From Pseudomonadota bacterium (GTDB lineage: Bacteria > Pseudomonadota > Gammaproteobacteria > Acidiferrobacterales > Acidiferrobacteraceae): DNA of 42,440 bases. Below, piece after piece: positions 1-42,440 of the stretch; the first letter of the stretch is position 1, and each line of letters begins with the position of its first letter. A program made the position numbers and the translations under genes. The notes beneath the pieces were generated by a model. The model did no database searches and was not told the DNA's origin. It worked only from the letters and a program-made list of their open reading frames with translations. The stretch covers positions 1 to 42,440 of the forward strand of contig JAKAXM010000017.1 in the NCBI GenBank assembly GCA_021816625.1. The letters are read 5' to 3'.

Positions 1-176
1 CGGCGCAGGGCATGGTCCTCGGATTCGCCGGCTAGGAGCTTACCGCCTGGGAATTCCCAAAGCCCGCCGCCGGGCTTGCCGAACGGACGGCGCGCAACCA
101 GAATCCGGCCGGCCCCGTCGCGCAGAATCGCAGCAACGACCCGTTCAGGTCCGGTAAGACCCGTTGATACGGACAT
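1..176 (-). CDS. mutT: MutT-type Nudix hydrolase (8-oxo-dGTP diphosphatase), N-terminal part
   Basis: Only the first 58 residues are in the window; the gene runs off the left edge. Reading the minus strand from an ATG at 174-176 gives a beta-strand start (RVVAAILRDGAGRILVARR), then PFGKPGGGLWEFPGGK and GESEDHALRR. This is the typical MutT N-terminus leading into the Nudix box (G-x5-E-x7-RE), whose second half is cut off. MutT enzymes hydrolyse 8-oxo-dGTP to the monophosphate and so prevent A:T to C:G mutations. The start overlaps the end of argJ by 32 bases in another frame, so it is probably the last or near-last gene of the secA-argJ transcript. A secA-argJ-mutT order is common in gammaproteobacteria. 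Some relatives fuse a thiamine-phosphate synthase-like domain to the C-terminus; whether this one does cannot be seen. Confidence 0.85.
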   Translation of the reverse strand, partial: MSVSTGLTGPERVVAAILRDGAGRILVARRPFGKPGGGLWEFPGGKLLAGESEDHALR

Positions 177-1362
177 AATCGTACGAGAAGTCGCAGGTAT
201 AGACAGTGGCGCGCGCCTCTCCCTGCCCCAGGTCCACGCCGATCGTGACATCTTCCCGCGCCAGGGCCTCTTGCCCCCTCTCCTCACGATAGTCAGGATC
301 CACGGCGCCGCCGCGAAAGACGCGCACACCGTTTAGGGTGACGACCACGCGCGCCGGGTCGATGGGCGCGATCGGCGCGCGGCCGACGGCCATCAGGATA
401 CGTCCCCAGTTCGGGTCAGCTGCAAAGAGCGCCGTCTTGACGAGAGGAGATTTGGCAATGGTATCGGCCACTACCCGCGCCTCACTCTCGCTACGGGCCC
501 CCGTGACGTCCACCTGCACGAACTTGGTCGCCCCCTCTCCATCGCGTACGATCAGCTGCGCGAGGGTCCGGCACACACCCTCAAGGGCCGCTACGAACGG
601 CGCGAATGCAGCTGCCTCTAAGCGGGGCACGCGGGCCCCTGAGCGGCCCGTCGCCAAAACGACCACGGCATCATTCGTCGAGGTATCACCATCCACCGAG
701 ATGGCGTTGAATGTGGTCTTGACGGCCTGTCGCAAGGCGGCCTGCAGAACGGGGCTTGGGATCTCGGCGTCCGTGGCAATGAAACCGAGCATCGTCGCCA
801 TATCGGGATGGATCATGCCCGAACCCTTGGCGATGCCGACAATACGGACGGGCGTGCCGTCTAGGAGTAGCTCGTGGACTGCGGCCTTGGGCACGGTATC
901 AGTGGTCATGATCCCAAACGCAGCGTCGGCCCAACCGTCCTCCGAGGACGCCGCAAGGGCCGCCGGTAAGCCGCCGATGAGCCGCGCCACGGGGAGCCGT
1001 TCGCCTATGACGCCCGTCGAAAACGGCAGGATCTCCTCGGGTCGGCACTGCAGGTGGCGCGCGAGCGCCGCGCAGCACTCCTCAGCGTCGCGCCGGCCGA
1101 GGTCGCCTGTCGCGGCGTTGGCGTAGCCTGTATTGATAAGAAGCGCGCGCGGGGCGCAAGCCGCCAAATGGGCCTTAGCAAGCAGCACCGGGGGCGCTGC
1201 AAAATGGCTCTGCGTAAACACCGCAGCAGCCGTCGTCCCCTCCGCGCACTGCACGATCACGAGGTCACGGCGCCCGGCCTTGCGTATACCGGCCGCTGCC
1301 GTACCGAGCGCTATGCCCGCTACCCGCCCCAGGGCCGGCATCTCTCCTACGCCCACAGCCAT
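145..1362 (-). CDS. argJ: Bifunctional ornithine acetyltransferase / N-acetylglutamate synthase
   Basis: A full-length ArgJ of 405 residues. It transfers the acetyl group from N-acetylornithine to glutamate in the cyclic arginine pathway; bifunctional forms also use acetyl-CoA. Family landmarks seen: NTGYANAATG near residue 77, PFSTGVIGE near 113, and KGSGMIHPDMATML near 179-192. The Thr at about 190 in the MATML segment is the expected self-cleavage site and N-terminal nucleophile of the beta subunit. SVDGDTSTND and the C-terminal YVRINGSYRT also fit. The start ATG has AAGGAGA about eight bases upstream. It lies 13 bases after secA, so the two are very probably cotranscribed. Whether it is mono- or bifunctional cannot be decided by eye. 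Confidence 0.95.
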   Translation of the reverse strand: MAVGVGEMPALGRVAGIALGTAAAGIRKAGRRDLVIVQCAEGTTAAAVFTQSHFAAPPVLLAKAHLAACAPRALLINTGYANAATGDLGRRDAEECCAALARHLQCRPEEILPFSTGVIGERLPVARLIGGLPAALAASSEDGWADAAFGIMTTDTVPKAAVHELLLDGTPVRIVGIAKGSGMIHPDMATMLGFIATDAEIPSPVLQAALRQAVKTTFNAISVDGDTSTNDAVVVLATGRSGARVPRLEAAAFAPFVAALEGVCRTLAQLIVRDGEGATKFVQVDVTGARSESEARVVADTIAKSPLVKTALFAADPNWGRILMAVGRAPIAPIDPARVVVTLNGVRVFRGGAVDPDYREERGQEALAREDVTIGVDLGQGEARATVYTCDFSYDYVRINGSYRT

Positions 1363-1375
1363 CGTTCATTTCTCC

Positions 1376-4057
1376 TTAGGCGAGCCGCCCATGGCACTGC
1401 TTGTACTTCTTGCCGGAACCGCACGGACAGGGGTCGTTGCGTCCCACCTTGGGTCCACTGCGCAAGACCGTTTGGACGGCCACATCCCCGTCCTCTTCGG
1501 TCTCGGCGAAGCTTGGGTGATCGAAGTAAGTAACGCCGGCTTGCCGGCGCTGCTCGTTGATCATATCAATCTCGCTTGCGTCCTCGATCTCGACCTGGGC
1601 TAGCGTCGTGATGACCTCGTGCTTGATCCGGTCGAGCATCTGCGAAAACAACTCAAAAGCCTCGCGCTTATATTCCTGCTGGGGGCTCTTTTGGGCGTAA
1701 CCGCGCAACTGAATCCCCTGGCGCAGATGGTCCATCGCCGCCAGATGATCCTTCCACTGAAGATCCAGGACCTGGAGCATGATCGCCTTCTCCAGATGGC
1801 GCGTGGTCTCAGCGCCTAGCCGCTCGACCTTCTCGCGATAACGCATCTCAGCCTGCTCGTGAATACGGCGCCGCAACCCTTCCTCATCCAGGGTACTTTC
1901 GCTCTTGAGCCAGGTATCGAGCGGCAACTCAAGACGCAGCTCCCGCTCGAGAGTGGCCTGCAAACCCTCGATATCCCACTGCTCCTCGAAGCTTGCCGGC
2001 GGCACATGGGTGTTGATCATGGCGTCTACGACGTCCCGATGGATGGCAGCCACGCTTGCACTCACGTCGTCGGCCACGAGCAGCTTATTGCGTTGCTCGT
2101 ATATGACCTTGCGCTGATCGTTTGCGACGTCGTCGTATTCAAGCAATTGCTTGCGAATATCGAAATTGTGAGCTTCGACCTTGCGTTGGGCATTCTCGAT
2201 TGCCTTGGTCACCCACGGATGTTCTATGGCATCTCCCGCTTCCATGCCGAGCCGCTCCATGAGGCCTGCCACGCGATCCGAACCAAAGATTCGCATGAGG
2301 TTATCCTCAAGCGATAGATAGAACCGTGTCGTTCCCGGATCCCCTTGGCGGCCGGAACGGCCGCGAAGCTGGTTGTCGATGCGCCGGGATTCGTGACGCT
2401 CCGTGCCAATCACCTTGAGACCGCCTACACTTATGACCCGCTCGTGCCGGGCTTGCCACTCGGCCGTTATACGCACCCGTTCGGCTGGGTCAGTCACGTC
2501 CTTTAGTTCCGCCTCCAGGTTGCCACCCAGAACGATATCCGTGCCACGCCCGGCCATGTTGGTGGCGATGGTAACGGCCCCCTCGCGCCCAGCCTGAGCT
2601 ATGATCTGGGCCTCCCGCTCATGATGCTTGGCGTTCAGGACCTCGTGCGGTATGCGCGCTTTTTTTAGGAGGGCCGACAGACTTTCGGAGCTTTCGATCG
2701 ATGCCGTGCCCACCAGGACGGGCTGGCCTTCCTTGTGGGCAGCGGCGATGTCGGCAACAATTGCGGCATGCTTCTCGGCGGTCGTCCGGTAGACTTGATC
2801 ACCAAGGTCCTTGCGCACGGCCGGCCGATGGGTGGGGATGACCGTGACTTCGAGGTTGTAGATCTCGTGAAACTCGAAGGCCTCGGTATCAGCGGTTCCG
2901 GTCATACCAGCAAGCTTATGGTAGAGGCGGAAATAGTTCTGAAAGGTGATCGAAGCGAGGGTCTGATTCTCGTTTTGGATCGCGACACGTTCCTTCGCTT
3001 CGACGGCCTGGTGCAAGCCGTCGGACCACCGGCGACCCGGCATCATGCGTCCCGTGAACTCGTCGACGATGACGATTTCGCCATTGGCGACAATGTAGTC
3101 CACCTCGCGGTGGTAGAGGGCATGCGCCCGCAGCGCTGCGTTCAGATGATGCAGGAGACCCATGTTGGCGAGATCGTAGAGACCCTCGCCGTCTGCCAAT
3201 AACCCGGCCTTGGCCAGCAGCGTCTCGGCGGCCTCATGACCCTCTTCCGTCAGATAGACCTGCTTGGCCTTTTCATCGACGGTGTAGTCTCCCGGTCCGC
3301 CTTCCACTTCTTGGCGCGTGAGCTTAGGCACGATGGCGTCGATCTTGGCGTAGAGATCCGTATTCTCCTCGGTGGGCCCGGAGATGATGAGCGGTGTCCG
3401 GGCCTCGTCGATGAGAATCGAGTCAACCTCATCGACGACTGCGTAATGGAGCGGCCGCTGCACGCGCTCATCGGCGCTAAAAGCCATATTGTCGCGTAGA
3501 TAGTCAAAGCCGAACTCGTTGTTCGTTCCATACGTTATGTCAGAATTGTAGGCCTCGCGGCGGGCCGGTCCGTCCAGCGAAGAGACGATGGTTCCTACGG
3601 TGAGACCGAGAAAACGGTAGATCCGGCCCATCCACTCCGCGTCGCGCGACGCTAGGTAGTCATTGACCGTGACGACATGGACGCCGAGGCCGGGTAGCGC
3701 ATTCAAATAGGCCGCGAGCGTAGCGACGAGGGTCTTGCCCTCGCCGGTGCGCATTTCCGCGATCTTGCCTTCATGCAGGACCATGCCGCCGATCAGCTGG
3801 ACATCGAAGTGCCGCATCCCAAGCGTCCGGCGCGAGGCCTCGCGCACGGTGGCAAAGGCCTCCGGCAAAAGGGCGTCGAGAGATTCGCCGCGCGCAAGCC
3901 GCTCCCGAAACGCTGCGGTCTGGGCGCGCAAGTCGTCGTCCGACAAACCCGTGTACCGGGATTCGAGGGCGTTGATGCGCACGACCTGCTGCCGGAGCCT
4001 GCGAACGACGCGATCGTTGCGGCTGCCGAAAAACTTACTTAAGACGTTTGCGACCAT
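1376..4057 (-). CDS. secA: Preprotein translocase ATPase SecA
   Basis: The motor ATPase that drives unfolded preproteins through SecYEG at the inner membrane. At 893 residues it has the usual length. The Walker A segment MRTGEGKT lies at about 102-109, and the preprotein-binding and DEAD-like signature [20 protein letters not shown] follows near residue 210. The helicase motifs [10 protein letters not shown] and [12 protein letters not shown] are intact, as is the HHWNWH-free C-terminal linker followed by a zinc-binding tail with [14 protein letters not shown] that recruits SecB. It follows the M23 peptidase gene by 67 bases. That gap contains a possible promoter (see 4087-4115), so secA may be expressed both from the upstream operon and on its own. 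argJ follows after 13 bases. Confidence 0.98.
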
Positions 4058-4086
4058 AACCTTTGGGAGGGCCTAGGAAAGGTCGC

Positions 4087-4115
4087 ATTATGGCTTAAAA
4101 GCGCGGCTACTTGAA
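4087..4115 (-). promoter_or_regulatory. Possible sigma70 promoter for secA
   Basis: Minus strand in the 67-base gap between the M23 gene and secA: a -10-like CATAAT at 4087-4092, with a 17-base spacer to a weak -35 TTCAAG at 4110-4115. The -10 matches 5 of 6 consensus bases, the -35 about half. The predicted transcript starts about 23 bases before the secA ATG, which has AAAGG just upstream. Position supports it, sequence only moderately. Confidence 0.35.
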
Positions 4116-4124
4116 CACTTGGGC

Positions 4125-5033
4125 CTAACGACGGTCGGCCATGTGCAGAAAACCGATGGGATTGATGGGGGTTCCGTGCAAAAGCACCTCAAAATGGAGG
4201 TGGGGACCCGTGGAATAGCCCGTATCCCCCACACGGCCGAGTAGCTGCCCCTTCTGGACGAGCTCCCCGACATGGACGTAACGGGCGCTCAGATGGGCAT
4301 ACATGGTCACCTCGCTATGCCCGTCGAAGATCTTGACGAGGCGGCCGAAACCGCCGTCGCCGCCCGCGAATATCACGATCCCAGCGGCCATGGCGCGGAC
4401 CGGCGTCCCCACGGGGGCTGCGATATCGACACCCGGATGGAAACCGGGCCGGCCCGTAAACGGGTCCGGGCGCGGACCAAAAGGCGACGATATCCAGCCG
4501 CCGCGGACAGGCCAGCCTCCAGGGGTCGTACGCGACAGTACCCGGTGGGCCGTCAGGATGGTTTCGAGGACTGCAAACTGGGCCGCGCGGCGCGCGAAAT
4601 TGGCCTCGAGCTGGCCTGCCAGGCGCTGCAGGCCCGTTACCGTCCAACGCGCACCGGCTGGGCTTGCGGCTAGCATCGTGGTCGACCAGGCGGCAGGGAG
4701 CATGGCGCCTCCGGCCCCGACGCCGGCTACGCTGCCCAGGCGGCCGGCCAGGGCGTCGAGACGGCTGGCCTGGGCGCGAAGACGGCCGACGGTCTGGGCC
4801 AGGGCCGATAGATCGTGGTGACTTAAGCGGGCCAGCGCCCGGACCTGTCCTGGCGCATCGGGCGGGATGGCGGTCCCTTGCACGGGCGTGGGGCCCGCGA
4901 GCCAAAACGCGAAGCCGCCTATAAGTAGCGGGAACAGACCAAAAAGGGTGATGGCCCCTGCGATTAGTCGGCTAGTAGTCAAAGTCAACGGCCGGGCCTG
5001 CGCATCCCCTTCGCGCAGCAGGATGATGTTCAT
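4125..5033 (-). CDS. Membrane-anchored M23 (LytM-type) peptidase
   Basis: 302 residues. The protein has a short cytoplasmic start, one membrane segment at about 22-45, a helical region at about 62-165 likely to form a coiled coil, and a C-terminal LytM domain from about 175. The zinc-binding residues appear intact: H199 and D203 in FHPGVD, and H278 and H280 in GPHLHFE. The segment SSPFGPRPDPFTGRPG is the usual domain entry. Enzymes of this family cut peptide cross-links in peptidoglycan; inactive members instead activate amidases, but the intact residues here argue for catalysis. A peptidase of this build near secA and lpxC is common in gammaproteobacteria. Its start overlaps the stop of the upstream gene by ATGA, so the two are translationally coupled. 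The helical region resembles that neighbour (see findings). Confidence 0.9.
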   Translation of the reverse strand: MNIILLREGDAQARPLTLTTSRLIAGAITLFGLFPLLIGGFAFWLAGPTPVQGTAIPPDAPGQVRALARLSHHDLSALAQTVGRLRAQASRLDALAGRLGSVAGVGAGGAMLPAAWSTTMLAASPAGARWTVTGLQRLAGQLEANFARRAAQFAVLETILTAHRVLSRTTPGGWPVRGGWISSPFGPRPDPFTGRPGFHPGVDIAAPVGTPVRAMAAGIVIFAGGDGGFGRLVKIFDGHSEVTMYAHLSARYVHVGELVQKGQLLGRVGDTGYSTGPHLHFEVLLHGTPINPIGFLHMADRR

Positions 5034-5527
5034 AGCGCCCGGCGGCTGCTCGCCACCACACCATGGGAGAGTCGATCGGCAAGCGCGCGGAGTTTCGCGA
5101 TCAGGTGCGAGGAGTTTCGGGACGCCACCGGCATCATGGGCGTCGCGGGCGCCCCTCGCCGCGAAGCATTGAGCGCAACCCCCGTGGACGTTACAAGCCG
5201 CTGCTTCACGCGGGCGAGATGAGCCGCATCGGCATTCAAGGCCCCCAACTCAAAACCCATGGCCGCTATGCCGGCCGCCGTGTTCCGGGTCAAGGCGGCA
5301 ACTTCGCTCCGCAGGAAGCCGGGGCGATGGCTAGCGATAAGCCCGCTCGCTGGTACCACGCGACCCAGCACACCATAGACACCTGCGGCCAGCAAGAGCG
5401 GGACGACCCCCGCGAAGACCCCCACCAGGATCTGCCACTGGCGGGGAGTGAAACGCCAGTGCCAGTTCCAGTGGTGGCGGCGGCCGACAAGACGGATGGA
5501 AATAGGACTCGATCGCTTATCCTTCAT
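5030..5527 (-). CDS. Single-span membrane protein with a coiled-coil region, unknown function
   Basis: 165 residues, start ATG at 5525-5527 with GAGAGG upstream. A longer open frame runs on into lpxC but is unlikely to be used. The protein has a basic, Trp/His-rich start (RLVGRRHHWNWHWRF), one membrane segment at about 35-55, and a periplasmic helical region. It has no enzyme domain that I can recognise. The layout (short basic tail, one span, helix with a repeated hydrophobic pattern ending in TGV) parallels the N-terminal half of the M23 peptidase encoded immediately downstream with an ATGA overlap. I infer that it is a truncated paralogue or partner that could pair with the peptidase through the helices. 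lpxC lies 25 bases upstream. Confidence 0.75.
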   Translation of the reverse strand: MKDKRSSPISIRLVGRRHHWNWHWRFTPRQWQILVGVFAGVVPLLLAAGVYGVLGRVVPASGLIASHRPGFLRSEVAALTRNTAAGIAAMGFELGALNADAAHLARVKQRLVTSTGVALNASRRGAPATPMMPVASRNSSHLIAKLRALADRLSHGVVASSRRAL

Positions 5528-5552
5528 AACGCCTCTCGCTGCCACCCCTGCG

Positions 5553-6464
5553 CTAAACGGCGGGGACCGGTCGTGCAAACGAGATGGCGGGCCGGTCCGT
5601 CTCTTCAAACGACACGATCTCACAGGCATCGGCATCCGCGAGAAGCGCACGCAGGAGGCGGTTGTTAAGGGCGTGGCCCGATTTGCAGGCACTGAAGGCC
5701 CCTATCAACGGATGCCCCAAGAGGTAGAGATCGCCTATGGCATCAAGGATCTTATGTTTGACGAATTCGTCTTCGTAACGCAATCCGTCCTCGTTTAGGA
5801 TCCGGAAATCGTCCATGACGACAGCGTTATCCAAACCGCCACCTCGCGCGAGCCCATTCTGGCGCAAGGCCTCCAGTTGATGCATGAAGCCAAAGGTGCG
5901 GGCCCGGCTTATTTCCTTGACAAAAGATGTCGTCGAGAAATCGATGCAAGCGACCTGCGTGGAGTTACGAAAAATCGGATGATCGAAGTCGATCGTAAAG
6001 GAGACCTTGAATCCGTCCCAAGGATCGAACCGCACCCATTTGTCGCCGTCGTGGATCTCCACTGTCTTGCGGATACGGATAAACCGCTTATGGGCCGACT
6101 GCTCTTCGACACCGGCCGACTGGATCAGGAATACGAAAGGGCCCGCGCTCCCATCCATGATGGGAACCTCGGGCGCCGTGAGGTCCACATAGGCGTTGTC
6201 GATCCCGAGCCCTGCGAAGGCGGACATCAGATGCTCGACGGTCGAGACCCGGGCGCCATTATGCTCCAGGGTCGTCGACAACCGCGTGTCGCTCACATTC
6301 TCGGGGCAAGCGCGCAACTCGACAAGCTGCGGCAGGTCGACACGGCGGAAGATGATGCCACTGTCGACGGGTGCCGGGCGTAAGGTCAGGTAGACCTTCT
6401 CCCCTGTGTGCAACCCCACGCCCGTGGCCCGGATAACATTTTTTAAGGTACGTTGCTTTATCAT
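5553..6464 (-). CDS. lpxC: UDP-3-O-acyl-N-acetylglucosamine deacetylase
   Basis: 303 residues, the usual length. LpxC is the zinc enzyme of the first committed step of lipid A synthesis in the cytoplasm. Seen: [17 protein letters not shown] at the start; zinc ligand H78 in [17 protein letters not shown]; the second ligand set H237 and D241 in [16 protein letters not shown]; and the catalytic H264 in [11 protein letters not shown]. It sits between ftsZ and the M23 module as in many gammaproteobacteria. The 173-base gap after ftsZ contains a credible promoter with a palindrome, so it can be transcribed apart from ftsZ. Confidence 0.98.
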
Positions 6465-6547
6465 GAGACTTCCGCGCTATGAAGCAGAATAGCACCCTGC
6501 CGACCACGCCGGACATCCCTGTACGGCCGCCGAGACCGAGTCACGGC

Positions 6548-6585
6548 TTTGTCTTAACTGTAAAGACAAAACACTAGTCTGTCCA
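6548..6585 (-). promoter_or_regulatory. lpxC promoter with an inverted repeat over the -10 element
   Basis: On the minus strand a -35 TGGACA (6580-6585), a 17-base spacer and a -10 TACAGT (6557-6562) match 5/6 and 4/6 consensus bases. The predicted transcript would start about 85 bases before the lpxC ATG. A perfect 8-bp inverted repeat (TTTGTCTT, 7-base gap, AAGACAAA) covers 6548-6570, centred on the -10. It is A/T-rich with no following T-tract, so an operator is more likely than a terminator. No regulator is identified. Confidence 0.55.
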
Positions 6586-6637
6586 GGTCGCTCGCCGTCT
6601 ACGGTCATGTCCGGCGCCGTTCCGCCGATAAGCGGAC

Positions 6638-7783
6638 CTAATTGGCCTGGCGGCGCAAAAACGCCGGAATATCCAAATAATCGGCAGCCTGGGGGTCAGG
6701 CTTGGGCCCGGCCCGGCGGTTGCGGATCACAGTCGGCGTGTCAAGGTCGTCGTAATTGGGGACCGCCGGGCCAGCCCCAGCTTGAGCGGTCTTGGCGACC
6801 TTCAAGGCTACGGCGGCTTGCTTCTGACCGCTGCCAAGCCCGGTGGCGACGACCGTGACCCGGATCTCGTCTTCCATGGCCGGATCGATGGCCGTGCCAA
6901 TCACCACCGTAGCATCTTCCGACGAAAACTCCTTGACCGCATCCCCCACTTCCGCAAACTCGCCCAGGGACAGGTTGGCGCTGGCCGTGATATTGACGAG
7001 CATGCCCCGCGCGCCGGCGATGTCGATATCCTCCAGAAGCGGACTCGATATGGCTGCTCGCGCGGCCTCCCGGGCCCGGTCCGAGCCACGCGCGACTGCC
7101 GATCCCATCATGGCCATACCCATCTCCGACATGACCGTGCGGACATCAGCGAAATCGACGTTGATATGCCCGGGCCGGGTGATCAGCTCTGCGATACCTT
7201 GGACTGCACCCTGCAAGACTTGATTGGCCTTGGCGAAAGCATCCAGAAGCGTCATATCGCGCCCAACGACGGTGAGTAATTTTTCATTGGGGATGGTTAT
7301 GATCGAGTCGACGTATTCACCCAGGTCCCGGATCCCCTGCTCGGCTACGGTCATACGCTTACGACCCTCGAACGGGAAGGGCTTGGTGATGACGGCAACC
7401 GTCAGGATGCCTTGGTCCTTGGCAATCTGGGCTACGATAGGCGCAGCACCGGTACCGGTCCCGCCGCCCATGCCAGCCGTTATGAAGACCATGTCGGCGC
7501 CGGCCAAGGCCTCGGCGATACGCTCCCGATCCTCCATTGCGGCCTGCCGGCCTACACCGGGATCCGCCCCTGCCCCGAGTCCTTTGGTCAGGTTCGAGCC
7601 GAGCTGTAAGACGACGTTGGCGGAAGACCGCTTTATGGCCTGAGCATCGGTATTGGCTACGATAAACTCAACGCCATCGATATTGGAGTTCATCATGTAT
7701 TCGATGGCGTTGCCACCCCCGCCACCGACCCCGATGACCTTTATAACGGCCTGTTGGCCGCCTGTTTCGACGATCTCAAACAT
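6638..7783 (-). CDS. ftsZ: Cell division GTPase FtsZ
   Basis: 381 residues. The tubulin homologue that polymerises at midcell into the Z ring. The tubulin signature GGGTGTG is present near residue 107, and the nucleotide-binding VIGVGGGGGNAIEYM and NTDAQA segments lie near the start. The synergy-loop region (NVDFADVRTVM) is also intact. After a linker of about 50 residues it ends in DYLDIPAFLRRQAN, the conserved peptide that binds FtsA and ZipA. The start has AGGAGA upstream. It follows ftsA by 48 bases, the first true gap in the cluster counted from mraZ. Confidence 0.98.
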   Translation of the reverse strand: MFEIVETGGQQAVIKVIGVGGGGGNAIEYMMNSNIDGVEFIVANTDAQAIKRSSANVVLQLGSNLTKGLGAGADPGVGRQAAMEDRERIAEALAGADMVFITAGMGGGTGTGAAPIVAQIAKDQGILTVAVITKPFPFEGRKRMTVAEQGIRDLGEYVDSIITIPNEKLLTVVGRDMTLLDAFAKANQVLQGAVQGIAELITRPGHINVDFADVRTVMSEMGMAMMGSAVARGSDRAREAARAAISSPLLEDIDIAGARGMLVNITASANLSLGEFAEVGDAVKEFSSEDATVVIGTAIDPAMEDEIRVTVVATGLGSGQKQAAVALKVAKTAQAGAGPAVPNYDDLDTPTVIRNRRAGPKPDPQAADYLDIPAFLRRQAN

Positions 7784-7831
7784 GTTCGCTTCTCCTATCC
7801 TGTGAGTGACGCCCGCCCTGATTTCCTTTCA

Positions 7832-9073
7832 TTAAAAATTCCCCTGAAACCAACTTCTCATGCGATTGAATATCTCCGAGAACCGCTTGGGACTCGGACG
7901 GCCGGCCGGCGCGAAATGGGCGCCCGCCGTCTGTTTGTGCCCATACAAAACAAGGCCAACCCCGGTCGCAAAAATAGGATTGTGTACGACCCCGCTCAGA
8001 CCGCCCACGTACTGCGGCACTCCAAGGCGCACCGGGGCATGAAACACTTCCTCGGCCAACTCGACCATGCCTTCCATCTTGGCGCTGCCGCCCGTAAGGA
8101 CGATGCCAGACCCTAGGAGATCCATGAAACCGCTCTTGCGCAGATCGTCGGCGACGAGTTCATAAAGCTCGGTTATTCGCGGCTCGACGACCTCGGCCAA
8201 GGTCTGGCGGGAAAGCTTGCGCGGCGGCCGGTCCCCAACCCCCGGAACCTCCACCATTCCCTCCTCGGCCCCTTGGCCGTAGGCGCAGGCCCATTGTTTC
8301 TTGATGTCTTCGGCGTATTGCGTGGGGGTGCGCAAGGCCACGGCGATGTCGTTTGTGACCTGATCGCCAGCGATCGGGATTACAGACGTATGGCGAATCG
8401 CGCCCTGGGTAAAGACTGAGATATCGGTGGTACCCCCACCGATATCGACGAGACACACGCCGAGTTCTTTCTCGTCTTCCGTGAGGACCGACAGGCTGGA
8501 GGCCAGCTGTTCGAGGATGATGTCGTCGACCTCGAGACCGCAGCGGCGCACGCACTTTATGATGTTCTGCGCAGCGCTCACGGCCCCCGTCACGATATGG
8601 ACCTTGGCCTCGAGGCGGACCCCCGACATGCCGATGGGCTCACGGACCCCTTCCTGACGATCGATGATGAATTCCTGGGGCAGGATATGGAGGATCTTTT
8701 GATCGGCCGGAATCGGCAAGGCGCGTGCCGCCTCTAGCACACGGTCCACGTCACCTTGCCCGACTTCCTTCGTTTTTATGGCCACGATGCCGTGGGAGTT
8801 CACGGAATTTATATGGCTGCCCGCGATCCCCGCGTAGACGGAATGGATCTGACAGCCGGCCATGAGCTCGGCCTCCTCGACGGCCCGCTGAATAGATTGG
8901 ACCGTCGACTCGATATTGACGACCACCCCCTTTTTGAGACCCCGGGACGGCTGGTGACCGACACCGATGATTTCTATGGCGCCTTCCTTGGTAATCTCGC
9001 CTACGATCGCGAGCACCTTGGATGTCCCGATATCCAGGCCTACGACGAGGCGCGCGTCACCCTTTTTGGTCAT
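7832..9073 (-). CDS. ftsA: Cell division protein FtsA (actin-like membrane tether of FtsZ)
   Basis: 413 residues from the ATG at 9071-9073, which gives the family-like start MTKKGDARLVVGLDIGTSK and has GGGGA upstream. An ATG four codons earlier (9085) is possible. FtsA is an actin-fold ATPase that anchors FtsZ filaments to the inner membrane. Seen: phosphate-1 loop GLDIGTSKV, phosphate-2 loop CLVDIGGGTTDISVF, the adenosine motif GIVLTGGSAKMEG, and a C-terminal amphipathic tail (FSEIFNRMRSWFQGNF) of the type that inserts into the membrane. The start overlaps ftsQ by 17 bases. Confidence 0.96.
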   Translation of the reverse strand: MTKKGDARLVVGLDIGTSKVLAIVGEITKEGAIEIIGVGHQPSRGLKKGVVVNIESTVQSIQRAVEEAELMAGCQIHSVYAGIAGSHINSVNSHGIVAIKTKEVGQGDVDRVLEAARALPIPADQKILHILPQEFIIDRQEGVREPIGMSGVRLEAKVHIVTGAVSAAQNIIKCVRRCGLEVDDIILEQLASSLSVLTEDEKELGVCLVDIGGGTTDISVFTQGAIRHTSVIPIAGDQVTNDIAVALRTPTQYAEDIKKQWACAYGQGAEEGMVEVPGVGDRPPRKLSRQTLAEVVEPRITELYELVADDLRKSGFMDLLGSGIVLTGGSAKMEGMVELAEEVFHAPVRLGVPQYVGGLSGVVHNPIFATGVGLVLYGHKQTAGAHFAPAGRPSPKRFSEIFNRMRSWFQGNF

Positions 9074-9845
9074 GCTGGTCCCCATGGGCCTTGCGCCAAC
9101 TGATGGCGAAGCCGTTTGTGTAACGTAAGTCGATCGTGCGCATCGCCGCTCGCTTGGCGGCCAACTGTCCGAAGACCTGCGCAAAACGCGTCAGCCGTGC
9201 CGAACCCTGACGCCCCAACACGAGCTGCGGGCCGCCCTGCACGATGATCCGCCACGACTCGCGTGTGGACAATTTGAGGCCGGCAATGGTAAAGCCGAGC
9301 GGCTGCAGGATGGCCTGAAAACGCTGGAAGTGATTCAGCATGTCCTGTTCACCGCCGGGCGGTCCCTGAAAGAGGGGTAAAGACCGGTGCGGCCCAAGGC
9401 CCTGCAGATGCACATGCAGCCCCTGACGACTGACCCAGCCGCCCGCGGCCCAGCGGGCGACGGGATGGACGGGGTCCACGTAGATAACGAGGGTCCGCGG
9501 AAAGCGTCTTTCGACGTGCACGTGACCGACCCACGGCACGGCGGCGACGGCTTGGCCGACCGCGTCGAGCCGCAAGCCGTAGAAGTTCTGTCGCAAAAAC
9601 GGCTCGAGGGCGCTTACGAGGTCGGTCCTCGGGATGCGCGTAAGATCCCCTACTACCCGCACCACGCGAACCGGAAAGCGTCCCGGGGCCAGCACCGTGC
9701 GCACGGCCCCGGCAAAGCCTGCGAGGCTCAGTAGGAAGATCATGAGCTGCACGATCCGTTTGCGCGGCCGCCACCGATCACGGCGGCCCGCAGAACCCAG
9801 CCCGGTCCGCGGCATGCGCACCCCAAGCCCCGCCTCCATGGTCAT
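9057..9845 (-). CDS. ftsQ: Cell division protein FtsQ
   Basis: 262 residues. A bitopic inner-membrane protein that bridges early and late divisome proteins with FtsB and FtsL. An arginine-rich cytoplasmic tail (RRDRWRPRKR) precedes one membrane span at about 31-48. A POTRA domain follows at about 57-125 (FPVRVVRVVGDLTRIPRTDL, then PWVGHVHVERRFPRTLVIYVD), and then the beta domain. Low sequence conservation is normal for FtsQ; position between ddl and ftsA settles the identity. ATGA overlap with ddl. Confidence 0.93.
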   Translation of the reverse strand: MTMEAGLGVRMPRTGLGSAGRRDRWRPRKRIVQLMIFLLSLAGFAGAVRTVLAPGRFPVRVVRVVGDLTRIPRTDLVSALEPFLRQNFYGLRLDAVGQAVAAVPWVGHVHVERRFPRTLVIYVDPVHPVARWAAGGWVSRQGLHVHLQGLGPHRSLPLFQGPPGGEQDMLNHFQRFQAILQPLGFTIAGLKLSTRESWRIIVQGGPQLVLGRQGSARLTRFAQVFGQLAAKRAAMRTIDLRYTNGFAISWRKAHGDQHDQKG

Positions 9846-10750
9846 GACGCCTCCAGGGTCTCGGCCAGGATGGCCTCGACCAGATCTGCAAAACCGAGAC
9901 CCGCCGCGCGCGCCGCCATAGGCACCAGGCTATGATCGGTCATGCCGGGCACTGTGTTCAGCTCCAGCACATAAAAACGGCCTTGCGCGTCGGCCATAAT
10001 GTCGACCCGGCCCCAGCCCCGCCCTCCCAATGCCTTGAAGGCGTTCATCGCGAGCGCCTGGATGTCCGCTTCGGCAGCGGCCGTAAGACCCGCGGGGCAG
10101 TGGTAGCGCGTGGTGTTCAGCACATATTTGGCCTCGTAGTCGTAGATCTCATGGGGCGTCTCGAGGCGAATGGTCGGTAGGGCGCGGGCACCGAGAATCG
10201 CACAGGTGTATTCCGGCCCACAGATACACCGCTCGGCCAGAACCGGCCCGAAACGGCAGGCCTCCTGGTAGGCGCGCGCGAGGTCTGCAGCCAGGTGAAC
10301 CTTGCTGACACCAATGCTAGAGCCTTCCGACAAGGGCTTTATGACGAGCGGGAAGCCGAGCGCCGCGGCCAGGGGCAGATCACGTTCCGATGTCAGGACG
10401 CAAGAATCCGGGGTCGGCAGCTGGGCCGAGCGCAGGATGGCCTTACTTAGGGCCTTGTCCATAGCGACTGCCGAGGCCGCCACGCCGCTGCCCGTATAGG
10501 GGATACCCAGAACCTCCAGTAGTCCTTGGACGGCGCCATCCTCGCCTAGCCGGCCATGCAAAGCGATGAAGGCCCGGTCATAGCCGCCGCCCAGCAGGGC
10601 CGCGACCAGGCCGGATTGGGCATCTATCCCGTGGGCATCTATCCCGCGCGACCTCAGGGCCGTCAACACGGCGGCGCCACTTTTGAGCGACACTTCCCGC
10701 TCCGATGAGCTGCCACCGTATAAGACTGCGACCTTCCCATAACGGCTCAT
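9842..10750 (-). CDS. ddl: D-alanine--D-alanine ligase
   Basis: 302 residues from the ATG at 10748-10750, which overlaps the murB stop as ATGA; a start seven codons earlier inside murB is less likely. This ATP-grasp enzyme makes the D-Ala-D-Ala dipeptide used by MurF. Seen: KVAVLYGGSSSEREVSL at the start, PYTGSGVAASAVAMDK, the loop EGSSIGVSKV, and the metal- and phosphate-binding ELNTVPGMTDHSL near the C-terminus. A DdlB-type enzyme inside the dcw cluster is the usual gammaproteobacterial arrangement. Confidence 0.96.
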   Translation of the reverse strand: MSRYGKVAVLYGGSSSEREVSLKSGAAVLTALRSRGIDAHGIDAQSGLVAALLGGGYDRAFIALHGRLGEDGAVQGLLEVLGIPYTGSGVAASAVAMDKALSKAILRSAQLPTPDSCVLTSERDLPLAAALGFPLVIKPLSEGSSIGVSKVHLAADLARAYQEACRFGPVLAERCICGPEYTCAILGARALPTIRLETPHEIYDYEAKYVLNTTRYHCPAGLTAAAEADIQALAMNAFKALGGRGWGRVDIMADAQGRFYVLELNTVPGMTDHSLVPMAARAAGLGFADLVEAILAETLEAS

Positions 10751-11631
10751 GACGGCTCTCCCACGATGCACACCTCGGGTTCAAGCGTGATCCCTGTCTC
10801 GGTGCGCACCCTGTCCTGGACGCGCAGGATCAACCGCTCTATGTCCTGGGCGCGGGCATCACCCTCGTTTACGATGAAGTTGGCATGATGCTCGGAGACG
10901 ACCGCGCCTCCCTCGCGCAGCCCTTTGAGGCCGGCACCCTCGATAAGGCGCGCGGCGTAATCTCCGGGGGGATTACGAAACACAGAACCGGCATTGGCCG
11001 TCTGGGTCGGTTGGGTACGCTTGCGTAAAGCGAGGTGTTCCCGGATGCGGGCCTTGCCCACTTCGCTCGCACCGGCCGGCAAAGACAGGCGCACAGAGAC
11101 AAACCACTCCCCGTCGGGCCCTGTCACCGAGCGATAGCGGATACGAAAATCCGCAGGCGGCCTGCGGCGGACGCAGCCGGCGCGATCGACGGTCTCGACA
11201 AAGGCTACGTAGTCCCATATCTGTGAACCGGCGGCACCGGCGTTCATGGCAAGCGCCCCACCCACGGTGCCCGGTATGCCCGCCAGAAATTCAAGGCCGA
11301 GCCGCCCGGACTGGGCACAAAAACGCGCAAGCTTGGCGCACGGCACGCCGGCCTCGGCATACACGAGAGCGGCCTCGTGGCCGAGCGCGCCCAGGCCGCC
11401 CGCGGTGGCGATGACGGCACCCCGGATCCCGCCATCCCGCACCAAGGTATTGCTGCCCAGACCCAGCCAGAACAGGGGGACCTCCTGATGAGCGGCCAAA
11501 AACGGCCCCAAGGCGGCGACCGTGGCGGGCACAAAAAAGATGTCCGCCGGGCCGCCCACGCGCCAGGTCGTATGCGCGGCAAGCGGCTCATCGCGACGGA
11601 CCGTACCGACCACTGGCGGTTCGTGGCTCAT
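10747..11631 (-). CDS. murB: UDP-N-acetylenolpyruvoylglucosamine reductase (short form)
   Basis: 294 residues. This FAD enzyme reduces enolpyruvyl-UDP-GlcNAc to UDP-N-acetylmuramate with NADPH. Seen: [10 protein letters not shown], the FAD-binding [29 protein letters not shown], the catalytic serine S216 in NAGSVFRNP, and the acid E286 in LEPEV. The length and spacing fit the short, type II class of about 300 residues, not the 342-residue type I enzyme of E. coli. Its presence inside the dcw cluster between murC and ddl, with ATGA overlaps on both sides, makes it an integral operon member. In E. coli murB is elsewhere. Confidence 0.95.
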
Positions 11632-13022
11632 GATTGGGCCTCCGCCAGGGCCTGCGGTAAGGCCAGTGCCGCCTGCCCTATGTTGCCCGCGCCCAGGGTC
11701 AGCACAAGATCGTTGGGCGCCACCACCGGCGCCAGGATGCGCGGCAGGTCGGCGATATTTTCAACGAACACCGGATGGCGTCCGCGGGCGCGTATCGACC
11801 GACACAAGGCACGTCCGTCCGCACCGCTGATCGGCGTCTCGCCCGCGGCATAGACCTCGGTCACGAACAGATTGTCGATCTCGGCTAGGGCGGCGGCGAA
11901 ATCTTCGAGCAGATCATGGGTGCGCGAGTAGCGGTGTGGCTGGAACACCACGACCAGCCGTCGCATGGGCCAACCGTCGCGAGCCGCCTGCAGGGTGGCT
12001 GCGATCTCACGCGGATGATGGGCATAGTCATCGACAAACAAAATGTCGCCACCCCGGACGTCGCTCACGGCGTTGATTTGAAAACGGCGACCGATGCCGG
12101 AGAAGGTGGAAAGGGCGCGCGCGATATCCTCACGCTTAGCCCCCAACTCATGCCCCACCGCGATTGCCGCCAGGGCATTGAGGACGTTATGGTGACCGGG
12201 TTGGCGCAAAGACACACCGAGCCACGACTCATCTCCGCGATAGGCGACGGTAAAACGCATATGCTGGCCGTCCTGCGTGATATCGCGGGCGCGGAGTTCG
12301 GCCTCCGCGCTTACCCCGTAGGTCAGAACGGGTTTGTGGATATCGGGGAGCAGGGCCCGGACCACGGGATCGTCCACGCAAACGATGGCGAGACCATAGA
12401 AGGGCAGATTGTGGAGAAAGGCAAGAAAGGCCTGCTTTAGCCGCTGAAAGTCGCCGCCATAGGTGGCCATATGATCGGAATCGATATTGGTGACGATGGC
12501 GATCAATGGCTGCAGATGCAGGAAGGAGGCATCGCTTTCGTCGGCTTCCGCTACGAGATAGCGCCCGCGGCCAAGGCGTGCATGGCTGCCAATACTGTTA
12601 AGCCGGCCGCCGATGACGAAGGTGGGGTCCAGACCGGCTTGTGCGAGGACGCTCGCCACGAGGCTCGTCGTCGTCGTCTTGCCGTGGGTTCCTGCAATGG
12701 CGATCCCCTGCTGAAGACGCATGAGCTCGCCCAACATCTCGGCGCGCGGGATCACCGGTATCTTGGCCTCGCGCGCGGCCAGCACCTCGGGGTTATGGGG
12801 CGCGATCGCAGACGAAACGACGACGACATCCTGGGACGACACGAGGGTCCTGTCATGGCCGATGTGGACGCGGATTCCGAGTCCCTGAAGCCTGCGCGTC
12901 GTGGCGCTCTCCGCAGTATCCGATCCCGACACCTCGAACTTTAGATTGTGTAGGACCTCGGCAATACCGCACATGCCGGCACCGCCGATGCCTACGAAAT
13001 GGATGCGGTGAACGTTATGCAT
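11628..13022 (-). CDS. murC: UDP-N-acetylmuramate--L-alanine ligase
   Basis: 464 residues from the ATG at 13020-13022 ([13 protein letters not shown] follows at once). A longer frame into murG would add 14 residues that do not look like MurC. It adds L-Ala to UDP-MurNAc, the first amino acid of the peptide stem. Seen: the Rossmann GIGGAGM, the ATP-binding [38 protein letters not shown], and the C-terminal YAHHPREI and FQPHRYSRT. It overlaps murG by 8 bases and murB by ATGA. Confidence 0.97.
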
Positions 13023-14091
13023 GCGCAAGCTCCCAGCAGGTCGCGACGATACGTTCGGTGGCATCCGGCATGGCGCAGGCCCGACAACTCACCGCCATGC
13101 GCATGCCAACCTCCGGACTGCGCGCGAGCTGTCCGAGCAACTCCGCGACATGGGCCGGGGAGAACTCGCGCTGCGCGATACAGAGCGCCGCGGCCCGATC
13201 CGCGAGGAACCGGGCGTTGGCGGTCTGATGGTCATCCGTTGCAAACGGAAAAGGCACTAGGATAGCGGCAACGCCCGCGGCGCACAGTTCCGCAATTGTC
13301 ATCGCTCCGGCCCGACAAATGACGACGTCAGCCCATTCGTACTGCGCCGCCATATCTTCCATGAAGGTCGTCACCTCGGCGGTAACGCCGCGACTCCGGT
13401 ACGCGTCTTCCGTGGTCGCGAGCCCACTGCTCCCCGTCTGGTGCCGGACCAGCGGCCGGATGGCAGGTTCCATGAGGGCTAATGCCTCTGGTAGCACGGT
13501 ATTGAGGACTGTCGCCCCTTGACTGCCGCCGACTACGAGCACGCGCAACGGGGGCGTACGATCACGCAAGCGGGTCTCCGGCCGCGGTATACGCAAGATC
13601 TCGGCGCGCACCGGGTTGCCCACATGGAGGGCACCAGGCAGTGCCCGGAAGGCGTCGGGAAAACCGCATAAGACACGATCGGCAAGCAGCGCGAGCCATC
13701 GATTGGTGAGGCCAGCCAAGGCATTTTGCTCGTGGATGACAAGGGGTGTGCGCGTAAGCCAGGCCGCGATTCCACCGGGTCCGGCGACAAAGCCGCCCAT
13801 GGCCAGCACGAGGTCAGGGCGGTGACGGCGAAATATCCCGTAGGCCTGCCAGACGGCAACCACCAAGCGGCCGGGCAACAACAGAAGGTCGCGCAGCGAA
13901 CCCCGCCGCAGCCCCTGAATCGTTATCCATTCGATCGGGAAACCGGCCGCGGGGACGACCCGCGCCTCGAGACCCCGCTGGGTCCCGACCCAGACGACGG
14001 TAACCCCTTCGTCGCGCAAGCTGCGGGCGACGGCAAGCGCGGGGAATACGTGGCCGCCGGTGCCGCCCGCAAGAATCAAGACCCGCATCAT
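13015..14091 (-). CDS. murG: Lipid II synthase: N-acetylglucosaminyltransferase MurG
   Basis: 358 residues. This GT-B enzyme at the inner face of the cytoplasmic membrane transfers GlcNAc to lipid I to make lipid II. Seen: the N-terminal glycine loop [41 protein letters not shown], the second G-loop VVGGSQGA, and the donor-binding [11 protein letters not shown] and [13 protein letters not shown]. Two adjacent ATGs begin the gene; the first makes an ATGA overlap with ftsW. The stop lies inside the start of murC (8-base overlap). Confidence 0.97.
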
Positions 14092-15236
14092 CGTGATGCC
14101 CCCTGGGCGCGCGTCTCGCGATCGATGCGCAGCAAGAGGCCCATCGCCATACAGCTCATGAGCGTACTCGATCCGCCATAACTCACCAAGGGCAAACCGA
14201 GTCCTTTGGTCGGTAGGACACCCATATCGACACCCATGTTGATAATCGCCTCAAGGGTGATCAGGATAGCCACTCCTTGGGCAACGTAGCAGGAATAAAG
14301 GTCGCCAAGGCGGCGGGCGGCCGCAGCGATCTGAAAGGCGCGCAGGGTCAGCAAGGCGAACAGGGCTATCACGGCCACCACGCCCACGAGGCCGAACTCT
14401 TCCCCGACCACGGCGAACAGAAAATCCGTGTGGGCGGCCGGTAGATAGTAGAGTTTTTGAATGCCAAGCCCCAGACCGCGGCCCGACCAGCCACCGCGGC
14501 CAAAGGCCATGAGCGACTGGACCAGCTGGTAACCGTCACCTTTGGCCTGCGCAAACGGGTGCAAGAAACCTATGATCCGGCGCTCCCGGTAGCGCGAGAC
14601 CACCGTCAGAACCACCCCCGCAGCAACCCCGGAGAGCAACACGAGCAGGAAATGGCTCAGGCGGACGCCGCCGACGAACAGCATTCCGAAGGCAACCGCC
14701 CATAAAATCACCTCGCTGCCCATATCGGGCTCTAGGAGCAACAAAACACCGATCACCATGAGCAAGGTCGCGACCGTCAAGATGCCATGCGTAAACTCGC
14801 TCAAACGATCCTGACGCCGGACGAGATAGCCTGCGAGATATAAAACGAGGAAGAGCTTCAGGAACTCCGAGGGCTGCACGTTCATGAAGCCAAACGACAG
14901 CCAGCGGGCCGAGCCGTTGACCCGTACGCCCACGTGCGGTATGAGCACCATGGCGAGCGCCCCCAGACCGCCCATCAAAAGATAAGGGGAAATCTGCCGC
15001 CAAAAGGTCATGGGCACAAGCACCGTGACAAAGAGGGCGATCACGCTGAGCGCCACGTTCACGCCATCATGCAGGAAATAGTAGGCGCTATAGCCGGCAC
15101 GGTGCACGGACACAAATGCCGACGCCGAATAGACCATGACGAGACCAAATACGAGCAAGATGAGGACCGTATACAACAGCGTGCCGTCCAGGGGCGGCAG
15201 CCGGCGATGGGTCATGGTCTCTCCCGCGTTAACCAT
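14088..15236 (-). CDS. ftsW: Divisome SEDS peptidoglycan polymerase FtsW
   Basis: 382 residues from the ATG at 15234-15236, which has AGGAG about seven bases upstream; a second candidate at 15215 also has a good GGGAG. A long upstream open frame inside murD is not plausible. FtsW is a ten-span protein that polymerises lipid II together with FtsI. Many membrane segments are visible. SEDS signatures seen: VNGSARWLSFGFMNVQPSEF, LEPDMGS, the GLGLGIQKLYYLPAAHTDF stretch, VVGEEFG and GLPLVSYGGSS. It overlaps murD by 8 bases. Confidence 0.95.
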   Translation of the reverse strand: MVNAGETMTHRRLPPLDGTLLYTVLILLVFGLVMVYSASAFVSVHRAGYSAYYFLHDGVNVALSVIALFVTVLVPMTFWRQISPYLLMGGLGALAMVLIPHVGVRVNGSARWLSFGFMNVQPSEFLKLFLVLYLAGYLVRRQDRLSEFTHGILTVATLLMVIGVLLLLEPDMGSEVILWAVAFGMLFVGGVRLSHFLLVLLSGVAAGVVLTVVSRYRERRIIGFLHPFAQAKGDGYQLVQSLMAFGRGGWSGRGLGLGIQKLYYLPAAHTDFLFAVVGEEFGLVGVVAVIALFALLTLRAFQIAAAARRLGDLYSCYVAQGVAILITLEAIINMGVDMGVLPTKGLGLPLVSYGGSSTLMSCMAMGLLLRIDRETRAQGASR

Positions 15237-16578
15237 GGAGATCTCCTGCGGATCCCGCCGTGAGTCCCTGTACGGCCGCGGCAAAGACCTCGCCACGGTG
15301 GGCATAGTTGCGAAACATGTCGAAGCTTGCGCAGGCTGGCGATAGCAGGACCTGATCTCCGGTCTGCGCCAGGCGAGCCGCGCAGGCAACGGCCTCCTCC
15401 AGGGAGGCGGCGCGCTCCAAAGGGCAGCACCCGTGCAGCGCTGCCGCCAAGCGGTCCGCGTCACGTCCGATCAAAACGACAGCGCGCGCTTTGGCGCGCA
15501 CGATCGGCGCGAGGTCGCCAAAGTCGGCACCTTTGCCCTCGCCTCCGGCGATCAGCACCACAGGGCCCGGAAGGCCCGCCAGGGCGGCCGCCGTAGCCCC
15601 GACATTGGTGCCCTTCGAGTCATCGATCCATGTAATACCGGCGTGGGTCGCCACCACCTGAGTCCGATGGGCAAGCCCCGGAAACGCACGGATGGCGGCA
15701 ATGAGGGGTTCCCAGTCATCCGTGAGGGCCGTGGCAAGCGCCAGGGCGGCCAGGACATTGGCGACATTGTGTTGTCCCGGAATCGGGATGTCGCCGGCGG
15801 GCATGATCGGGCGTCGGCCCTGGGCCAGCCAGGGCGCCCCGGCGTGCTCTATGAGACCGAAATCCCGCCCGATCGGACGATCGAGCCCAAATGACACCAC
15901 CTCGCGATCCTCATGGGCCATGGCCGCCACCCACGGATCCTCGCGATTGATCACGACGCGCCCCATACCCGTGAAGATGCGTGCCTTGGCGTGAGCGTAC
16001 TCCGCCATATCCTCGTAACGGTCCATGTGGTCGGGGCTTACATTCAAGACGACTGCAGCCTCGGCGCTTAAGCTCGTGGTGGTCTCGAGCTGAAAGCTCG
16101 AGAGCTCGAGGACATAGACATCGGGGCGGGCGCGGGTCAGCAATGACAGGACCGGCACGCCGATGTTGCCGGCAACCTCGACGTGGCGGCCTGCCGCCCT
16201 CATCATGTCGCCGACGAGCGAGGTCACGGTGCTCTTGCCATTGGAGCCGGTTACGGCAATGACGGGGGCCTCACAGACCCGGGCGAAGAGCTCGATATCC
16301 CCAACGACCGGGACACCGGCGGCATGGGCGGCGGCGATCGCGGGTTCCTTGATGGATATCCCGGGGCTCACGGCCAGGATGTCGGCGCCCGTGAGGATCT
16401 CGCTCGCAAAAGGACCGGACAGGAATTGCACCTCCGGGTGGCGTTCGCGCAGGGCCGCAAGCCGCGGCGGCGCCTCGCGGCTATCGCACACGATGACCTC
16501 GCGTCCTTGTCCACGCAGATACTCGACGGTGGCAAAGCCGGTCTCGCCGAGACCCAGGACGACCGTGTAGCGGCTCAT
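15229..16578 (-). CDS. murD: UDP-N-acetylmuramoyl-L-alanine--D-glutamate ligase
   Basis: 449 residues. It adds D-Glu to UDP-MurNAc-L-Ala in the cytoplasm. Seen: the N-terminal VLGLGETGFATVEYL, the ATP loop VTGSNGKSTVTSL, NIGVPVL, ELSSFQLETT, LNVSPDHMDRY, and in the C-terminal domain WIDDSKGTNVGAT and SPACASFDMFRNYAHRGEVF. All conserved catalytic stretches are present. The start overlaps mraY as ATGA and the stop lies inside ftsW. Confidence 0.97.
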   Translation of the reverse strand: MSRYTVVLGLGETGFATVEYLRGQGREVIVCDSREAPPRLAALRERHPEVQFLSGPFASEILTGADILAVSPGISIKEPAIAAAHAAGVPVVGDIELFARVCEAPVIAVTGSNGKSTVTSLVGDMMRAAGRHVEVAGNIGVPVLSLLTRARPDVYVLELSSFQLETTTSLSAEAAVVLNVSPDHMDRYEDMAEYAHAKARIFTGMGRVVINREDPWVAAMAHEDREVVSFGLDRPIGRDFGLIEHAGAPWLAQGRRPIMPAGDIPIPGQHNVANVLAALALATALTDDWEPLIAAIRAFPGLAHRTQVVATHAGITWIDDSKGTNVGATAAALAGLPGPVVLIAGGEGKGADFGDLAPIVRAKARAVVLIGRDADRLAAALHGCCPLERAASLEEAVACAARLAQTGDQVLLSPACASFDMFRNYAHRGEVFAAAVQGLTAGSAGDLHG

Positions 16579-17651
16579 AGCTGCCCCCCGAGCGACGAGA
16601 GCCCAACCAGAACCAGAACCGCCGTAACGATCCAGAAACGCACGATCACGCGCGGCTCCGGCCAGCCCTTCAATTCGAAATGATGATGCAAAGGCGCCAT
16701 CCTGAAGATACGCCGGCCGGTCAGCTTAAATGACCCCACCTGCAACATGACCGACACCGTCTCCAAGACAAAGACCCCACCCATAACAAAAAGTAAGGCC
16801 TCGTCGCGAATGACGACCGCAATGACCCCGAGGGCACCACCGAGGGCGAGCGCACCCACGTCGCCCATGAAGACCTGGGCCGGATAGGCATTGAACCACA
16901 AGAAGGCGAGCGCGGAGCCGATAATGGCGCAGCAGAAGATGACGAGGTCGCGGGCCCCGGGCACAAAGGCGTGACCGGCCAGCGCCGCGAGTCGCGCATC
17001 GCCCGCGACGTAGGCCAGCACTGCGAGGCCGCCGGCCACGAGCGCCGTGGGAAACGCCGCCAGGCCGTCCAATCCGTCGGTGAGGTTGACGGCGTTACTC
17101 GCCCCGGTGACGACCAGGAATCCCAGAAAAATGAAGGCAAGAGCCCCGAGCTGCACGAGGGGATGGCCGATCCAGGGCAGATAGAAAGCGGTCGCCGGCC
17201 CCTTGCTCGCCACGGCAAAGACACCGGCCGCGGCCGCCACAGAGGCGCACATCTGCGCGAGAAACTTGGCACGTGCGCCGATCCCGCGCGGATTTTTATG
17301 GAGCAATTTCACATAATCGTCGGCCCACCCGATGAGACCGAACACCAGTAAAGTGGCAAGCGCGATCCAGGTCTTAGCGTCGCTTAGCCGCATCCAGAGC
17401 ACGGTCGCGACCGTGATCGAAAACAGCATAAGGAGACCGCCCATGGTTGGCGTGCCGGCCTTCTGGTAGTGGCTTTGGGGTCCGTCGCGGCGCACGGTCT
17501 GACCAATGAGTCGCGCTGTCAGCCGGCGGATCATAGGGGGTCCGGCGGCTAGCCCGACGCCAAAGGCCGTCAGAAACGCGAGCAAGGCGCGATCCACGAA
17601 GAAGTGGGCGGCGGCATGGGCGGCCCACATTTTAAGGATGAGCAGAAACAT
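16575..17651 (-). CDS. mraY: Phospho-N-acetylmuramoyl-pentapeptide transferase
   Basis: 358 residues with about ten membrane spans. MraY joins UDP-MurNAc-pentapeptide to undecaprenyl phosphate, making lipid I. Seen: SHYQKAGTPTMGG, the catalytic aspartates in GWADDYVK and in NAVNLTDGLDGLA, FNAYPAQVFMGDVGALALG, and the HHH motif in APLHHHFELKG. The start lies 20 bases inside the end of murF, the largest overlap in the cluster. Confidence 0.97.
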   Translation of the reverse strand: MFLLILKMWAAHAAAHFFVDRALLAFLTAFGVGLAAGPPMIRRLTARLIGQTVRRDGPQSHYQKAGTPTMGGLLMLFSITVATVLWMRLSDAKTWIALATLLVFGLIGWADDYVKLLHKNPRGIGARAKFLAQMCASVAAAAGVFAVASKGPATAFYLPWIGHPLVQLGALAFIFLGFLVVTGASNAVNLTDGLDGLAAFPTALVAGGLAVLAYVAGDARLAALAGHAFVPGARDLVIFCCAIIGSALAFLWFNAYPAQVFMGDVGALALGGALGVIAVVIRDEALLFVMGGVFVLETVSVMLQVGSFKLTGRRIFRMAPLHHHFELKGWPEPRVIVRFWIVTAVLVLVGLSSLGGQL

Positions 17652-18999
17652 CGGGCCCTCCTGCGGCGCGCAAACCCGATGTTACGGCATCCATCCCCAT
17701 GCTGCGGGAACCCTTGACGAGGACAACCGCGTTGGGGTGGAGCACGGCCTGTAGATCCTGCACCAGCGCGTCATGCGTCTCGTAGTGCCGGCCATTGGCG
17801 CCAAAGGCCGCACAAGCCCCTTGCGACAGCGGTCCGAGCGTCCATAAATGTTCGATCCCTGCGCGTCGGCAGGCGGCGCCGAAGTCGGCGTGCAAGGACG
17901 GGGCCTGCACCCCCAACTCCGCCATGTCCCCCAGAACGAACCAGCGCTCGCCCGGCAGGGCCGCCAACACCGCGAGGGCGGCGCGCGCCGAATCGGGATT
18001 GGCGTTGTAACTATCGTCGATGAGCCACGCCCCGCCCGCGGCCCGGGTGGATTGCAGACGGCCGGCCACGGGTACCGCGCCCGCGAGGCCCCGGGCTACC
18101 GCCTCTGCCGAGGCCCCTAGGGCGAGCGCGGCGGCGGTGGCCGCCAGGGCATTCACCACATTGTGCGCACCGAGCAAAGGCAGACGGACGCGCAAGGGTT
18201 CATCCCAGGCCGGCGCCGTGATATGGAGGTCACTGCCCTCCGGATCCGTCACGAACTGGGCCGAGACATCCGCCGACGAGCCCAATCCAAAGGTGAGGAC
18301 CGGCCCCGGCGCGAGCGTACGCCAATAACCGGCATAGGCGTCGTCGGCATTGATGACCGCCACCCCGGCCGGCGGCAGACTGCTATATAAAGAGCCCTTT
18401 TCGGCGGCTACGGCCTGCACCGTGCCAAGCCCAGCCAGATGGGCCGCCCCGGCATTGGTCACTATGGCCACGTCCGGATGCGCAATCGCCCCGAGAGCGG
18501 CAATCTCTCCGGGACGGTTCATACCGATCTCGACCACGGCGTACCGGTCGTGGTGGCCCAGCCGCAGCAGGGTAAGCGGCAGGCCGATGTCGTTATTCAG
18601 ATTCCCTTGGGTGGCGATACCAGGTCCCGTCGCGGCCATAATGCGCGCCGTCAGTTCCTTGACGCTGGTCTTGCCATTGCTGCCCGTCACGGCGATCACC
18701 GGCACGCCCATACGCCGGCGCCAATAGCCGGCGAGCTGACCCAAGGCCCGGCGCGTATCTGGGACGACGAGGCACGGCGGCCAGCCGGGCTCTCGCGGGC
18801 GCTCGGTCAGAGCCGCCACGGCCCCGCGCGTCGCGGCCTCCGCGAGAAAGGCATGGCCGTCGAAACGCTGGCCACGGAGCGCGACGAACAAGGCCCCCGG
18901 GGCCAAAGAACGAGTGTCCGTCGCCACGCCCCGAATCGTGAGCGATGGCCCGCTGGCCGCTGCCCCCACGGCGCTTGCCACCTCTTCCCAGGTCAGCAC
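17632..18999 (-). CDS. murF: UDP-N-acetylmuramoyl-tripeptide--D-alanyl-D-alanine ligase
   Basis: 455 residues. It adds the D-Ala-D-Ala made by Ddl to the UDP-MurNAc-tripeptide. Seen: DTRSLAPGALFVAL in the substrate domain, the ATP loop VTGSNGKTSVKEL, TQGNLNNDIGLPLTLL, EIGMNRPGEI, LLGAHNVVNALAA, and IDDSYNANPDSARAAL. The C-terminal 20 bases overlap mraY; the start overlaps murE by 7 bases. Confidence 0.97.
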   Translation of the reverse strand: MLTWEEVASAVGAAASGPSLTIRGVATDTRSLAPGALFVALRGQRFDGHAFLAEAATRGAVAALTERPREPGWPPCLVVPDTRRALGQLAGYWRRRMGVPVIAVTGSNGKTSVKELTARIMAATGPGIATQGNLNNDIGLPLTLLRLGHHDRYAVVEIGMNRPGEIAALGAIAHPDVAIVTNAGAAHLAGLGTVQAVAAEKGSLYSSLPPAGVAVINADDAYAGYWRTLAPGPVLTFGLGSSADVSAQFVTDPEGSDLHITAPAWDEPLRVRLPLLGAHNVVNALAATAAALALGASAEAVARGLAGAVPVAGRLQSTRAAGGAWLIDDSYNANPDSARAALAVLAALPGERWFVLGDMAELGVQAPSLHADFGAACRRAGIEHLWTLGPLSQGACAAFGANGRHYETHDALVQDLQAVLHPNAVVLVKGSRSMGMDAVTSGLRAAGGPDVSAHP

Positions 19000-20453
19000 A
19001 AGGCCTCCAAAAGCTGTGTCACGGTCCGTCGATCGCTATACGGTACGCGCAAATCTCCGATCTGCTGGTACTCCTCATGCCCCTTGCCGGCGATGACGAC
19101 CACATCCTCGGATCCGGCCATCTGCAGGGCGTGGGCAATGGCGGCACGGCGCTCCGGCACGATCTCGAACTGCGATCGCGCGGCCTCCGGAACCCCCGTC
19201 AGGATATCCCTCACGATCCGCTGCGGGTCCTCATGCCGGGGGTTGTCGTGGGTCACGATCGCACGGTCTGCAAAGGCCGCTGCGCACGCGCCCATGAGCG
19301 ACCGCTTACCCCGGTCACGGTCGCCTCCGCATCCGAAGACGCAGATCACCCGGCCATGGGCGTGGTTGCGCGCCCCCACGAGCACCTTCTCCAGGGCGTC
19401 TGGCGTATGGGCGAAGTCGACCACCACGAAGGGTTGGCCCGGACGTAGGGAAAACGGCTCCATGCGTCCCGGCAAGGGGGCCACCTTACCCAAGGCCGCG
19501 GCGGCCTCGGCGGGGCGATCGCCGACGGCGATGAGCGTGGTCAAGGCGGCGGCGAGATTATGGACGTTGAACGGCCCCAATAGGGGGCTATGGAGTACAA
19601 CAGACCCGCCGGGCACCGTGAATTCGATCTTAAGACCCTGGGGTCCCGCCTCGACCGCGCGGATCGCCACGTCGCCTGCGGTTCCATAAGACCAGACACG
19701 GACCTCGGGGCGCAGCCGCGCCTTGAGCGTGGCGCTAAACGGATCATCGTTGTTGAGCACGGCAAACTCGAGCTCGGGGACGACGAATAGCCGGGCCTTC
19801 GCCTCCCCGTAGCGGGTCATATCACCATGATAATCGAGATGGTCGCGCGTCAGATTGGTAAAAACGGCCCCCGTGAAACGGACCGCGCCCACCCGCCCCT
19901 GGTCGAGGGCATGCGAGGACACCTCCAAGGATACGGCGCGCGCGCCTTCGCGCCGGAAGCGATCCAGCCACCGATGCAGGGAGATGGCATCGGGGGTCGT
20001 GTGCTCGGCGGTCAAGAGATGCCCAGGGAAGCCGTTGCCCAAGGTGCCGATGAGGGCGCACGGCGTCCGGCTTTGCAGGGCGTGGGCCACGAGATGGGCG
20101 GTCGTGGTCTTGCCATTGGTCCCCGTGACCCCAAGGACCGTCAGGTACCGCGACGGACTGCCGTAAAACCGATCGGCGATGGTGCCCACGAAGCCGCGTA
20201 GGTCCGGGCAGGCCAAGACCGGCACCGGGCCCACATGGCCATCGGGGGCGCTCTCGCTTAATACCGCGACCGCGCCGCGCGCCACCGCATCGCTGATAAA
20301 ACGCCGCCCGTCCTGACTGGTCCCGGCAAGCGCCATGAACAAGGAGCCGGGGGTGACGGTCCGGCTATCCAAACTTAAGGCCGAGATCGCCATGTCCGCC
20401 TCGGCGGGGAGCGGACGTATGCCCCCTAAAAGGCTAGTCAAGGTCGTCGTCAT
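18993..20453 (-). CDS. murE: UDP-N-acetylmuramoyl-L-alanyl-D-glutamate--2,6-diaminopimelate ligase
   Basis: 486 residues from the ATG at 20451-20453, which forms ATGA with the ftsI stop; a longer frame into ftsI adds an unrelated basic stretch. It adds the third stem residue. THDNPRHEDP contains the DNPR motif that selects meso-diaminopimelate, so the wall is of the A1-gamma type. The ATP loop GVTGTNGKTTTAHL, VSSHALDQGRV, NLTRDHLDYHGDM and VDFAHTPDALEKVL are intact. Confidence 0.97.
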   Translation of the reverse strand: MTTTLTSLLGGIRPLPAEADMAISALSLDSRTVTPGSLFMALAGTSQDGRRFISDAVARGAVAVLSESAPDGHVGPVPVLACPDLRGFVGTIADRFYGSPSRYLTVLGVTGTNGKTTTAHLVAHALQSRTPCALIGTLGNGFPGHLLTAEHTTPDAISLHRWLDRFRREGARAVSLEVSSHALDQGRVGAVRFTGAVFTNLTRDHLDYHGDMTRYGEAKARLFVVPELEFAVLNNDDPFSATLKARLRPEVRVWSYGTAGDVAIRAVEAGPQGLKIEFTVPGGSVVLHSPLLGPFNVHNLAAALTTLIAVGDRPAEAAAALGKVAPLPGRMEPFSLRPGQPFVVVDFAHTPDALEKVLVGARNHAHGRVICVFGCGGDRDRGKRSLMGACAAAFADRAIVTHDNPRHEDPQRIVRDILTGVPEAARSQFEIVPERRAAIAHALQMAGSEDVVVIAGKGHEEYQQIGDLRVPYSDRRTVTQLLEALC

Positions 20454-22174
20454 GGCCCCCTCGTCGTCGCCTGCGCGATCGTGGTTTCCGGCTGATCGGG
20501 GGGGATATTTAAGATACGCAGGGCCCCGGTCATGACCTTTTGAAACACCGGCGCCGCGCATTGCGCTCCATAATATCCGTGCTTACGAGGATCGCGGATA
20601 TCCACAAATATGACGAGCCGCGGATCAGAGGCCGGCGCAAATCCCCCAAAAGAGGCGACATAACGATGGCGATGATAGCCCTTGACGTCGGCGATATGGG
20701 CCGTGCCGGTCTTGCCCGCGACCCGATAATTTACGACATCCGCGGTGGCGCCTGTTCCCGCCGGACTTGCCGCCAGTTCCAGCATATGACGCATCTCGCG
20801 GACTACGGTCGGCGTAAACACGCGGCGGCCCTTGGGGGCTTGGTTCAGCTTTAAGATGCTGATCGGCTCGAGTTCACCGTCATTCGCGAAAACCGTATAG
20901 GCGCGCGCCATCTGCAAGGGCGTGACCGAAATGCCGTAGCCAAAGGCCAAAGTCGCCTTTTGGATGGGCGCCCAGGTGCTAGGCGGGGCCAAAAATCCGG
21001 GGGACTCGCCCGGCAACCCGCTATGCGTCCCATGGGTAAAACCAAGCCGGAGGAAATTATCGTACATCTCGCGGCGCGTGAGGGTCGTCAAGGCGATCTT
21101 CGAGGCCCCGACGTTGCTCGACTCAGCAATCACATGGGATACATCTATGAGACCAAAATCCCCGACATCGCTGATCTTATCGGGCCCGACCCAGTAACTC
21201 CCCGGCGCCGTATTGACGAGCGTGTGCGGGACGATACGCCCTGACTGCAACGCCAGAGCGATGGAAAACGGCTTAAGGGACGAGCCCGGCTCGATGACAT
21301 CGGTCACGGCACGATCGCGATAATAGCTGCTGTTTAGGTCACTACGGGTATTGGGGTTAAAGCTTGGCACGTTCGCAAGCGCCAAGACTTCCCCGGTATG
21401 AGGATCGAGGACGATCACGGAGCCACTGCTGGCGTCATGGTAGCGCACCGCTTTCAAGAGCTCGCGGTAGGCCAGGTATTGGATCCGCTGATCGATACTC
21501 AGCACGAGGTTCTGGCCCGACGCCGGCGGATGAGGTCCCTGGCGTAGCGCGATGGGCTCGCCTAGGCCGTCGCGAATCACGACAGCGCGGCCTGGATGGG
21601 GGCTTAGCACCGCGTTATACGCAAGCTCGACGCCGTCTTGCCCCTGGTCGTTGATGTTCGTAAATCCGATCAGGGTCGCCGCGACCGCGCCGGCCGGATA
21701 ATAACGGCGGTATTCGCGCTGCGAGGCTACCCCCGGCACGCGTAAGGCGAGGACCCGGGCCGCAAAACGCGGATCGATCTGCCGGCGCAAATACATGAAT
21801 TGCTCGTGGCGCTGCACGGAGAGGGCATGCTCGAAATGACGCAGAGACCAGTGAATGGCGCGCGCCAAGGGTGCCCAAACAGCCGGCTCCTTGATGAGCA
21901 CCTGGGGGTTCGCCCACAAGGAATCAACCGGGGTGCTGACCGCGAGCGGTTGCCCGTGCCGGTCGAGTATCATACCCCGGTGCCCCTCCTGCTGTATGGT
22001 CTCGATCTCCTGACGGCGCGCCTCGTGACTCAAGAAGGGGGCATCGACCACTTGCAGATAAAAGGCGCGCACCGCCATGAGCCCAAGCGCGCACAAGAGC
22101 AGGGCCATGACAAACGTCGAGCGGGCGAAGCCCGCTTGATCCGTCATGGCAAGAAATGGACCGGAGACGTTCAT
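20450..22174 (-). CDS. ftsI: Division-specific transpeptidase FtsI (PBP3)
   Basis: 574 residues from the ATG at 22172-22174, which forms ATGA with the ftsL stop. A second ATG nine codons on (22147) is possible. The open frame extends far upstream through ftsL and rsmH, but that stretch is not part of the protein. It is a class B penicillin-binding protein that cross-links septal peptidoglycan with FtsW. A membrane anchor lies at about 18-38 and the dimerisation domain has HRGMILDRHGQPLAVST. The transpeptidase motifs are SSLK (catalytic S298), SSN (352-354) and KTG (488-490). Confidence 0.96.
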   Translation of the reverse strand: MNVSGPFLAMTDQAGFARSTFVMALLLCALGLMAVRAFYLQVVDAPFLSHEARRQEIETIQQEGHRGMILDRHGQPLAVSTPVDSLWANPQVLIKEPAVWAPLARAIHWSLRHFEHALSVQRHEQFMYLRRQIDPRFAARVLALRVPGVASQREYRRYYPAGAVAATLIGFTNINDQGQDGVELAYNAVLSPHPGRAVVIRDGLGEPIALRQGPHPPASGQNLVLSIDQRIQYLAYRELLKAVRYHDASSGSVIVLDPHTGEVLALANVPSFNPNTRSDLNSSYYRDRAVTDVIEPGSSLKPFSIALALQSGRIVPHTLVNTAPGSYWVGPDKISDVGDFGLIDVSHVIAESSNVGASKIALTTLTRREMYDNFLRLGFTHGTHSGLPGESPGFLAPPSTWAPIQKATLAFGYGISVTPLQMARAYTVFANDGELEPISILKLNQAPKGRRVFTPTVVREMRHMLELAASPAGTGATADVVNYRVAGKTGTAHIADVKGYHRHRYVASFGGFAPASDPRLVIFVDIRDPRKHGYYGAQCAAPVFQKVMTGALRILNIPPDQPETTIAQATTRGP

Positions 22175-22467
22175 GGGCGGCTCGGCGGATGCGTATATAG
22201 GGGATGCGTATATAAAAGCACGATGCGTCGTGGGTCGGGCATGACCATATTCAGGCGTGCACGCGCGATCGCATCGATGCGCCGATGCTCGGCCAGCGTA
22301 CCCTGCTCCAGTAACAGACGGCCCCACTCCACATGCAAGGCATCCTTCTGGCTCATGAGATGCTCTTCGCGGCCAAACATGAGCAGATAGCGATTGCGTA
22401 CATCCACGAGGGCCAGGGCCGACAGTACCAGCAAGACCACCCACAATCTCGCCGCTCGGGCCGTCAT
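22171..22467 (-). CDS. ftsL: Cell division protein FtsL
   Basis: 98 residues. A small bitopic protein that forms the FtsQLB complex and signals to FtsWI. A membrane segment at about 6-23 is followed by DVRNRYLLMFGREEHLMSQKD and a heptad-like helical region to about residue 70. Sequence conservation is low, but size, topology and place between rsmH and ftsI are diagnostic. The tail carries a duplicated YTHP made by a short tandem DNA repeat. ATGA overlaps on both sides. Confidence 0.92.
   Translation of the reverse strand: MTARAARLWVVLLVLSALALVDVRNRYLLMFGREEHLMSQKDALHVEWGRLLLEQGTLAEHRRIDAIARARLNMVMPDPRRIVLLYTHPLYTHPPSRP
22187..22214. repeat. Tandem 13-bp repeat with 15-bp period inside the ftsL tail
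   Basis: GGATGCGTATATA occurs at 22187-22199 and again at 22202-22214, exactly 15 bases apart and in frame. It encodes the doubled YTHP near the FtsL C-terminus. The A/T-rich core (TATATA) lies just upstream of ftsI and looks unlike its GC-rich surroundings, so a weak internal -10 is conceivable but no -35 is evident. Confidence 0.85.
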
Positions 22468-23402
22468 ACACCACCCCTAAGCCGCTCGGCCACGCGCATG
22501 ACGGCGCTGCGCGACCGCGGGTTCGCGGCAATCTCCACGCGACTGGCCCGGCGCGACTTACCAAGGACCTTGAGCCGAGGTGCGAGCGTCGCATAGGGGA
22601 CGGGAAGCCGTGCCGGATGGGTATCGCCGCGCGACTCCTGCGCGAAAAATCGCTTGACGATACGATCCTCGAGCGAATGAAAGCTGATCACGACCAGGCG
22701 GCCACCCGGCGCCAGGAGCTCAAGCGCGACCGGCAGGGCACGCGTCAATTCGCCCAGCTCATCATTGATCGCAATCCGCAGGGCCTGAAAAGAGCGAGTC
22801 GCCGGGTCCTGACCCGGCTCACGGCGCGGGACTGCGCGCGCCACCAGGGCGGCGAACTGCGCGGTGGTGCTGATAGCCCCCTGGGCCCGCGCCGCTACCA
22901 CGGCCCGCGCGATGCGCCGGGCAAAACGCTCCTCCCCAAAATCATGCAGCACCTGCGCGATCTCGGCCTCGGACGCGCCGTTTAACCAGGCCGCCGCCGT
23001 TAGGGCCTCCTGCCGGTCCATGCGCATGTCGAGTGGTCCGTCGTGGCGAAAGCTGAATCCGCGACCCGGATCGTCTAGCTGCGGCGAGGATACCCCAAGG
23101 TCGAACAGTATGCCGTCGAAGGACCCGCGCTCACCGACGCGCGCCTGATCGTCCCCCATCGTAGAGAACCGCCCCTTCACTATCGTCATGCGCGGGTCCT
23201 CCCCGAAACGCCGCGTGGCCGCCGCGATCGCTTGGTCGTCACGGTCGATGGCGACCAAGCGCCCCCCGGAAGCAAGCCGGGCCAATATTTCGGCGCTGTG
23301 GCCGCCGCGACCGTAGGTCGCGTCGAGGTAACGGCCCTGCGGCCGCACCGCCAGCGCCTCGAGGGCTTCCGCCAACAAGACTGGCTGATGCGCCCCGCTC
23401 AC
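22464..23402 (-). CDS. rsmH: 16S rRNA (cytosine(1402)-N4)-methyltransferase
   Basis: 312 residues. RsmH (MraW) N4-methylates C1402 of 16S rRNA at the decoding centre. Seen: [13 protein letters not shown], the SAM loop [50 protein letters not shown], and the C-terminal [16 protein letters not shown]. RsmI, whose gene lies near 35 kb in this window, adds the 2'-O-methyl to the same nucleotide, so both C1402 enzymes are present here. ATGA overlaps with mraZ and ftsL. Confidence 0.98.
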
Positions 23403-23848
23403 AGCGACAAGGACTGCAACTCCGCAGGTAGATCTTCGCCGTCAGTCTCCGCCAGCCACTCCGCGCGGCGCGCGTTCCATGTCGCCTCGTCCCATAACTC
23501 GAACTTATTTCCCTGTCCAATCAGCATGATATCCTTTTCAAGACCCGCAAAACTGCGCAACGGGGCGGGCAATAAGATGCGCCCCGCCCCATCCATGTCG
23601 CACTCCGTCGCGTGCCCCACCAAGAGCCGCTGCAGGCGCCGGGTGTGCACGTTAAAACTCGACAAGCGGACGAGCTTGGCCTCGATGACCTCCCATTCCG
23701 GCAGGGGGTACAGCAAGAGGCAGTGGTCGCGGTCCACGGTCATGATGAGTCGCCCCGCGCACTGCGCCAGCAGGTCCCCCCGGTATCGGGTCGGGACAGC
23801 TATTCGCCCCTTGCTGTCGAGACTGACGCAATTCACGCCACGGAACAT
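23399..23848 (-). CDS. mraZ: Transcriptional regulator MraZ
   Basis: 149 residues, the usual length. MraZ is a ring-forming DNA-binding protein with two SpoVT/AbrB-like halves; it represses its own dcw operon in E. coli. Both half-motifs are visible: [14 protein letters not shown] at about 10-23 and [14 protein letters not shown] at about 85-98. The start has a strong GAAGGAAGGG. It is the first gene of the cluster, and three MraZ-type boxes lie 22-46 bases upstream, so autoregulation is very likely. Confidence 0.97.
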
Positions 23849-23869
23849 ACCCTTCCTTCACGGCTTGGT

Positions 23870-23894
23870 CCCACAAATAACCACTTTCGCCCAC
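23870..23894 (-). promoter_or_regulatory. MraZ operator: three direct boxes with 10-bp period
   Basis: On the minus strand GTGGG (23890-23894), GTGGT (23880-23884) and GTGGG (23870-23874) are separated by exactly 5 bases each. Direct TGGG-type boxes at one-turn spacing near the start of transcription are the known MraZ target. Here the first box reaches the predicted start site, so binding should block the promoter. Confidence 0.85.
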
Positions 23895-23902
23895 TTCGTG
23901 AC

Positions 23903-23932
23903 ACTATAGAGACGCACGAAAAGCGAAGTCAA
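23903..23932 (-). promoter_or_regulatory. dcw cluster promoter (Pmra)
   Basis: Minus strand TTGACT (-35, 23927-23932, 5/6 match), an 18-base spacer, and TATAGT (-10, 23903-23908, 5/6 match). The predicted start, near 23896, is about 48 bases before the mraZ ATG and is directly followed by the MraZ boxes. This is the best promoter in the window. Confidence 0.8.
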
Positions 23933-24028
23933 GCATGTAGGCACAAAAGGGGACGGACGGCGGCCTTTAAAGAGGTGTCTGGGAGAAGCAGGCGAGCGTG
24001 CGCCTGGATCGCGGACGCGAGAGCAGGT

Positions 24029-24366
24029 GGGAGTCGGCCGGTAAGCCGGGTTCTGTCGTGGACAGTCATTCATCTGGGACGCCCGTCACCGAGCGCCTCT
24101 AGCAACCTACCCGGGGACAGCGCGGGCCACGCCATAGTCCCCCTATGCGGTCTTGCTCCAGGTGGGGTTTGCCCTGCCACCGATGTTGCCACCGGTGCGG
24201 TGCGCTCTTACCGCACCATTTCACCCTTACCCACTTACCGACGTGGGCGGTATATTTTCTGTGGCACTTTCCGTAGGCTCGCGCCTCCCAGGCGTTACCT
24301 GGCACCTTGCCCTGCGGAGCCCGGACTTTCCTCTGCCTTCCAGCAGCGACTGTCTAGCCGACTCCC
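24029..24366 (-). ncRNA. rnpB: RNase P RNA (bacterial type A)
   Basis: The catalytic RNA that trims tRNA 5' leaders, about 338 bases. Conserved parts on the minus strand are AGAGGAAAGTCCGGGCTCC near the 5' end (P4 first strand), GCCAGGTAACGCCTGG, GGGTAAGGGTGAAA, GGTGCGGTAAGAGCGCACC, AAACCCCACC, and the 3' end ATGACTGTCCACGACAGAA followed by CCCGGCTTACCGG. The ends pair as a perfect 10-bp P1 helix: bases 24357-24366 with 24029-24038, GGGAGTCGGC against GCCGACTCCC, give the limits used here. A -10 TATACT at 24373-24378 lies at the right distance for a start at 24366. I see no clear terminator after the 3' end. mraZ lies about 180 bases further on. Confidence 0.95.
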
Positions 24367-24372
24367 GCCGTC

Positions 24373-24378
24373 AGTATA
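24373..24378 (-). promoter_or_regulatory. rnpB -10 element
   Basis: TATACT on the minus strand, 6 bases before the first base of the P1 helix, so the predicted start coincides with the structural 5' end of the RNA. No good -35 is seen at 16-18 bases. It lies in the 36-base gap after tal. Confidence 0.5.
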
Positions 24379-24402
24379 CGCCCTTGCACCCCCGGCGGGC
24401 GG

Positions 24403-25524
24403 CTATTCCACCGCCAGGGAGTCTTTTTTGTGGGCGAGGCGGTCGACCAAGGCTTGGTAAGAGGCCTGAAAAGCGCCGACCCCCGCGGTCAGCAGCTCAT
24501 CTAGTATCTCCGGCAGATCGATACCCTCGCGGCGGATGCCATCCAAAACGGCCTGCGATTGCGTGATCTCCGACTCCAGCAAGGCGCGCGGCCGATGCGT
24601 AAGCAAGGCCGCGAAGGTCTGCGGCGGGACGGTGTTGATCGTATCGGGGGCAATCAGCCGGTCTATGTACCAGGTCGCTGAATAATCCGGGTTTTTGCTG
24701 CTCGTGCTGGCCCATAGCGGCCACTGAGGCCGCGCCCCGCGCGCCCGCAGGCGCGCGAAATCGCGGCCACGAAACAGATCTTTGTAACGCTGATAGATGC
24801 GCTGAGCGTTGGCGATGCCGGCCTTGCCCAAAAGCGCGCGCAGACGCTTGGCCTCGGCCGCCGGCGCGACCTTCAGACGCTCCTGCAACAAACCGTCGAC
24901 CACGCCATCCACCCGGCTCACAAACACGCTCGCCACCGAGGCAATGCGATCGATGGGCAGGCCGCGGGCCAAGCGGTCTTCCAGGGCGGCCTGATAGGCT
25001 CGCGCCACGCGATCATAGACCTGCAGAGAGAATATGAGCGTCACATTGACATTGATCCCCTGCGCCAAGGTCTCGCGCACGGCGGCGATCCCCGCCTCCG
25101 TGGCCGGGATCTTGACCATGACATTGGGGCGCGCCAGCGCCTCCCACAACACCTGCGCCTCCGCGATCGTCGCCGCGGTATCTTGCGCGCGCGTGGGTGC
25201 GACCTCGATGCTCACATACCCGTCCTCGCCGAGGCTTGCGTCGAAGATCGGCCGCAAGACATCGGCCGCACGCCGGACATCGGCGATCATGAGTTCCCGG
25301 ACCATAGTCTCAGGCGAGGCCCCTTGAGCCATCAATGCCCGGATATCCTCGTCATAATGCTGGCCTTCCCGTATAGCCTTCTCAAAGATGGTCGGGTTGG
25401 TCGTGACCCCCCGCACCCCTTGGGCAATGAGCGTCCGCAGCCCCCCCTCCATGATCAGGTCACGGCTGATGTTGTCATACCACACGCGCTGACCTAGTGC
25501 CGCTATCCGTTCAATACCTTTCAT
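24403..25524 (-). CDS. tal: Transaldolase (long bacterial type)
   Basis: 373 residues. It interconverts sedoheptulose 7-phosphate plus glyceraldehyde 3-phosphate with erythrose 4-phosphate plus fructose 6-phosphate in the pentose phosphate pathway. Seen: GVTTNPTIFEKAI at about 39-51, the Schiff-base lysine K138 in NVMVKIPATEAG, NVTLIFSLQVYDRVARAY, ASVASVFVSRVD, and PLWASTSSKNPDY. The length fits the about 370-residue subfamily known from actinobacteria, cyanobacteria and many proteobacteria. The start has GAGGGAT upstream. rnpB follows after 36 bases and may be partly cotranscribed. Confidence 0.95.
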   Translation of the reverse strand: MKGIERIAALGQRVWYDNISRDLIMEGGLRTLIAQGVRGVTTNPTIFEKAIREGQHYDEDIRALMAQGASPETMVRELMIADVRRAADVLRPIFDASLGEDGYVSIEVAPTRAQDTAATIAEAQVLWEALARPNVMVKIPATEAGIAAVRETLAQGINVNVTLIFSLQVYDRVARAYQAALEDRLARGLPIDRIASVASVFVSRVDGVVDGLLQERLKVAPAAEAKRLRALLGKAGIANAQRIYQRYKDLFRGRDFARLRARGARPQWPLWASTSSKNPDYSATWYIDRLIAPDTINTVPPQTFAALLTHRPRALLESEITQSQAVLDGIRREGIDLPEILDELLTAGVGAFQASYQALVDRLAHKKDSLAVE

Positions 25525-25551
25525 AAATCCCTCGCATAGAAGCAGGCAATC

Positions 25552-25710
25552 TCAATAGCCGGAGGAATATCCCCGGGACTGGCGCGCCGCCCAGGCCCCT
25601 GCGCTGAGCGACATGATCAAGGCGACGAGGGCCGGCGCTGATCCCGGGCAACAGGCCGCGCCCGGCGCGCACTCTTCCACGGCTCGGCGGCTCGTATGGC
25701 GATTGTGCAT
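25552..25710 (-). CDS. Possible small membrane protein, 52 residues
   Basis: An ATG at 25708-25710 with GGGAGAG about nine bases upstream opens 52 codons. The product has four to five cysteines or basic residues near the start (EECAPGAACCPG), a hydrophobic stretch SAPALVALIMSLSAGAWAA and the tail RQSRGYSSGY. I recognise no family. The frame stays open far upstream, as expected in GC-rich DNA, so chance is a serious alternative. Confidence 0.2.
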   Translation of the reverse strand: MHNRHTSRRAVEECAPGAACCPGSAPALVALIMSLSAGAWAARQSRGYSSGY

Positions 25711-26051
25711 GGCGTGCGCTCTCCCATGCGAAGGCCCGCGCCACGAGGTCGCAGGCGTCGGCACGGGTCTGTGGATGACCTTACACACCGGGCGCCACAA
25801 CACCCTCCGCCACGCCTCATTGTCCGTTCGGCGGCCTCGCTCCGCAAGATTCGGGGGCAGGGCTCTCGGGGGACCAGAAGGGCCGGCCACCGGAGGTGCG
25901 GGTGACAAAAAGCGGCCGCGGCGGCCGGAGGCTGACGCCCTGGGGCGGTTTCGGGGGGCTGATGACGGACCAAGCCGCTGCAGGCCCCTGGTATGCTTTG
26001 TGCACACTACCGATAAGCCGCACCACCGCCGGCACGACATAAGGACCGCCC

Positions 26052-26098
26052 GGGGCACGCGCCACGTGCCCCTCCCGGGACCTGAAGGGAGTATCAGG
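26052..26098 (+). promoter_or_regulatory. Hairpins in the leader of the GGDEF/EAL gene, one presenting the ribosome binding site
   Basis: GGGGCACG / CGTGCCCC (26052-26059 and 26065-26072) forms a perfect 8-bp stem with a 5-base loop. TCCCGGGA follows at 26073-26080. Then CCTGA / TCAGG (26081-26085 and 26094-26098) closes an 8-base loop containing AGGGAG, the likely Shine-Dalgarno, one base before the start codon. No T-tract follows the strong stem, so it is not a standard terminator. A role in translation control is inference. Confidence 0.4.
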
Positions 26099-26099
26099 C

Positions 26100-29000
26100 A
26101 TGGCGAAGTTGCTGTCATTTCTCTCCGCGGTACCCGCTCGACAAGACGGCCGCAACGCCGGGCTGCGCGGCATCCGCAGGCGTACGCGACTAGTCGCGGC
26201 CGCCTTCGCCGTCTTTGGTTGCCTGCTGTTTGCGCTCGGCGCATGGCGCGCCGTCTCCACCTTCCGGTCCGTGAAAAACGAGGAACGGCTCAAGGCCCAA
26301 GCCCTAGCCGCGCGCGTGGCCGGGCGCTTTGGCGTGGCCTTGAACAAACGATTTGCCGACCTGCGCTTCCTTGGCCACGCGCTCCTGGAGGCGCCTGCGG
26401 CGTCCGGAGGTCCTGCAAACCCCGTCAAACAGGAACTGCGGGAGTTTCTGGCCGCGCATCCGATGCTGCGGAGCATCAACGTCTTGAACGCGCACGGGAC
26501 GCGCATCTTATGGTCGGCGCGCCGGCAGGCCCCGAGACCGCTCGTGGCGGCGGACCGGTTCCATGCGCTGCTCGACAACCCCTACCTCGAAGTGGCCGAC
26601 CCGCTATTTGCCAAACGATTCCACACCATGATCGTCCCTTTGCGCTACCGGATCGCATCGTATCGTGGGCGCGTACGCTTCCTCATCGGCGATCCCCTGG
26701 ATCTGAGGCGAATGCCGGATCTCGTACCGCGCACCACGCTTACGGTCGAGATCGTCGGGCAGTCCGGGGAGTCCTTCGCGACATGGGCCAACGGGGTGTG
26801 GCGCCGCCCCCGTCCGTTGCGTCCGCGCCCCGCGGGCCGGGCTCGCGCGCCGCTTCCGGGCTATGGCTGGACTATCGCCGCTCTCTGGTCGCGACCTGTC
26901 CTGTGGGGTCTTTGGTGGCAACATGTCGCCCGTTGGCTACCGCTATTCATCGTTCTTTTGTGGGGCAGCCAGTATACCGGCCTGCTGCTCGTGAATCTGT
27001 TGTCGCAGGAGATCCAGTTGCGCTTATGGCACGAGGGCCTCTACCGGATCAACCAGTCCGTCCTCCGGAACAAGCCGCCCCGCGAGCTGTTTGCCGAGGC
27101 CGCCCAGACCATCTGGGAGAATCTCGATGCGGAGTTCGTCTTTGTGGGCTCACGGAGTGAATTTGGTGTCGCTGGCCCCTCCGAGGCGAACCCATCGATC
27201 ATCGCCAAGGCCTTTGCAATCGCCGTCGAGTCAGATTGGAAATTGCTGAGCGAAACGGTCCCCGCCCCGTGCTGGGCCATCGCCTTCGGCGAGACGGGTG
27301 CTGTCATTATCGTCTGTCCCTCACGCGACGCCCAAACCGTCGTCTGGTATGCGATGGCCCGCGAGCTTGCGGGCCATCTCACGGGGGCCATAAATCAGCA
27401 ACTGCAACGCCGCGAGATCGAGCGGCTCGAACGCTATCAGGCCGCGGTACGCCTCATGCAGCTCGAGCTGCTGCGCCAACCCACGCCACGGGACGTCCGG
27501 GACCTCCTGGTCCGGATCCTGGCCGAACAGACCGATATCCTAGGGGCCTTCGTGGCGATCCCCGAACCCTCCACGAGCTGGTTATATGTAGAAACCGCCG
27601 CGGCCCAAGACCCCGAGGTGCGAGAGGCACTGCTGCGCCTCACGCCCTCCCGCGACCCGGATAACCGGCCCTTCGGGCAGATGCTCGCAGGGCACGCCTT
27701 GCGCACGCGCACCCCGCACGGGCCGGTCGACCCGCACAATGACCACGACCTGCGCGCCGCGATGGCCGAGCAACCGGCCCTGGCCCGCGTCCGTGCCGAG
27801 GTCGCCTACCCCATCCTTGAAGACGGATCGGACCAGCCGACGGCGATACTGGTCGTGGACAGCGCCGACCCTGAGTACTTTACGCCCGCGCTGCGGGCGC
27901 TGCTCGAGCACCTCATCGCAAGCGTAAGACTTGCCCTAAACGCCTACCGGACCCGCCGCCAGATCGATCGCTATCGGCGCTTTTATGAGGCCTTGGCCCG
28001 TGCAAGCCAGGTCATCGCACGGCGCAGTCACCCCTCCCAGATGTTCCGCAATATCTGCCATATACTGGCTGAATCAACCGGGGTCCCACTGGTCTTCCTT
28101 TCGCGCCTCGACGGACCGCGGATCGAGATCGTAGCCAGTGCCGGCGCCTGCACGGGCTTCCTCGACACGAGCCTCGCACCTTTGAGCCATCCAGCGGCGA
28201 TCTTGCACGAGCAGACGACGGCGTCTCGCGAACCCTGCCTCTTTGAGAGACGGGAAGACTGGCTGGCCGATGAGGGCTTGCGGGAAGCCGCTCGCGCCCT
28301 CGGCCTCGTGTCGGCGCTCACGGTGCCCTGGGTCCATAGAGACGGCGTGGCCGGGATCCTCGCCGTTATCGCAGGCGAGCGCGCGTTCTTTGATGAGGAC
28401 CTGACGCGCCTCATGGAGACCCTGGGCCATGACATCAGTTTCGGGGTAAGCGATCACGACCGCCAGCAGGAGTTGCTGCGTCTGTCACTCTACGACTCCC
28501 TGACCGGATTACCGAACCGCGCCTATTTTGAACGATCCACCATATCGGCGCTTGCGCGGGCTGCGCGCTCTCGCCAAACGATCGCGCTTGCCGTCATGGA
28601 CCTAGACGGCTTCAAGGAATGGAATGATCTGCAGGGGCATGCCGCCGGCGATGAACTCCTAAAAACGGTGGCTGCAAAACTGCGCGAGGTAGTACGCGAA
28701 GGCGAAGGTGTCGCGCGACTCGGGGGTGATGAATTCGGTCTCGCCGTAACGGCCGACAACCTCGATGCGCTGACGGCATTATCGGTGCGCCTGCTGACCG
28801 CGGTAGGTCAAGCGGATCCCGAAAAGCGGGTCACGGCAAGCCTTGGGTGGGCCACTTGCGCGCCGGGAGAGGCAATCGACTATACCGCCTTGCTCGTCCA
28901 CGCCGACGAGGCCCTGTACGCGGCCAAGGCGGATGGCCGCAACACCTTCCGCGTATTTGGTGGCGACATCGCGGCACGGCTAAACCGCAGGCTTGCCATC

Positions 29001-30074
29001 CACAAACGCTTTCCCGCCGCGCTCTCCGATGGTCAGATCCTATTTCTCTATCAGCCACAGGTTCATTGCGTAAGTGGAGAAACGACCGGCGTCGAACTTT
29101 TAGCCCGCTGGCAGGATGGCTCGCGACTGATTCCGGCTGAGGACTTCATTTCCGACATAGAAAAGGATCCACGCCTCATTCGCGCGCTCGGACGACAGGC
29201 CCTGATCGCAGCCGTCGCCCTGCGCAACCGGCTTGCTGCGCGCGGCCATGCGCCCCGTATCGGCGTAAACATCGGCGCCCACCACTTCCTCCACTCGGCC
29301 TTCATAGAGGAGGTCAAAGCCACTCTCGCCGGGTCCAGCGCCACCGGGCTGTGCATAGAGGTGACGGGCAGCGTCGCCATGAACAGTGTGGCGCGGGCGT
29401 CTGCGATCATGCGTCAACTTAAAGAGATCGGCTTTTGCACGGCCCTCGATGATTTCGGTAATGGCTATTCATCCCTGCACGAAGCGGCAGGCTTGCCCGT
29501 GGATGAATTGAAACTCGACCGGCGTCTGATCCAATTATTTCGACGCGAGCCGAGCGCCTTTGCGGTGGCCGGCACGACCTTGTTGCTGGGTGGCCTCGCC
29601 GGACGCCGGCTGATCGCAGAAGGTATCGATGAGCCGGCCGATCTGAGGTTATGGCTGCTCATGGGCGGGGAGTACGCCCAAGGTCGTCTGCTAGCCGGGC
29701 CCCTGCCGGAACCGGCCTTGCTGGACTGGCTGGATCGCCCCAGTCCCTACGTGACGGACCCTGTACCAGTCTTCCCGCCCCGCGACCTCATCCTGGTCGG
29801 CCAGGCGTTTCTTGAGCCCGAGAACTACGTCGATCACATGGCCGAGGCCTTGCGCAGTGGTGCGTTGCCGCTGCGGGAATGGATGGCGCTGCGCGGGCAC
29901 CTGTATGGCCATCTCCCCGAATGGGGCGCCATGGGCGCAGCCCTGGCGGCCGGGGCTCGCGTTCCGGCAGGCGCCGCACGGGACTTTTGCGAGAATACGC
30001 TACGGCCGGCCACACTCGCTCTCTTCGCGGCGATTGCCTCCCTGCTCCCGGCCCGGCGATCGCAAACCCCCTAG
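26100..30074 (+). CDS. Large membrane sensor with GAF-like, GGDEF and degenerate EAL domains
   Basis: 1324 residues. A basic start, membrane spans at about 31-48 and 279-300 and a periplasmic loop of about 230 residues form the sensor part. About 550 cytoplasmic residues with two or three GAF-like segments follow, then GGDEF at about 800-965, EAL at about 985-1225, and a C-terminal helical extension of about 100 residues. The GGDEF signature RLGGDEF (875-879) is intact, as are DLDGFKEWND and GHAAGDELL, so cyclic-di-GMP synthesis is plausible. The inhibitory site reads REGE instead of RxxD. In EAL, the signature is ELLAR (999-1003) instead of EALxR. E1087 and D1117-D1118 are kept, but EVTES has become EVTGS and EGVET has become EGIDE. 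Synthase activity with weak or lost hydrolysis is my inference. It is alone on the plus strand here. Confidence 0.88.
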   Translation: MAKLLSFLSAVPARQDGRNAGLRGIRRRTRLVAAAFAVFGCLLFALGAWRAVSTFRSVKNEERLKAQALAARVAGRFGVALNKRFADLRFLGHALLEAPAASGGPANPVKQELREFLAAHPMLRSINVLNAHGTRILWSARRQAPRPLVAADRFHALLDNPYLEVADPLFAKRFHTMIVPLRYRIASYRGRVRFLIGDPLDLRRMPDLVPRTTLTVEIVGQSGESFATWANGVWRRPRPLRPRPAGRARAPLPGYGWTIAALWSRPVLWGLWWQHVARWLPLFIVLLWGSQYTGLLLVNLLSQEIQLRLWHEGLYRINQSVLRNKPPRELFAEAAQTIWENLDAEFVFVGSRSEFGVAGPSEANPSIIAKAFAIAVESDWKLLSETVPAPCWAIAFGETGAVIIVCPSRDAQTVVWYAMARELAGHLTGAINQQLQRREIERLERYQAAVRLMQLELLRQPTPRDVRDLLVRILAEQTDILGAFVAIPEPSTSWLYVETAAAQDPEVREALLRLTPSRDPDNRPFGQMLAGHALRTRTPHGPVDPHNDHDLRAAMAEQPALARVRAEVAYPILEDGSDQPTAILVVDSADPEYFTPALRALLEHLIASVRLALNAYRTRRQIDRYRRFYEALARASQVIARRSHPSQMFRNICHILAESTGVPLVFLSRLDGPRIEIVASAGACTGFLDTSLAPLSHPAAILHEQTTASREPCLFERREDWLADEGLREAARALGLVSALTVPWVHRDGVAGILAVIAGERAFFDEDLTRLMETLGHDISFGVSDHDRQQELLRLSLYDSLTGLPNRAYFERSTISALARAARSRQTIALAVMDLDGFKEWNDLQGHAAGDELLKTVAAKLREVVREGEGVARLGGDEFGLAVTADNLDALTALSVRLLTAVGQADPEKRVTASLGWATCAPGEAIDYTALLVHADEALYAAKADGRNTFRVFGGDIAARLNRRLAIHKRFPAALSDGQILFLYQPQVHCVSGETTGVELLARWQDGSRLIPAEDFISDIEKDPRLIRALGRQALIAAVALRNRLAARGHAPRIGVNIGAHHFLHSAFIEEVKATLAGSSATGLCIEVTGSVAMNSVARASAIMRQLKEIGFCTALDDFGNGYSSLHEAAGLPVDELKLDRRLIQLFRREPSAFAVAGTTLLLGGLAGRRLIAEGIDEPADLRLWLLMGGEYAQGRLLAGPLPEPALLDWLDRPSPYVTDPVPVFPPRDLILVGQAFLEPENYVDHMAEALRSGALPLREWMALRGHLYGHLPEWGAMGAALAAGARVPAGAARDFCENTLRPATLALFAAIASLLPARRSQTP

Positions 30075-30204
30075 CGAGACCGGGGGCGATGGTTGATACT
30101 GCGCGACCCCGGGCCCCGGCCTCGCACGGCTCGCGGCCGGGCGCCACGCTCCAGGCCGTACGATAACTCCCGACCCGACCGACACGCCATTCCATTGGCA
30201 TCAG

Positions 30205-30234
30205 CGCGCCACTTAACAAGTGCGCGGCTCTTTT
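30205..30234 (+). terminator. Probable rho-independent terminator of the GGDEF/EAL gene
   Basis: CGCG plus CACTT pairs with AAGTG plus CGCG around an AAC loop, with one bulged C, and is followed by GCTCTTTT. It lies 130 bases after the stop codon. The stem is good, the T-run short. Confidence 0.5.
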
Positions 30235-30323
30235 CAAAAGCGGGCGCGGTACTACGATCTGCGCCCTGCATGGCGGGACCCTTGAGCGAAACAAACCACG
30301 GGGTGTGATGGAGGGCGTGCTGT

Positions 30324-30355
30324 AAAAGAAAGGCCGGGCGCTGCGCCCGGCCTTT
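30324..30355 (-). terminator. Strong rho-independent terminator of the cytochrome bc1 operon
   Basis: A perfect 12-bp stem AAAGGCCGGGCG / CGCCCGGCCTTT (30329-30340 and 30344-30355) with a 3-base loop. On the minus strand it is followed by CTTTT and starts 14 bases after the petC stop. Read on the plus strand it has only the TTT of the stem as a tail, so it serves mainly the minus strand. Confidence 0.92.
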
Positions 30356-30368
30356 GACTAAGCTCGGC

Positions 30369-31121
30369 TTAACCGCGCCCGGTCCGCGACCCTTCCGTGC
30401 CAACCGACGGCTTATCGGTAGTCCGCGAACCGCTCCAGATATCCCGCCAGTAATCCTTCTTCAACAGATAGGCCAGGATCGCGAGCACGAGGAAGGCGCC
30501 GATGACATAGCGCCCGAGGGCGCGTCGCTCAAATACCGATGGGTCGCTCGCATAACGCAGGAAGGCAACGACATCCGCGACCTGCTGCAAGTACACACGC
30601 CGTGGCTCGCTGCCGGGCTTCAGAAGCTTGCCGTCCTTCGTATAGACACCACCCCAGGGAGCCAAGACGTCGGGCATCGCCACATTGGGAAAGACATGAT
30701 TGTTCCAGCCCGACGGACGCTCGGGGTCCCAGTAGAACGACGTCAGATATGTAAACAGGAAGCGGCTGCCGAGCGCGCGGCCCAAATGACTCAGATTCGG
30801 TGGCGGCATGCCCAGCCACTTCTTGGCCTGGCCTTGGGTCATGGCCGGCCTCATGCCCTTCAAGTAATTGGCCCCGCCGGGGAGCATGATCTGCTGTTTG
30901 ATCGCCGCTTCGCTCATGCCGAGATCTTGCGCCAAACGGTTGTAACGCAGAGAGCTCACCGCGTGGCAGGCACTGCAATGGTCCGCGAAGAACCGGGCCC
31001 CTGCGATGGCCGCGGCCTTGGTGAACGGATAGGACCGGACGGTCTCGGCGTGCACGGGCAGGGCCAATGCGGCCGAGAACACCAGGGCACTCGCAACCTT
31101 GCTTAATGCGCGCCTTATCAT
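30369..31121 (-). CDS. petC: Cytochrome c1 subunit of the bc1 complex
   Basis: 250 residues. The periplasmic haem protein that takes electrons from the Rieske cluster and passes them to a soluble cytochrome. A signal peptide ends near AHAE-type residues (LPVHA-E at 25/26). The haem site is CSACH (C49, C52, H53), the probable sixth ligand is M149 in NVAMPDVL, and a C-terminal anchor lies at about 208-226. The start overlaps petB as ATGA. It is the last gene of the operon before a strong terminator. In A. ferrooxidans-type acidophiles this complex can run in reverse, from Fe(II) toward quinone. Confidence 0.95.
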   Translation of the reverse strand: MIRRALSKVASALVFSAALALPVHAETVRSYPFTKAAAIAGARFFADHCSACHAVSSLRYNRLAQDLGMSEAAIKQQIMLPGGANYLKGMRPAMTQGQAKKWLGMPPPNLSHLGRALGSRFLFTYLTSFYWDPERPSGWNNHVFPNVAMPDVLAPWGGVYTKDGKLLKPGSEPRRVYLQQVADVVAFLRYASDPSVFERRALGRYVIGAFLVLAILAYLLKKDYWRDIWSGSRTTDKPSVGTEGSRTGRG

Positions 31122-32326
31122 GACCGCACCCTTTCCGGCACGGGCCGCACCGGTTCAAATGTACTGACGATCGGTAAGAGGACGTAAAACCCGATATAGA
31201 TCACCGCACCCAGGCGCTCGATCAGGAAATATTTGGGAAGCGGCGGCTGTTCACCGACCCACGCGAGGGTGAAGAAGGTGACCGCCATGACGATGATCAT
31301 GATCCGGTAGACCGGCCGGTACCGGCTGGAACGCACCCGGCAGCGGTCGAGCCAGGGCAGGAAAAATGGCAGGACGATGGCCGCGGCCATGAGCACGATC
31401 CCAACGTACTTGTTGGGCACGGCCCGGAGCATGGCGTAATAGGGGGCGAGATACCAAGGCGGCGTCACATCGGGCAGGCTCACCATGGGATTGGCCCGGA
31501 AAAACGTCGTCTTCTCCAGGAACACCCCGTGCATAGTGGGCGCATAAAAGATGATCGCCGCAAACACCATGAGCCACACCGCGACCCCAAACACATCCTT
31601 TACCGTATAGTAAGGGTGAAACGGTATGCCATCGAGAGGCACCCCGTCGGGCCCTTTGTGGTCCTTGATCTCGATACCATCCGGATTATTGGATCCCACC
31701 TGATGCAGGGCGAGGATATGCAGGGCGATGAGCGCCGCTATGATCAGAAACCACAGCACGGCGTGCAGGGCGAGAAAACGCTCGAGGGTCGCCGTTCCCA
31801 CGCCAGGTCCACCGCGGGCCAGGGTCGTGAGCGCAGGCCCGATCAAGGGGATGGCATGGATGATGGACGTAATCACCTGCCCGGCCCAGTAAGAGAGATT
31901 CCCGAAAGGCAGGACGTAACCGAAGAAGGCCTCGCCCATCATCATGATGTAAATGAGGTAGCCTATGATCCAGAGCAATTCTCGAGGTGATCGGTAGGAA
32001 CCGTAAAGGAGTCCGCGGCCCATGTGCAGGTAGAGTAGCGCAAAGATCAGCGAGACCCCATCGACATGCATGTAGCGGATGAGCCAACCCCATTTCGTGT
32101 CGTACATGATGCCCTGCACCGAATTAAAGGCATCCTGGCTGGTCGGCACGTAATGGGCCATCAACAGGAACCCTGATATGAGCTGCAAGACGATCATCAG
32201 CAGCAACAGGGAACCCGTGTAATACAGAATATTGAAGTTCTTGGGCGCGTAATACTCCGTCAAATGCTCACGCATCATCTCGCGGGCCGGAAAGCGCGCG
32301 TTAAACCAATCCCCAAACTTGCTCAT
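31118..32326 (-). CDS. petB: Cytochrome b subunit of the bc1 complex, with PPWY in the quinol site
   Basis: 402 residues, eight membrane spans. It carries both b haems and the two quinone sites. The haem ligands are intact: H87 and H101 (13 residues between) and H188 and H203 (14 between). The Qo-site signature, normally PEWY, reads PPWY at 289-292, so the proton-accepting glutamate is replaced by proline. The usual LPWGQMS reads LPFGNLS at about 139-145. The gene has a strong GGAGGG before the start. It follows petA by 31 bases and overlaps petC. The deviations are in a core catalytic site of an otherwise intact protein. Confidence 0.97.
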   Translation of the reverse strand: MSKFGDWFNARFPAREMMREHLTEYYAPKNFNILYYTGSLLLLMIVLQLISGFLLMAHYVPTSQDAFNSVQGIMYDTKWGWLIRYMHVDGVSLIFALLYLHMGRGLLYGSYRSPRELLWIIGYLIYIMMMGEAFFGYVLPFGNLSYWAGQVITSIIHAIPLIGPALTTLARGGPGVGTATLERFLALHAVLWFLIIAALIALHILALHQVGSNNPDGIEIKDHKGPDGVPLDGIPFHPYYTVKDVFGVAVWLMVFAAIIFYAPTMHGVFLEKTTFFRANPMVSLPDVTPPWYLAPYYAMLRAVPNKYVGIVLMAAAIVLPFFLPWLDRCRVRSSRYRPVYRIMIIVMAVTFFTLAWVGEQPPLPKYFLIERLGAVIYIGFYVLLPIVSTFEPVRPVPERVRS

Positions 32327-32357
32327 AAATACCCTCCTACTGCCTTGCGCGTTGGCC

Positions 32358-32978
32358 CTAGCACAGGTGCGCCTTGGGATACATCTTGGTGATCGTCACC
32401 GTTTTCCCGTCTTTCGAAAACTCGTATTCGGGGACCGCCATATTGTGCGGCGCAGGGGACCCCTTCATGACGCGTCCGGACAGGTCATACATGGAACCAT
32501 GGCACGGGCAATGGAAGCCTCCGAGCCATGAAGGCGTCACCGATGCCTTCTTCGGCCGATAATGGGGGATGCAGCAAAGATGATTGCAGATCCGCACCAT
32601 CACGAGCCATTCCGGCTGGCGCGCCCGGTACATGTTCTTGCAATAGGGTGGCTGCTGGGGAACGTTGCAGTCGGGATCCTTCAACACCCCCTTGGCCTCC
32701 ACTTCCTTCAAGGTCGCAAGCATCTCCGGGGTGCGATTCACGATGATCACGGGCTTCTTTTGCCAGGGGATCGTGACCTGCATGCCCGGTTCAACCGGGG
32801 CAAGGTTGAAGGTCGTGGCGGCCGCCGCCTCCTCGGCTGCGGTGGGCTCAAGGCTCGCCACCATGGGGACGGCGACCGTCCCGACGATGCCGACCCCGAC
32901 GACCGTCGTTGCGGCGGTCAGGAAGCGCCGCCGTCCCCGATTTAGGTGCTCAGTCGTATCGTGTTCTACCTTTTCCAT
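32358..32978 (-). CDS. petA: Rieske iron-sulfur subunit of the bc1 complex
   Basis: 206 residues from the ATG at 32976-32978, which has GAGGTG six bases upstream; a GTG and an ATG slightly upstream are weaker. The N-terminus carries a twin-arginine-like anchor (RGRRRFLTAATTVVG, then a hydrophobic span). The 2Fe-2S boxes are CNHLCC (131-136) and CPCHGS (157-162). Ligands C131, H133, C157 and H160 and the disulfide pair C136/C159 are in place. C135 replaces the usual glycine. Two further cysteines lie at 104 and 113. Located between the SDR gene (14 bases) and petB (31 bases). Confidence 0.96.
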   Translation of the reverse strand: MEKVEHDTTEHLNRGRRRFLTAATTVVGVGIVGTVAVPMVASLEPTAAEEAAAATTFNLAPVEPGMQVTIPWQKKPVIIVNRTPEMLATLKEVEAKGVLKDPDCNVPQQPPYCKNMYRARQPEWLVMVRICNHLCCIPHYRPKKASVTPSWLGGFHCPCHGSMYDLSGRVMKGSPAPHNMAVPEYEFSKDGKTVTITKMYPKAHLC

Positions 32979-32992
32979 TCCCATCACCTCGC

Positions 32993-33823
32993 TTACAAAG
33001 CACCCGTTTTGCTGTCGTTACAGGCCGCGCCTGTGTCCCGGCCGTTCAGGCCTCGTGGTCCTGCGTCTTGCGGTGGCGTTATCCAGGCTTGGGCAGAGAC
33101 GCGCTCGCTGCCTGCCGCCCGACCCTCGGGACCCATGAGGTAGAGGTAAGCCGGCATCAACGCGGCCGGCTCCGGCCAGGAGGCCATAGGGGCACCGGGG
33201 TGGGTCCGCAGCCGCATCTCGGTACGCGCCGGGCCTGGATCCAGGATATGCATGCGCACCGGGGTGTTGCTCAACTCCTGCCCCCAGGTGGCGGCGAGCG
33301 CCTCGATGCCCGCCTTGCTGACCCCGTAAGCGCCCCAGTAACCTTTCGGGCGCACCGCGCATTCATCGCTTGTAAAAATGACGACGGGATCGGGCGCCTC
33401 GCTCAAAAGCGGCAGGCAGGCCTGGGTCAGCAAAAACGGGGCTGTGAGATTTACGCGCAGGGTGCGCTCCCAGACCTCGGGGGCATGAAAACCAAGCGGC
33501 GTCAAAAGCTCGAGCGCGGCAGCATTATGCAGTATCCCATCCAGATGCCCGACCTGGGTGGACAAGGCGTGCGCCAAGGCGTCGTATTCGCTTGTCCCGG
33601 CCCGGGCGAGATCCAGACGGTGCAAGGCCGGTTCGCATCCGCCGGCCTGCACGATAGCGTCGTAGAGCGACTCGAGCTTAGGGGTATTGGCATCGAGGGC
33701 GATGACCTCGGCGCCGTGGGTTGCGTAAGCCAGGGCCGCCGCCCGGCCGAGGCCTTCGGCGGCACCGGTCACGAGGATGGCGCGCCCTGCGAGTAGATTC
33801 CGGGGCGGCGTGTAGCGCGGCAT
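32993..33823 (-). CDS. Short-chain dehydrogenase/reductase, YciK type (SdrA-like)
   Basis: 276 residues. The classical SDR features are present: cofactor loop TGAAEGLG at about 19-26, HNAA, catalytic serine in FTSDE, and YGVSK. The start (PRNLLAGRAILVTGA) and the tail (ALMPAYLYLMGPEGRAAGS) resemble E. coli YciK, a broad SDR with no settled physiological role. The position, between cytochrome c4 and petABC, matches sdrA in the petI operon of A. ferrooxidans. The substrate is unknown there as well. The gaps are 10 bases to the c4 gene and 14 to petA, with good ribosome binding sites. The C-terminal about 20 residues are polar and not family-like. Confidence 0.85.
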   Translation of the reverse strand: MPRYTPPRNLLAGRAILVTGAAEGLGRAAALAYATHGAEVIALDANTPKLESLYDAIVQAGGCEPALHRLDLARAGTSEYDALAHALSTQVGHLDGILHNAAALELLTPLGFHAPEVWERTLRVNLTAPFLLTQACLPLLSEAPDPVVIFTSDECAVRPKGYWGAYGVSKAGIEALAATWGQELSNTPVRMHILDPGPARTEMRLRTHPGAPMASWPEPAALMPAYLYLMGPEGRAAGSERVSAQAWITPPQDAGPRGLNGRDTGAACNDSKTGAL

Positions 33824-33833
33824 GCGTCGGCCC

Positions 33834-34541
33834 TCACAAAGTACGGATGTAGGCCGCGAGCGCGGTCATGTCCGCCTGCGACAACTTAGCGGCGATCGTG
33901 CGCATGATGGCGTGCGGGTCGTTGGCCCGCTGTCCGGACTTAAACGCCTGCAATTGCGCGATGATGTAGGCCTGATGTTGCCCGGCAAGACGCGGGAACA
34001 GGGGCGGCACGCCCCGCCCAGTCGGACCGTGACAGGCCATGCAGGCGGGTAGGTGGCTGCTTATCTCCCCGCCCATGAAGAGCGCGCGACCGGCGGCGAC
34101 GAGCTTGGGGTTCTCGGGGCTCGGCGCCGGGCCTTTCTGGCTCGCGAAATAGAGGGCGATCTCGGAGATCTTGGCCGGCGGTATCATGGCCGCCATGCCC
34201 CACATAATGGACTGAGCCATCGGGTCGGCCCGCTTATGGTCGCGGAAATCCCGGATCTGTTTGACGAGATACGGTTCCCACTGACCGGCGAGGTCCGGGA
34301 AGGAGCCTGTCGGGGAGATCCCTGTCAGTCCGTGGCAGGCCGAACAGGTGCTGGTCACAAGCGCCGGAGTCTTGGGATGGGCGCTAAAGATTGGGCCGCT
34401 CGCCGGCGCGACCCTCACCGCGGCCGCCTTTGGGGCCGGGGATGATGCCGGGGGCGTTGCGGCCCGAGCCGAGGGATATGACAGCAGGCTGGCCGCCATT
34501 AAAACTGTGAAGCCCGCCCCCCTTAAGTGCCACGCACGCAT
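33834..34541 (-). CDS. Di-haem cytochrome c4 (CycA-like)
   Basis: 235 residues. A signal peptide ends near SARAA (about 28), and an Ala/Pro-rich stretch precedes two similar cytochrome domains with CSACH (C66-H70) and CMACH (C167-H171). Methionines that could be sixth ligands are M113/M116/M119 in the first domain and M213 in the second (HAIMRTI). Cytochrome c4 shuttles electrons in the periplasm between the bc1 complex and oxidases or, in iron oxidisers, links the Fe(II) system to bc1. First gene of the operon, with GAGAGGGG upstream and an FNR-like box 144 bases before the start. Confidence 0.93.
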   Translation of the reverse strand: MRAWHLRGAGFTVLMAASLLSYPSARAATPPASSPAPKAAAVRVAPASGPIFSAHPKTPALVTSTCSACHGLTGISPTGSFPDLAGQWEPYLVKQIRDFRDHKRADPMAQSIMWGMAAMIPPAKISEIALYFASQKGPAPSPENPKLVAAGRALFMGGEISSHLPACMACHGPTGRGVPPLFPRLAGQHQAYIIAQLQAFKSGQRANDPHAIMRTIAAKLSQADMTALAAYIRTL

Positions 34542-34684
34542 AGTCGCCCCTCTCTCGATAATGATCGGTAAGTGACGGTCAACCCGCCCCTGTTGTTCTC
34601 TGCCAAAGATCGCGCCTTGCGAACCTCGGGGCTTTCATCACGGCCCCATGCTCCCACACACCCTAGGGTCACTCAAGGCTTGGC

Positions 34685-34698
34685 CTGATATATATCAA
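34685..34698 (-). promoter_or_regulatory. FNR/ANR-like box upstream of the cytochrome c4-bc1 operon
   Basis: The minus strand reads TTGATATATATCAG, matching the TTGAT-N4-ATCAA consensus at 9 of 10 fixed positions, with the core TGATATATATCA perfectly palindromic. It lies in a 245-base gap that serves only this operon, since rsmI upstream is transcribed in the same direction. The expected -10 about 32 bases downstream is weak (TAGGGT, 34660-34665, about 29 bases from the box centre). FNR-type control would mean oxygen-dependent expression. Confidence 0.5.
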
Positions 34699-34786
34699 TA
34701 AATACTAATATTCGCTGCGCGGGATCATGCCGGCTACGCTAGGGCACGAGGCTTGCGAGGATTTAGTCTTAAGGATAAACAGCCCC

Positions 34787-35617
34787 TCATGACCCTTTTA
34801 AGGCGAGCGCGCGGGCATAGAGCGCCTTACGGGGGGCGCCGGTTATGCGCGTTGCCAAATCGACCGCCTGCCGCAAAGGCAGTTCTTCCAATAAGGGTCC
34901 CAGGACCCGTTCCCCCTCATCCACGGCCGCGTCGGCTACTTCCGGGGCGCCGCGCACCACCAGGACGCACTCGCCTTTCGGAGGATGGGCGTTGACGCGT
35001 TCGGCAAGCGCCCCGAGCGTCGCGAGCACACCCTCTTCGAAACGCTTACTTAATTCCCGCACGAGGGCGGCCTCGCGGGCCGGTCCGAAGATCGCACTGA
35101 GGTCGGCAAGGCTTGCCGCCAAGCGGTGGGGTGACTCGTAAAACACGAGGGTACGCGCTTCGTCGGCGAGCGCCGTAAAGAAGGCGCGACGGGCGCCACC
35201 TGGCGCAGGCGGGAATCCTTCGAAGGCAAAGCGGTCACACGGAATCCCGGCCACCGAGAGCGCGGCGATCGCGGCGTTGGGGCCGGGAACTGCGAACACG
35301 CTAAGCCCGGCTTCGCGGACCGCCCGCACGAAGAGATAACCGGGATCGCTTATAAGGGGGGTGCCGGCATCGCTCACGAGCGCAATGGACTCTCCGCCCT
35401 GGAGGCGGGCCACGAGGCCGTCGAGGCGGGAGCGCTCATTATGGTCATGGAGGGAGATCAGGGGTGTGCGTATGTCCCAATGCTGGCACAGGGTGGCCGA
35501 ATGCCGCGTGTCCTCAGCGGCGATGAGGGCGACCTCACGCAAGACATCGACGGCCCGGGGTGCTAGGTCCTTAAGGTTGCCAAGGGGCGTCGCCACCACG
35601 TACAAGCTGCCGTTCAT
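34787..35617 (-). CDS. rsmI: 16S rRNA (cytidine(1402)-2'-O)-methyltransferase
   Basis: 276 residues. RsmI (YraL) 2'-O-methylates C1402, the base whose N4 is modified by RsmH encoded at 22.5-23.4 kb. Seen: YVVATPLGNLKDLAPRAVDVL, AAEDTRHSATLC, LHDHNE, ALVSDAGTPLISDPGY, VPGPNAAIAALSVAG, and FYESPHRL. These are all family marks of this tetrapyrrole-methylase-fold enzyme. It diverges from lpoA across only 54 bases, as yraL and yraM do in E. coli. A weak TATCTT at 35633-35638 could be its -10. Confidence 0.97.
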   Translation of the reverse strand: MNGSLYVVATPLGNLKDLAPRAVDVLREVALIAAEDTRHSATLCQHWDIRTPLISLHDHNERSRLDGLVARLQGGESIALVSDAGTPLISDPGYLFVRAVREAGLSVFAVPGPNAAIAALSVAGIPCDRFAFEGFPPAPGGARRAFFTALADEARTLVFYESPHRLAASLADLSAIFGPAREAALVRELSKRFEEGVLATLGALAERVNAHPPKGECVLVVRGAPEVADAAVDEGERVLGPLLEELPLRQAVDLATRITGAPRKALYARALALKGS

Positions 35618-35636
35618 GGCCGCTCAGCTGCAAAGA

Positions 35637-35665
35637 TAGACATTTCTCGCGCCGTTTCGGATACT
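35637..35665 (+). promoter_or_regulatory. lpoA promoter predicting a leaderless transcript
   Basis: TAGACA (35637-35642, 5/6), a 17-base spacer and GATACT (35660-35665, 4/6). With the usual six bases between the -10 and the start, transcription begins at 35672, the A of the lpoA ATG. The six bases before the ATG are TGCCCC, with no Shine-Dalgarno. Confidence 0.5.
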
Positions 35666-35671
35666 TGCCCC

Positions 35672-37597
35672 ATGAATCGCCGCCCACCTTTGCGCATCCC
35701 GTCCCGCACCCGTGTCCTGATGGTTTTGAGCCTGGCCGCGCCCGGCCTTGTGGGGTGCGTGCCGCAACTGCCCCAGAGGACGAAACCGACAAGCCCCACG
35801 GCCGCCGCACGGGCGCTGCGCCAGGGGCATTACATGAAAGGCTCACAAGCCTACCAAGATCTCGCCCAGGCTACCACGGGCAATGCCAAGGCGGACTATG
35901 CCCTGAAGGCGGCCGAGGCCCTGCTGCGGGCCGGCGCCCTACGCCGGGCGAGCCAAGAGCTCGCGCAGGCCAAGCCCCCGCTTCCCGGGCCGCTTGCCGC
36001 CCACAAAGACATCTTGATGGCCGAGATATATGCCGCCCAAGGACGGGCCCGTAAGGCTTACGAGAAGACCGAGGCGGCACGCCGCTATACGGGGCTGCGT
36101 CCGCGGCGGCAGGCCGAGATCGACCGGGTTGCCGCCCAGGCCTCACTCAGCCTGGGCCATCCTCGGCGAGCGGCCGAGGACCTGATCGCCCGTGAACGCC
36201 TCTTGGTGTCACGCCGGCGCCTGAGCAACAACGAAATGGCCTTATGGCACGATCTGGCGGCCCTGCAGACGCCGGCGCTCGCACAGCTCTATGCCGAGGA
36301 CCCGACGGGTGCCCGGGGCGCCTGGGCGAACCTCGAGATGATCGTGCGCCGCTACCCGCCCCGCTCGCAGCGGCTCCTGGCGGCCATCGGCCGCTGGCGC
36401 GTCCGCTACGCGAAGTTCGTCCCCACCTCGGCCTTTCTCGATACCGTCACGGGCGCTACGGCGCGCCCCTATGCCGAACCGCATTCCATCGCGCTCTTGC
36501 TGCCGCTGTCATCCCCGTTCGCGCGGGCGACCAAGGCCGTGGAGCGGGGCTTTGTCGATATGGCGCGGGCGCGACCGATACCCGGCGACCCGCGTATCTA
36601 CATCTACGACATCGGCGCAGACCCAACGCGCGCCAGCCATTATTACAAGAAGGCGATACGGCGCGGGGCGCAGTTCATTATTGGACCCTTAGGCGCTGCC
36701 GCCGTCGCCAATGTTGCCCATCATGCCCGCATCAAGGTTCCGACCTTGTTGCTGGGTCTCGTCAAAAACGGCGTGACCCATGACAGCGCGGGCCAACCGG
36801 TCTATCAGTTCAGTCTCGCGCGGACACTCGAGGCGCGCCAAGCGGCCGACCGCGCCTATCTGGACGGACACAGCCGCGCCGCGATCTTGTATCCGGATAC
36901 GCCGTTTGGTCATCGCATGCGGCGAGCCTTTGCCCGCCGCTGGCGCCACTTGGGTGGCCTGGTGGTGACCCAGTCCTCCTACACCCCGGGCCAAGCGGAG
37001 TACGTGCGACCGGTCGAAGACCTGCTCAATATCACCGAGAGCCGCGCGCGGGCCGCGCGCCTCGAGCGAATCCTGCATATGCCGCTTGCCTTTACGGCCC
37101 GGCGCCGCCAGGACGTGGGCTTCGTGTTCCTGGTCGCCGACGCGCCCGATGCGCGTCTGATCAAACCCCAGCTCAACTACGATCACGCCGACGACCTGCC
37201 CGTTTATTCCACCTCGTCTATCTTCACGGGGCGGCCAGACCCGGTCTATGACCGCGATCTGGACGGCATCCAGTTTGGCGATATGCCCTGGATGCTGGTG
37301 GGCAACGGGCGCATGGCGCGCCTGCGGGCCACCCTGGCCCACGCGGCCCATTATGATGAAACGCCCCTGGCCCGCCTCTATGCCTTCGGGGCGGACGCCG
37401 AAGGCCTGGTGGGCCGCCTCGACCGCCTGAGTCTCGGCGGTGGCGGGCGCTATAATGGTCTGACCGGCGCGCTGACACTGCGACGTACCGATGTCATACG
37501 GCGAACGCTGGTATGGGCGCAGTTTCGTAAAGGCTTGCCCCACCTTCTGGATAGTTTTTTGCGGTATAAGGGGCTGTTTTCCCAACAACACCCGTAA
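35672..37597 (+). CDS. lpoA: LpoA-type outer-membrane lipoprotein activator of PBP1A
   Basis: 641 residues. A lipoprotein signal with LVGC (lipidated C29) precedes a helical TPR-like domain (about 40-250) and a periplasmic-binding-protein-like domain (about 270-635, SIALLLPLSSPFARATKAVERGF onward). That is the LpoA (YraM) architecture. LpoA reaches through the peptidoglycan from the outer membrane and stimulates the transpeptidase of PBP1A. Divergence from rsmI and the following gmhA and dolP genes support the call. It is slightly shorter than the E. coli protein (678). The yraN gene that often follows is missing. No Shine-Dalgarno precedes the start; the transcript may be leaderless. Confidence 0.9.
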   Translation: MNRRPPLRIPSRTRVLMVLSLAAPGLVGCVPQLPQRTKPTSPTAAARALRQGHYMKGSQAYQDLAQATTGNAKADYALKAAEALLRAGALRRASQELAQAKPPLPGPLAAHKDILMAEIYAAQGRARKAYEKTEAARRYTGLRPRRQAEIDRVAAQASLSLGHPRRAAEDLIARERLLVSRRRLSNNEMALWHDLAALQTPALAQLYAEDPTGARGAWANLEMIVRRYPPRSQRLLAAIGRWRVRYAKFVPTSAFLDTVTGATARPYAEPHSIALLLPLSSPFARATKAVERGFVDMARARPIPGDPRIYIYDIGADPTRASHYYKKAIRRGAQFIIGPLGAAAVANVAHHARIKVPTLLLGLVKNGVTHDSAGQPVYQFSLARTLEARQAADRAYLDGHSRAAILYPDTPFGHRMRRAFARRWRHLGGLVVTQSSYTPGQAEYVRPVEDLLNITESRARAARLERILHMPLAFTARRRQDVGFVFLVADAPDARLIKPQLNYDHADDLPVYSTSSIFTGRPDPVYDRDLDGIQFGDMPWMLVGNGRMARLRATLAHAAHYDETPLARLYAFGADAEGLVGRLDRLSLGGGGRYNGLTGALTLRRTDVIRRTLVWAQFRKGLPHLLDSFLRYKGLFSQQHP

Positions 37598-37639
37598 GCC
37601 TAGCCCGCCTCTGCGCCGCCCACGAGGCAGCCGGCGGTC

Positions 37640-38283
<644 letters not shown>

Positions 38284-38284
38284 C

Positions 38285-38875
38285 ATGCGGCGGGGACTTG
38301 TGATCGCAAAGACCTTGCGGCTCCTGGGGGGCACGGCGCTCGCCATAAGTCTCGCGGCGTGCACCCCGCTTTTCGTAGGCGGTGCCGCGACGGGGGCGAG
38401 CATCGCCAATGACCACCGCAGCGTCGGAACCGTGGTCAGCGACGCCTTTATAAAGTTCCGAGCCGAGGCCATGATCTCGGCGCACAAACGTCTGCACAGG
38501 GAAACCCATGTGGACGTCACGAGCGTAAACGGCGTGGTATTGCTGACCGGGGAGGCCGGAAATGTCCATAACCGGGATCGGATACTGACGCTCGTGCGCA
38601 AGATCCATGGTATACGTCGGATCATCGACCAATTGCGGCTTGCACCGTCGAGCTCCTTTGCATCCCGTTTAGCGGACTCGTGGATCACCTTGCGAGTCAA
38701 GTCGGCGCTCGCCGCAGACGGCCTGAACGCCAACCAGATCAAGGTCGTGACGGCCCATCGCGTAGTCTACCTCATGGGGCTTGTCCGCAAGGCGCAAGGG
38801 GATAAGGCGGCGCTCGCCGCCAGCGTCATCCCGCATGTACGCAGCATCGTTGAACTTTTCGAGTACCGCCATTGA
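38285..38875 (+). CDS. dolP: BON-domain outer-membrane lipoprotein (DolP/YraP family)
   Basis: 196 residues, starting one base after the gmhA stop. A lipoprotein signal ends in SLAAC (C26), followed by [27 protein letters not shown], which is typical of YraP/DolP. Two BON domains follow, at about 50-115 ([28 protein letters not shown]) and 125-193 ([20 protein letters not shown]). DolP supports outer-membrane integrity and localises to division sites in E. coli. The locus order lpoA-gmhA-dolP is conserved. It overlaps hldC by four bases. Confidence 0.92.
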
Positions 38876-39354
38876 TCGCCGATAAGATCACATCGGACCT
38901 TGCCGATTGTAAGACCAGGGCCGCGGCCCTGGCGCGTCCGCTCGTCTTTACGAACGGCTGCTTCGATATCCTCCATCGCGGCCATGTGACCTATCTGGAA
39001 GAGGCCCGCGCCCTCGGGGGATCCTTGATCGTGGGCATCAATAGCGATGCCTCCTTGCAACGCTTGAGCAAGGGCCCGGAACGGCCCCTCAATCCGCTCG
39101 CCGACCGCATGGCGGTACTCGCGGCCCTGGCCAGCGTGTCGCTCGTCACAGCCTTCGCGGAGGACACCCCGCTTGCGCTGATCGTGGCCCTCCGGCCCGA
39201 CATTCTCGTCAAAGGGGGTGACTGGCCGGTCGAAACCATCGTCGGTGCGCGCGAGGTCTTGCAGGCAGGCGGGCAGGTCTTTTCCCTGCCGTTTCGCTTC
39301 GATCGCTCGACGACGGCCTTGGTCGAACGCATCCGTCATGGGCGCGCGCCCTGA
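38872..39354 (+). CDS. hldC: D-glycero-beta-D-manno-heptose 1-phosphate adenylyltransferase (stand-alone)
   Basis: 160 residues. Nucleotidyltransferase that makes ADP-heptose for the lipopolysaccharide core. Seen: [22 protein letters not shown] with the HxGH motif, [34 protein letters not shown], and [14 protein letters not shown]. It corresponds to the C-terminal half of E. coli HldE; the kinase half is not in the window. The start is TTG, overlapping the dolP stop as TTGA, with a weak ribosome binding site, so translation probably depends on coupling. The FAD oxidase gene begins inside its 3' end. Confidence 0.9.
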
Positions 39355-40723
39355 GCTTACGGCGGCCTTGCAGGCCGCCGTGGGTCGTGAGCGCGTACTA
39401 ACAGACGCCGCTGACTGCTATGCCTACGGCTACGACAACTCGCGGCGCCACGCCCTACCCGACGCCGTCGTATTTGCGGACCAAGAGACCGAGATTCAGC
39501 AGATAGTCGCCGCCTGCCGGCACACCCGCACCCCCTTGGTCGTGCGGGGCCGCGGGACCGGGACCACCGGTGCAGCGGTGCCGATCCGGGGCGGGGTCGT
39601 CTTGTCTCTGGAGCGGATGAACCGGATCCTCGCCGTGGATAGCGCCAACCGCCTCATGCGGACCGAACCCGGGGCAAGCAACCAAGACGTCCAGATGGCC
39701 GCGCAGGGGCACGGCTTTTTTTGGGCGCCCGATCCGACCAGCGCCGCCTATTGCAGCGTAGGCGGCAACATCGCCGTGAACGCCGCCGGGCCGCGGGCGG
39801 TCAAGTACGGGACCGTGCGCGAGAACGTATTAGGTCTGCGCGCCGTGACCGGCGCCGGCACACTCATCCAGACCGGCGTCAACACCACGAAAGGGGCCGT
39901 GGGTTACGACCTGACCCGGCTCCTCATAGGATCCGAAGGGACACTTGCGATCATCACCCAGGCGACCCTTAAGCTCACGCCGCGGGCAGCCGCGCGGCGC
40001 ACGTTGCGCGCCGTCTATCAGGACATGCATGGCGCGGCGCAGGCCGTGGCGCGGATCATGGGCCAAGCTGTCACCCCATGCGCGTTGGAGTTTCTAGACG
40101 GCGACGCCATCCGCATGGCTAAAGGTTTCCAGGGAACTAGCCTCGCCGCGGCCGGCGCGCTGCTCCTCATCGAGGTAGACGGGCCCGAGGCCGCGATGCC
40201 GGAATCGCTCGATGCGATCACGCAAGCGGCGCGCGGGGCCGGGCTTTTGGACCTTGCCGTCGCCAAAACCGAGGAGGAGGCCAAGGCGCTATGGGCCACT
40301 CGCAAGGCGCTTTCGCCGGCGCTGCGCAGCATTGCCCCCAATAAGCTAAACGAGGATGTCGTGGTCCCGGTGTCGCACATCCCGGCGTTGATCGCGGGCC
40401 TGCGCGAACTGAGCGAGCGGTTTGCCATTCCGATTGTGAACTTTGGGCACGCCGGAAATGGCAATATCCATGTCAATCTTCTCTATGACTCGCAAGATGC
40501 GGAACAGGAGCGGCACGCGCGGCCATGTCTGAGCGAGGTCTTCGACCTTGTTTTGCGGCTCGGGGGGACGCTGTCTGGGGAGCACGGGATCGGGATGGAA
40601 AAGCGGGATTACATCGGACGCGCCATCGACCCGCCGACGCTCGCGCTGATGCGCGCGATCAAGGCCCAGTTCGACCCTGACGGCATCCTGAATCCTGCTA
40701 AACTCTTTCCGATTGTCGAGTAA
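39338..40723 (+). CDS. FAD-linked oxidase, GlcD / D-lactate dehydrogenase type
   Basis: 461 residues from the ATG at 39338, which overlaps hldC by 17 bases; an earlier start would add a non-family stretch inside hldC. A PCMH-type FAD-binding domain ([72 protein letters not shown]) is followed by the VAO-family substrate domain ([15 protein letters not shown] with the metal-binding His, and [14 protein letters not shown]). Relatives oxidise glycolate, D-lactate or D-2-hydroxyglutarate. The exact substrate cannot be told. No GlcE or GlcF iron-sulfur partner is adjacent, which fits single-subunit D-lactate or D-2-hydroxyglutarate dehydrogenases better than glycolate oxidase. Confidence 0.85.
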
Positions 40724-40753
40724 AGCCATCCCTCGCCATAGGAGATAGATGAC

Positions 40754-41470
40754 ATGCCATACCGCCGCTGGCTTATTTCCGTGCTTGCCTCCTCGCTCGT
40801 GCTCGCGAAGGCCCACGCCAATAGCATCACCGGGGTCGGCCTGCTGAACCAGGCCGAGTTTCAGGGGCTGACCCAGGACCTGGGGGCAGCCGTGAGCTAC
40901 AAGGATATGATGCCAGCCGCCCCCCTGGGGATCACGGGCTTTGACGTGGGCATCACCGGGATGGATACCCGCTTCGGGAACGCTGCGGCATGGCAGACTG
41001 CGACCGGGTCGAGCCGCAACAACATCATCGTGCCAAGCCTCCAGGTCCAGAAAGGCCTGCCGCTTGGTTTTGACGTAGGGCTAACCTACAGCCGGGTCCC
41101 GGGGAGCAATGTGCGCATCATCGGCGGCGACCTGAGCTATGCCCTGATCGGGGGCGGGCTCTTGGCCCCAGCCCTTACCGTGCGCGGCACCTACACCAAG
41201 ATGACCGGCGTAAGCGAGATGGGCCTCAACACCCGGTCGGTCGAACTGTGCCTATCCAAAGGCTTTGTCTTCATTACCCCCTACATCGGTGTAGGCCGGG
41301 TACGTACCGCAGGCGACCCACAGGTTGCGGGCCTGTCCCCCGTCACACTCGACAACACGAAGGAATACGTCGGTGCGGATATCAATCTGGGCCTACTGAA
41401 CCTCGATCTCGAGGTTGACCGCATGGCCGGATCGACGTCCTACGGGGCGAATATCGGTTGGCGGCTCTAA
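40754..41470 (+). CDS. Probable outer-membrane beta-barrel protein, unknown function
   Basis: 238 residues. A signal peptide ends near AKAHA-N (about 22/23). The mature part shows alternating hydrophobic strands (FDVGLTYSRVPG, ALTVRGTYTKM, FVFITPYIGVGRV, YVGADINLGLLNLDLEVDRM) and ends in NIGWRL, a hydrophobic last strand of barrel type, though the final residue is Leu and not Phe. GGAG lies nine bases before the ATG. It is 30 bases after the oxidase gene, so it is possibly the last gene of the lpoA-to-oxidase run. I cannot assign a substrate or name. Confidence 0.7.
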   Translation: MPYRRWLISVLASSLVLAKAHANSITGVGLLNQAEFQGLTQDLGAAVSYKDMMPAAPLGITGFDVGITGMDTRFGNAAAWQTATGSSRNNIIVPSLQVQKGLPLGFDVGLTYSRVPGSNVRIIGGDLSYALIGGGLLAPALTVRGTYTKMTGVSEMGLNTRSVELCLSKGFVFITPYIGVGRVRTAGDPQVAGLSPVTLDNTKEYVGADINLGLLNLDLEVDRMAGSTSYGANIGWRL

Positions 41471-41498
41471 GTGTCTGGGCAGACCGCGGGTTTAAGGT

Positions 41499-41768
41499 TT
41501 AGCTCCGCTGCAAAACCGACATTTGACGGGCGTTGATCAAGGCCGGTTTTCTGCCCGTAAAGGGCTCAAGGTTGTGCCCCAGTAACTGCACCCGATACCA
41601 GCCGTGACCGCGATGGGCCAAAACCTTGAATGTGAGCATGGCCATGGAAACCGCCGCAGTGTAGGTCGAGCCTACCTTCAAGACCGGCTTGGGCGTGTGA
41701 GACTCACAACCGGACAAGAGGCCGGCTGCCAGAAAAGAAGCGGCCCAAACGAGCGCGCGCGCACGCAT
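41499..41768 (-). CDS. Small lipoprotein, unknown function
   Basis: 89 residues. The lipoprotein signal ends in LLSGC (C21). The mature part is about 68 residues, with TYTAAVSMAMLTFKVLAHRGHGWYRVQLLG suggesting a small beta fold. GAGGTGAGG precedes the start. A TATACT at 41802-41807 (minus strand) could be its -10. It is convergent with the outer-membrane protein gene (28 bases apart). No family recognised. Confidence 0.7.
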   Translation of the reverse strand: MRARALVWAASFLAAGLLSGCESHTPKPVLKVGSTYTAAVSMAMLTFKVLAHRGHGWYRVQLLGHNLEPFTGRKPALINARQMSVLQRS

Positions 41769-41802
41769 ACCTCACCTCACGAAAGGGACGAGACAGGTCT
41801 TA

Positions 41803-41840
41803 GTATAAAGCCCGGACGATCGGGCGCCCAGCGCCCTTTT
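41803..41840 (-). terminator. Hairpin region, probable terminator of the beta-helix gene
   Basis: On the minus strand GCCCG-ATCGTC-CGGGC (41810-41825) is followed by TTTAT and begins about 50 bases after the stop of the downstream-window gene. An alternative, overlapping hairpin GGGCGC-CCA-GCGCCC-TTTT (41822-41840) reads as a terminator on the plus strand. They share bases, so only one can form on each RNA. Confidence 0.5.
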
Positions 41841-41875
41841 CGCCTGCAGGAGGGCGGGCCAGTCGGGGCAAGGGC

Positions 41876-42440
41876 CTAGCCCGCATTCTGATAGGCCCCA
41901 ATGTCGTAGGCCCCGGTCCGCGGCCGCGGCCGTCCCGCGAAATCATGACGAACGGCGCGCAGGCGTACCCCCGCATCAATCGCGGGGCTCCCCGCCCTCA
42001 AGGTCAGGGTGGCGATGTCGGCAAGGCGCGGATTGGCGACTATGGATGCCATGTCTAGTCCCACCTCCTGCTGCCATTGCGCGAGTGTCGCTCCATAAAT
42101 GCCCTTGTCGTTCCACTGGAAGACGACCCCCGCAGGATCCCAGTAGAGATTGTGATCGATATGCAAGGTGGCATTGTCGCTCATGGCATTGGGGGCCACG
42201 GCGACCATAGGGCGGTTGGAAAAATCCCAGATGAGGTTATTGCGGATCGAAACGTTGGTGCCGCCCTGCCCCACCTGTGACTCATTGGTGACATAGAGGG
42301 CGGCGCGACGGTCGATCGCCGTATTATAGCAGGAGTTGTTGTAGATCTCGGCGTTATAGGACGAAGACTCGGCCAGGCACGCGCTTTGGTCGTTGGTGAT
42401 GATGTTGTTCTTCACGATGCTGTTGTAGGACTCATAGGTC
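41876..42440 (-). CDS. Right-handed beta-helix protein, C-terminal part
   Basis: The gene runs off the right edge; 187 residues are visible, the last at AYQNAG. Short repeats with asparagine ladders (KNNIITND, IYNNSCYNT, IRNNLIWD, IDHNLYW) are the mark of parallel beta-helix proteins of the pectate-lyase or right-handed helix type. The tail (LTLRAGSPAIDAG, DFAGRPRP, GAYDIGAY) is the usual C-terminal cap of surface or secreted helix proteins. The function (polysaccharide binding or cleavage, or adhesion) cannot be decided from this end. Confidence 0.8.
   Translation of the reverse strand, partial: TYESYNSIVKNNIITNDQSACLAESSSYNAEIYNNSCYNTAIDRRAALYVTNESQVGQGGTNVSIRNNLIWDFSNRPMVAVAPNAMSDNATLHIDHNLYWDPAGVVFQWNDKGIYGATLAQWQQEVGLDMASIVANPRLADIATLTLRAGSPAIDAGVRLRAVRHDFAGRPRPRTGAYDIGAYQNAG

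Follow-up and report, generated by a model that had tools for sequence, protein, structure and literature searches.

Non-catalytic partners of M23 enzymes are already known. The nearest precedent for a heteromer is Csd1–Csd2 of Helicobacter pylori (PDB 5j1l), catalytic and non-catalytic M23 paralogues that pair through helical domains (PMC5053510). The degenerate LytM proteins EnvC, NlpD and SpoIIQ are likewise described there as non-catalytic M23 relatives acting as partners (PMC5053510). PA4404 of Pseudomonas aeruginosa is also an M23/LytM peptidase, with its level restrained by LbcA–CtpA; the accessible text of that report lists it as a predicted outer membrane lipoprotein and describes no peptidase-less paralogue alongside it (PMC6050968).

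The window analysed here is the first 42,440 nt of contig JAKAXM010000017.1 (assembly GCA_021816625.1), and its minus strand carries, in order, ftsZ, lpxC, a small gene, an M23 gene, secA and argJ. The names ftsZ, lpxC, secA and argJ are putative, read from the window sequences; the M23 gene was assigned by family search. The neighbours around the small gene and the M23 gene are conserved in relatives. In P. aeruginosa, the PA4404 gene presumably adjoins secA as well. In enterics, the gene between lpxC and secA encodes SecM, a small exported product. The features of the locus are as follows, all on the minus strand:

5553–6464, minus: lpxC, upstream neighbour of the small gene across a 25-nt gap (putative name; neighbour conserved in relatives)
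5532–5537, minus: Shine-Dalgarno-like GAGAGG of the small gene (duplex energy -5.8 kcal/mol), without a counterpart of similar strength at the M23 start
5030–5527, minus: small gene (P0001, 165 aa), paralogous to the N-terminal half of the M23 protein and devoid of a peptidase domain (profile comparison)
5450–5503, minus: basic, Trp-rich beta-hairpin of the small protein, residues 9–26 (AlphaFold2 model and net charge)
5357–5446, minus: predicted membrane helix of the small protein, residues 28–57, with conserved Pro43 (alignment and AlphaFold2 model)
5183–5323, minus: long helix 1 of the small protein, residues 69–115, the stretch aligned in the first-pass annotation (AlphaFold2 model)
5039–5119, minus: helix 2 of the small protein, residues 137–163 (AlphaFold2 model)
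5030–5033, minus: ATGA, in which the small-gene stop overlaps the M23 start (read from the sequence)
4125–5033, minus: membrane-anchored M23 (LytM) metallopeptidase (P0002, 302 aa; PF01551)
4899–5030, minus: short hairpin (residues 2–19) and membrane helix (20–45) of the M23 protein (AlphaFold2 model)
4527–4856, minus: M23 helices 1 (60–102) and 2 (132–169), homologous to the small-protein helices (AlphaFold2 model and profile comparison)
4158–4442, minus: catalytic LytM domain of the M23 protein, residues 198–292, absent from the small protein (Pfam)
1376–4057, minus: secA, downstream neighbour of the M23 gene (putative name; conserved in relatives)

The window also holds a class A RNase P RNA (24026–24365, minus; Rfam RF00010, 332 bits).

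As in Csd1–Csd2, which have neighbouring gene numbers (HP1543, HP1544), catalytic and non-catalytic paralogues are adjacent here, and a chain of 5j1l was the third best solved relative of the window M23 by sequence, and a chain of that entry ranked fifth by fold. Unlike Csd2, which keeps a degenerate LytM domain, and unlike EnvC, NlpD and SpoIIQ, which carry one, the small protein lacks the whole domain; moreover, the Csd helices flank LytM on both sides, whereas those of the window M23 are N-terminal. The step from this precedent to a heteromer of the small protein and the M23 would be one of analogy.

Kinship of the small protein and the M23 N-terminal half

The larger protein belongs to peptidase family M23 (PF01551 at residues 198–292, E 4e-31, 107.5 bits against a Pfam cut-off of 28.7), with the HxxxD and HxH motifs present as HPGVD and HLH. 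For the small protein, no M23/LytM domain was found with Pfam, where the sole match was PorB (E 0.096), and NCBIfam returned only MamC (E 0.28). The best match of its profile among solved structures was a designed protein (E 0.021).

AlphaFold2 models gave both proteins the same order of elements (hairpin, membrane helix, two helices), in agreement with the first-pass description of a membrane span followed by a helical region. The small-protein model, of middling confidence (pLDDT 68, pTM 0.27), has strands at 9–14 and 21–26 and helices at 28–57, 69–115 and 137–163; the M23 model (pLDDT 74) has strands at 2–5 and 16–19, helices at 20–45, 60–102 and 132–169, and then the LytM fold. Both products had also been credited with a short basic tail, and this held for the small protein only. 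Taken over rows related by descent and with no significance test attached, the mean net charge of the N-terminal tail was +7.0 in small proteins (n = 17), +1.0, or nearly neutral, in M23s of genomes carrying the small gene (carriers; n = 14) and +3.2 in other M23s (n = 34), and that of helix 1 was +0.5, +4.1 and +4.5, respectively. Relative to other M23s, the tail is thus more basic in the small protein and less basic in the carrier M23. From the charge of the small-protein hairpin, we infer that it faces the cytoplasm.

Compared as single sequences, the two proteins were only weakly similar (BLASTP E 0.020, 28% identity over 72 residues). The helices that the first-pass annotation had called alignable did align over 45 residues without gaps, 13 of them identical, and, of 2000 shuffles, two equalled the best 45-residue ungapped match of the two periplasmic regions. 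A single-sequence search matched two genomes without the small gene (non-carriers), in one case an M23 and in the other a sensor-like protein (G044).

The profile searches decided the matter. We aligned the 17 small proteins from relatives and searched the resulting profile (A1) against 57 Acidiferrobacterales genomes in six frames. All nine non-self matches below 1e-7 were M23 genes (E 2.6e-15 to 7.4e-8), and the next-best match had an E of 0.01. Most M23s escaped this sequence-profile search: no M23 was matched below 1e-7 in 32 of 40 non-carriers, including G015 and family f5, nor was the own M23 in 16 of 17 carriers, G007 being the exception. In the reverse direction, a profile of the N-terminal half of other M23s (A4) matched the small gene in two of 17 carriers (G017, 1.5e-10; G008, 5.8e-6). 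Across 369 genomes of the class, 28 matched the small-protein profile at E <= 1e-3 and 341 did not; two matched via the small gene itself. We fetched the loci of the other 26, and 25 were secA-linked M23 genes, the exception being G397; in G168, the M23 domain match itself covered the small-profile match. The lpxC gene was also visible in 23 of these 25 loci, and the fetched pieces of the other two stop before it.

Profile–profile comparison (hhalign) aligned the small family with the N-terminal halves of 23 non-carrier M23s over 149 columns (probability 97.6%, E 4.7e-12) and with those of its own lineage's M23s (E 8e-11), at 22–24% identity in both halves compared; the two M23 N-half profiles, non-carrier and carrier, matched each other at E 2.2e-17. 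Controls stayed at chance level (reversed profiles 0.028 and 0.22, FtsQ 0.063), so the relation that the first-pass annotation had asked to be separated from generic helix goes beyond it (4.7e-12 versus 0.028 for the reversed control). These comparisons confirm the small protein as a paralogue of residues ~1–160 of the downstream M23 peptidase.

Distribution, gene order and origin

The small gene was present in all 14 genomes of genus g1 (own included) and all three of genus g2, that is, in 17 of 17 genomes of Acidiferrobacter (order Acidiferrobacterales, class Gammaproteobacteria) and one sister genus. It was not found in any of the 40 other genomes of the order, some of them incomplete: G015, the sole g3 genome, which belongs to the same family, and 39 more. 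Wherever lpxC and the adjoining M23 were readable in non-carriers (27 of 40), the space between them ranged from a 4-nt overlap to 139 nt, too short for the small gene, and secA adjoined the M23 gene in 25 of these 27 loci. Since the small gene lies 25 nt from lpxC in the window, its position is that of the M23 start in the ancestral arrangement. Elsewhere in the Gammaproteobacteria, lpxC and the secA-linked M23 are farther apart, and dciA (PF05258) occupied the space in all three loci tested (L098, L114, L118); the 27 readable Acidiferrobacterales loci have too short a gap for it.

In a tree of 65 N-terminal halves, the small proteins formed one clade (support 100/99) and the 14 M23 halves of their lineage another (93/94), and a single branch (99/97) parted these two from the other 34 M23 rows, a placement to be taken with care given the long branches. 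With the root among those 34, this branching is what a duplication in the common ancestor of g1 and g2 predicts. The old duplication proposed in the first-pass annotation, with one copy lacking the peptidase, was borne out by the profile homology, the order-wide search and this tree.

The same annotation had proposed a survey of whether the small gene always accompanies this M23 gene in relatives and took its absence from close relatives that keep the peptidase as counting against the idea. Such relatives do exist, G015 among them. Because gene order and tree point to a lineage-specific gain, these absences point to a date for the duplication rather than to its refutation; they also mean that the partner is dispensable for the M23 family at large. 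Loss of the small gene in G015, instead of a later gain in g1 and g2, is a possible alternative, since branches are long and the position of G015 differs between halves: it grouped with f5 in the N-half tree and with g1 and g2 (SH-aLRT 82) in the catalytic-half tree. Its M23 N-half (L050) is also fast, with an end branch of 1.28.

Some genomes of the order carry a further copy from this M23 family that is not linked to lpxC (L063, L064, L068, L069, L072, L075, L077). Those whose surroundings were read (L064, L069, L072, L075) lie near lolC/E-like genes, three of them with a yggS-like gene, names given by resemblance and with Pfam run on one of each. At the seven starts of these second copies, ribosome sites are all but absent (mean -0.5 kcal/mol); in several, a stretch resembling TATAAT could be made out by eye immediately ahead of the ATG, on which grounds they may be leaderless. 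The two copies in G028 (L069, L085) are 94% identical in the N-half and 98% in the C-half and paired in both trees, which suggests gene conversion or recent copying.

An origin of the small gene from a second M23 copy was not favoured, because the seven fetched copies formed no single group in either tree and it is the small gene that lies next to lpxC, at the ancestral start; in the trees of both halves, several second copies branched next to the lpxC-linked copy from their own or a related genome. We saw no other peptidase-less copy in the order, where, besides one weak match (G028:C1:58093, E 3.2e-4), all 16 short N-terminal pieces checked in non-carriers (L142–L157; M23 residues 1 to about 35–90) lie at contig ends, nor a similar one elsewhere in the class among the matches listed, where the short frames in G344 and G142 stop at contig ends. 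The 16 pieces come from G018, G019, G022, G027, G029, G031, G033, G037, G044, G049, G050 and G053, with two each in G018, G029, G033 and G044, and probably mark assembly breaks where two near-identical M23 copies begin to match, which points to homogenised copies.

Coupling, evolutionary rates and candidate roles

The ATGA overlap reported for the window was confirmed, and an NTGA overlap directly joined the small-gene stop to the M23 start in all 17 carriers, own included (ATGA in 16, GTGA in one); the whole M23 gene follows in 14 of them, and the contig ends inside it in the other three. The small gene has the stronger ribosome site in 17 of 17 (anti-Shine-Dalgarno duplex energy -5.8 versus -2.5 kcal/mol in the window; means -7.7 versus -3.3 kcal/mol). 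In 27 non-carriers, the start of the lpxC-adjoining M23 averaged -5.8 kcal/mol, several being as weak as the carrier M23 start. Published reporter experiments tie 4-nt overlaps to termination–reinitiation, and such overlaps are enriched among heteromer subunits (PMC10666635).

The small gene is under purifying selection (dN/dS 0.16–0.32, 13 close pairs), which, with its presence in 17 of 17 genomes of both genera, rejects a decaying remnant. For the M23 gene (11 pairs with both M23s), dN/dS was 0.13–0.27 in the N-half and 0.02–0.13 in the catalytic half. Rates were also scaled by LpxC, obtained by pattern in 34 of 40 rows. At an LpxC identity of 0.88–0.92, M23 N-halves were 35% identical between carriers (19 pairs) versus 72% between non-carriers (18 pairs), and catalytic halves 87% versus 77%; small-protein identity in that range was 32%, matching the carrier M23 N-half. 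The catalytic half (4158–4442 in the window, and relatives) averaged 86% identity between g1 and g2 and 48–65% to other M23 groups. The fast N-half of G015, which has no small gene, means that the acceleration is not unique to carriers.

Across 13 genomes, distances of the small protein and the M23 N-half correlated at about 0.81–0.82 given LpxC, and the control, small protein against FtsQ, at 0.85. With FtsQ also accounted for, the first correlation fell to 0.47, a value reached by one of 2000 label permutations that ignore relatedness. The rate correlation is not specific: the FtsQ control removed most of it.

The reading we favour, with somewhat better than even confidence, is that the small protein is a dedicated heteromer partner of the M23 peptidase, made first and in a fixed ratio. 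In the ancestor of Acidiferrobacter and its sister genus, the 5' half of the lpxC–secA-linked M23 endopeptidase gene would have been duplicated in place, the upstream copy retaining the hairpin, membrane span and helical stalk and ending ahead of the LytM domain, and the downstream gene retaining the enzyme. Both anchor halves would then have diverged fast in parallel, while constraint on the catalytic domain tightened. As a membrane-spanning neighbour of the M23, the small protein would pair with the helical stalk of the enzyme, its own strongly basic hairpin taking over the cytoplasm-facing contact, and the ATGA overlap would yield both proteins in a fixed ratio, partner first. Homology, gene order, lineage, selection, overlap, ribosome-site asymmetry and rate shift are the observations on its side; membrane topology, physical contact and any effect on M23 activity or placement are what we infer from them. 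Against it stand the rate of the small protein, which follows that of FtsQ no less closely than that of the M23 N-half, the fast N-half of G015, the middling confidence of the small-protein model, the many M23s that escaped the sequence-profile search and the weak ribosome sites at M23 starts of non-carriers.

The homology and coupling data would fit equally if the small protein were an inhibitor or decoy, a dominant-negative paralogue that takes up the M23 stalk interface and keeps the enzyme inactive in a mixed oligomer, thereby restraining wall hydrolysis at the membrane, as the first-pass annotation had also suggested. M23 hydrolases need control, LbcA–CtpA being described as degrading MepM and PA4404 (PMC6050968), and a restraint made before and together with the enzyme would be safe. 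The data do not discriminate this role from that of a positive partner, and the acceleration of both anchor halves in parallel is as compatible with shared work as with restraint; we consider inhibition unlikely.

The overlap and the weaker M23 ribosome site, both seen in 17 of 17 carriers, would also suit a cis-acting leader, a small ORF that feeds ribosomes into the M23 start by termination–reinitiation or senses export like SecM. Selection on its protein (the dN/dS range above) and invariant residues spread from 1 to 149 in the alignment of 17 argue against this, as does the poor conservation of the C-terminal end, the expected site of an arrest peptide, outside its last residues. The small protein has only the PorB and MamC matches given above and, at E up to 5, none to SecM in Pfam or NCBIfam, libraries which we take to include a SecM model; a SecM-like monitor was rejected on this absent family match. 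Unlike SecM, the small protein shows no conserved C-terminal arrest stretch, and the M23 gene separates its gene from secA. A leader role in cis therefore appears quite unlikely.

A copy that has lost its M23 contact and serves another envelope protein, its linkage being historical, would account for the low identity to M23 halves (22–24%) and for a rate that follows FtsQ as well as the M23 N-half. The overlap that joins the two genes in all 17 carriers, the stalk architecture retained end to end in the AlphaFold2 models and the residual correlation of 0.47 weigh against such independence, which we regard as improbable. Chance likeness between two generic membrane-plus-helix proteins, which might be read from the marginal BLASTP value, the sensor-like match and the 32 of 40 non-carriers lacking a sequence-profile match to an M23, is rejected as extremely improbable by the concentration of strong profile matches on one M23 family, the chance-level reversed and FtsQ controls and the shuffle test.

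Meaning for the M23 family

Returning to the heteromer partner, we tentatively put forward a fuller version, to which we give slightly less than even credence: through a partial in-place duplication, a membrane endopeptidase that paired with itself may have become an obligate heteromer encoded by two genes, in which the enzyme kept the blade, and the cytoplasm-facing address (the basic hairpin) passed to a peptidase-free anchor copy, made first and in fixed ratio via the 4-nt overlap. In the open-licence literature searched, we found no description of a partner that is the anchor half alone, arose by partial duplication in place and overlaps its parent gene. If true, a domain-deleted twin would here regulate a peptidoglycan hydrolase, and the origin of the arrangement could be dated to one branch.

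The question bears on how cells restrain peptidoglycan endopeptidases. The M23 family concerned is common in Gammaproteobacteria, its N-half profile matching 204 of 369 class genomes, and every one of the 23 class loci with both ends visible has it flanked by lpxC and secA. An anchor half copied into a gene of its own would amount to a natural dissection of that half, of its job, its pairing and its cytoplasmic contacts. The lineage would also capture how a single self-contained protein became a coupled pair, related genomes still keeping the ancestral arrangement.
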